A stretch of DNA of 40,097 nt, from assembly GCA_020724775.1 (NCBI GenBank), contig DYGG01000005.1:49902-89998 (forward strand), read 5' to 3'. The DNA is from Ignavibacterium sp. (GTDB taxonomy: Bacteria; Zixibacteria; MSB-5A5; GN15; PGXB01). The notes under the pieces are model-generated. The model was given only the letters and a program-made list of their open reading frames with translations, was not told the DNA's origin and did no database searches. Positions 1 through 40,097 of this stretch are shown here, one piece after another. The translations under genes and the position numbers were made by a program. Position 1 is the first letter of the stretch; every line of letters begins with the position of its first letter.

Positions 1-1
1 G

Positions 2-1045
2 GCGCTGGTAGTCCTTACGTTGGGGACTAAAATTGATGAACAGCGTATCGAGGATCTGGAAGGGGAATCGACCAAGAGTTTCATGCTACACTACAATTTC
101 CCATCATTTGCCACCGGTGAGGTTCGCCCCATTCGAGGTATAAGTCGTCGCGAAATCGGCCATGGCGCTCTCGCCGAGCGCGCACTTCAACCGGTGATCC
201 CGGTGGAAGAGCGTTTTCCCTATACCATCCGAATCGTCTCGGATGTCCTGGAATCAAATGGTTCCTCCTCGATGGCTTCAGTCTGCGGCGGCTCGCTGGC
301 GCTGATGGACGGCGGCGTGCCGATTAAGTCCGCGGTTGCCGGTGTCGCTATGGGCTTAATAAAAGAAGATGAAAAAGTTGTCGTCCTGACCGACATCCTC
401 GGCGATGAAGACCATTTCGGAGATATGGATTTCAAAGTTGCCGGGACATCCAAAGGAGTGACCGCTTTCCAGATGGATATCAAGATGACCGGTATCGACC
501 TGAAAACCATGGGGCTGGCTCTGGAGAGAGCCAAGGTCGCCCGTCTGTATATCCTGGACAAAATGAATGCGGTGATTTCACGTAGCCGTGAAGAACTCTC
601 CGCCTATGCGCCGCGCATTATAACCATCAAGATTAAGGTCGACAAAATCGGCGAGGTGATAGGACCCGGAGGCAAGATGATTCGATCGATAGTTGAAGCC
701 ACCGGCGCTAAGATTGATATTGAAGATGACGGCACCGTGCTGATAGCCTCGGTCGATGGTGCGGCGGGACAAAAAGCCCTGGAAATGGTGCAGGCAATCG
801 TTGCCGAACCGGAAATCGGAAAGGTCTATACCGGCAAAGTCAGACGGATAACGGCTTTTGGCGCATTTGTCGAGATTCTCCCCGGAACCGATGGCCTTTT
901 GCATATTTCCGAAATCGATCATCAGCATGTCGCCCGAGTTGAAGACTATCTGAAAGTCGGAGACACGGTCGAAGTTAAAGTGATTAATATTGACCCGGAA
1001 GGCAAAATCAGGCTCTCCCGCAAAGTTTTGACAAAGTCACGATAA
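2..1045 (+). CDS. pnp: Polyribonucleotide nucleotidyltransferase (PNPase), C-terminal part, 5' end outside window
   Basis: Phosphorolytic 3'-to-5' exoribonuclease of mRNA turnover; the enzyme works as a cytoplasmic trimer. The reading frame is open from base 2 and begins inside the protein ([10 protein letters not shown]), so the TTG at 20 is not a start. The visible part covers the second RNase PH domain, with the catalytic aspartate segment [12 protein letters not shown] at about 389-424. It then has a KH domain with the GPGG loop (about 664-675) and a C-terminal S1 domain (about 820-1030) ending in KIRLSRK. The order PH2-KH-S1 and the spacing match full-length PNPase, so roughly the last half of a protein of about 700 residues is present. 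The M16 protease gene starts 6 bases after the stop, a pairing seen in many bacteria. Identification is secure. Confidence 0.97.
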
Positions 1046-1051
1046 GCATAT

Positions 1052-2329
1052 ATGGCATCGTCTGAAGGTATCAAGTATCAGAAGACGACGCTTCCCGATG
1101 GTTTACGAATAGTATCGGAGAAAATTCCGACTATTCGTTCCATCGCTATAGGCGTCTGGATAAATGTCGGTTCTCGCGACGAGGAGAAGCATGAAGCCGG
1201 CATTTCTCATTTCATAGAGCATATGGCGTTCAAAGGGACTGCCCGTCGATCCGCCAAGGAGATCGCCTCTTTTCTGGAATCGCTGGGGGGCTCGCTGAAT
1301 GCCTTTACTTCCCGGGAACAAACCTGCTACCACGCGCTGGTACTTGACGAGCATCTGGAGCAGGCTGTCGATATTCTTGCCGATATCTCTCTGAATCCCA
1401 GTCTCAGTCCGACAAATCTTGAAAAAGAAAAATCGGTTGTTATCGAAGAGATTCAGGAGGTGGAAGAGACGCCGTCGGAAAATGTCCACGAATTATTTTC
1501 GGAATCTTTCTGGAGGGGTCAGCCAATAGGCCGACCCATAATGGGCAACCGCTCCAATATCCGGCGATTAAGCCGGAGCGATTTGATAAGATTCCGAGAA
1601 AAGCATTACCGGTCACGTGAAGTCGTGATTGCGGCCGCGGGAAATGTTTCCCACAGAAGACTGGTGGAATTAGCCGGAAGTCGATTCCGCTTTGCGCGGG
1701 GAAGCAATTCTCTGGGCAGTGAAGCACGCTCGCCGGAGAAATTCCTCTTGCGACTCTTCAATAAAAAATCAAGTCAGACCCATCTCTGTCTCGGATTCCC
1801 GGGCGTTAGATTCGACGCCCCCAACCGAAATTCATTACTGGCAATCCATACCTATCTCGGAGGCGGTATGTCGTCTGTTCTATTCCAGAAAATTCGGGAA
1901 GAGAAAGGAATTGCATATTCGGTTTACACTTTTCCCGATTTCTATAAGGATAACGGACTGATCGGAGTCTATATGGCCGCTGACCGACGTCGACTCAAGG
2001 CGGCGCTGGAGATTATATTCCGGGAACTCCGCCGACTCAAGAAAGAGCGCATCTCCGAGGAACGGCTCGCCCAGGTGAAAGAGCAGATGAAAGGGAACAC
2101 GACTCTCGGTTTAGAATCGGCGATTAGCCATATGATTCGGCTGGGCCGTTTCGAAATTATGGCGGAGAAATATGTGCCTCTCGGCGACACCCTGAGGGCG
2201 ATAAACAAAATCACCGCCGATGACATAATCTCGATGGCGCGTCAGATTTTCACGGAAGACAGATTGACTGTGACTTTGCTTGGCTCCGCAACGGAAAATG
2301 ATCTGCGCGGGCTGGACTGGTCAATCTAA
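1052..2329 (+). CDS. M16 family zinc metallopeptidase (processing-peptidase-like)
   Basis: A 425-residue, single-unit M16B (inverzincin) peptidase. The inverted zinc motif HFIEH is at residues 53-57, inside GISHFIEHMAFKGT. The probable third zinc ligand is a glutamate in VVIEEIQ (residues 129-135), about 76-80 residues on, as the family requires. The C-terminal half holds the second M16 lobe with the typical GGGMSSVLFQKIREEKGIAYSV segment (about residues 270-292). No signal peptide is visible, so a cytoplasmic location is likely. It lies 6 bases after pnp with no recognisable Shine-Dalgarno sequence, which suggests translation coupled to pnp. Homologues next to pnp are known from many bacteria, but their substrate is generally not known. 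The family call is firm; the physiological role is not. Confidence 0.93.
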   Translation: MASSEGIKYQKTTLPDGLRIVSEKIPTIRSIAIGVWINVGSRDEEKHEAGISHFIEHMAFKGTARRSAKEIASFLESLGGSLNAFTSREQTCYHALVLDEHLEQAVDILADISLNPSLSPTNLEKEKSVVIEEIQEVEETPSENVHELFSESFWRGQPIGRPIMGNRSNIRRLSRSDLIRFREKHYRSREVVIAAAGNVSHRRLVELAGSRFRFARGSNSLGSEARSPEKFLLRLFNKKSSQTHLCLGFPGVRFDAPNRNSLLAIHTYLGGGMSSVLFQKIREEKGIAYSVYTFPDFYKDNGLIGVYMAADRRRLKAALEIIFRELRRLKKERISEERLAQVKEQMKGNTTLGLESAISHMIRLGRFEIMAEKYVPLGDTLRAINKITADDIISMARQIFTEDRLTVTLLGSATENDLRGLDWSI

Positions 2330-2346
2330 AGAAATAGAGGCGGCCA

Positions 2347-3120
2347 ATGCCTATTATCGCCTTTCATGAAGTCAGTCGAGGATTTTCCCCCGGCATTACC
2401 AGATATCCCCCCGAGCGTTTTGAACGGTTGCTTGATTATCTGCTTTCGCGCGGATTCCGCTTCTGGGGACTGAAAGACTATCTGGACCTCAACGAAACGG
2501 ATGATAAACTGGCAATTACCTTTGATGACGGGTACAGGAGTCTTCTGGAGTTTGCCGTGCCGGCGCTTCGAGCCCGTCATATTCCTTTCGCCATCTTTGT
2601 TCCAGCAGGATTTGCCGGAAAGGACAATCGCTGGGACTATACTTATTTCTTCAGCAAGAAAGAACATCTGACTCCGGACGAATTGCGACAATTATCAGAA
2701 TCAGGCGTAGAAATTGGCTCGCACGGGATGACCCATATCTGCCTGATCGACCTCTCCGACCGGCTGCTTCGAATCGAACTGGAGAAATCCAAGAATATCT
2801 TAGAAGACATTACCGGCAGGGAAGTGGCTTATTTGAGTTATCCCTTCGGGCGCTATAATGAGAGGGTGGAGGTACGTGCCCTGGACGCCGGGTATCTGCG
2901 AGGATTTTCCCTTGCCAGTTTCAAACGAAGCCGCCTCGGATTCAGCATTTCCCGTGAGGCGATCTATTGTCATGACACTCCGCTGGCGGTTGCGGCAAAA
3001 CTGCAACCGGGAGCGCTACGGCCGCTGGAGCATCTTAAAGGGTATATTCTCAATGCCTATTCCTACGGGACTATTCTCTACAACCGAATGCTTCCCCAAG
3101 ACTGGCGTCAACCGACATAA
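2347..3120 (+). CDS. Polysaccharide deacetylase family protein (NodB domain)
   Basis: A 257-residue carbohydrate esterase 4 (NodB) domain protein. Motif 1, TFDDGY, is at residues 58-63; the aspartates are the catalytic base and a metal ligand. Motif 2, SHGMTH, is at 125-130 and carries the two metal-binding histidines. Motif 3, YPFGRYN, is at 165-171. The family hydrolyses N- or O-acetyl groups of peptidoglycan, chitin-like or exopolysaccharide chains with a divalent metal. There is no signal peptide or membrane segment, so the enzyme may act on cytoplasmic or lipid-linked intermediates. It starts 17 bases after the M16 gene and is probably cotranscribed with pnp. The substrate cannot be read from the sequence. 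Confidence 0.9.
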   Translation: MPIIAFHEVSRGFSPGITRYPPERFERLLDYLLSRGFRFWGLKDYLDLNETDDKLAITFDDGYRSLLEFAVPALRARHIPFAIFVPAGFAGKDNRWDYTYFFSKKEHLTPDELRQLSESGVEIGSHGMTHICLIDLSDRLLRIELEKSKNILEDITGREVAYLSYPFGRYNERVEVRALDAGYLRGFSLASFKRSRLGFSISREAIYCHDTPLAVAAKLQPGALRPLEHLKGYILNAYSYGTILYNRMLPQDWRQPT

Positions 3121-3142
3121 GCCAATCCGATGCTAAAATTTC

Positions 3143-3169
3143 TTGATAATCCGATAATATTCTTATAAT
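3143..3169 (+). promoter_or_regulatory. Candidate promoter for leuS
   Basis: TTGATA (3143-3148) and TATAAT (3164-3169) are separated by 15 bases, a short spacer. The -10 continues as TAATTTTG, which also fits the Bacteroidetes-type TAnnTTTG element. It lies in the only sizeable gap before leuS and would give a leader of about 40 nt. Confidence 0.35.
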
Positions 3170-3216
3170 TTTGTCGCTTATACTGAAACAGTCTAACAAT
3201 CTTTGGCTGGTAAAAT

Positions 3217-5709
3217 ATGCAACAAAAACAGGTCCGCACCTTAAAGTACGACTTTAAAGCGATTGAACGGAAGTGGCAACAGAGATGGGAGAGTGAAGCG
3301 CTTTACAGAGCGCCCCAAATTCCCTCACGCGATAAATTCTATATGCTGGTGATGTTCGCCTATCCCTCCGGCGACATTCATATGGGTCATTTCCGAAACT
3401 ACATTGTTGGAGATGCGGTCGCCCGCTACCAAATGATGTTAGGCAAAGATGTGCTGCACCCTTTCGGCTGGGACGCTTTTGGACTTCCTGCCGAAAGGGC
3501 CGCAATCCAGCGGAAACTTCATCCCGCCCAATGGACTTATAAGAATATTGAAGTTTCAAGGAATACTTTAAAGAAAACCGGTATTTCATTTGATTGGAAC
3601 AGGGAAATTATCTCCTGCAGCCCGGAGTATTACAAATGGACGCAGTGGATGTTTGTCCAATTGTTCAGGAAGGGACTGGCATATCAAAAGACTGGCTGGG
3701 TTAACTGGTGTCCGGAAGACAAAACGGTACTGGCAAATGAGCAGGTAGTCAATGGCGCCTGCGAGAGATGTCATACGCCGGTGGAAAAGAAAGAACTCAA
3801 GCAATGGTATTTTAAGATTACAGACTACGCTGACCGTCTCATCGATGACCTCGACAGACTGCCGCGCTGGCCCGAAAATGTAAAACAGATGCAGAGAGAA
3901 TGGATTGGCCGCTCCTACGGAGCAGAAATTGATTTCACTATAAAAGGAACCGGGGAGAAACTGCCAATTTTTACCACCAGACCAGACACTGTCTTCGGCG
4001 TTACCTATATGGCGCTCGCCCCGGAATCGCCTCTGGTGGAACGTCTTGACATGACCTCGGAGTACCGGGATAAGGTGGAAAAATACCGAAATGAGGTTCT
4101 TCTTCGCTCGGAAATTGAGCGGGCATCGGCTACTGGCGACAAAGATGGTGTCTTTACCGGACAATATGCCATTAATCCGTTCAGTGGGGAAGAGGTGCAA
4201 CTCTGGGTGGCTGATTATGTGCTGGCGCATTATGGCACCGGAGCGGTCATGGCGGTCCCGGCGCACGACAGCCGTGATTTTCTATTTGCGAAGAAATATA
4301 ATATACCGATGAAGATTGTCATCCATCCCGATAATCAGACCGCGCTTGACCCAATCGAAATGACCGACGCTTTTACCGAATATGGCGTTATGGTCAATTC
4401 CGGCATATTTGATGGTTCAATCGGGGAGGAGGCGATCAAGAAAGTTACTGCGTACGCCGCGGAGAAAGGATTCGGGAGGGAGAAGAAGAACTATAAATTG
4501 AGGGACTGGCTGATATCACGGCAACGATACTGGGGGGCGCCAATTCCTATAATCCATTGCCCCAAGTGCGGCCAGGTTGCGGTTCCGGAAGATGACCTGC
4601 CGGTTCTTCTGCCGGAAGTTGAGAATTATCTGCCTAAAGGGCACTCGCCCTTGGCGGATGTAAAGGAATTTATCTCTGTTAACTGCCCCCAATGCGGCGG
4701 AAAGGCGGAGCGCGACTCTGATACTATGGACACTTTTGTCTGTTCTTCTTGGTATTACCTTCGGTATCTCGATCCCGGTAACGAAAAGGAGCCTTTCTCG
4801 AGGGAGACGGCGATGCGGTGGATGCCGATCGATAAATATATCGGCGGCATTACTCATGCCACCGGACATCTGATTTATTTTAGATTCTTTCAGAAGTTTC
4901 TAAAGGATATAGGCTGGGTGCAAGATGACGAGCCGGCAAGAGAACTCTTTAATCACGGCATGGTTATGGACCCCAAAGGCGAGGTTATGTCAAAGTCAAA
5001 AGGAAATGTTATTTCGCCTATTGATGTGATGGATGAGAGAGGAATTGATATTGCCAGGCTCGGCATGTTCTTCCTTGCTCCTGCGGAGAAGGCGGTTTCC
5101 TGGTCGGAGGATGTTCTCACCGGCGTGGAGAAGTTCGTAATCAACCGCTTTTATCCGTTGGTCGGCGCCTATCGCGGTAGCAACCCCAACTTAAAGCAAT
5201 ACTTTAAGTTGTCCGGTCTTGATGACTATTCCAGGTCAATCTATATAAAGCTGAATCAGACTATTAAGCGGGTTTCCGAGGATTATGAACGATTACAATA
5301 TAACACCGCCATTTCGGCTTTGATGGAATTGACCCGTGACTTTGACAGCGATAGAATTAAAGATGACCAATTCAATGATTATATTATAAAGAAAGCCATT
5401 CTTCTAATGGCACCTATGGCGCCGCATCTGGCGGAAGAAATGTGGCATGAGTGCGGCGAAACCGGCTCAATCTTCCGGGCTGAATGGCCCAGATATGACG
5501 ACAGTGCCGTTCATTTTGACACAGTCAAGATAGCAGTGCAGGTCAACGGTAAAGTTCGCTCAGAGATTGAATTGCGACGTGATGCCTCAGAGACTGAGGC
5601 AGTAGATGCGGCCATGAGTGACCCGAGAGTGAGAGACTTCCTTGACGGAAAGAGCATTCTTAAGAAGATTTATATACCTAACAGGCTGGTTAATCTGGTT
5701 GTGAAGTAG
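3217..5709 (+). CDS. leuS: Leucyl-tRNA synthetase
   Basis: An 830-residue class Ia aminoacyl-tRNA synthetase that charges tRNA-Leu in the cytoplasm. The HIGH-type signature is HMGH (residues 55-58) in AYPSGDIHMGHFRNY. The KMSKS-type signature is VMSKS (residues 590-594). Between them lies the CP1 editing domain, with the threonine-rich TTRPDT stretch (about residue 250) and GTGAVMAVPAHD (about 340). Paired CxxC motifs near 4560-4570 (CPKC) and 4686-4695 (CPQC) indicate a zinc-binding insertion. A tRNA-binding C-terminal domain ends the protein. The length is normal for bacterial LeuRS (about 800-860). It follows the deacetylase gene after 96 bases that hold a possible promoter. No T-box leader is visible. 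Confidence 0.98.
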   Translation: MQQKQVRTLKYDFKAIERKWQQRWESEALYRAPQIPSRDKFYMLVMFAYPSGDIHMGHFRNYIVGDAVARYQMMLGKDVLHPFGWDAFGLPAERAAIQRKLHPAQWTYKNIEVSRNTLKKTGISFDWNREIISCSPEYYKWTQWMFVQLFRKGLAYQKTGWVNWCPEDKTVLANEQVVNGACERCHTPVEKKELKQWYFKITDYADRLIDDLDRLPRWPENVKQMQREWIGRSYGAEIDFTIKGTGEKLPIFTTRPDTVFGVTYMALAPESPLVERLDMTSEYRDKVEKYRNEVLLRSEIERASATGDKDGVFTGQYAINPFSGEEVQLWVADYVLAHYGTGAVMAVPAHDSRDFLFAKKYNIPMKIVIHPDNQTALDPIEMTDAFTEYGVMVNSGIFDGSIGEEAIKKVTAYAAEKGFGREKKNYKLRDWLISRQRYWGAPIPIIHCPKCGQVAVPEDDLPVLLPEVENYLPKGHSPLADVKEFISVNCPQCGGKAERDSDTMDTFVCSSWYYLRYLDPGNEKEPFSRETAMRWMPIDKYIGGITHATGHLIYFRFFQKFLKDIGWVQDDEPARELFNHGMVMDPKGEVMSKSKGNVISPIDVMDERGIDIARLGMFFLAPAEKAVSWSEDVLTGVEKFVINRFYPLVGAYRGSNPNLKQYFKLSGLDDYSRSIYIKLNQTIKRVSEDYERLQYNTAISALMELTRDFDSDRIKDDQFNDYIIKKAILLMAPMAPHLAEEMWHECGETGSIFRAEWPRYDDSAVHFDTVKIAVQVNGKVRSEIELRRDASETEAVDAAMSDPRVRDFLDGKSILKKIYIPNRLVNLVVK

Positions 5710-5884
5710 TCCCTGTAATGGGGCGAACAGGTATGAATTGATATAATAGTTAACATAATATATCTTTTAGGACGTTCCACCCCCTCTCAAAGCGTTAGCC
5801 TTCATCGATAACTCCCAAGTCAACACAAACCTCCCCTGCTGACTGCCGATTAGGCTCGCCCCTCACAACGGAAGCAATTGAGTT

Positions 5885-6829
5885 TCAATTATAGTAAGAA
5901 TTATCTAATCTTTTGAAAGCGTAGGCGGCAAGCCGTCTGGCTTCACGGAACCGTGTCTGCGGACCGGGGGCGCCCAGAACGACCACGGTGACCTGCTTTC
6001 CCCTGCCATCTTCGATGATCGTTGTCAGGCAGTAGTTAGATTCGGAGATATAGCCGGTCTTGCCGGCGACAATTTTGTACTTGGAGAAAACCAGTTTGTT
6101 GGTATTGATAATCCTTTTCAGCCTCTTGCGGTTGAGGACTCGGAAACTGTAGTCTTTCAAACCGGTAGTTCGGGCGATTTCAGGATATAGGGTGGCGTAG
6201 TTTATCAACCGGGCGCAATCGGCGGCCGTCGAGCTATTACGCTCGTCAAGACCGGTCGGCTCGAACATTTCCGTATCGAAAAGTCCTATATGGCGCGCCT
6301 TTTCATTCATTTTCGCAGCAAAAGCCTCAATCGAGCCGGCAACGGAACGCGCCAGGGCTCGCGCCGCACGATTATCGGAGCGAATTAGAGCGGTATGCAG
6401 AAGGTCCCGGACAGCCACGCGGTCGCCAACCCGAAAAATAGAGCGGGATGAATTGCGGGCATCATCGGAGGTAATTGTAACGACTGAATCAGGCCAATAA
6501 TCATCGAGCACAACCATGGCCGTCAGAAGTTTCGAAATGGAGGCTACGGGAACCTTATTGTCGGCGTTGAAACAGTAAAGGACCTGATGCGTTTCGTTAT
6601 CTATCGCAATAGCCGAACGCAAATTCAATCGAATGCCGTTACAAAGATTGCTGTCAGGCAGGTCAAACTCAAAAAACCTGACCGGTTCCAGGCTGGCAAA
6701 AGATGCCGGAGCCGTCTCAGTCCAGACAACCTTGTACGATAAGAAGAGAAGTGAGCCGGCAACCGCAAACAGAGCGGCCGATACGATGCCAATTTTTCGC
6801 CAGAGCCCTCTTCTTAGTATCTTATCCAT
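5885..6829 (-). CDS. Serine-type D-Ala-D-Ala carboxypeptidase/endopeptidase (peptidase S11), membrane anchored
   Basis: A 314-residue low-molecular-mass penicillin-binding protein. All three active-site motifs are present: SISK at residues 97-100 (nucleophile Ser97), SDN at 151-153 and KTG at 257-259. A single hydrophobic segment at about residues 13-33 serves as signal anchor, so the catalytic domain should lie in the periplasm. Members of S11 trim the terminal D-Ala of peptidoglycan stem peptides or cleave D,D-crosslinks. The protein stops soon after the KTG lobe and lacks the C-terminal PBP5 domain, which makes it PBP7-like in size. Its start overlaps the end of the upstream ABC permease gene by 16 bases, so the two are probably cotranscribed. 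Confidence 0.92.
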   Translation of the reverse strand: MDKILRRGLWRKIGIVSAALFAVAGSLLFLSYKVVWTETAPASFASLEPVRFFEFDLPDSNLCNGIRLNLRSAIAIDNETHQVLYCFNADNKVPVASISKLLTAMVVLDDYWPDSVVTITSDDARNSSRSIFRVGDRVAVRDLLHTALIRSDNRAARALARSVAGSIEAFAAKMNEKARHIGLFDTEMFEPTGLDERNSSTAADCARLINYATLYPEIARTTGLKDYSFRVLNRKRLKRIINTNKLVFSKYKIVAGKTGYISESNYCLTTIIEDGRGKQVTVVVLGAPGPQTRFREARRLAAYAFKRLDNSYYN

Positions 6830-8112
6830 TTTACCAATTCCGGAAAAGTGGGGCGCTTTCCGTACATCAGAATCCCGACGCGAAAGACCTTGGCCGTGAC
6901 CCAGATTACCGCTATCGTTGTCAGAAGTGTAATAAGCACGCCCAGAATGGCTTCGATGACGATCGGATTGCTTAACGAAAAGGCGTCGCCGCTCAAGATA
7001 TTCAGCCGCATTATCATCATGGTTGGCGTAAAGAAAGGAATCAGCGATAGCGTAATCACCACCGGCGAATCAGGTTCCTGTATAACATACATCGCCAGAA
7101 ATACCGGCAGAAGGAGCGCCATGGTTATGGGAAAGATATAATTTTGCGCCTCTTTGTCGCTGTTGCAGATAGAGCCAATAAGGGCGAAGAGTGTAGAATA
7201 CATGATGTAGCCAAGTATCATGAAAATGATGAAGAAGAGGATAAAAACAGGATTGAAAACCATACCGGCGATATCGCCTCGGATGTTGAGATCGCTTCGG
7301 AAGGAATAAATCCCCACCCCGATTACTATCCAGACTGCAACCTGGGTCAGGCTCGCCATTCCCAACCCGACAATCTTCCCGGCCATCAATTGAAAGGCGG
7401 AGACCGAGGAGACCAGAACCTCCATAATGCGCGAATTTTTCTCTTCGATTACGGAGCGCATCAAGACCTGTCCATAGCCAATGGCGGTCATGAATATCAG
7501 CATTACAAAGACCAAACCGCCGATATAGATGGTCATAAAGTCGCGTTCTTTCCCTCCCGGAGACTGCTCAATAAGGGCTACTTTGCGCGTCAGGTGAAGA
7601 ACGGAATCGACATCAAGATTAATATTGGATTTCTCCAGACGGAGCCCCGACAGGATATCGGAAATCACTCTTTCAAATCTGTTTGATGTACGGAAACTGA
7701 AAGACTTTGCCACCAGGATAATGCTGTCGCGGGACTCCGCGCTCTGCCCTATAATCATATAACATCGCAGGTCTTTAGATTGTATCAAGGAATCCAAGTC
7801 TCTTTTGAGCGAGAAAAGTTGCAGAGAGTCATCGGGTGATGCATTATAAATTCCGGTGACCTGGTATGCCGGAGAAGAATCATCGAGTTTATACTTTTTA
7901 ATCGCTTCGGCGAACCTCTCCCCCAGTTGCTGCCCGTCCAAATCGATGATGGCAACTTTCTCTGTCCCGGCCGGCTTTTTCATTGCCAGCAAAGCAGGAA
8001 CCACCATCATCAGCGCCATTATTGCCGGGGTGAGGAAAATCCCGATGAGGAAAGACTTCTTCTTGACGACTTGAGCGTACTCTCGCTTGATGACTATCCA
8101 CATTTTACGCAT
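6814..8112 (-). CDS. ABC-2 family exporter permease (NatB-like)
   Basis: About 432 residues. I chose the ATG at 8112 because AAGGAG lies 6 bases upstream of it; a longer reading from 8163 would run far into the ATPase gene. Layout: an N-terminal segment MRKMWIVIKREY followed by one membrane helix (about 20-43), a large extracytoplasmic domain (about 45-205), then five or six membrane helices to the C terminus. This is the plan of ABC2_membrane_3/NatB permeases, which extrude sodium or small amphiphilic compounds; the actual substrate is unknown. The start overlaps the ATPase stop by 8 bases, a sign of coupled expression of the two exporter subunits. Confidence 0.88.
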   Translation of the reverse strand: MRKMWIVIKREYAQVVKKKSFLIGIFLTPAIMALMMVVPALLAMKKPAGTEKVAIIDLDGQQLGERFAEAIKKYKLDDSSPAYQVTGIYNASPDDSLQLFSLKRDLDSLIQSKDLRCYMIIGQSAESRDSIILVAKSFSFRTSNRFERVISDILSGLRLEKSNINLDVDSVLHLTRKVALIEQSPGGKERDFMTIYIGGLVFVMLIFMTAIGYGQVLMRSVIEEKNSRIMEVLVSSVSAFQLMAGKIVGLGMASLTQVAVWIVIGVGIYSFRSDLNIRGDIAGMVFNPVFILFFIIFMILGYIMYSTLFALIGSICNSDKEAQNYIFPITMALLLPVFLAMYVIQEPDSPVVITLSLIPFFTPTMMIMRLNILSGDAFSLSNPIVIEAILGVLITLLTTIAVIWVTAKVFRVGILMYGKRPTFPELVKWIRY

Positions 8113-9043
8113 GAGAGGCTCCTTCCGGCGCGGTAAAATCCTCCGGTTTTGCCCGTGCCACATCTATGAAGATATGGTACAGCGAAGGCTCCATCAGTTG
8201 AAATCTCTTAACCTTAACCTTCTCGGATATCTGACGCAGGACCTCCTGGCTGTCAGCAGCGGGGCTGAGACGCAGTTCGACATAGTTATTAAATTCCGTC
8301 ACATTTTCAACGCCCGGAATCGCCTTTACAAAGGCGCTGTCGCCCTCCAATTCTACTTGAATACTGTTCTTCCCGAAGCGGCTCTTAACCTCAGAAAGTC
8401 GGCCATCAATGACAAGTTTTCCGCGATTTATCAGACAGATATAGTCACATAGTTTTTCCGCCTGCTCCATAACATGTGTCGAAAAGAGTATGGTCTTCCC
8501 GGCCCGTTTCTCATCAAGCAGAATCCCCTTCACCAATTCTATATTGATCGGGTCAAGCCCGGAAAACAACTCATCCAGAATAATCAGGTCAGGGTCATGG
8601 ATGAGGGTGGTTATGAACTGAAGTTTCTGCTGCATGCCTTTGGAGAGTTCCTCGACCTTGCGGTTCTTGTATTCGCCCAGTGACATCTTCTCCAGCCATC
8701 CGTCTATTTTTTTCACCGCATCCTGACGGGTCAACCCCTTCATTTCGGCAAGATAGGTAATTACTTCCAGCAGTGTCATCTTCTTATAAAGACCTCGCTC
8801 CTCCGGAAGATAACCAACCCGGTCTTTGAAATCTTGATTGACCTTTTTTCCCTCGACGATTATCTCGCCGGTGTCCGGGGCGATAATATCCATTATCATT
8901 CGGATGGTAGTTGTCTTCCCGGCGCCGTTCGGTCCAAGCATACCGTATATTGCGCCCTTAGGCACGACCAGAGATAACTGGTCAACGGCAATCTTGCCGT
9001 CATACGCCTTGGTAATCTTTTCCAACCGCAAGTATTCGTTCAT
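8105..9043 (-). CDS. ABC transporter ATP-binding protein (NatA-like)
   Basis: About 312 residues, counted from the ATG at 9043. GAGGA lies just upstream and supports this start over the TTG at 9055. Walker A is GPNGAGKT at residues 37-44, the Q-loop region is around GYLPEERGLY, the signature is LSKGMQQK (133-140), Walker B is LIILDE (153-158) and the switch histidine is in STHVME. The C-terminal extension of about 90 residues is typical of ATPases paired with ABC-2/NatB permeases. With the overlapping permease it should form a cytoplasmic-membrane exporter. A promoter-like pair lies directly upstream. The substrate is unknown. Confidence 0.94.
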   Translation of the reverse strand: MNEYLRLEKITKAYDGKIAVDQLSLVVPKGAIYGMLGPNGAGKTTTIRMIMDIIAPDTGEIIVEGKKVNQDFKDRVGYLPEERGLYKKMTLLEVITYLAEMKGLTRQDAVKKIDGWLEKMSLGEYKNRKVEELSKGMQQKLQFITTLIHDPDLIILDELFSGLDPINIELVKGILLDEKRAGKTILFSTHVMEQAEKLCDYICLINRGKLVIDGRLSEVKSRFGKNSIQVELEGDSAFVKAIPGVENVTEFNNYVELRLSPAADSQEVLRQISEKVKVKRFQLMEPSLYHIFIDVARAKPEDFTAPEGASHA

Positions 9044-9061
9044 TGCATTCCTCAAGCGCCC

Positions 9062-9090
9062 TATTTAATGTCCACACACATCAGGGTCAA
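9062..9090 (-). promoter_or_regulatory. Candidate promoter for the NatAB-like/S11 operon
   Basis: Read on the minus strand: TTGACC (9085-9090), a 17-base spacer and TAAATA (9062-9067). It lies between the DUF72 stop and the ATPase start, 18 bases before the ATG at 9043. The leader would be about 12 nt and carry GAGGA. Confidence 0.5.
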
Positions 9091-9099
9091 CAAAAAAAT

Positions 9100-9867
9100 T
9101 CAGAGGTTAAGTTTTGCCATCATCTGGCGGGCGTTCTTGACAGCCTGTCCGAGGTGGCAATTGTTAAAAAATACGAATGTCTTGTTTACCTGGCCTTCTA
9201 ACTGACGAACCTTATTCTTCCATTCCTCCAGTTCCTGGTCGGAGTAATCGTAATCATACCGAAGCGCCCCTCCCTCCCACCACTGAGAAGCGTTCCGACC
9301 ATGAAGTCGTAAATAGGCAGTATCGGAGGAAATCTTCAGTTCCGGTTTCAATAGACCCGGCAGTTGCGGCTCATCTACTGAGACATATGGTACCCGCGCC
9401 GATTTGAGCGCTTTGAATGTGTCGGGATTATCCCAACTACTATGGCGAAATTCGACAAAAAACGTGTCTGGAGGAAAGTCCTGCGAGCATTCGGCAATAT
9501 ACTTAAGATTTGACAGGCTGTATTTGAAGGAATAAGGAAATTGCGCCAGCACTCCTTTGAGTTTACCGGAATCCCGCATCGGTTTCAAGCACTCCAGAAA
9601 CGGCTGGCGGGCGTCATCCCTTTCACGACGTTTATGAGTGTATTTTTCGGGGGTCTTGACTATGAACTCGAATTCAGCAGGAGTCTTGCGGTCGATATTC
9701 GCCATTACCGCCGGATGGGGAATCCGATAATACGTGGAATTGATTTCCACGGCTGGGAAGAACTTCATATAGTGGTCGAGCATCTTCCCTTTTTCAATTT
9801 GTTCCGGATAGAAATTGCCGCGCCAGTCTTCAAAACTGTACCCTGATGTTCCCACTCTTATTATCAT
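9100..9867 (-). CDS. DUF72 domain-containing protein (YecE family)
   Basis: A 255-residue protein covering a whole DUF72 domain, a TIM-barrel-like family of unknown biochemical function. The N-terminal IRVGTSGYSFEDWRG, the EINSTYYRIP segment (about residues 41-50), the FEFIVKTPEKYTH segment (about 66-78) and the C-terminal VFFNNCHLGQAVKNA are the usual conserved blocks. There is no signal peptide, so it is probably cytoplasmic. It sits downstream of the zinc-ribbon gene on the same strand but has its own promoter-like pair and no Shine-Dalgarno sequence, so it may be translated from a leaderless transcript. Family assignment is firm; function is unknown. Confidence 0.9.
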   Translation of the reverse strand: MIIRVGTSGYSFEDWRGNFYPEQIEKGKMLDHYMKFFPAVEINSTYYRIPHPAVMANIDRKTPAEFEFIVKTPEKYTHKRRERDDARQPFLECLKPMRDSGKLKGVLAQFPYSFKYSLSNLKYIAECSQDFPPDTFFVEFRHSSWDNPDTFKALKSARVPYVSVDEPQLPGLLKPELKISSDTAYLRLHGRNASQWWEGGALRYDYDYSDQELEEWKNKVRQLEGQVNKTFVFFNNCHLGQAVKNARQMMAKLNL

Positions 9868-9876
9868 ATTACCGAA

Positions 9877-9905
9877 ATACTAAATTATGCTACGTGAAAA
9901 GTAAA
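9877..9905 (-). promoter_or_regulatory. Candidate promoter for the DUF72 gene (leaderless start likely)
   Basis: On the minus strand: TTTACT (9900-9905), a 17-base spacer and TAGTAT (9877-9882), only 9 bases before the ATG at 9867. Transcription would begin about 3 bases before the start codon. No ribosome binding site is visible, which agrees with a leaderless mRNA. Confidence 0.4.
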
Positions 9906-9922
9906 GTATAGATTCATCGGTT

Positions 9923-10042
9923 TCACTTTTTTTTGCTTCTCTGGAAGCGGACTCTTGCGCAGCCGCGGCAGACCCATTTCCGCTGCTTATGAAAGGAGTG
10001 CTTCAGTTCTTTCATCGGACGGCGACAGCGGGGACAAATCAT
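9923..10042 (-). CDS. Small zinc-ribbon protein (39 aa)
   Basis: A 39-residue open frame easily missed by length filters. It begins MICPRCRRPM and ends with a basic tail QRSKKK. Two CxxC pairs, CPRC (residues 3-6) and CRGC (26-29), are spaced as in a single zinc ribbon. Lysine and arginine make up about a third of the chain, which suggests nucleic-acid or ribosome contact; that role is an inference. The ATG overlaps the stop of the upstream membrane-protein gene as ATGA, so translation is probably coupled. It is the last gene of the five-gene operon 9923-12955. The frame, the cysteine pattern and the overlap together make it a likely real gene. Confidence 0.72.
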   Translation of the reverse strand: MICPRCRRPMKELKHSFHKQRKWVCRGCARVRFQRSKKK

Positions 10043-10653
10043 TTAAGATAATGGAGAAAATCGGTTAAGAGGAAATCGACTCTTCCTATTAGAGTTGACA
10101 TACGTGACATTACGGTATAACCAAAGGTCGCCCCGAAGAAAATCATCATGAAGTATGTCCCAATCTTCGCAAAACTACCCAGAAAACCTTTGTGCTCGCG
10201 GCTGAAGTAGAAGTACGCCAGTGTTGACAATAACCCGACCAGGACAACTAGCCCGGAGAAATTAAACTGCCCACCGGCTGTTACTAAGGGCTGAATGGAA
10301 TTAGAAACCTGGCGAAGGGTGCGTTCATAGAGCATCGCTGGAATAGCGGAGCCGGCGCCGGCGCCTATCATCAGGGCAAGAGGAATCCGGGATAGCCACC
10401 CCAATCGTCGGCTGAACCGGCTGAACATCATAAGACCAAGAAGTAAAGGTACTATCAAGAGCAACTGTCCGTGACTGAAAAGTGGATACACCAATTTATC
10501 CAGAATGGCGGTTTGCCAGAATGTGACCAAGGCATAACCGATTGACAGACCAATGAGCAGCGACTCGGCGAATTTGTAAACCGGATTGTCCCGGTAGAGG
10601 AAGGAATAAATTGCCAGAGTAAGAAGTCCGGCGGCAACAGCGCCCCAGTCCAT
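10039..10653 (-). CDS. Uncharacterised polytopic membrane protein (about 6 TM)
   Basis: 204 residues with about six hydrophobic segments (roughly residues 3-20, 31-50, 60-78, 88-106, 130-150 and 160-180). I recognise no catalytic motif. The start codon follows the stop of the upstream gene directly (TAGATG), and the stop overlaps the next gene as ATGA. This is the fourth gene of a tight operon of membrane or exported proteins (9923-12955). Together with the 205-residue membrane protein at 11460-12077 it could form the membrane part of a complex. No homologue is recognisable by eye, so function is not assigned. Confidence 0.8.
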   Translation of the reverse strand: MDWGAVAAGLLTLAIYSFLYRDNPVYKFAESLLIGLSIGYALVTFWQTAILDKLVYPLFSHGQLLLIVPLLLGLMMFSRFSRRLGWLSRIPLALMIGAGAGSAIPAMLYERTLRQVSNSIQPLVTAGGQFNFSGLVVLVGLLSTLAYFYFSREHKGFLGSFAKIGTYFMMIFFGATFGYTVMSRMSTLIGRVDFLLTDFLHYLK

Positions 10654-11460
10654 CTACTTCCCCCCTTTCCGTCGTTTGAAATAGGCGATATTTCCGGCAA
10701 TCACCAGCAGAACAATAAAGATATGCGCCGCAGTCTGCGAGAGCAGAGCCCGATTCGCCTTGCCCGGCAAGCCAAGGATTCCCTCGTATTCGGCGGCGCC
10801 GACAATCCCCCCTACCGCGGAGTAGAGTTGGCCTGAACTCAGGTATGGGTCATAAGTTGTAATCATGGCGGCGGTAAAACCTCCAAGAATCGTCAGACCA
10901 TGTTTCTTGCCGGTATATTCGATCCATTGCACCGTCCGGTCGCCGTCCGCCAGAGATATGACTGCCGCAATCTGCCGATAGTTTTCGACACCGCTCATCA
11001 GCGGAATCTCTGCCAGATAATTGCCGAGATAATCCTGAGGAAACACCTGTCTGATAGACTCGCCCATGCCCAGTATGGCAGAGATATGTTGCGGCTTGAA
11101 ACCAAGAAAGACATAATCTTCACCGTATTTCTTGCCATACTCAGCCGCAAGTTTATTCAATGTCTGGTATCCGATAGCGGTTCCCTCGGCAAATAGAGAC
11201 ATCCCAATTACCCGTTGATTCCTGCTGAAAAGATGGCGGAGAATTATATAACTGATCGGCTGGATTTCGGGGAGTGAGGATGCCTCGTGGTCAAAGGAAA
11301 CAATGACCATAGAAGATGGCGGAAGACTTTCAATTAAGTCATATGACTTTTGCACAGAAGGTGAGGTCGGGATTCTCCATTTAAGAGTGATTATATATGA
11401 AACAACAATCACTGCAAAGAGCGACGCAAATATGGTCCAGCGGATTTTCTGATTATTCAT
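10654..11460 (-). CDS. Uncharacterised protein with N- and C-terminal TM helices and a central extracytoplasmic domain
   Basis: About 268 residues from the ATG at 11460, which overlaps the upstream stop as TGATG with GAGAGG 6 bases before it; a GTG at 11463 is an alternative start. One helix spans about residues 9-27 and another about 240-258, followed by a basic tail FKRRKGGK. By the positive-inside rule both ends face the cytoplasm and the domain of about 210 residues between them lies outside. That domain looks like an alpha/beta fold and includes the segment GGIVGAAEYEGILG just before the last helix. I recognise no enzyme motif. It is the third gene of the operon 9923-12955. Confidence 0.8.
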   Translation of the reverse strand: MNNQKIRWTIFASLFAVIVVSYIITLKWRIPTSPSVQKSYDLIESLPPSSMVIVSFDHEASSLPEIQPISYIILRHLFSRNQRVIGMSLFAEGTAIGYQTLNKLAAEYGKKYGEDYVFLGFKPQHISAILGMGESIRQVFPQDYLGNYLAEIPLMSGVENYRQIAAVISLADGDRTVQWIEYTGKKHGLTILGGFTAAMITTYDPYLSSGQLYSAVGGIVGAAEYEGILGLPGKANRALLSQTAAHIFIVLLVIAGNIAYFKRRKGGK

Positions 11461-12077
11461 CACTGACCTCTCAAGTAGGTCCTTTCCAGGCCGAGGATGA
11501 CACGGAGCGCGGTGGTCATCGAGCCTAGACCGATGCCGATTAATATTGCTCTCCGGGCGGCCATAGAAGGATAGTCCTGAATCCAGTAGGTCAGTTCGGG
11601 TATTGTATCGGAGAGGTATGCCATAATCGGCATTCTACCGAGGAGGACAATCAGTGCGGCGACGAGCAGAATTGTGGCTTGCAGGTTTCTGGCGCGAAAA
11701 CCGCGAAAGGAAGCCGATGCCACAAAAAACGCCAGAAGAGAAAACACGGTTGCCTGCATCGGGGCTTGCAGGTTGTCGAATGTCCAGAGAAAGGGGGAGC
11801 CGATTTTGGTGCCCCCGATGATAGCCAAAAGCGGCATACTAATCAGAGCCAAAAGGCTGACAGTCTTAAAGGGACGCTCCTTTCCGCGCCGAATCGCTCT
11901 CATACTGTTGTTCATGAAAGCAGCAACTCCGACAAAGAGCGTAAAGGCAAAGATAATCTGCCACCAGTCATTGACCTGATTAAACATGGCACGGGCAACT
12001 GGATGCGCCGAAAAGTACTGCAGAAACATTATCAATCCGGCGACAAGGCAAACTATAAGAGGAATGCGGGAAGACAT
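11460..12077 (-). CDS. Uncharacterised polytopic membrane protein (about 6 TM)
   Basis: About 205 residues. The start is placed at the ATG at 12077 because it overlaps the upstream stop as TGATG; a GTG at 12089 is possible. Hydrophobic segments lie at roughly 5-25, 38-56, 74-92, 102-120, 128-146 and 175-195, giving about six helices. The short basic loop MRAIRRGKERP between helices 2 and 3 should face the cytoplasm. No family motif is recognised. Together with the polytopic protein at 10039-10653 and the two single-domain partners it probably forms a membrane complex, an inference from gene order and coupled junctions. Confidence 0.8.
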   Translation of the reverse strand: MSSRIPLIVCLVAGLIMFLQYFSAHPVARAMFNQVNDWWQIIFAFTLFVGVAAFMNNSMRAIRRGKERPFKTVSLLALISMPLLAIIGGTKIGSPFLWTFDNLQAPMQATVFSLLAFFVASASFRGFRARNLQATILLVAALIVLLGRMPIMAYLSDTIPELTYWIQDYPSMAARRAILIGIGLGSMTTALRVILGLERTYLRGQ

Positions 12078-12955
12078 CAAAATTTCCACCAGTCAGAGGA
12101 AGGATTCAGGGTTGACCAGATAACGGCAACCAGCACGAAAACGGCAATAAGCAACTTGAGGATATCCTGAGCCTTTACGGTGGAGAGAATAACCCTGTCA
12201 TTGGTGAGATACCCGGAAGCGGCAAATAGTTCCTCCCCTATCAGCGTGTAATCACAGGCAACAATGAAAAAAGCCAGTTGTATAGTAGAATCGGTTCCGG
12301 CGATCTGAATGGCGCCGATGGCATTGCCGGTTTCCGCCATAATCAGCGATTCCGCTTCAAATGTACCAAGAAGAAAGACCGATGCAGGTCGGGTGCGGCT
12401 AATGATGCCGTCAACCGCAGCAGCGTAACCGAACTGTGACGATGAGATATAGAAAATGTCATCGGGATTGTACCGGTCAGGATAACCGGCTTTGATATAA
12501 CCTTCTTTTACCACTTCCTGGGCGACAGCCATAATCACGGGGTCATGGGTGGGATATATCAGACGGCAATCATAGGAGGCGGTTTTCTCGGCAACATTGG
12601 AGAGGATATTCATGGAGGCTATGGTGGTCGGTCGCTGTATGTCGCCACCATATCCGGGCGTGAAGACGATAGCCGTCCCCATCTCGGTGGCGCGGCCCAC
12701 GGCTTCCTCAACCGCTTTAAGCCCCGGAATTTCCCGGATAAACAAATGCTTCTTCCTGCCGATTACCCAGACGGCATATAGCACTGCCGCTATGGAAACC
12801 AGAGAAGCAATCAGAGCCGGAAGGGTTCTTCTGTCGAACCAGGCTGTTTCCGTCTGAGGACTATCAGCGGCAATTATCGGCGATGCTATCAGAAAGGAAC
12901 TAAGCGGCAGAATGACAGCAAACAAAACTATCAATCTGAGCGACGACGTTCTCAT
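12077..12955 (-). CDS. Uncharacterised membrane-bound protein, possibly DUF6754 family
   Basis: About 292 residues from the ATG at 12955. A longer reading to 13054 would overlap the divergent gene and is rejected. N-terminal hydrophobic segments lie at about 4-27 (signal-like) and 43-62, and a C-terminal helix at about 265-282. Between them is an alpha/beta domain with the segments FTPGYGGDIQRPTT and FLLGTFEAES. The basic GRKKH after the second helix suggests that this domain faces the cytoplasm. From memory it resembles DUF6754, but I cannot check this. It is the first gene of the five-gene operon and has a promoter-like pair directly at its start. Function unknown. Confidence 0.78.
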   Translation of the reverse strand: MRTSSLRLIVLFAVILPLSSFLIASPIIAADSPQTETAWFDRRTLPALIASLVSIAAVLYAVWVIGRKKHLFIREIPGLKAVEEAVGRATEMGTAIVFTPGYGGDIQRPTTIASMNILSNVAEKTASYDCRLIYPTHDPVIMAVAQEVVKEGYIKAGYPDRYNPDDIFYISSSQFGYAAAVDGIISRTRPASVFLLGTFEAESLIMAETGNAIGAIQIAGTDSTIQLAFFIVACDYTLIGEELFAASGYLTNDRVILSTVKAQDILKLLIAVFVLVAVIWSTLNPSSDWWKF

Positions 12956-12962
12956 AGTTGAT

Positions 12963-12991
12963 ATTAAATTTTCTCCGGCAGGCAAAATCAA
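12963..12991 (-). promoter_or_regulatory. Candidate promoter for the five-gene membrane operon
   Basis: On the minus strand: TTGATT (12986-12991), a 17-base spacer and TTTAAT (12963-12968). The -10 lies 7 bases from the ATG at 12955, so transcription would begin at or next to the start codon. No Shine-Dalgarno sequence is present. A leaderless transcript is likely if this is the promoter used. Confidence 0.45.
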
Positions 12992-13004
12992 CAAAAAGTT
13001 TAAC

Positions 13005-13033
13005 TTGACATTGAGGTCAGCGCCTTTTATTTG
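13005..13033 (+). promoter_or_regulatory. Candidate promoter for the sugar ABC transporter operon
   Basis: A perfect TTGACA (13005-13010), a 17-base spacer and TATTTG (13028-13033). The ATG at 13044 is only 10 bases after the -10, so the mRNA would carry almost no leader, and no clear Shine-Dalgarno sequence is seen. It is arranged back-to-back with the promoter of the minus-strand operon. Confidence 0.45.
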
Positions 13034-13043
13034 ATAGGCTATT

Positions 13044-14273
13044 ATGAAAAGCATATCTATTTCTTTCGCAATATTGGCGCTGTTGCTTCTGCTTCAATGC
13101 GGAGGCGGCAAGACCGACGGAGTCGTCATTGAATGGTGGCAATTCTGGACCGACCCGGCAATAAAACCAACTATTGAAAAAATGATTGCTGATTACGAAG
13201 CGGCGAATCCGGGCGTTAAAATCAATATTACCGACTTAACCTGGGCGAATGGACATGAAAAAATCGTTATCGCTTTTTCATCGGGTACGGCGCCCGATAT
13301 AGTAGAATTGGGATCGGATTGGATTTGGGAGTTCGCTTCAACCGGTCAGATTGCACCGATAACCGATGAAGTAGTGAAGGACACGTCCCTCTTCCATGGC
13401 TGGACGCCGGCGACTCTGGACAGTCAGATTTACGCTTTCCCCTGGATTCTGGGTACGAGGGTGCTTTTTGTCAACAATGCGCTCTCAACCAGAGCCGGAC
13501 TGAAAGACAAATATGTCCCCGCCAACTGGGAACAGATGAAACTCCTCTGTTACAAGATTGATTCGCTGGGTGAGGATATCTATGGTTTTGGCGCAAACGC
13601 CGCCGAAAAACATACTTTGTATAAGAAATTTCTCCCGTTCTACTGGTCTACCGGGGGGAGAATAATCAGCGAAGATGGCAAATATGCCGTAATTTCCAGT
13701 GATAGGTGTTATCAGGCTTTGAAATTTTATAAGGAACTGTCCGACAGTTGTGGCATGATTGACACTCAGAGACGACTGGAAGATGCTTTTCTTGCCGGAA
13801 AAGTCGGCGTTATCATATCCGGCGACTGGCTCCTCAAGAGAATTAAAAGGGGAAATATAAATATTGATTTTGTCACTTCACTGATACCCGGACCGGAATA
13901 TCCCGGGAAATCGTTTGTGGGCGGGGAATATCTGGCGGTAAGCAGTAAATCACCGCATCAAAGAGAGGCTATACGCTTTATCAAATATCTCACTTCAAAA
14001 GAGAATCAGATACTTTTCTGCAAGACAAACTACTCCGCAAATCCGTCGCATAAAGAAGCGGCTCTTGACCCGTTTTTCAAGGATGATCCCAACCTCATGA
14101 CCTTCGTTTCGCAACTGCGTCTATCCGAATTTCCTCCGCCGGACCCGCAGTGGGTTTATATCGAGGATATTATCGAGACCATGCTGGAGGAAATTCTGTT
14201 TAAGAATGCGCCCATGGTGGAGACACTGTATGAAGCGCGCAATAAAATCCAGAAATTAATTGACAGCAAATGA
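13044..14273 (+). CDS. Extracellular sugar-binding lipoprotein of an ABC importer (family 1 SBP)
   Basis: 409 residues. A lipoprotein signal ends in the lipobox LLLQC (Cys19). The mature part begins with the typical ITFWxxW-like opening (VVIEWWQFWTD, about 30-40) followed by FSSGTAPDIVELGSDW (about 81-96), the usual layout of MalE-like type-I sugar-binding proteins. The C-terminal helices (SPHQREAIRFIKYLTSKENQ, about 300-320) fit as well. Its stop overlaps the first permease gene (ATGA), so the three genes form one unit. The family binds oligosaccharides or polyols and delivers them to the inner-membrane permeases. Which sugar cannot be told from sequence. Confidence 0.92.
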   Translation: MKSISISFAILALLLLLQCGGGKTDGVVIEWWQFWTDPAIKPTIEKMIADYEAANPGVKINITDLTWANGHEKIVIAFSSGTAPDIVELGSDWIWEFASTGQIAPITDEVVKDTSLFHGWTPATLDSQIYAFPWILGTRVLFVNNALSTRAGLKDKYVPANWEQMKLLCYKIDSLGEDIYGFGANAAEKHTLYKKFLPFYWSTGGRIISEDGKYAVISSDRCYQALKFYKELSDSCGMIDTQRRLEDAFLAGKVGVIISGDWLLKRIKRGNINIDFVTSLIPGPEYPGKSFVGGEYLAVSSKSPHQREAIRFIKYLTSKENQILFCKTNYSANPSHKEAALDPFFKDDPNLMTFVSQLRLSEFPPPDPQWVYIEDIIETMLEEILFKNAPMVETLYEARNKIQKLIDSK

Positions 14274-15130
14274 AGAGGCAGATCCTCGCCGGTAATTTCC
14301 TTGCCTCGCCCTGGATTGTGACCTTCCTGGCTTTCTGGCTTTTTCCTTTGTTCTATTCGTTCTTCCTCGGATTTACCGATTTCCGCTTAATGCGCCCCGA
14401 TTATAACTGGGTCGGATGGGAGAATTACATAAACCTGTTCCGGGACAAAGCCTTTATCGAGGCGCTGATAAACACTTTCATTTTTGTCATCGGCACGATT
14501 CCGTTTACGACCGTCATCGCGCTGATTCTGGCGCTTCTGGTAGAAAAAAAGATTCCCGGTCAGGCGCTCTTTCGCTCCGGATATTTTGTACCGTCGATTA
14601 CTTCAATGGTTGTCATCGCGCTTGTCTTCACCAATCTCTATTCACGCGACGGTTATCTCTTCCTGCTGGCTAAGATGCTGGGGATGCATCCTCCCGAAAA
14701 CGGCTTTCTTCTTTCCAGCAAAACGGCGCTGCTATCCATCATGGCGATGGATATTTGGATGTCGGTAGGTTATTACATGTTGATATTTCTAGCCGGGCTG
14801 AAGGCGATACCGGAAGAGTTGTATGAAGCGGCATCGGTTGCCGGAGCCAGCGGCCGTCAGAAGTTCCTGCATATTACTCTACCGCTACTGAATCCGGTCA
14901 CTGTCTTTGTCATAGTTATAAACAGTATAAAATCATTTCAGGTTTTTACTGAGATTTATGTCATGACCAAAGGGAAATATGGCACATCCAGCGCCGTCTA
15001 CTTCATATATGAATCCGGATTAAACCGTTTTGAATTCGGTTATGCTTCCGCCGCCGCTTATCTGCTTTTCGTCATTATTGCCATATTCTCTATCCTGCAA
15101 TTGGGGCTGATGCAAAGGAAACACTATTGA
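14270..15130 (+). CDS. Sugar ABC transporter permease (MalF-type)
   Basis: 286 residues with six predicted membrane helices. The cytoplasmic EAA loop, which contacts the ATPase, is EAASVAGASGRQKFLHITLP (about residues 184-203). The N-terminal PWIVTFLAFWLFPLFYSF is typical of CUT1-family UgpA/MalF-type permeases. It overlaps the binding-protein gene by 4 bases upstream and the second permease by 4 bases downstream (TTGA). It forms the heterodimeric channel with the product of 15127-15930. No ATPase gene accompanies the set. Confidence 0.93.
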   Translation: MKRQILAGNFLASPWIVTFLAFWLFPLFYSFFLGFTDFRLMRPDYNWVGWENYINLFRDKAFIEALINTFIFVIGTIPFTTVIALILALLVEKKIPGQALFRSGYFVPSITSMVVIALVFTNLYSRDGYLFLLAKMLGMHPPENGFLLSSKTALLSIMAMDIWMSVGYYMLIFLAGLKAIPEELYEAASVAGASGRQKFLHITLPLLNPVTVFVIVINSIKSFQVFTEIYVMTKGKYGTSSAVYFIYESGLNRFEFGYASAAAYLLFVIIAIFSILQLGLMQRKHY

Positions 15131-15930
15131 AAGCGGTTCGACTCATTGCTCTTTCTCTCGTGCTGGCGCTGATGATATTTCCGCTTCTCTGGATGTTTCG
15201 CGTTTCTCTGATGCCGCCCGGCGCGGGCTTATCCCTGGAAGAACTGATTTCCCCGGCGTTGTCGCTTCTTCCCTATCAGGATATCCTGACTTCGGGCAAG
15301 ATGGCTCTATTTTTTTTCAATTCCCTTCTGGTTGGGGTTGTTGTCACCGTCGCTAACATTCTTTTTTGTTTTCTCTCAGGATACGCTTTTGCGCGACATC
15401 CGTTCCCGGGACGCCGTTTCTGGTTCTACTCGGTTCTATTTGTCTTAATGATACCATCACATATTGTCATTGTGCCGCTCTATATAATGCTTCACAAATT
15501 GGGAATGTACGATACCTACTGGGCGCTGATTCTCCCCTTCGCTGTAAATCCTATCGGAATCTTTTTGGTGCGGCAGTACCTGGAGACCTTGCCGACATCA
15601 ATGGAAGAAGCGGCACGAATAGATGGAGCATCGGAATTGCAGATAATTTTCAAAGTTGTTATGCCCCTCTGTAAGCCGGCTTTGGCCGTGCTGGCGATTC
15701 AGGTCTTTTTGACCAACTGGAATTCCTTCTTATTTCCCCTCATATTTACCAGTTCCGAATCGGTGCGGACCCTTCCGGTAGCGTTGGCTCTATATCAGGG
15801 ACATCAGGCGATCGATTGGTCTCATCTGATGGCCGGTTCCTCGCTGGCGGTTATTCCTGTACTGGCAGTGTTTTTAGTTTTCCAAAGGCAGATAGTTTCC
15901 GGCATTACTGCCGGCGCCGTGCGTCAATAA
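15127..15930 (+). CDS. Carbohydrate ABC transporter permease (MalG-type)
   Basis: 267 residues, starting with a TTG that overlaps the preceding stop as TTGA. Six membrane helices are predicted. The EAA motif EEAARIDGASELQIIFKVVMP (about residues 161-181) and the upstream PSHIVIVPLYIMLHKLGMYDTY segment mark it as a UgpE/MalG-type CUT1 permease. It should pair with the preceding permease in the inner membrane. The operon seems to end here, and a strong promoter-like element follows. The ATP-hydrolysing subunit must be encoded elsewhere, perhaps a shared MsmK-like ATPase; that is an inference from its absence here. Confidence 0.93.
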   Translation: MKAVRLIALSLVLALMIFPLLWMFRVSLMPPGAGLSLEELISPALSLLPYQDILTSGKMALFFFNSLLVGVVVTVANILFCFLSGYAFARHPFPGRRFWFYSVLFVLMIPSHIVIVPLYIMLHKLGMYDTYWALILPFAVNPIGIFLVRQYLETLPTSMEEAARIDGASELQIIFKVVMPLCKPALAVLAIQVFLTNWNSFLFPLIFTSSESVRTLPVALALYQGHQAIDWSHLMAGSSLAVIPVLAVFLVFQRQIVSGITAGAVRQ

Positions 15931-15945
15931 ATCTGCTTTTTATTC

Positions 15946-15975
15946 TTGACAGCGGAAAGTAAATTCCGTTATTTT
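15946..15975 (+). promoter_or_regulatory. Candidate promoter for the OmpA-like lipoprotein gene
   Basis: TTGACA (15946-15951), an 18-base spacer and TATTTT (15970-15975, continuing TATTTTGG). It lies between the permease stop and the OmpA-like gene and gives a leader of about 42 nt that carries AGGAGG. Confidence 0.5.
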
Positions 15976-16023
15976 GGCGACTGAACAGCGACTGAGAAAA
16001 CAGAGAATTTATCAGGAGGATAT

Positions 16024-16617
16024 ATGATTGGAAAAATTTTAGTATCGTTTCTGCTCTCAGCGTTACTTCTGCTGGCAGGATGCGCCAGCAAAGGGTATGT
16101 GGATAAGAAAATGGCTGAGATGCAGGCCCAGGTCAGCACGGACGTGAGCAGTATTAAGTCTCAGACCGACAGCAACAGTGATGAAATAAAGAAGATGCAG
16201 GCGCTGACCACAGAGTTATCCGGTAAAGCCGATATGGCATTGAACAAGGCTAAAGGTTTCGAGGATTATCAGGTAATCTGGGAAGGAATCGTAAACTTTG
16301 ATTATGACAGCCATGAATTGACCCAGATAGCCCAAGACAATCTGGATGCGCTGGGACAGAAGATGGCGGATAATCCCCGCTCCATTCTTGAAATCGCCGG
16401 TCACACTGACCGCACCGGCTCCGCCAAGTACAACTTTCAACTCGGGCTTCGACGCTCTGAGTCGGTCAAAACATTTCTGGCTGACAAGTATGGAGTAGCC
16501 CTCTACCGGATGTTTATAGTCAGTTTTGGAGAGAATAAGCCGGTTGCCATGCCTGATGAAGCGAACTCCAATGCTAAGAACCGCCGCGTTGTGCTTAAAC
16601 TCTGGGGACCGATTTAA
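16024..16617 (+). CDS. OmpA/Pal-like peptidoglycan-associated lipoprotein
   Basis: 197 residues. The lipoprotein signal ends in the lipobox LLAGC (Cys20). Residues about 25-75 are rich in heptad-like hydrophobic and charged positions and may form a coiled coil, as in Lpp-like spacers. The C-terminal OmpA domain (about 85-195) has VNFDYDSHEL, then the diaminopimelate-binding Asp129 in GHTDRTG and Arg144 in LGLRRS, and NAKNRRV. The protein should be anchored in the outer membrane and bind peptidoglycan. The start is fixed by AGGAGG a few bases before the ATG. It has its own promoter-like pair and terminator and is probably a single-gene transcript. Confidence 0.95.
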   Translation: MIGKILVSFLLSALLLLAGCASKGYVDKKMAEMQAQVSTDVSSIKSQTDSNSDEIKKMQALTTELSGKADMALNKAKGFEDYQVIWEGIVNFDYDSHELTQIAQDNLDALGQKMADNPRSILEIAGHTDRTGSAKYNFQLGLRRSESVKTFLADKYGVALYRMFIVSFGENKPVAMPDEANSNAKNRRVVLKLWGPI

Positions 16618-16644
16618 GGCATTTAGCGGTTTTGAAATATGGAT

Positions 16645-16678
16645 AGGGGTCGACTCGCTGTCGGCCCTTCTTTATTTT
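16645..16678 (+). terminator. Rho-independent terminator after the OmpA-like gene
   Basis: A 10-bp stem (16645-16654 with 16660-16669, two G-T pairs) closes a 5-base loop TCGCT and is followed by CTTTATTTTC. It separates the OmpA-like gene from the convergent Big_5 lipoprotein gene. Confidence 0.7.
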
Positions 16679-16690
16679 CTCCCTAAGATG

Positions 16691-18382
16691 TCAACGGAGA
16701 TTAAGTTCAATACCGGCTGTCTCAAAGCGAGCCCGCACCCGCACGGTATCCGGGTAAGAGATTGAGGCTTCCGAGAAACGGAAGGGTCTCAGCGCTCCGG
16801 CGTCGAATATTCCATTCTGATTTTCGTCAAGAAATGCCGAGAGCAGGTACTTTCCCGGAGGAAGTTGATAATTAAAAGTGCCCGGTGCCGCCCGGTATCG
16901 CCATACACCGCTTTCGCCGGCCGACTGAAAACTGAGACATATTTGATTTGACCTGGAAGATGCGCCGCTGTCCAGCGATACTGTCCCGGAGACGGCGCCA
17001 AGGGAATCATTATCATATGTTGTAAAGGTATAGGCAAGAACCGTATCCCCAGCACTATTGCCAGCCAAATCTGAAATTTCAGAGAGATTTACCCTGAGCA
17101 GATATATCTCGCCCCACGCCATATCCGACGTCGCAAGCGTCAACAGGAAGGGATTATCGGTATGACGGTCCGTTTTCACGGATGATGAATCGCTCGTTTT
17201 TAGAACGGTTACGGTGCTCTCTGTCAATTTCCCTATGTCTACCGGCTCCGAGAAGGTCAGTTGCAGCAGGCTGTCGTCCGGGAAGATATACATATTCTTA
17301 TGCGAAAATTCTTCGAGCCTCGGTGACGTCACATCCGGCTCCAGCCGGAATTCCAGATGGGCGCTTTCCAGAACTACCGTGTCGGGCTGGGATATATCCT
17401 TGAGCCGAAGTATCATCTTGTATCCGGAAGACGTTAAACCCCTGAAGTAAAGGCTGAAGTTTGCCGCCGAGTCTTTGCCTTCGGGCAAAATGCCCTCAAC
17501 TTGTAATGTATCACCTGAGATCAGTTCCGTCAGGAATGCATTTATCGATTCATTAAGTTCCTTGCCGTAGTTCAAGGGGCGCGAAAGCCGCACTCTTACC
17601 AGTCTGTTTTCAGTCAATGTAATCGATTGAATGGAAAAGCCGGAAGTATCGGTCTTGCTGAGGGTGAATGGCAGTTCGGCAGCCGTAAGGCCGGAGTCAA
17701 TATTTACGAAGCGATCGGGAATACCAAAAGGCTCATCCGGAAAGTCAAAATAAAGATTCTTATTCTTATCCTGGAAGGCGAAGGGGAAGTATCTCCCGGC
17801 CGGAAGATAGTCTATCAAGAATTCCCCGTCGTTTCCGGTTTGAGTGAGAAAAGGGGGTATAATAGAATCGCCCTTAACTATCGACGCAACCTGAAAAGTA
17901 TCGTAAACGGCAACAGTGACACCGGAAACAGGCTTGCCATTCTGAAATACCATACCGCTCACTTTTCCCCGGTCTATACTTTCTCCCGTGGAAAAAGCGA
18001 ATTGATGAGATTTCTCCATACGGTTGTTGCGTAAGTCGGCAACTCCTGAGCCGATATTGACCACATAGGTGGTATTGGGGGTAAAGTCATGCGGTAGTTT
18101 CATTATAAGTGTCCGGTTCTGCCATTTGTATCTCAGTTTTCCCTCCATATGCGGAGAAATGAAAATCGCCCCCTCTATGCTCTTGGTATTAATCTTTTCA
18201 GAGAATTCGACCGATATTTCGTCGCCTGCCGGGACCGCTACCGCCTCGGTCCGGGGATTGGTATTAAGAATTGTCGGTCCGGTTTTATCGACAGGACCGC
18301 CGGGAGGCGGTTCGATTTTGGCGCAATGGAGTAGGAACGCAGATACTGCCAGAGCGAGCAATAATCGCAATGCTTGCATCAT
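16691..18382 (-). CDS. Ig-like (Big_5) domain lipoprotein
   Basis: 563 residues. The signal ends in the lipobox FLLHC (Cys20). The mature N terminus PPPGGPVDKTGPTIL is typical of Bacteroidetes-type Big_5 lipoproteins. One Big_5 domain spans about residues 35-130 (VEFSEKINTKSIEG; FTPNTTYVVNIGSG). A second spans about 348-455 (LQLTFSEPVDIGKL). Carboxypeptidase-regulatory-like beta folds lie at about 135-235 and 465-545. Each has a DxNxN stretch (DKNKNLYFDFPDE; DENQNGIFDAG) that may bind calcium. It is probably a surface or periplasmic structural lipoprotein with no recognised catalytic site. The start overlaps the TPR gene's stop (ATGATG, so the start could be 18382 or 18379). It is the last gene of the tyrS-TPR-Big_5 set. 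Confidence 0.88.
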   Translation of the reverse strand: MMQALRLLLALAVSAFLLHCAKIEPPPGGPVDKTGPTILNTNPRTEAVAVPAGDEISVEFSEKINTKSIEGAIFISPHMEGKLRYKWQNRTLIMKLPHDFTPNTTYVVNIGSGVADLRNNRMEKSHQFAFSTGESIDRGKVSGMVFQNGKPVSGVTVAVYDTFQVASIVKGDSIIPPFLTQTGNDGEFLIDYLPAGRYFPFAFQDKNKNLYFDFPDEPFGIPDRFVNIDSGLTAAELPFTLSKTDTSGFSIQSITLTENRLVRVRLSRPLNYGKELNESINAFLTELISGDTLQVEGILPEGKDSAANFSLYFRGLTSSGYKMILRLKDISQPDTVVLESAHLEFRLEPDVTSPRLEEFSHKNMYIFPDDSLLQLTFSEPVDIGKLTESTVTVLKTSDSSSVKTDRHTDNPFLLTLATSDMAWGEIYLLRVNLSEISDLAGNSAGDTVLAYTFTTYDNDSLGAVSGTVSLDSGASSRSNQICLSFQSAGESGVWRYRAAPGTFNYQLPPGKYLLSAFLDENQNGIFDAGALRPFRFSEASISYPDTVRVRARFETAGIELNLR

Positions 18383-19977
18383 TCGCTCAGTTTTTTTCGT
18401 AGCTGTTCATTATTACCGTCAAGTTCCAGCGCTTTCTGCCAGTATTTACGAGCGTTTTCAGTATCACCCAGCGCTTTGTAAGCATCGCCCAGGTGGTCGA
18501 ATACAACCGGATCATCGGTAATAACTTCCGCGGCCCGTTTCAATTCTCTCAGGGCGCCAGAATAGTCGCCAGATTTGTACAGCACCCAGCCATAACTGTC
18601 AATGTAGGCGCCGTTGTCGGGCATTATTTCTAAAGCCTTCAAAATGAGTCGCCGGGCATAATCGAGCCTCTCCCCCTTTTCCGCCAGCATATATCCGAGA
18701 TAATTGAGAGACTGACTGTGATCCGGCTGGATTTCCAGAATAGACTCAAAGGTCAAGACTGACCGCTCAAAAAGTCGCCTCCGTTCCAGTGCCGAGCCGA
18801 GCATGAACATCATCCGCAAGGAATCATCGGTGCTGCGCATATATTTCAGCGAATTTTCGTAAGTGGCGACTTCCAGGTCGAGCGAGTCCATTTGCTGGTA
18901 AGTCATCCCGAGATTGAGCCAGCCGTCGGCAATCGAATCAGCCAAGATGGTGACCCGGGTAAAGTGAGATACCGCCCGGGGGAAATCGTCGCCAAGATAA
19001 GCAATCCTTCCGGCGTAGTAATGATTGACCGGATTTTCATCGCCTGATGCGAGCAATTCGGCGAAAATGGAATCGGCAAGCGCCAAACTATCGGTGGTGA
19101 AATACAGAATGGCGAGCCTTCTGACAGCGTTGCGGTCCTGTGGAGCCAGAGAAATTACTGTCTTGGCAGCCGCTATCGCCTTATCAAATTCATTATCTTC
19201 CTGATAAAACCCAAGAAGCCGATTATGTATCAAGGCATTGTTAGGAGAAAGGCGGGCGGCGATTTCGAGGTTCTGCTTGGCCTGAGCCCGATTTCCCTCC
19301 TCCTCGCAGATTACGGACAGTCCGAGATAGGAGCGGATATTGGCTTCGCTGGAATCCATATCGATAGATATCTGGTAATTCTCCTTGGCTCGGACGATAT
19401 TTCCCAGGCGAAGATAAAGGTTTCCAATTTCTTGAAAAATCCTTGCGCTGGGATAATAGAAGGAAATTCTTTCAAATGCCCAAACAGCCGAATCAAGGGC
19501 CTCCATCTCCTGGTAATATGCGGCAAGCATATTCAAGGCGGAAACATTGGCGGTATCGAGCCGGGCGGTCTCAAGATATGCCATCTTTGCCGAATCGTGA
19601 AGACCGAGCGCCCGATAGGCATCGGCAATTAGCAGCCAGACCTCAGAACCTTTGGGGTCAATGAATTCGGTTTCGCTGAGCGCTTCCCGGTAATTTCCCA
19701 GTTTGAAAAGCGACAGGGCGTAAGAATATTGAAGCACCGATGATTCGGGGTAGTACTTGAGCGCTTCGGCGTACTGACGGCTGGCAAGAGGGATTTCGCC
19801 CAGCAACTCCAATATGGTGGCGTTGGTGTAATGAGTGTATGCCTGGCGATTGAGTATTTCAGGCGGCACCGCGACCTTTTCAACCGCCGCCTCTTCTGTT
19901 ATTTTCACGCCAGGTTTGCCGCAACCTGACATCATAAGCAGGCTGACAGCAAGTCCCATAATTCTTAAGGCTCTCAT
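18379..19977 (-). CDS. Tetratricopeptide-repeat lipoprotein
   Basis: 532 residues. The lipoprotein signal ends in MMSGC (Cys19). About 12-14 TPR units fill residues 45 to 525, seen as repeated patterns such as ALKYYPESSVLQYSYALSLFKLGNYREAL and AYKALGDTENARKYWQKALELD. Such solenoids act as protein-interaction scaffolds; no catalytic domain is visible. It lies 40 bases downstream of tyrS on the same strand and overlaps the Big_5 lipoprotein gene, so the two lipoproteins may be produced together and interact at the outer membrane. That partnership is inferred from gene order only. Confidence 0.9.
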   Translation of the reverse strand: MRALRIMGLAVSLLMMSGCGKPGVKITEEAAVEKVAVPPEILNRQAYTHYTNATILELLGEIPLASRQYAEALKYYPESSVLQYSYALSLFKLGNYREALSETEFIDPKGSEVWLLIADAYRALGLHDSAKMAYLETARLDTANVSALNMLAAYYQEMEALDSAVWAFERISFYYPSARIFQEIGNLYLRLGNIVRAKENYQISIDMDSSEANIRSYLGLSVICEEEGNRAQAKQNLEIAARLSPNNALIHNRLLGFYQEDNEFDKAIAAAKTVISLAPQDRNAVRRLAILYFTTDSLALADSIFAELLASGDENPVNHYYAGRIAYLGDDFPRAVSHFTRVTILADSIADGWLNLGMTYQQMDSLDLEVATYENSLKYMRSTDDSLRMMFMLGSALERRRLFERSVLTFESILEIQPDHSQSLNYLGYMLAEKGERLDYARRLILKALEIMPDNGAYIDSYGWVLYKSGDYSGALRELKRAAEVITDDPVVFDHLGDAYKALGDTENARKYWQKALELDGNNEQLRKKLSE

Positions 19978-20017
19978 AAAATAATTATATGATGATGGAC
20001 CGTAAAAGATGGCCCCA

Positions 20018-21301
20018 TCAGGTCCTCAATCGCAGATATTTTCTCTTCCCGACTTTTACCAGCATCCCGTCGCTGAGCGGAACTTCGTGATTGTCATCGG
20101 TAACTTTAGCCTGATTAAGATAGACGCCGCCGGCGGCAATCAGCCTTCTGGCTTCACTATTGGAGGATACCAGACCGGAGTCGGTCAGGAGTCGAACTAT
20201 CCAGACCTTGCCGTCGTATTTCCTGCAGTCATATTCCGGGATTTCATCCGGAATCTCCTTGCGAGAAAAAACTTTCTCAAATTCTTCCCTGGCTTCTTTC
20301 GCGGCGTCGGCGCTATGATACATCCGCACCAAAGTTTCCCCGAGCATCTTTTTCAGATTCATCGGATTCTCCGCGCTGTTTTCCAGGGAGACCTTTACCC
20401 GGCTCAATTCGTTCCGGCTCAAATCGGTGGTCAATTCAAAGTAAGAATAAATCAAATTGTCCGGTATCGACATAACCTTCCCGAATATCTCAGATGCCGA
20501 TTCATCGATTCCGATATAATTGCCCAGCGACTTTGACATACGATTCTGCCCGTCCAGTCCCACCAGCACCGGCAGAGTCAAGACCATTTGCGGGCGAACG
20601 CCATAATCAAGTTGAATCTCCCGCCCGGTTAAGAGATTAAACTTCTGCTCGGTAGCCCCTATTTCGACATCGGCTTTAATCGCGACAGAATCATATGCCT
20701 GCATCAGGGGATAAAACATTTCGTGAATCGAGATAGGGTTTCCTGACCGGTAACGTTTCTCAAAATCATCTCGTTCCAGCATCCGCGCCACGGTAAATTT
20801 GGAAGCCAGTTCCATTATCTCCTTGAAAGACATCTTCGAAAACCATTCGCCGTTGTAATGCACTTCCGTTGCCGCTTTATCCAATATCTTGAAAAACTGC
20901 TTCTGGTAGGTCACAGCGTTGGCACGGATGGTCTCATATGACAACTGTGGCCGAGTGGCCGACCGTCCGGAGGGGTCGCCGACCAGTCCGGTATAATCAC
21001 CGATTATCAGAATTATTTTATGCCCCAACTCTTGAAACTGTTTTAATTTGCGGATGCCGACGGTATGGCCGATATGGATGTCCGGGGCAGTGGGGTCAAA
21101 GCCCTGCTTAATTCTAAGGGGGACATTATCTTCTATCGCCTTTTTAAGGCGTTCCTTGAACTCTGCCTCGGGAATTATCTCCACCGCGCCACGGGAGATA
21201 GTCTCCCATTGCCTAGCAAATTCTTTGTTTGTGTCCGTATTCAATTCCGGCAAACCTCTTTCTCTCAGGCTCTTGATCCTTAATACAGCCTTTTGCAACA
21301 A
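20018..21301 (-). CDS. tyrS: Tyrosyl-tRNA synthetase
   Basis: Up to 427 residues. A class Ic synthetase with HIGH (residues 76-79 of the longest form, in PDIHIGHT), the GDYTGLVGDPSGRS segment (about 101-114) and the KMSKS-type RMSKS in QNRMSKSLGNY. A C-terminal S4 RNA-binding domain ends the protein (about 360-425, SNSEARRLIAAGGVYLN). The arrangement fits the TyrZ-like subgroup. The longest form starts at a TTG at 21301 with no ribosome binding site. The TTG at 21244 (about 408 residues), preceded by AAGAGG, fits the usual N terminus better, so the start is uncertain. The two lipoprotein genes follow on the same strand. Confidence 0.96.
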   Translation of the reverse strand: MLQKAVLRIKSLRERGLPELNTDTNKEFARQWETISRGAVEIIPEAEFKERLKKAIEDNVPLRIKQGFDPTAPDIHIGHTVGIRKLKQFQELGHKIILIIGDYTGLVGDPSGRSATRPQLSYETIRANAVTYQKQFFKILDKAATEVHYNGEWFSKMSFKEIMELASKFTVARMLERDDFEKRYRSGNPISIHEMFYPLMQAYDSVAIKADVEIGATEQKFNLLTGREIQLDYGVRPQMVLTLPVLVGLDGQNRMSKSLGNYIGIDESASEIFGKVMSIPDNLIYSYFELTTDLSRNELSRVKVSLENSAENPMNLKKMLGETLVRMYHSADAAKEAREEFEKVFSRKEIPDEIPEYDCRKYDGKVWIVRLLTDSGLVSSNSEARRLIAAGGVYLNQAKVTDDNHEVPLSDGMLVKVGKRKYLRLRT

Positions 21302-21363
21302 TAATTAACGGTAACCTCAAACGCAACAGTAAAAATTCCAGGACACCTCTTTTGCCGTTGTCG

Positions 21364-21391
21364 TTGTATAACTCTTCAGACAGATTATAAT
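21364..21391 (+). promoter_or_regulatory. Candidate promoter for the PBP1A gene
   Basis: TTGTAT (21364-21369), a 16-base spacer and a perfect TATAAT (21386-21391). It lies in the divergent gap between tyrS and the PBP gene and gives a leader of about 45 nt. A second -35-like TTGACT (21406) has no good -10. Confidence 0.4.
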
Positions 21392-21442
21392 TCGGCAGTT
21401 TTTTCTTGACTTGGAGCCGAAAAGGAGAGATTTATAGAAGAT

Positions 21443-23593
21443 ATGCCAAGAGACACGATTAAAAGAATTACCGATTTCATCGGCAAGCGCAAAGCGCTTC
21501 TTATACTGGCGGCTCTGACCGCAGTATTCCTGCTTATCGTCCTTTACCGAACATATGTGGTTTATCAAAAGGATCTCCCCTCTTTTGAAAGTCTTCATAA
21601 TATCGAGCCGTCACTGAAAACGAAGATCTACGCATCCGACGGCACCCTGCTGCAGGAATATTTCAATGAGAATCGGGTTCTGACACCGTACAATGAAATT
21701 CCTGAAAAAATGGTGAATATGCTTCTGGCGGTCGAAGACCGCGACTTTTTCAATCATTGGGGAATAAATTTCCCCCGCCTTGTCAAGGCGCTGTTTATCA
21801 ATGTGACGCAATGGCGGGTGGCACAAGGAGCCTCGACCTTGACCCAGCAATTGGCCCGTATGCTCTTTTTGAATCGCAAAAAAACAGTCGAGCGCAAAAT
21901 CAAGGAAGCCCTTACGGCGATTAAATTGGAGCGGACCTATTCCAAGGAAGAGATACTTCAGATGTATCTCAATCAGTATTACTTTGGAAGGGGGGCATAT
22001 GGCATTGCGGCCGCGGCCCGCGCCTATTTTGACAAATCGGTTGGTGAGTTGAATATAAATGACTGCGCTTTACTGGTAGGGCTCCTGAAAGCCCCCAGCC
22101 GGTATTCGATATTCGACTCCACCGAGCAAGCGGTAAGAATCAGGAATTCATCCCTATATTCATTCTATGCCTGGGGCAAAATATCGCGGACGGAATATGA
22201 CTCCTTAAGAAATCTTCCTCTGGAAGTGAAGATGCCAAGCGAGGAAACGGGACGGGCGCCGTACTTCACGGAAATGGTGCGTCAGTATCTGCTTGAGAAA
22301 TATGGGGAAAACCAGCTTTACTCCGGCGGACTCCGAGTTATAACATCGTTAAACTGGGACCTGCAGGAAAAAGCGGAAAAGGAGATGAAAAGGAAGTTAG
22401 ATGACTTGCAGGCATTCTATGAGCGCAATTATTCTATTAACAATCCTGCTTATACGATAGAAGTCCCCGACCCAGATTCGGGCTACCAGTCAACCAAGCG
22501 AATTTACAAACAGATTCAAGGGGCGGCGGTGTCGATTGAAAACGAGACCGGGAATATAATTGTCCTTATAGGCGGCAAGTCGTTTGAGACAAGCAAATTC
22601 AATCGGGCGGTGCAGGGGTTGCGCCAGCCGGGGTCAGCGTTCAAGCCATTTGTCTATACCGCCGCCATGGATAATGGATACCACCCCAGTGATATTCTTT
22701 ACGATAATTCCATCGTTTTGAAAATACCGGGCGCAAAGGAGTGGCGGCCGCAAAATTTCGACAATGAATTCATGGGCGAGATGACTCTCCGGGACGGTTT
22801 GCGTCTCTCCAGAAATCTTATCGCCATTAAGTTACTGCTTAAAGTCAGCCCGGAGCAGGCGATTTTCTACGCTAACAGGATGGGTATCAACACCCCCCTT
22901 CAGGCGGTGCCGTCGCTGGCAATCGGTACCAGCGAGGTAAGGCTGGTGGAATTGACCTCCGCCTACTCGGTCTTTCCCAATCACGGTATTAAAGCGCCTT
23001 ACCGGTATATTCTGAAAGTGATTGACCGCTATGGAAACGTCTTGGAAGATAATTCCAACGCGCAGAAGGAGGAGGTTTTGTCGGCGCCGACCGCTTATAT
23101 AATGGTAAATATGATGCAATCGGTCATTGAGAACGGCACCGGACGGGCGGCGCGCTGGCTCGGTTTCACCCGCCCTGCCGCCGGCAAGACCGGAACATCG
23201 GACGCCTTCTGCGACAACTGGTTTATCGGCTTCACACCGCAGATTACTACCGGCGTCTGGGTAGGCTTTGATGACAAGACTTCTATTGGCAAAAATCAAA
23301 CCGGTGGCGCCAATGCTCTTCCTGTCTGGACCGCTATTATGAAAGCGGCGCATGACACCCTGCCAATTGTCGATTTCGAGGTCCCGGAGGGGGTTGTATT
23401 CCTGGATGTTTGCCTCAACTCCGGAAAACTGGCAACCAATCGCTGTATTGAAGTTCGTCGTGAAGTTTTCAAAGCGTCCGATACTCCGACAGAAACCTGC
23501 CCGGTTCACCCGTCCAAAGGGCTTTATGTAGGTCCGTCGGTCAAAGACAACTTTCTTATTCCTGAAGATAGCGCCGACATTTATCATTTTTGA
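21443..23593 (+). CDS. mrcA: Bifunctional penicillin-binding protein 1A (transglycosylase/transpeptidase)
   Basis: 716 residues. A short cytoplasmic tail is followed by one membrane anchor (about 17-36), a GT51 glycosyltransferase domain and a class A transpeptidase domain. GT51 catalytic Glu98 lies in AVEDRDFFNHWG, and the QGASTLTQQLARM and RKIKEALTAIKLE blocks are intact. Transpeptidase motifs are SAFK (Ser398 to Lys401), SRN (456-458) and KTGT (582-585). The enzyme polymerises lipid II and cross-links peptidoglycan on the outer face of the inner membrane. The length is normal for a compact PBP1A without a large OB insertion. AAAGGAG lies 15 bases before the ATG, rather far for a ribosome binding site. 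The tRNA-Leu gene follows. Confidence 0.95.
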   Translation: MPRDTIKRITDFIGKRKALLILAALTAVFLLIVLYRTYVVYQKDLPSFESLHNIEPSLKTKIYASDGTLLQEYFNENRVLTPYNEIPEKMVNMLLAVEDRDFFNHWGINFPRLVKALFINVTQWRVAQGASTLTQQLARMLFLNRKKTVERKIKEALTAIKLERTYSKEEILQMYLNQYYFGRGAYGIAAAARAYFDKSVGELNINDCALLVGLLKAPSRYSIFDSTEQAVRIRNSSLYSFYAWGKISRTEYDSLRNLPLEVKMPSEETGRAPYFTEMVRQYLLEKYGENQLYSGGLRVITSLNWDLQEKAEKEMKRKLDDLQAFYERNYSINNPAYTIEVPDPDSGYQSTKRIYKQIQGAAVSIENETGNIIVLIGGKSFETSKFNRAVQGLRQPGSAFKPFVYTAAMDNGYHPSDILYDNSIVLKIPGAKEWRPQNFDNEFMGEMTLRDGLRLSRNLIAIKLLLKVSPEQAIFYANRMGINTPLQAVPSLAIGTSEVRLVELTSAYSVFPNHGIKAPYRYILKVIDRYGNVLEDNSNAQKEEVLSAPTAYIMVNMMQSVIENGTGRAARWLGFTRPAAGKTGTSDAFCDNWFIGFTPQITTGVWVGFDDKTSIGKNQTGGANALPVWTAIMKAAHDTLPIVDFEVPEGVVFLDVCLNSGKLATNRCIEVRREVFKASDTPTETCPVHPSKGLYVGPSVKDNFLIPEDSADIYHF

Positions 23594-23635
23594 CAGGCGC
23601 TTATCCCCTTACCATCCTCGTCGGTCAGTTAGTTC

Positions 23636-23664
23636 TTGACAGCAAAATCCGGGCGATATATTAT
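23636..23664 (+). promoter_or_regulatory. Promoter of tRNA-Leu
   Basis: TTGACA (23636-23641), a 17-base spacer and TATTAT (23659-23664, five of six consensus bases). The tRNA begins 10 bases after the -10, which places the start of transcription 2-3 bases before the mature 5' end. This is the best promoter in the window. Confidence 0.7.
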
Positions 23665-23673
23665 TGGCAGACT

Positions 23674-23757
23674 GCCGGAGTGGTGAAACTGGTAGACGCA
23701 GAGGACTCAAAATCCTCCGATGGCAACATCATGTCGGTTCGATTCCGACCTCCGGCA
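23674..23757 (+). tRNA. tRNA-Leu (anticodon CAA)
   Basis: 84 nt. The acceptor stem is GCCGGAG (23674-23680) paired with CTCCGGC (23750-23756), with discriminator A at 23757. The anticodon arm is GAGGA/TCCTC with loop CTCAAAA, so the anticodon is CAA, reading UUG. A long variable arm with a GATG/CATC stem marks a class II tRNA, as expected for leucine. The T arm contains GGTTCGATTCC. The 3' CCA is not encoded and must be added after transcription. Confidence 0.95.
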
Positions 23758-23954
23758 TCTTGAAAAATACCGATGGATTATCCCCTTAGATTCTTCCTTC
23801 CGAGTTCTCATTGTCATAAATGGGTCGATTTGTCGCTTTTGTTTTATCCTCAAAATACCGGGGTTAAAGGAACTTTTGCCGAATACGGAATGTTACACCA
23901 AATATCGACTCATTTAGTCAACGTTCTGTCTTATCTAAATCATAGGAGGATTCA

Positions 23955-25916
23955 ATGCACCGAGGAGTGAGATTGCTCGGAGTATTTCTGTTGCCAGTGG
24001 TTCTTATCGCTGTCTTCACCAACAGCGCCGTTGCGGTGATACACCATATCAGCATCGGCAATTTCTTCTTCAGCCCCACTAACACCACCGTTAATCCGGG
24101 AGATACCGTTCGCTGGACTATGACAGGCGGTATTATCCATACCACCACCTCTGATATCGGCTCTCCCAAGAGTTGGAACTCGGGGGATATGTCGGTGAGC
24201 GACACATATGATGTTGTCTTCACCGCCGGCGATGGTCCCGGTCCTTTTCCTTACCATTGCGCCTATCATCCGACAATGGTGGACACGATATTTATGGCGC
24301 CGGCGCCGGCCGATTCTACGGTCTTTGTCTTCCTTATGAATGAAGCCCAGTCAAACTCCTGCGCCGGAACCGGCAGCCCGGCCACCGGTTTTGGAGTCGC
24401 TGTCCTCAACAGCGATTCGACACAACTTTCGTTCCATATTGTCCATAATGTGGCTGGGGCGGTTGATGCGCATGTTCATCTGGGCGCTCCCTGCGTTGAA
24501 GGAGGGATAGTCTTTCCATTTTCTTCTCCGGCGAGCCCGATTGTAGAGAACTGGGCATTAACGCCTACCGATGTCGCCAATCTCTTTGCAGGCAATCTCT
24601 ATGTGAATGTCCACTCACCGTCATTTCCTGCCGGTGAAATCCGGGGACAGATTGTCCCGACCGAAGTCAGATTTTTGTTCACCCTTGATGAAGCGCAGGC
24701 TAACGGCGGAGCCGGAACCGGCAGTTTTGCCAATGGACTTGCCATCGGATTGCTCAATGCCAACGGCAAAGAACTATCTACAACTATCAGGCACGATATT
24801 GTCTCTCCGGCGGATGCGCATATTCATATCGGCGCCCCCGGTGTTGAGGGAGGAATCAAGTTTGGGTTCAGCAGTCCGGTCAGCCCGATATCCGGAACCT
24901 GGACGCTCGGCAAATCGGATATTATTGACCTTCTGTCAGGAAATCTCTATGTCAATGTTCATTCGACGGCCTTTCCGGCGGGAGAAATCAGGGGGCAATA
25001 TGTTAACTCTGACATCGTATTTACATCAAGGCTTGATGAGGAACAGTCCGGCAATACCGGCAGTCCGGCTACCGGGTTCAGCACCCTGGTTTTGAAAACA
25101 GACCCATACAAACCGATGCAACTCGACATATATTGCGAGCATAATGTCAGCAGTCCGGTCGATGCCCATATTCATCTGGGCGCTCCGGGGGTGGACGGTC
25201 TGATTCAGTTTGCTTTTAGCAGCCCGGTCAGCCCTATTTCCGATTCCTGGCTCCTCAATAACAGCGATTTGACAAATCTCCTTAATGGCAACCTCTATAT
25301 CAACATACATTCGACCACATTCCCGGCCGGCGAAATACGGGGACAATACACCTTGACTGATTCGCAAGCGATTAAATTCTATCTGGATGACAATCAGGCA
25401 AACAATTGCCTCGGCACCGGCAGTTCCGCGCTGGGAACCGGGATGGTAGTGCTAAAACCGGGTGGGCGTGAAATGACGGTTTCGCTGACTCATAATGTAT
25501 CCAGCCCGGTGGATGGCCATATACATCTGGGAGGTACGTGCATAACCGGCGGTATATTATTTGGATTTACCAGTCCCATAAGCCCGATTAAGGATGTCTG
25601 GTACCTGACTCCGCTCGATATTATAGACCTAATGCAGAAGGAACTTTATGCCAATGTCCATTCAGCAGCATTCCCGGCCGAAGAGATCCGCGGGCAAATA
25701 GTTCCGCCGACTTTTCGCTGCGGCGATGCCAACGGAAACGGTTCGATAAATATCTTGGATGCCACCTTCATAATTGCTTATCTGTTCAAGGGCGTTCCGG
25801 AACCGGTTCCGCTGCAGTCGGCAAACGTAAATAACACCGGCGGAATAAACATTCTCGATGCCACTTATCTGATAAGTTATCTCTTCAAGGGAGGACCCAA
25901 CCCCAACTGTCCTTGA
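23955..25916 (+). CDS. Secreted cupredoxin, 4x CHRD and dockerin-repeat protein
   Basis: 653 residues. A signal peptide of about 27 residues is followed by a plastocyanin-like domain (about 28-115) with a full set of possible type-1 copper ligands: His62, Cys102, His105 and Met108 (in YHCAYHPTM). Four consecutive CHRD domains follow (about 121-225, 228-335, 338-440 and 455-575), each with a DAHIHLGAPG-like segment and ending FPAGEIRGQ. The C terminus is a dockerin type I pair (DANGNGSINILDATF and VNNTGGINILDATYLISYLFKGG). The start is fixed by AGGAGG before the ATG. It is probably exported; the dockerin may bind a cell-surface cohesin or act only as a calcium-binding tail. A terminator follows, so the gene seems to be transcribed alone. 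No enzymatic role can be assigned. Confidence 0.9.
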   Translation: MHRGVRLLGVFLLPVVLIAVFTNSAVAVIHHISIGNFFFSPTNTTVNPGDTVRWTMTGGIIHTTTSDIGSPKSWNSGDMSVSDTYDVVFTAGDGPGPFPYHCAYHPTMVDTIFMAPAPADSTVFVFLMNEAQSNSCAGTGSPATGFGVAVLNSDSTQLSFHIVHNVAGAVDAHVHLGAPCVEGGIVFPFSSPASPIVENWALTPTDVANLFAGNLYVNVHSPSFPAGEIRGQIVPTEVRFLFTLDEAQANGGAGTGSFANGLAIGLLNANGKELSTTIRHDIVSPADAHIHIGAPGVEGGIKFGFSSPVSPISGTWTLGKSDIIDLLSGNLYVNVHSTAFPAGEIRGQYVNSDIVFTSRLDEEQSGNTGSPATGFSTLVLKTDPYKPMQLDIYCEHNVSSPVDAHIHLGAPGVDGLIQFAFSSPVSPISDSWLLNNSDLTNLLNGNLYINIHSTTFPAGEIRGQYTLTDSQAIKFYLDDNQANNCLGTGSSALGTGMVVLKPGGREMTVSLTHNVSSPVDGHIHLGGTCITGGILFGFTSPISPIKDVWYLTPLDIIDLMQKELYANVHSAAFPAEEIRGQIVPPTFRCGDANGNGSINILDATFIIAYLFKGVPEPVPLQSANVNNTGGINILDATYLISYLFKGGPNPNCP

Positions 25917-25937
25917 ATTCAAGAAGAGTTAAACCAG

Positions 25938-25970
25938 AAGGAAGAACTGTCCGGCTCTTCCTTTTTTTAT
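25938..25970 (+). terminator. Rho-independent terminator after the CHRD/dockerin gene
   Basis: AAGGAAGA (25938-25945) pairs with TCTTCCTT (25956-25963) around a 10-base loop. The 3' arm merges into a run of seven T (25962-25968). It lies 22 bases after the stop codon. Confidence 0.8.
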
Positions 25971-26029
25971 TTATTTGTCATAAGCCAGTATAATTCCTAT
26001 CTTTTATCAAATTTGCAGGATAGGACTAT

Positions 26030-27664
26030 ATGCTTAAAACTGGCATTTTGACAATAATGGCGGCATTCTTTCTGACTTCCCTGGATGCCATCGGATGCAC
26101 CAGCCTTCTGGTAACCGCCGGCGCCTCGGCGGACGGCTCCACTATGATTACTTACACCTGCGACGGTGAATTTCATCCGCATCTGGAATATCTTCCTGCC
26201 CAAAAGCATGCCGTTGGCGATTCCCTCGAAATCCTTGACTGGCACGGAACTAAGAAGGGCAAGATTCTGCAGGTTCGTCATACTTACGCTGTCGTCGGAA
26301 TGATGAATGATCATCAACTGGCTATCAGTGAAACTACCTTTGACGGCCGTCCGGAACTTGAAAACAAGGAAGGGATGCTGAATTATTTTGACCTGATTGT
26401 CCTGGCGCTGCAGAGGGCGAAGACTGCCCGCGAAGCCATTATGGTTATGACGCATTTGGCAGACGAATACGGTTACGGGGCTACCGGCGAAACCTTTTCC
26501 ATCGCTGACACTAAAGAAGTCTGGATAATGGAATTGATTGGATTGGGACCGGGAAGGAAAGGAGCCGTCTGGGTGGCCCTTAGAATACCGGAAGGATATG
26601 TTGCCGCTCATGCCAACAAGGCTCGGATTGGGGAATTCCCGCTGAATAACCCCGACAACTGCCTTTATTCGGACAAGGTAATCAGTTTCGCCGTTGAAAT
26701 GGGTTATTTTAATCGCGACGGCGGCAAGCCGTTTCGATTCTGCGACGTCTATTGCCCGCCGACACCGAAAAATCAAAGATATGCGGAAACGAGAGTCTGG
26801 AGTCTATTTCGTCGAGCGGCGCCGTCACTCAATCTATCATCAGATTATCACAGAGGCGTTCCCGGTGCGGAACCATATCCCCTGTGGGTCAAACCAGACC
26901 GCAGAATTTCTCTTGCGGATGTCATCTCTCTGATGAGGGACCATTACGAAGGCACCGCGTATGATATGACTCAGGGAATTGACGCCGGTTCGTACAATTC
27001 ACCATACCGCTGGCGACCGATGCACTGGATAGTCGACTCCATCGAGTATGCCTGGGAGAGACCAATTTCAACGCAACAGACCGCTTTCTCCTTCATCTCC
27101 CAATCGCGAGGTAAATTGCCTGATGAAGTCGGGGGAGTTTTCTGGTACGGAGTTGATGATACTTATACCACCTGTTATTTTCCACTGTATTGCTCAATTA
27201 CCCGGATTCCACATTCATACAGCGTGGGAGAATTGAAAAAGTTTAGTTGGGAATCCGCCTGGTGGGTATTCAATTTTGTAGCCAACTTTGCCAATTTGAA
27301 GTATTCCTATATGATAAAAGATATTCAAGCGGTGCAGACTGATTTGGAATCTGACTTTCTGCAGTTGCAACCGCTCGTGGAGAAGACCGCTTTACAACTT
27401 TTGGATAGCGACCGGGCGCTGGCTATCCGCTATCTTACCGATTATTCGGTGAACGGAGGCGAACGGGTGACCAAAGCATGGACTAACTTAGGGGAAGAAT
27501 TGATTAGAAAATATAATGACGGGTATGTACAGGACTCCACCGGAAGACCTAAGGAAAAAGGGTACCCGGAGGAATGGCTGAAAACGGTTGTCAAACAGCG
27601 TCCGGAGCAGTTCCGTCTTCCTCGCATCTCGCCGGATTCCGTGGAGTCACGGTTGATTGACTGA
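26030..27664 (+). CDS. C69 family dipeptidase (U34/N-terminal nucleophile type)
   Basis: 544 residues. A signal peptide (about 1-22) leads directly to Cys23 in GCTSLLVTAGASADGS. This is the hallmark of family C69, in which the cysteine becomes the N-terminal nucleophile after processing. Further conserved blocks are NDHQLAISETTFDGR (about 93-107), YGYGATGETFSIAD (about 147-160) and SLADVISLMRDHYEGT (about 295-310). The family releases dipeptides or hydrolyses acyl-amide bonds; here the enzyme should be periplasmic or secreted. The length fits the longer PepD-type members of FCB bacteria. It starts with AGGA a few bases before the ATG and lies alone between a terminator and a convergent gene. 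Confidence 0.92.
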   Translation: MLKTGILTIMAAFFLTSLDAIGCTSLLVTAGASADGSTMITYTCDGEFHPHLEYLPAQKHAVGDSLEILDWHGTKKGKILQVRHTYAVVGMMNDHQLAISETTFDGRPELENKEGMLNYFDLIVLALQRAKTAREAIMVMTHLADEYGYGATGETFSIADTKEVWIMELIGLGPGRKGAVWVALRIPEGYVAAHANKARIGEFPLNNPDNCLYSDKVISFAVEMGYFNRDGGKPFRFCDVYCPPTPKNQRYAETRVWSLFRRAAPSLNLSSDYHRGVPGAEPYPLWVKPDRRISLADVISLMRDHYEGTAYDMTQGIDAGSYNSPYRWRPMHWIVDSIEYAWERPISTQQTAFSFISQSRGKLPDEVGGVFWYGVDDTYTTCYFPLYCSITRIPHSYSVGELKKFSWESAWWVFNFVANFANLKYSYMIKDIQAVQTDLESDFLQLQPLVEKTALQLLDSDRALAIRYLTDYSVNGGERVTKAWTNLGEELIRKYNDGYVQDSTGRPKEKGYPEEWLKTVVKQRPEQFRLPRISPDSVESRLID

Positions 27665-27700
27665 GAGGCGGGATTGCCATATTCTTGATGACTTTCGCAG

Positions 27701-28198
27701 TTAGAGAAGGCCCTGGCGGAGAGCCTGCTGCAGAGTTTCCCTGCCTTTGGGGGTAAGTTCGTAATAAGTATGATTGCGGTGCTTAATCCATTTGCCTTTA
27801 ACGATTTTCTTGCGATACTGAATCATAACCGGCGCGACTCTCTTGAGAAGTCCTTCCTCTCGCAGATAGTCGTGGCGCTTGAAAACCAGTTCCTTATCCT
27901 GTCGCAATTGGGCGGCAACCGCCAGGGAGTAATCTGCTCCATAAGCGCTGTGATGTTTCAGGATTAGGTAGTCGATCTCTTCGAAGATTTGGACATCATC
28001 GCGGGAGAGCGTCGATTCATCCTCAGCAATTTCCGTCCAGTTCAGTTTTATCAATCTCGGTTCTTCGGCTTTTGACAGATTGCCGCAGTCGGCACGATGT
28101 ACCTTAATGATATTTTCATGACTGTAGTAGCCGATTATGCCATCCCCCGTTGCCGGGCGGCAGCATCCAGCAAGACTATATCCCGGTCGCAGTTTCAT
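27701..28198 (-). CDS. Small protein with a RelA/SpoT-type zinc-finger domain fused to a winged-helix-like region
   Basis: 165 residues. Residues about 8-55 match the zinc-finger (ZFD/RIS) domain that long RelA/SpoT enzymes carry near the C terminus: CCRPATGDGIIGY (Cys12, Cys13), then VHRADCGNL (His34, Cys38) and a final IKLNW. In RelA this region carries zinc-coordinating cysteines and contacts the ribosome. No HD, synthetase or TGS domain is present, and the start codon leads straight into this domain, so this is a free-standing form. The rest (about 75-165) is rich in helices and basic residues and ends YYELTPKGRETLQQAL, as winged-helix proteins often do. An inverted repeat lies over the likely promoter. 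Ribosome, RNA or DNA binding is an inference; automated annotation may wrongly call it a (p)ppGpp synthetase. Confidence 0.75.
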   Translation of the reverse strand: MKLRPGYSLAGCCRPATGDGIIGYYSHENIIKVHRADCGNLSKAEEPRLIKLNWTEIAEDESTLSRDDVQIFEEIDYLILKHHSAYGADYSLAVAAQLRQDKELVFKRHDYLREEGLLKRVAPVMIQYRKKIVKGKWIKHRNHTYYELTPKGRETLQQALRQGLL

Positions 28199-28211
28199 AT
28201 TGTTGTCTCTT

Positions 28212-28232
28212 TAATCTAATATATACAGATTA
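28212..28232. promoter_or_regulatory. Inverted repeat, possible operator
   Basis: TAATCT (28212-28217) and its perfect inverted copy AGATTA (28227-28232) flank the AT-rich spacer AATATATAC. It lies between the divergent genes at 28198 and 28301 and covers the probable -10 of the minus-strand gene. A dimeric regulator could bind here, possibly the winged-helix-like product itself; this is untested. Confidence 0.4.
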
Positions 28233-28245
28233 GCCAGAATTTCAA
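28218..28245 (-). promoter_or_regulatory. Candidate promoter for the ZFD/winged-helix-like gene
   Basis: On the minus strand: TTGAAA (28240-28245), a 16-base spacer and TATATT (28218-28223). The -10 lies inside the inverted repeat 28212-28232. Distance to the ATG at 28198 is 19 bases. Confidence 0.4.
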
Positions 28246-28300
28246 AAAAGGAGTTTGGAAGAGAATGCTTGCGATAAGCACAATCTAAGTTTATTTTCAG

Positions 28301-30388
28301 ATGAAGATGAAATCACCCGGCAAGCATCGTCACCCGGATACTTTGTGGTACATTCTCAGCGCTGTCGCTCTGGGAATAGGAATCTTTTTTCGTTTCTATC
28401 GCCTTGATTTGGACCCCCCCTATTTCTTTGCCGGCACCACCCAGGACCTTCTCACCGACCCTTACAATGTTATCCATTTTGCCCGAAACAAGATACTGTT
28501 TGGTATATGGGACATCTTCGATTATTCTCGCTGGATAGTTTTCAAATATACCTTGTCATCGTTTGCCGCCTATATCTCTTTTGCGGCTTTAGGAGTCTCG
28601 ATAGTCGCCGCTAACCTTTCCGCCGTGGCGCTCAACCTGGGCGGGATATTACTATTTCTGACAGGGCTTTGGCGCTATTCCCACAAAGCGGCTTCTATCG
28701 CGGCGATTCTCTTGCTGGCCGATATTACGCTTCTCAGTTATGGCCGTCTCCCCTTCATGGAGAACGGACTAATTTTTCTTTCAGGTTTATGCTACTTCCT
28801 CTTCGTCCAATTCAACGGGAGTAAGGCGCTTGAAATAATTGTGGGAGCGGTTGCCGCTATCTGCTTTATTTCGGGGAAAGCATTCGGTATCATAATGATA
28901 ATTCCGCCGCTATATTTGGTTCTTGTGGGATGTCCCGACAGCCGCTGGCGTCGTATCGGCACGTTGTTAATATCTTTTGCAGGCACGATTGTGGCGGCAG
29001 GATATCTTTTTTACGGGAAAGACTTCAACACCGTCTATCAATATTTATCGGAGCAATCTGTCGGGATGTATGGTCTGCCGGCGGCGTTGACCTCCCCGGC
29101 CAATCTGATTGTCCAGGCCATGACATTCGGGGGGCAGTCCCGTCTTTTCTATTTTATACCGGGGACGTTGATTCTTTTGACAGTCTGCCTGTTAATCTTC
29201 ATATGGCGCGAAAAAACCGGGACAGGCTCTGCAGAGCATAACCGGCATCTCCGTTTCAATGCCGTCTGGCTTCTGGCCGGGTTCGCTTTTCTGATGTTAT
29301 TCAATCACCGTCCGTTGCGTTATCAACTTTTTCTCCTTCTGCCCGTCTCAGGAATAATAGGGATGACAATTGCGCATTCCCCTTACAAATTGCTCGCCCG
29401 GGTCAAAGGACTCATTCGGTATGCCTTGACTTTTCTTGTCTTCTGGTACCTGACGGCACAGGTCATTCTGACTTTTTCCAATGTATCCATTTATGACAAT
29501 GTTACCAGGTCGGTCTGGTGGGGATTGATTCTGGCGATAATCCTGACATTATTAACCACCCTCTTCTCTGTTGGTTTTGGCAGGCTGCTTCAGTACACCA
29601 TTAAATATTCCTGCATAATCGCGCTTCTGTTCCTCGCTCATCAGGGATTCTGGGTCTATTATTGGCTCGATAAATCAACCTATGACTTAAAACGTGCCGG
29701 CAGTGATCTCTCCCAGATAGTAAGCGAGAATGCCGTCATTGTGGGACCTTATTCATCAGCATTGACCATCGATACCAAACTCCGTTCCTTTATCTATATG
29801 TTTGGACTGGTGAAAAAAGAGCCCGACCTGTTTACAAGACATAATTTGACACATCTGGCAACAGACCCCGCCAATCTGGAAGCAGCTTTACGAGATTACG
29901 GCAAGGCGATGGAGAGTCTCCCACTCACAAGATATTTCGCCAGAGATGTTGAAGTGCAAATCATTGCTGTCAACAGAGTGAATTCACCTTCAGTATATGC
30001 ACCGACAGAGTATGAAATTGCCGCGAACTTTTATAATGAGCGGATGCCTGATAGCGCCGAAATATTTGTCAGGAAATTTCTCGAGAAGTACCCCCGGAAC
30101 CGCTCGGCATTGGTATTGCTCAGCAATATTTATTTGCAGACTCAGAGATTCAATGAAGCGTTAAAAACTTTTAATCAGTTGATAGATATTTATCCCCGAG
30201 ATTCCTATCTTTATTTCTACAACGGGTTGTACAATTATCGTCTCTATCTCCTTACCCGTGACTATCAGTTCCTTAAACAGTCGGAGCGGTTGTATGAGGC
30301 CGCGGTACGGATTAATCCGACTCTTGAGGATGATGTCGGACTCTCTAAGATTCAAGCGGAGCAGATGTTCCGCAAGCCGTCACCGTAA
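28301..30388 (+). CDS. Polytopic membrane protein, GT-C (ArnT/PMT-like) glycosyltransferase-like, with C-terminal TPRs
   Basis: 695 residues with about 10-12 membrane helices in the first 450, starting WYILSAVALGIGIFFRFYRLD (about 16-36). That opening (helix, then RFYRLD and an acidic first loop) is typical of GT-C superfamily glycosyltransferases, which use dolichyl- or undecaprenyl-linked sugars. The first loop contains GTTQDLLTDPYN, where a catalytic aspartate would be expected. A soluble domain at about 455-560 and two to three TPR units at about 570-690 (NFYNERMPDSAEIFVRKFLEKYP; IYLQTQRFNEALKTFNQLI) end the protein. Transferase activity is an inference from topology. It is divergent from the ZFD/winged-helix-like gene. 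No good ribosome binding site is visible before the ATG. Confidence 0.75.
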   Translation: MKMKSPGKHRHPDTLWYILSAVALGIGIFFRFYRLDLDPPYFFAGTTQDLLTDPYNVIHFARNKILFGIWDIFDYSRWIVFKYTLSSFAAYISFAALGVSIVAANLSAVALNLGGILLFLTGLWRYSHKAASIAAILLLADITLLSYGRLPFMENGLIFLSGLCYFLFVQFNGSKALEIIVGAVAAICFISGKAFGIIMIIPPLYLVLVGCPDSRWRRIGTLLISFAGTIVAAGYLFYGKDFNTVYQYLSEQSVGMYGLPAALTSPANLIVQAMTFGGQSRLFYFIPGTLILLTVCLLIFIWREKTGTGSAEHNRHLRFNAVWLLAGFAFLMLFNHRPLRYQLFLLLPVSGIIGMTIAHSPYKLLARVKGLIRYALTFLVFWYLTAQVILTFSNVSIYDNVTRSVWWGLILAIILTLLTTLFSVGFGRLLQYTIKYSCIIALLFLAHQGFWVYYWLDKSTYDLKRAGSDLSQIVSENAVIVGPYSSALTIDTKLRSFIYMFGLVKKEPDLFTRHNLTHLATDPANLEAALRDYGKAMESLPLTRYFARDVEVQIIAVNRVNSPSVYAPTEYEIAANFYNERMPDSAEIFVRKFLEKYPRNRSALVLLSNIYLQTQRFNEALKTFNQLIDIYPRDSYLYFYNGLYNYRLYLLTRDYQFLKQSERLYEAAVRINPTLEDDVGLSKIQAEQMFRKPSP

Positions 30389-30424
30389 CGACAGCCCATG
30401 GATCCGGATGATAATCCGAACTAA

Positions 30425-30709
30425 TCAGGACAGCAGCCGGGTGAAATCTTCAAAAGGTATAACTGGCCAGGTTTCCGTTTCGAGAATCCCTTTGGCGTTG
30501 ATAGCTGATGCCACCTTGAACGCCAGAGACTGCTCGGGGGCATCGAAAATCGCCAGGTAGTCATATCGCCCGAGGGTGGCGTAGAGATTGATGACTTTGA
30601 TATGATTCTCCGCAAAGACGTCAAAGGAGATTTCCACCTGGCTGGATAAGTCGCTATGGAGTTTCTTGGCGTTCGGATTGATAGTCATGGCCATGATATA
30701 AATTGCCAT
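30425..30709 (-). CDS. GYD domain-containing protein
   Basis: 94 residues, covering one GYD domain (a ferredoxin-like alpha/beta fold of unknown function, named for a Gly-Tyr-Asp motif). Here the motif is GRYDYLAIFDAPEQ (about residues 47-60), followed by ASAINAKGILETETWPVIPFEDF, the usual C-terminal block. The start is supported by GGGAGG 4 bases before the ATG. It lies downstream of the DUF4340 gene on the same strand, separated by 75 bases, so it may be transcribed with the GldA-GldF-GldG-DUF4340 set. Function unknown. Confidence 0.85.
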   Translation of the reverse strand: MAIYIMAMTINPNAKKLHSDLSSQVEISFDVFAENHIKVINLYATLGRYDYLAIFDAPEQSLAFKVASAINAKGILETETWPVIPFEDFTRLLS

Positions 30710-30784
30710 ATTTCCTCCCTGAGATGTTTAGCACAAAATAATCAGCAGAGTCGCCCGGCACAACAGCAAAATAGAATGAAATTT

Positions 30785-31711
30785 TCAGTCAGGCAAGAAA
30801 CTGGCGAAATCTTTTTTCAGTGATTCAAAATTAGTCTTGCTCAATACCAGCGTGTCGTCAGGTTCGAAACGATGGCAGAAGAATCGAAGGGAATCAAGCG
30901 GTGAGGAGGCGAACTCAAGCTGGTAAAGAGAATCGGCGCTGACAATTCGAAGAGTCAACAGAGGAGTTTGAAAGTTTATCGAACCGGACTCGTCGGCGGT
31001 CGGGAATTCATTTGCAGACAGGCGGCTCAGGCGGTTGAGAAAAGCGACTGTCTTCAGGCTGTCCGTTTCAACGGCATCTGTGTAAGGCTTCTTTGCCACC
31101 AGCCATCTGTTGGAATCTCTTCTTATGCGGTAAGCCCGATCAGGATAGATGAAGTCCACTTCATCGATATTCTCCGGATGCAGGGAGAGAATTGTCCGGT
31201 CAAGCCACTGTGCGCGCTGTCGGGAGAAGTTGAACGACAACTGCCCCGGCGCCAGATAAACCTCGGAGGTGCCGGGAATTCTGACATAACTGCTGGAAAA
31301 ATCAGGGCTCATTTTTCCTATAATTATCTGGCTGAGCAGTCGCTCCCCGGAATAGAACTGCACCAGATTGCCGTTCAGACTATCGACCATGAATTCCTGC
31401 CGGCGTTCAGGATTCTGAGACACAACTGTTCCGGCTTTCATCTCCACCGCCGCGTCCAGCACGTTCTTAACCGCCATGCTGTCAGCCAGGCGGTTGCGAG
31501 TATCCCGCAGATACCATCGCCTTTCAATCAACTCCAACTCGTAGCGGTTATTTGCCTGCTGAAGAATGATTCTGTCGACCTTGCCGGGGTCCAGATTGAG
31601 AAAATTCTCAATAGTCTTGCCGGACATCTCACTTTTTTCAACCTGGCTCTGGATAATCCAGATTAGCAGAAAAGCGACCAGGATTGCCCCCGGAATTAAG
31701 AGTCGTTTCAT
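30785..31711 (-). CDS. DUF4340 domain-containing membrane-anchored protein
   Basis: About 308 residues from the ATG at 31711, chosen because it overlaps the GldG stop as ATGA and has GGAGG 8-9 bases upstream; a longer reading to 31750 is not supported. One N-terminal membrane helix (about 4-19) is followed by a long extracytoplasmic domain of repeated beta-rich DUF4340 units, seen in ERRWYLRDTRNRLADSMAVKNVL (about 61-83) and SNRWLVAKKPYTDAVETDSL. The family is commonly found beside GldG-type proteins of ABC-2 systems. It may form an accessory subunit of that complex. Its precise job is not known. Confidence 0.88.
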   Translation of the reverse strand: MKRLLIPGAILVAFLLIWIIQSQVEKSEMSGKTIENFLNLDPGKVDRIILQQANNRYELELIERRWYLRDTRNRLADSMAVKNVLDAAVEMKAGTVVSQNPERRQEFMVDSLNGNLVQFYSGERLLSQIIIGKMSPDFSSSYVRIPGTSEVYLAPGQLSFNFSRQRAQWLDRTILSLHPENIDEVDFIYPDRAYRIRRDSNRWLVAKKPYTDAVETDSLKTVAFLNRLSRLSANEFPTADESGSINFQTPLLTLRIVSADSLYQLEFASSPLDSLRFFCHRFEPDDTLVLSKTNFESLKKDFASFLPD

Positions 31712-33300
31712 AATGATTCCCTCCGACGAACCGAGCGGCGAATCTGCCACCTGATTATACCAAAAAGAATTACCACAAACGGCATAGCAAGAATATTGAT
31801 ATATTTTATCACTTTCTTGGCGCCATCAGAGGTCTCCTTTAGCACACGCATTCCGACCTCTTTGGAGCGAATCGATATCAAGCCTTTATCTTGAGAAAGC
31901 CAGTCAGCCATATTGAGAAGTAGCGCGAATCCGCTCTCATTCCGACGAAAATCATCGGTGATAAAGGAGCCGTTTCCAACCACAATAATGCGGGCATCGC
32001 CGGTGGAATCAAGCGCCATCGGAGCCGCCGTAACAGATGCGGTATCCTCTCCGGGATAATTTGGCCTAGCTTTATCGGCAAAGTAACTTTTGATTTTGCC
32101 TGTGATGACCACCGCCAGCGGAAGATGGGACATCGAGAAATCGGCCGTTACAAATTCCCGCTCCGGGGCGATATTGAAGGGGCGTCCGATAGTCCCCGAT
32201 TGCTTGGAACTGGAGAAAAGAACCTCGCGCTCCGTTTCGCTTCTAACCGGTAAGGATAGGTCAAGCGGACTGGCATATATTAATCCCAGTGACTTGAAAT
32301 CCTTAACCACCGGATTTTCCGCATTGAAATTGGTAATAGCAAGGTAAAACGGATATTTCACGATACTCTGCATCTGATACTGGCCAAAAGTTCGCATTAC
32401 CGGCACCAGGTTACATTGCATATCAACTACCAGATTCTCCTGCAACCCGACCCCGTAATGCTTCAGGAGGCTATCCAGCCCGTTATTGATGGGAGTGACG
32501 CGTGCCTGGGCGATATCAACTTCAAAGCGGTCCAGCAAAAAGGCAACCCGTCCACCCCGCATGACATACTGGTCGATCAGGTATGTTTCCCAATCGGTAA
32601 AGGCGCTCTTGGGCGAGGCAACAATCAATACGTCAATGTTTGCCGGGATATCCTTCTGGGCGTTGAGGTCGAGAAACTGCACCATATACTCCCGCTGCAG
32701 TAACTGGTAAGCCCATTGCAGACCTTCCGACATATTCGGTTCCCGATGACCGATAGTGAACGCGACGGAGGGCATCTTCGATGAAATCAATTTTTTGATA
32801 CTGCCGGAGATTTCATATTCGAGATTATTGGTGTTTTCAATAAAAGGGAGGACTTCCTGTTTATCTCCGTACAGTAACACCAGCCCTTTGTAACCCTTGA
32901 TGAACTCCGTTTTGTCGTTTCTGAAGACATTGAACTGCAGCGGAGGAATACGATAACCCTGCACCTCCTGTTCTTTGTTCTCTTTGGCCGGGTCGATAAA
33001 TTCGTAATGCAGATAACCTCCCGAATACGCCTTGTAGTCATCCAGCATATCTTTGAGATAGCGGGCGTCGCCGTTATGGGGCGCGGGAAGGTCATCGGTG
33101 AAAAACACTTTTACATTGAGGCGGTCGTTAAGACCTCGCATCAGGTCTTTTGAAGCCTCGGAAAGTGAATAGATATTGTTGTCGGTCAGGTCCGCCCGGG
33201 AAAAGAGATTAAGGGAAATGAGATTGATAACTATGAGAATACCGACAACGATAAGAATTAAAATCCCGGCGGTTGACTTGGTTTTGGAATTTTTAGCCAT
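31708..33300 (-). CDS. GldG-family ABC transporter auxiliary protein
   Basis: About 530 residues from the ATG at 33300, which overlaps the GldF stop as TAATG. An N-terminal helix (about 12-31), a large extracytoplasmic ABC_transp_aux-type domain (about 60-490) and a C-terminal helix (about 500-520) followed by a basic tail RRSVRRRESL are visible. Typical segments are IYSLSEASKDLM (about 42-53), VKVFFTDDLPAPH and YLIDQYVMRGGRVAFLLDRF. GldG works with GldA (ATPase) and GldF (permease); in Flavobacteria the set is needed for gliding, but homologues occur in many non-gliding bacteria. I therefore do not infer motility. Confidence 0.9.
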   Translation of the reverse strand: MAKNSKTKSTAGILILIVVGILIVINLISLNLFSRADLTDNNIYSLSEASKDLMRGLNDRLNVKVFFTDDLPAPHNGDARYLKDMLDDYKAYSGGYLHYEFIDPAKENKEQEVQGYRIPPLQFNVFRNDKTEFIKGYKGLVLLYGDKQEVLPFIENTNNLEYEISGSIKKLISSKMPSVAFTIGHREPNMSEGLQWAYQLLQREYMVQFLDLNAQKDIPANIDVLIVASPKSAFTDWETYLIDQYVMRGGRVAFLLDRFEVDIAQARVTPINNGLDSLLKHYGVGLQENLVVDMQCNLVPVMRTFGQYQMQSIVKYPFYLAITNFNAENPVVKDFKSLGLIYASPLDLSLPVRSETEREVLFSSSKQSGTIGRPFNIAPEREFVTADFSMSHLPLAVVITGKIKSYFADKARPNYPGEDTASVTAAPMALDSTGDARIIVVGNGSFITDDFRRNESGFALLLNMADWLSQDKGLISIRSKEVGMRVLKETSDGAKKVIKYINILAMPFVVILFGIIRWQIRRSVRRRESL

Positions 33301-34010
33301 TATTTCCACTTCCTGCTTTCGAGTGATTGAATAGTGAGAAATAGAAATAATCCTATCAGTGAAAAGTAATATATCAAGTCACGGGTATCGAGCACCCCGC
33401 GTGCAATGTTATTAAAGTGATAGTCAATCGATAAGAACTCCAGAAGCGTCGCCAGAAATCCGGGAAAGAAAAAGACTATCTTGTCCAGCAAGAAGAGGAC
33501 AAAGATTATGACGAAAGATGAAATAAAGGCGATAATCTGGTTCTGGCTGAGACTTGATGTAAAAATCCCGATAGACAGATAGACCCCCACTATGAGAATG
33601 AGTCCGATATAACCGGCGAAGGTCGCGCCGAGGTCGGGCTGGCCCAGGGAGGCGATAGTTATATAATGGATTACCGTAAGCATGAGGGTGATAATGACCA
33701 GCAAGTAAGCGGCAAGATATTTTCCGATAACCAGTTGCCACTCTTTCAGAGGAAGAGTCATCAACAACTCGATTGTCCCCAGTCGCCTTTCTTCGGAAAT
33801 CAGCCTCATAGACAGAGCCGGAATGAAGAAAAGCAGGATAAATCTTATGATACCGAAAAGCGAGCGCAAGTCGGGAGAATTATTAATGAACAAGGCGGTT
33901 GAAAACTGGTATCCTGCTATAAGCAGGAACAAAGTGATAACCACATAAGCGACCGGCGAATCAAAATATGAGCGGAATTCTTTTCGCGCCAATACCATAA
34001 CCTGGTGCAT
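33300..34010 (-). CDS. ABC-2 type permease (GldF-like)
   Basis: 236 residues with six membrane helices. The N-terminal VLARKEFRSYFDSPVAYVVITLFLL is the signature opening of GldF/NosY-like permeases, and the segment MRLISEERRLGTIELLMTLPLKEWQLVIGKYLA (about 62-94) is also typical. It starts one base after the ATPase gene ends and overlaps the GldG gene by one base, so stoichiometric translation is likely. With the ATPase it forms the membrane core of the complex. What it transports is unknown. Confidence 0.92.
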   Translation of the reverse strand: MHQVMVLARKEFRSYFDSPVAYVVITLFLLIAGYQFSTALFINNSPDLRSLFGIIRFILLFFIPALSMRLISEERRLGTIELLMTLPLKEWQLVIGKYLAAYLLVIITLMLTVIHYITIASLGQPDLGATFAGYIGLILIVGVYLSIGIFTSSLSQNQIIAFISSFVIIFVLFLLDKIVFFFPGFLATLLEFLSIDYHFNNIARGVLDTRDLIYYFSLIGLFLFLTIQSLESRKWK

Positions 34011-34011
34011 A

Positions 34012-34950
34012 TCATTCCTCCCTTCCGGTCAGCCGACGGAAAACATCTTCCAGCGATGTCTCTTCCCTCTTCATTTCCAGAAGCACCGTTTGGTTTTCGA
34101 CACAGAGACGGAAAATCTCCTCCCGTAAGTCACAACCCTTTTCCGTCTCCACCGTCAGCCGGTGCCTGTCGCCGTCGGAATTACCTTCCGAAATCACTTT
34201 CTCCACACCGCCGAGCCGTTCGAGTTTACCCAGAAAAGTATCCAAATTGTTCTTAATAAGAATCTGTATTTTCCCTCGCCCTTCGAATGACGCCTGCAAC
34301 TCCGATGGCGCTCCATCGGCTACAATTCTGCCTTCATTGATAATCAGAACGCGGTTGCAGGTTGCCTCTACCTCCGGCAGGATATGAGAGCAGAGGATAA
34401 TGGTCTTATCCCTGCCCAGTTCTCGGATAAGATTCCTGATTTCAATTATCTGGTTTGGGTCAAGACCGACTGTCGGCTCATCTAATATCAAGATTTCCGG
34501 GTCGTGCACCAACGCCTGCGCCAGGCCTACCCGCTGACGGTATCCTTTGGATAGTTCGCCGATGCTCTTGTGAAGAACCTCATTCAATCCGCAGCGTTCA
34601 ACGGACGTCTTAATATGGGCACCGTTAGCGCCACTTTTCCCTTTCCGTATATTCTGCATAAATTGCAGATAATCAATGACATTCATGTCATGATAGAGCG
34701 GGGCATTTTCCGGAAGGTAGCCAATCTTCTTGCGGACTTCCAGTGAATCAGTTTGAACATCATGGTTGTCGACCAGAGCCGTTCCCGAACTTGGCGATAG
34801 ATAGCAGGTAATTATCCTGACCGTAGTCGATTTCCCGGCGCCGTTAGGACCAAGAAACCCGACAACTGTCCCTTTCTGAATCTCGAATGAAACGTTGTTG
34901 ACGGCCAGGGTAGAACCGTAATATTTGGTCAGATTCTGTACTGAAATCAT
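34012..34950 (-). CDS. ABC transporter ATP-binding protein (GldA-like)
   Basis: 312 residues. Walker A GPNGAGKS (about 34-41), Q-loop region GYLPENAPLYHDM, signature LSKGYRQR (about 132-139), Walker B ILILDEP (about 152-158) and switch His in CSHILPE are all intact, so it should hydrolyse ATP. The C-terminal extension of about 90 residues resembles that of GldA/CcmA-type ATPases serving ABC-2 permeases. GAGGG precedes the ATG. It is the first gene of the GldA-GldF-GldG-DUF4340 set and has its own promoter-like pair upstream. Confidence 0.93.
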   Translation of the reverse strand: MISVQNLTKYYGSTLAVNNVSFEIQKGTVVGFLGPNGAGKSTTVRIITCYLSPSSGTALVDNHDVQTDSLEVRKKIGYLPENAPLYHDMNVIDYLQFMQNIRKGKSGANGAHIKTSVERCGLNEVLHKSIGELSKGYRQRVGLAQALVHDPEILILDEPTVGLDPNQIIEIRNLIRELGRDKTIILCSHILPEVEATCNRVLIINEGRIVADGAPSELQASFEGRGKIQILIKNNLDTFLGKLERLGGVEKVISEGNSDGDRHRLTVETEKGCDLREEIFRLCVENQTVLLEMKREETSLEDVFRRLTGREE

Positions 34951-34987
34951 ATACCCTCAATGTGGTCTTATTTCTGATTGACCGACA

Positions 34988-35015
34988 AAAATATAAATTT
35001 GCTTCTCGTTGTCAA
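34988..35015 (-). promoter_or_regulatory. Candidate promoter for the GldA-GldF-GldG operon
   Basis: On the minus strand: TTGACA (35010-35015), a 16-base spacer and TATTTT (34988-34993). The -10 continues as TATTTTTG, a perfect match to the Bacteroidetes-type TAnnTTTG element. The leader would be about 30 nt. Confidence 0.5.
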
Positions 35016-35093
35016 GAGTCCTTGAATCAGGTTATACCACGATGACTCCGTAAGGTTCCGAATTTGAAGACCAATTTGTATATGTTCTATTAA

Positions 35094-35447
35094 CTAAGTC
35101 GTTTCGGAATTTAATGCCCCTAAAGGCACCCAGCCTTCGTCGCCTGACGCCGAGCGGCACCAGCCCCATCCGCTTTCCGTCCTCAAAAGTACCAACCTCT
35201 CCCCGGAATTTGTGCTTAATTCTCTGGCAGAGTAGTCTTCAAGGGCGATTCCTCCGGACCCACTGACCCGGAGAATCCGTTCCGGTACCCAGCCGGACCT
35301 GCCATCAGGATGCCGGCACCATATCCAGCCGGGCCAATTGCTGTCTTTCCCGAAAGTTTCAAGCAAGTCGCCGACGCGGATAACGATAGGGTTGCCGTAA
35401 GATGGCTCATGTGCAGTACGGGCGGTTACCTCGATGGCAGGTTTCAC
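35094..35447 (-). CDS. Tandem SH3-like domain protein
   Basis: 117 residues with no signal peptide. Two SH3-like barrels follow each other: about residues 5-60, with IRVGDLLETFGKDSNWPGWIWCRHPDGRSGWVPERIL, and about 65-115, with ERLVLLRTESGWGWCRSASGDEGWVPLGAL. The repeated WxWCR...GWVP pattern is diagnostic of this cytoplasmic SH3 type. It starts with GTG, and its ribosome binding site AAGGA overlaps the E1 stop codon, so translation is probably coupled. A ligand-binding or subunit-docking role is possible but unproven. Its link with the E1 gene is worth attention. Confidence 0.82.
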   Translation of the reverse strand: MKPAIEVTARTAHEPSYGNPIVIRVGDLLETFGKDSNWPGWIWCRHPDGRSGWVPERILRVSGSGGIALEDYSARELSTNSGERLVLLRTESGWGWCRSASGDEGWVPLGALNSETT

Positions 35448-35458
35448 CGGAAGATCCT

Positions 35459-37741
35459 TTAATACTCCACTATTTTGGTAGCGGCTTCAAGGATGTTTTC
35501 GGACTGGGGCAGGCAGATGGCATCGCCATCCAAACCATAGGCTACCCGGCAATCCTGGGCATGCAGGACCCTAACCGGGGCATCGAGATAGTCAAAGAGT
35601 CTTTCTGATATATAGGCAGCGATGGTTGCCCCTACTCCACCGTAGAATCTATCTTCTGAAACAATCATAACCCGCGAGCAATCCTTTACTCCCTGGGAAA
35701 TGGCTTCCCAATCTATCGGCTTGACCGTGCGCAAGTCCAGCACGCGGGCTTCAATATTCTTTTCGGCCAGTTTCTCGGAGACGCGCAGGACAATCGGAAG
35801 CGTAATCCCGTAACTTATTATCAATAACTGTTTCGCCACAGGATTGTAGGTCTGGGCAACGCCAAAAGGTATTAACCGGTCGATTGGCGGATATTTTGCA
35901 AGAATATTGTATCCGTCCCAATCGCGACGGTTATAAAGGGCGACCGCTTCGCAGAACAGAACCGGGTCGCCGCAGACGAAGGCGGTTCGCATTAGTCCTG
36001 CCGCATCGGCCGCATTGGATGGAATGGCCACATGAATTCCTGGGATATTGATAAAAGTCCCCAAATTGGCTTCGGAATGCCACATGGCGCCGGCGCCCTG
36101 CTTGTAGCCGCCGTAGGAGGTTCGAATCACCATAGGAAGCCTGATTCGTCCGTTGGAGCGCTGATAAGTGGTCGCGATACGGTCTTTCAGTTGCTGATAA
36201 CCGGGGCTCATATAGTCTATAAATTGAATTTCTGGAAACGGAATGCGCCCTTGATAAGAATGCCCCACCGCCCGTCCCAGAATACCTGCTTCATCTAAAG
36301 GGGTATTGAAAACCCGATCCGGTCCAAACGCCCTTTGCATATTCTGGGTGACCAAAAAAACTCCTCCCTTGCCTTTCAGTTTCCCGGTTACTTCTTCTCC
36401 CATTGCCAGAATCTCCCTGGGGAAGTCAGCCACATCTTCTCCAAAAAGCACGGTATCGCTCGACAAGAGAAAGAGGTCAAATAGAGTATAATTTATAGCC
36501 CGCCGCATCATCATGGGCGGCTGGTCCTCCGGCAACTGGTCGGTCTCAAAATACCCTTTCTTATGGAATTCACGATATTTTTCCTGCCGCAGCGAGGCAC
36601 GTGCGTTGACTAACTTTTCCCATCGCGCTTGCGCCGACTCCTTCCGGTACGAATAGACTTTGCCCAAAACATCCGCTGGAGACTTGGTTCTGACATCGGC
36701 GACCGCTTCGGCCGAGGCCTTCCTGACCAGAGCGTCGGTCTCCTCATAGATGGATAGAAGCTCATCCTGAGTAAAAATCCCGTCTTCAATAAAGGCTCGG
36801 GCAGTTTTTCGCAGAGGGTCATTTTCGATATGATATTTCTGCTCTTCGATTTGCATATAATGCGATTGATCGTCGGAGCCGGAGTGAGATTCAAGGCGAA
36901 CGACTCTTATGTTGGCGATAGCCGGCCCGCTGCCGGAACCGACATGTTCGACCATCTTTTTGAAATGAACAATCGCTTCCTTGATTTCAGTACCATCAAA
37001 GTCTTCAATCATCAATCCGTACTTCTGCATCCCGATGTAACATGACGTCGGGTTGCCATCGGGGAATTGCTCTTTGACACTGGTGGCGATTGCCCATCCG
37101 CAATTATAGATGCCGAAAATGTTTTTGGTATTGTTAAAGGTCGAGTAAAAGACGGCGCGCCCAAATTCCGGCGAAGAAGTAGCCCCTTCGCCGATAGCGC
37201 AATACACGATAGCATTCTGCCGGAATCGTCCTCCCGGAAGCCCGGCATCCTCCTTAATAGGGACCGGGCTTTTCAGAGCGTCACCCAACCCGGCTGCTTC
37301 CATGGCGTGAGACCCGGTCGGCGACGCTTGAGGCAAGATCGCCTTCTCCGGGTAGGAAGAATGCGCCGGCTGCAACATGCCGCCGGTTGATTCCGAGCGC
37401 GGGTCACCTATTGCCTCAAGAATTTTCTGCTTTACAGAAACTCCCCGATACAGGTCGAAGGCTTTGTTGCGGTAATATCCGATAAAAGGGTCATCAGACT
37501 GAAGCAGTTCCGCCGCGACTACATCCATAAGTTCCTTACCGCCGCAACCGATAAAAAACTTGCACAGACCTTTGCGCAATAGAATCTTTTCTTCCTGCTC
37601 GATACGTCGCGCCAAGACCATCGTATAGTACATTTTACGCAATGTCTCTCGCGACAGTCCGCCATACCGGTCAATTTGTCCCTCATCCCTCTTGCTGAAG
37701 GTCGCTTCTTTCAGAAATTCTTTTACTTCATAAAATGCCAC
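35459..37741 (-). CDS. 2-oxoacid dehydrogenase E1, fused alpha and beta subunits (thiamine diphosphate dependent)
   Basis: About 760 residues from the GTG at 37741, chosen for GGAG 7 bases upstream; a TTG at 37759 would add six residues. The alpha part (about 25-345) has the thiamine-diphosphate motif beginning GEGATS (184-189) and ending YNCGWAIAT (212-220). The beta part (about 400-755) has VLFGEDVADFP, GVFLVTQNMQRAFG, NTPLDEAGI and EIQFIDYMSPGYQQ. The enzyme should decarboxylate a branched-chain or similar 2-oxoacid and pass the acyl group to an E2 lipoyl carrier. GEG instead of GDG also occurs in branched-chain E1; cysteine for the second Asn of the NN pair is unusual. No E2 or E3 gene is nearby, so pyruvate and branched-chain acids both remain possible substrates. 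Confidence 0.88.
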   Translation of the reverse strand: MAFYEVKEFLKEATFSKRDEGQIDRYGGLSRETLRKMYYTMVLARRIEQEEKILLRKGLCKFFIGCGGKELMDVVAAELLQSDDPFIGYYRNKAFDLYRGVSVKQKILEAIGDPRSESTGGMLQPAHSSYPEKAILPQASPTGSHAMEAAGLGDALKSPVPIKEDAGLPGGRFRQNAIVYCAIGEGATSSPEFGRAVFYSTFNNTKNIFGIYNCGWAIATSVKEQFPDGNPTSCYIGMQKYGLMIEDFDGTEIKEAIVHFKKMVEHVGSGSGPAIANIRVVRLESHSGSDDQSHYMQIEEQKYHIENDPLRKTARAFIEDGIFTQDELLSIYEETDALVRKASAEAVADVRTKSPADVLGKVYSYRKESAQARWEKLVNARASLRQEKYREFHKKGYFETDQLPEDQPPMMMRRAINYTLFDLFLLSSDTVLFGEDVADFPREILAMGEEVTGKLKGKGGVFLVTQNMQRAFGPDRVFNTPLDEAGILGRAVGHSYQGRIPFPEIQFIDYMSPGYQQLKDRIATTYQRSNGRIRLPMVIRTSYGGYKQGAGAMWHSEANLGTFINIPGIHVAIPSNAADAAGLMRTAFVCGDPVLFCEAVALYNRRDWDGYNILAKYPPIDRLIPFGVAQTYNPVAKQLLIISYGITLPIVLRVSEKLAEKNIEARVLDLRTVKPIDWEAISQGVKDCSRVMIVSEDRFYGGVGATIAAYISERLFDYLDAPVRVLHAQDCRVAYGLDGDAICLPQSENILEAATKIVEY

Positions 37742-37839
37742 GTTATCTCTCCAATACAATTATTGCCTGAACTATCTATCAGATACGATGCTACTTTTAT
37801 TCTCAATAAGTCTTACGGTCAGAACGCCGCCTTTTCATT

Positions 37840-39105
37840 CTAAGATATGACTTTATACCTGCGGCCTACTTTCGCAAAGGCTGCCAGCGCCCGGTCCAGA
37901 TGTTCTCTGGTATGCGCGGCTGACATCTGCACTCGGATTCGAGACTGTCCTTTGGGCACCACCGGATAGAAAAATCCTATAACATAAATGCCCTCGTCAT
38001 AGAGGTCGCGAGAGATATTCTGTGCCAGCCATACGTCGTTTTCGAATTTTCGGAGATGAACCGGCACAATGGGGTGCTCGCCGGGAACGATATCAAAGCC
38101 GAGTGCGGTCATTTCATGACGGAAGTAGGCGGAGTTTTCCAATAATTGACGCCGCAGGTTGTCGCTTTTTTCAAGCAGGTCGAATGCCGCCAGTCCGGCG
38201 CCGGCGATAACCGGAGCCAGGGTGTTTGAGAACAGATAAGGACGAGAATTCTGCCGCAGGATTTCGATTATTTCTTTACGGCCCGTGGTAAATCCGCCGG
38301 AGGCGCCCCCCATCGCCTTTCCGAGTGTGGACGTAATTATATCAACTTTTCCCAGGACATCGTTATGCTCCACAGCGCCACGTCCCTTTAGTCCTATAAA
38401 TCCGGTGGCGTGTGATTCATCCACCATTACCAGCGCGCAGTATCTATCCGCCAGCGCCGTTATTTCTTTGAGCCGGGCAATATCGCCATCCATGGAAAAG
38501 ACACCGTCAGTCGCGATTATAATATTTCTAACCGGTACCGGTTCTTTGGACAGGGAGTCTCCTTCCCAGATATCAATTCCTTCGCGGGCGCCGCGCAAAG
38601 ACGCCTCCAGGGACTGCATATCGGAGTGCTCAAAGATATATCGCTTGGCTTTACACAGCCTGATTCCGTCGATTATACTGGCATGATTAAGAGCATCAGT
38701 GACCACAGCATCTTCCGCTCCCAGAAGACTCTCAAACAGACCGGCATTAGCGTCAAAACAGGATGAGTATAATATTGAATCATCGGTTTCATAGAACCGC
38801 GAGATTCTTGCTTCCAGCGCTTTGTGAAGGTCTTGCGTGCCGGAGATAAATCGAACTGATGCCATTCCAAAGCCATATCGCCTGAGCGCGGTTTGAGCGG
38901 CCTCAATAATCTCAGGATGATTGGCAAGTCCCAGATAGTTGTTGGAACAGAAATTCAGCACTTCCCGCGGGCTGCCTCCGGCAGGATATTCAACTCTTAT
39001 TGCCGCCTTCTGTTCGGTCAGAATAATACGCTCTTCCTTGAACAAACCGGCTTCCCGAATTTTTCGCAATTCTTCACTCAGGTCGTATTTGACGCGCTGA
39101 TACAT
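37840..39105 (-). CDS. kbl: Glycine C-acetyltransferase (2-amino-3-ketobutyrate CoA ligase), copy 1
   Basis: 421 residues of the alpha-oxoamine synthase family (fold-type I PLP enzymes). The PLP lysine is Lys263 in [14 protein letters not shown]. The aspartate that contacts the PLP ring nitrogen is probably in [10 protein letters not shown], and [14 protein letters not shown] (about 52-65) is the usual N-terminal block. Kbl cleaves 2-amino-3-oxobutyrate with CoA to glycine and acetyl-CoA in threonine breakdown. It is about 20 residues longer than typical Kbl because of an insertion at about 172-193 ([18 protein letters not shown]). GGAGG precedes the ATG. A second homologue lies directly upstream. 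The family is certain; Kbl rather than another oxoamine synthase is likely. Confidence 0.88.
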
Positions 39106-39126
39106 TGTGCCTCCAAGTTGGGGATA

Positions 39127-39155
39127 ATTCTAATCCATTTTCCCCTTATTGGAAA
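39127..39155 (-). promoter_or_regulatory. Candidate promoter for kbl copy 1
   Basis: On the minus strand: TTTCCA (39150-39155), a 17-base spacer and TAGAAT (39127-39132, five of six). It lies between the terminator at 39178-39210 and the ATG at 39105, with a leader of about 15 nt that holds GGAGG. Confidence 0.5.
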
Positions 39156-39177
39156 GCCTTTTTTTTGAAATAGCGGG

Positions 39178-39210
39178 GGAAAAGAGGAGGGCGGGAAGGA
39201 CTCCGCCCTC
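39178..39210 (-). terminator. Rho-independent terminator after kbl copy 2
   Basis: A perfect 8-bp stem, GAGGGCGG (39187-39194) with CCGCCCTC (39203-39210), closes an 8-base loop and is followed on the minus strand by CTCTTTTCC. It starts 7 bases beyond the stop of the upstream kbl-like gene and separates the two copies. Confidence 0.65.
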
Positions 39211-39216
39211 ATCAGT

Positions 39217-40097
39217 TTACATGCCGAAACGGTCGATAATTTCCTGTTTAGACTTATGCAGGATATCGAACTTTCGCCCGACTTTGGTGAATGCCGCAAG
39301 AGCCTTTTCCAGATGATGCATCTCGTGCGCCGCCGATAATTGGGTGCGAATCCTTGCCTGACCCTTGGGAACTACCGGGAAGAAAAAGCCGACGGCGTAG
39401 ATTCCTTCGGCATAAAGTTCCCGGGCGAATTCCTGAGAGAGTTTGGCGTTGAAGAGCATGACCGGGACAATGGGGGTCTCGCCTTCTTTGATTATCAACC
39501 CTGCTTCGGTCAACCCTTTTCTCCAGAAGATGGTGTTTTTCTCCAGTTTATCGCGTCTTTCCGTGGTTTTGCTGATAAGGTCAATGACGGCGTTTGCCCC
39601 GGAGACCACCACCGGCGGAATAGTGTTGGAGAAGAGATAAGGGCGGGCTTTCTGGCGACAGAGTTCCACCAGTTCCCTTCGGCCCGAAACACACCCCCCG
39701 GAGGCTCCTCCCAGCGCCTTACCCAGGGTAGTTGTGATTATATCAATTCTGCCCATAACATTGCAATGTTCGTGAGTGCCCCGCCCGGTTTTACCAATGA
39801 ATCCGGACGCGTGGGAGTCATCAACAAAGACCAGGGCATTGTATTTCTCTGCCAATTCAACAATCTGGTCCAGTTTTGCCAGGTCACCATCCATAGAAAA
39901 GGCGCCGTCGGTGATAATCATCTTCAGTCGGGCACCGGAATGCAATTGCAGTTTCTCTTCCAGATGCCCCATGTCCGAGTGTTTGAAGGTGTCTGTCTGC
40001 GCCTTGCAAAGGCGCATTCCGTCGACTATGGAAGCATGCACCAGACGATCGGCAATCATCACATCCTGCTCGGTCAGAAGAGCTTCAAAAACCCCGG
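39217..40097 (-). CDS. kbl: Glycine C-acetyltransferase (Kbl-type), copy 2, 5' end outside window
   Basis: The frame is open to the window edge (…PGVFEALLTEQDV), so the methionine-like codons near 40060 are not the start. The visible 290 or so residues cover the C-terminal two thirds: HASIVDGMRLCKAQ, DGAFSMDGDLAKLD, FVDDSHASGFIG, the PLP lysine in TTTLGKALGGASGG and the C-terminal FFFPVVPKGQARIRTQLSAAH. It lacks the insertion found in copy 1 and looks closer to the Kbl of well-studied bacteria such as E. coli. A terminator follows directly, and copy 1 lies downstream on the same strand. It is intact as far as visible. Confidence 0.9.
   Translation of the reverse strand, partial: GVFEALLTEQDVMIADRLVHASIVDGMRLCKAQTDTFKHSDMGHLEEKLQLHSGARLKMIITDGAFSMDGDLAKLDQIVELAEKYNALVFVDDSHASGFIGKTGRGTHEHCNVMGRIDIITTTLGKALGGASGGCVSGRRELVELCRQKARPYLFSNTIPPVVVSGANAVIDLISKTTERRDKLEKNTIFWRKGLTEAGLIIKEGETPIVPVMLFNAKLSQEFARELYAEGIYAVGFFFPVVPKGQARIRTQLSAAHEMHHLEKALAAFTKVGRKFDILHKSKQEIIDRFGM

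Follow-up and report, generated by a model that had tools for sequence, protein, structure and literature searches.

Four genes, here termed A, B, C, and D, are kept in the order A-B-C-D in more than a dozen phyla of mostly uncultured diderm bacteria. On the basis of this gene linkage, as no interaction data are available, we infer that A–D are in all likelihood subunits of one conserved and hitherto undescribed inner-membrane complex. The copy that led to this finding lies in a 40,097-nucleotide stretch of a Zixibacteria genome (contig DYGG01000005.1), which is called the window. Its relevant features are as follows.

12077–12955, minus strand: gene A, 292 aa; signal peptide or N-terminal anchor, TM helix, cytoplasmic Rossmann-like DUF6754 domain, and C-terminal TM helix
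11460–12077, minus strand: gene B, 205 aa; six-TM protein with its N-terminus probably inside, without known family
10654–11460, minus strand: gene C, 268 aa; TM helix, Rossmann-like domain that is probably periplasmic, and C-terminal TM helix, without known family
10039–10653, minus strand: gene D, 204 aa; six-TM (perhaps seven-TM) protein with its N-terminus probably outside, without known family
9923–10042, minus strand: gene E, 39 aa; CxxC...CxxC zinc ribbon, found only in Zixibacteria
12956–13043, no strand: divergent intergenic region of 88 bp common to gene A and the sugar-importer operon, defined by the ORF ends
13044–14273, plus strand: sugar-type solute-binding protein (SBP_bac_1, E 4.1e-37)
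14270–15130 and 15127–15930, plus strand: two ABC permeases (BPD_transp_1, E 1.2e-13 and 8e-19)
16024–16617, plus strand: OmpA-domain lipoprotein beyond the importer (OmpA, E 5.7e-18), also present in 8 other loci

The initial annotation, made from sequence alone, had described five minus-strand genes joined by the junctions TGATG (A/B), TGATG (B/C), TAGATG (C/D), and ATGA (D/E); all of these positions and junctions were confirmed, with gene B starting at the ATG at 12077 that overlaps the stop of gene A as TGATG. The fixed stoichiometry considered likely there cannot be inferred from overlapping genes, and the five-gene operon had to be corrected to a core of four genes (A–D) with E as a Zixibacterial add-on. 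A DUF72 protein is encoded after the operon (9100–9867), and such a gene is conserved downstream of this module in several Zixibacteria.

Conservation of the module and its paralogues

HMMs for A–D were run over all ORFs of 83 loci. Among 96 A genes with room downstream, 91 were followed by B, C, and D in this order on one strand, and A–D never occurred on opposite strands in these testable cases. Of the remaining five A genes, three stood alone, one belonged to a tandem A-A-B-C-D, and one to A-B-D-C. This conservation of gene order across phyla rules out a chance neighborhood. It also means that one outcome named beforehand as refuting the operon, namely loss of the gene order in other genomes, was not met. 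The A-B-D-C order was observed at a sole locus (L099, 762–3034). When GTDB species genomes were scanned with the A family, 568 relatives were confirmed; the named loci are the 80 best of these, not a random sample, and include Zixibacteria, Poribacteria, WOR-3, Gemmatimonadetes, Fermentibacteria, Latescibacterota, Cloacimonadota, Eisenbacteria, Neomarinimicrobiota, BRC1, Edwardsbacteria, Stahlbacteria, CSSED10-310, and Mcinerneyibacteriota. DUF6754 was detected in all 97 Zixibacteria genomes tested (78/78 of good quality; 67 genera), mostly in 4–6 copies, and in none of 14 control genomes. The C family was present in 39 of 40 relatives, and gene A in 11 of the 13 genomes of a Gemmatimonadota sample. 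A long N-terminal extension of A, amounting to hundreds of residues without a Pfam domain, was observed in Cloacimonadota and Mcinerneyibacteriota (L080, L102, L111, L116).

Gene E is a real gene and a Zixibacteria-specific addition. Its homologues directly follow D in 11 other Zixibacterial loci (L041, L042, L045–L048, L050–L052, L057, and L065), and none was found elsewhere in the locus set. The original reading of this gene as a 39-residue zinc ribbon held; it contains two CxxC motifs and scored below the Pfam cut-off.

The window genome contains five modules including the window copy, of which three are arranged in tandem on contig C28 with FN3-bearing A proteins (L007) and one is the A-A-B-C-D module on contig C72 (L008). 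In a tree of C, a supported Zixibacterial clade contained the window copy, and the three copies of the tandem fell into separate clades, some of them mixing phyla, so that both transfer and early duplication remain possible. A homologue of glutamate mutase E is encoded at G000:C72:4649-5911, on the same contig as A-A-B-C-D, which places the window genome among the few such relatives.

Protein families, folds, and predicted topology

Gene A, which had been said only to recall DUF6754 faintly, is a clear full-length member of this family (PF20539, E 7.5e-100, 333.8 bits against a cut-off of 27, covering profile positions 2–249 of 257), and the profile was matched by all 90 aligned homologues of gene A. 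B, C, and D could not be assigned to any Pfam family; searches with 79–92 homologues of each gave scattered weak matches only, and none of the 92 members of the C family belonged to a Pfam family. The other refuting outcome named in the initial annotation, in which each gene would belong to a separate known family of unrelated function, was thus not met. Sequence searches of the PDB returned only FN3 for gene A and noise for gene C. Polar residues are strongly conserved in the domain of A (GRATE, ETG, AGT, and DYT.GEEL), and strongly conserved residues of C are E65, P68, D143, Q211, and E226. Neither a catalytic nor an ion-conducting motif was identified in the complex, and no flavin or Fe-S motif was found. 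Rnf-Nqr was absent from all 18 families listed for 85 D homologues and, for the B homologues, from the top 25 of 63 weakly matching families. No mention of DUF6754, of GlmL in Zixibacteria, or of the operon was found in the literature searched.

The AlphaFold (AF2) models of A and C were confident (mean pLDDT of 89.7 and 94.5, respectively), and both consist of an N-terminal helix, an alpha/beta domain, and a C-terminal helix with an identical order of helices and strands. Each domain contains six alpha-beta repeats and a final helix, which runs directly into the C-terminal membrane helix. Foldseek returned only distant Rossmann-like proteins for the two models (best E about 0.003, TM about 0.3), with nothing at E 1e-3 or better and no close PDB match. 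Two more specific assignments were tried and rejected. A phosphosugar isomerase (SIS) fold for A had no SIS match in Pfam, an hhalign E of 0.4 against SIS_2 relatives, and only weak Foldseek matches (E about 0.02–0.06, TM under 0.5). The beta/dIII domain of NAD(P) transhydrogenase (PNTB) matched C in 1 of 92 members at E 0.056, and hhalign gave E 0.1–0.2 with a PNTB profile of three sequences only.

Charge averaged over 79–92 homologues predicts that the domain of A is cytoplasmic (net +3.6 after TM2) and that of C is outside, and that B (N-in) and D (N-out) are inserted in opposite orientations. Hydropathy averaged in the same manner gave six helices for B and six, perhaps seven, for D. The two anchored alpha/beta proteins of the initial annotation, one facing inside and the other outside, therefore held, while its two six-helix proteins held for B and with this reservation for D. 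The opposed topologies together with the shared helix and strand order of A and C suggest an inverted duplication, which is not shown, as profile comparisons (hhalign) of A with C and of B with D were not significant.

Genomic neighbors of the module

Clustering of the neighboring genes revealed two proteins located just upstream of the module in several phyla, namely a GlmL/MutL-family ASKHA protein in about 16 loci and a protein termed X1 in about 15; some 16–20 loci carry the two. The usual arrangement is S1-GlmL-X1-A-B-C-D, sometimes with an extra membrane protein (PH) in front. The GlmL encoded at the module is recognized by PF13941 with E about 1e-124 to 1e-128 and carries a C-terminal extension of roughly 150 aa, and X1 (375 aa) exhibits weak biotin/lipoyl- or RnfC_N-like similarity. 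In three Zixibacterial loci (L121, L123, L124), GlmL, an exported protein, and X1 are followed by tolQ-tolR-tonB/tolA-tolB, and in Zixibacterial family f4 (L122, L123) the GlmL-X1 cluster is divergent from a triple module. The GlmL genes of WOR-3 and Poribacteria are located away from the modules. A second class of GlmL-family ORF, often about 850–980 aa and scoring less well (E about 1e-91 to 1e-105), was observed beside the usual one of 600–640 aa (G061:C35, G064:C6, G057:C32, G008:C26).

GlmL was detected in 38 of 40 relatives (29/29 of the good ones) and, in other phyla, in each of the 29 genomes tested that carry the module; its prevalence without the module was checked in 14 control genomes only. 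When the genomes searched for GlmL were also searched for the glutamate mutase GlmE, it exceeded the cut-off in 0 of these 29 genomes and in 4 of the 40 relatives. With GlmE absent from 29/29 and 36/40 genomes, GlmL cannot generally serve glutamate mutase there. The idea that GlmL marks glutamate fermentation was ruled out by the same absence.

Other neighbors vary among phyla (gcvP, aroK/aroB, lplA), so part of the genomic context is surely incidental. In Fermentibacteria the module is followed by a TonB-dependent receptor and ExbB/ExbD, and LptE lies upstream of the tandem modules of the window genome (L007). As a second recurrent neighbor, gcvPB (glycine decarboxylase subunit 2) was observed immediately preceding S1-GlmL in genomes of Fermentibacteria and of the WOR-3 type (L063, L125, L127, L130, and others). 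The module of Poribacteria (L060, L061, L066, L067, L074, L075, L084) comes after putative aroK and aroB genes for shikimate kinase and dehydroquinate synthase.

The module is divergent from a sugar-type solute-binding protein in 13 Zixibacterial loci besides the window, usually with two permeases and often with an OmpA lipoprotein beyond them. Such recurrence points to a promoter region used in common and to a connection with sugar uptake. The paralogous modules elsewhere lack a sugar importer and lie near GlmL, Tol/Exb, or TonB genes, so the back-to-back placement with a sugar ABC importer noted at the outset held for the window copy and not for its paralogues.

Proposed complex and alternative readings

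The initial proposal of an undescribed multi-subunit membrane complex is supported, with its choice between signaling and transport left undecided. For the function, which is inferred and not shown, we favor a complex of A–D that acts in envelope transport or biogenesis with the assistance of an ATPase (GlmL with X1), although we hold it tentatively and would not yet wager on it. B and D would form a membrane core in opposite orientations, on which A and C would present Rossmann-like domains toward the cytoplasm and the periplasm, respectively, with FN3 domains added outside in many A paralogues. The orphan GlmL-type ASKHA ATPase and its partner X1 may act at the cytoplasmic face, where ATP would drive or reset the complex, which may thereby move or assemble something across the envelope. 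Paralogous modules would have different clients, and the window copy with its zinc ribbon may serve or regulate uptake with the adjacent importer. In favor of this reading are the conserved A-B-C-D order and the wide occurrence of the module, the Tol, TonB/ExbBD, LptE, and sugar importer plus OmpA neighbors, the opposed topologies, GlmL/X1 directly upstream in several phyla, and the occurrence of GlmL mostly without GlmE in the relatives and in module-bearing genomes of other phyla. It is weakened by the lack of interaction data and of a catalytic or ion-conducting motif, by neighbors that vary among phyla, by the GlmL genes located away from the modules in WOR-3 and Poribacteria, and by a comparison with genomes lacking the module that covers only 14 controls.

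A trans-membrane sensor is a possible alternative, in which the periplasmic domain of C, with the FN3 domains of A, would sense a ligand or the condition of the envelope, and A would relay the signal through its cytoplasmic domain, reporting sugar uptake in the present case. Rossmann-like domains on both membrane faces and the importer kept in the 13 other loci are in its favor, and nucleic acid or protein is a conceivable ligand of the zinc ribbon E. However, two large multi-TM subunits exceed the needs of a sensor, no output domain (kinase, GGDEF, or DNA-binding) is nearby, and other modules have no importer.

We regard two further readings as unlikely. Rnf/Nqr complexes contain paired multi-TM subunits of opposite orientation together with subunits bearing cytoplasmic and periplasmic domains, and a new type of redox or ion-translocating machine of this kind, having paired inverted multi-TM subunits and cofactor domains on both faces, would agree with the opposed arrangement of B and D and of A and C, the Rossmann-like folds, and the weak similarity of X1. 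It is opposed by the lack of a listed Rnf-Nqr match for B and D and of flavin or Fe-S motifs, by profile comparison, which shows no relation to PNTB, and by the insignificant A-C and B-D similarities. The A–D proteins might instead be a membrane-bound enzyme with, for example, a lipid or sugar substrate, and GlmL, X1, Tol, and the sugar importer would then be incidental neighbors. The conserved polar residues of A and C and the Foldseek candidates, mostly Rossmann-like enzymes, speak for this, but those matches all fall short of E 1e-3, and neither multiple tandem paralogues nor the cross-phylum GlmL linkage is expected for a lone enzyme.

The ATPase-assisted envelope complex can also be read more boldly. 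A-B and C-D may conceivably stem from an ancient duplication, with the two copies inserted into the membrane in opposite senses. The resulting complex would be pseudo-symmetric, would expose a Rossmann-like domain at either face of the inner membrane, and would draw its power from the orphan GlmL-type ATPase. If true, this would be a new class of ATP-driven envelope machine, occurring throughout Zixibacteria and also in many other uncultured phyla. Across a large uncultured section of the bacterial tree, the module is apparently a core membrane system kept in multiple copies, and family databases lack three of its four subunits, namely B, C, and D. GlmL proteins without glutamate mutase also gain a testable partner, which could allow probably misleading annotations to be corrected.

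Among known systems, Rnf/Nqr resembles A–D by analogy only, without sequence match or cofactor motifs. ABC sugar importers, Tol-Pal, and ExbBD-TonB are recurrent genomic neighbors, and A–D are homologous to none of their subunits. PF20539 (DUF6754) includes gene A, is a family without function, and does not cover the conserved partners B-C-D, which are absent from Pfam. The module-linked ATPase is a clear member of GlmL/MutL (PF13941), the ASKHA-type accessory protein of cobalamin-dependent glutamate mutase; it differs from that accessory in that GlmE is absent from all 29 genomes of other phyla and from 36 of the 40 relatives, and hence it must have another role there.
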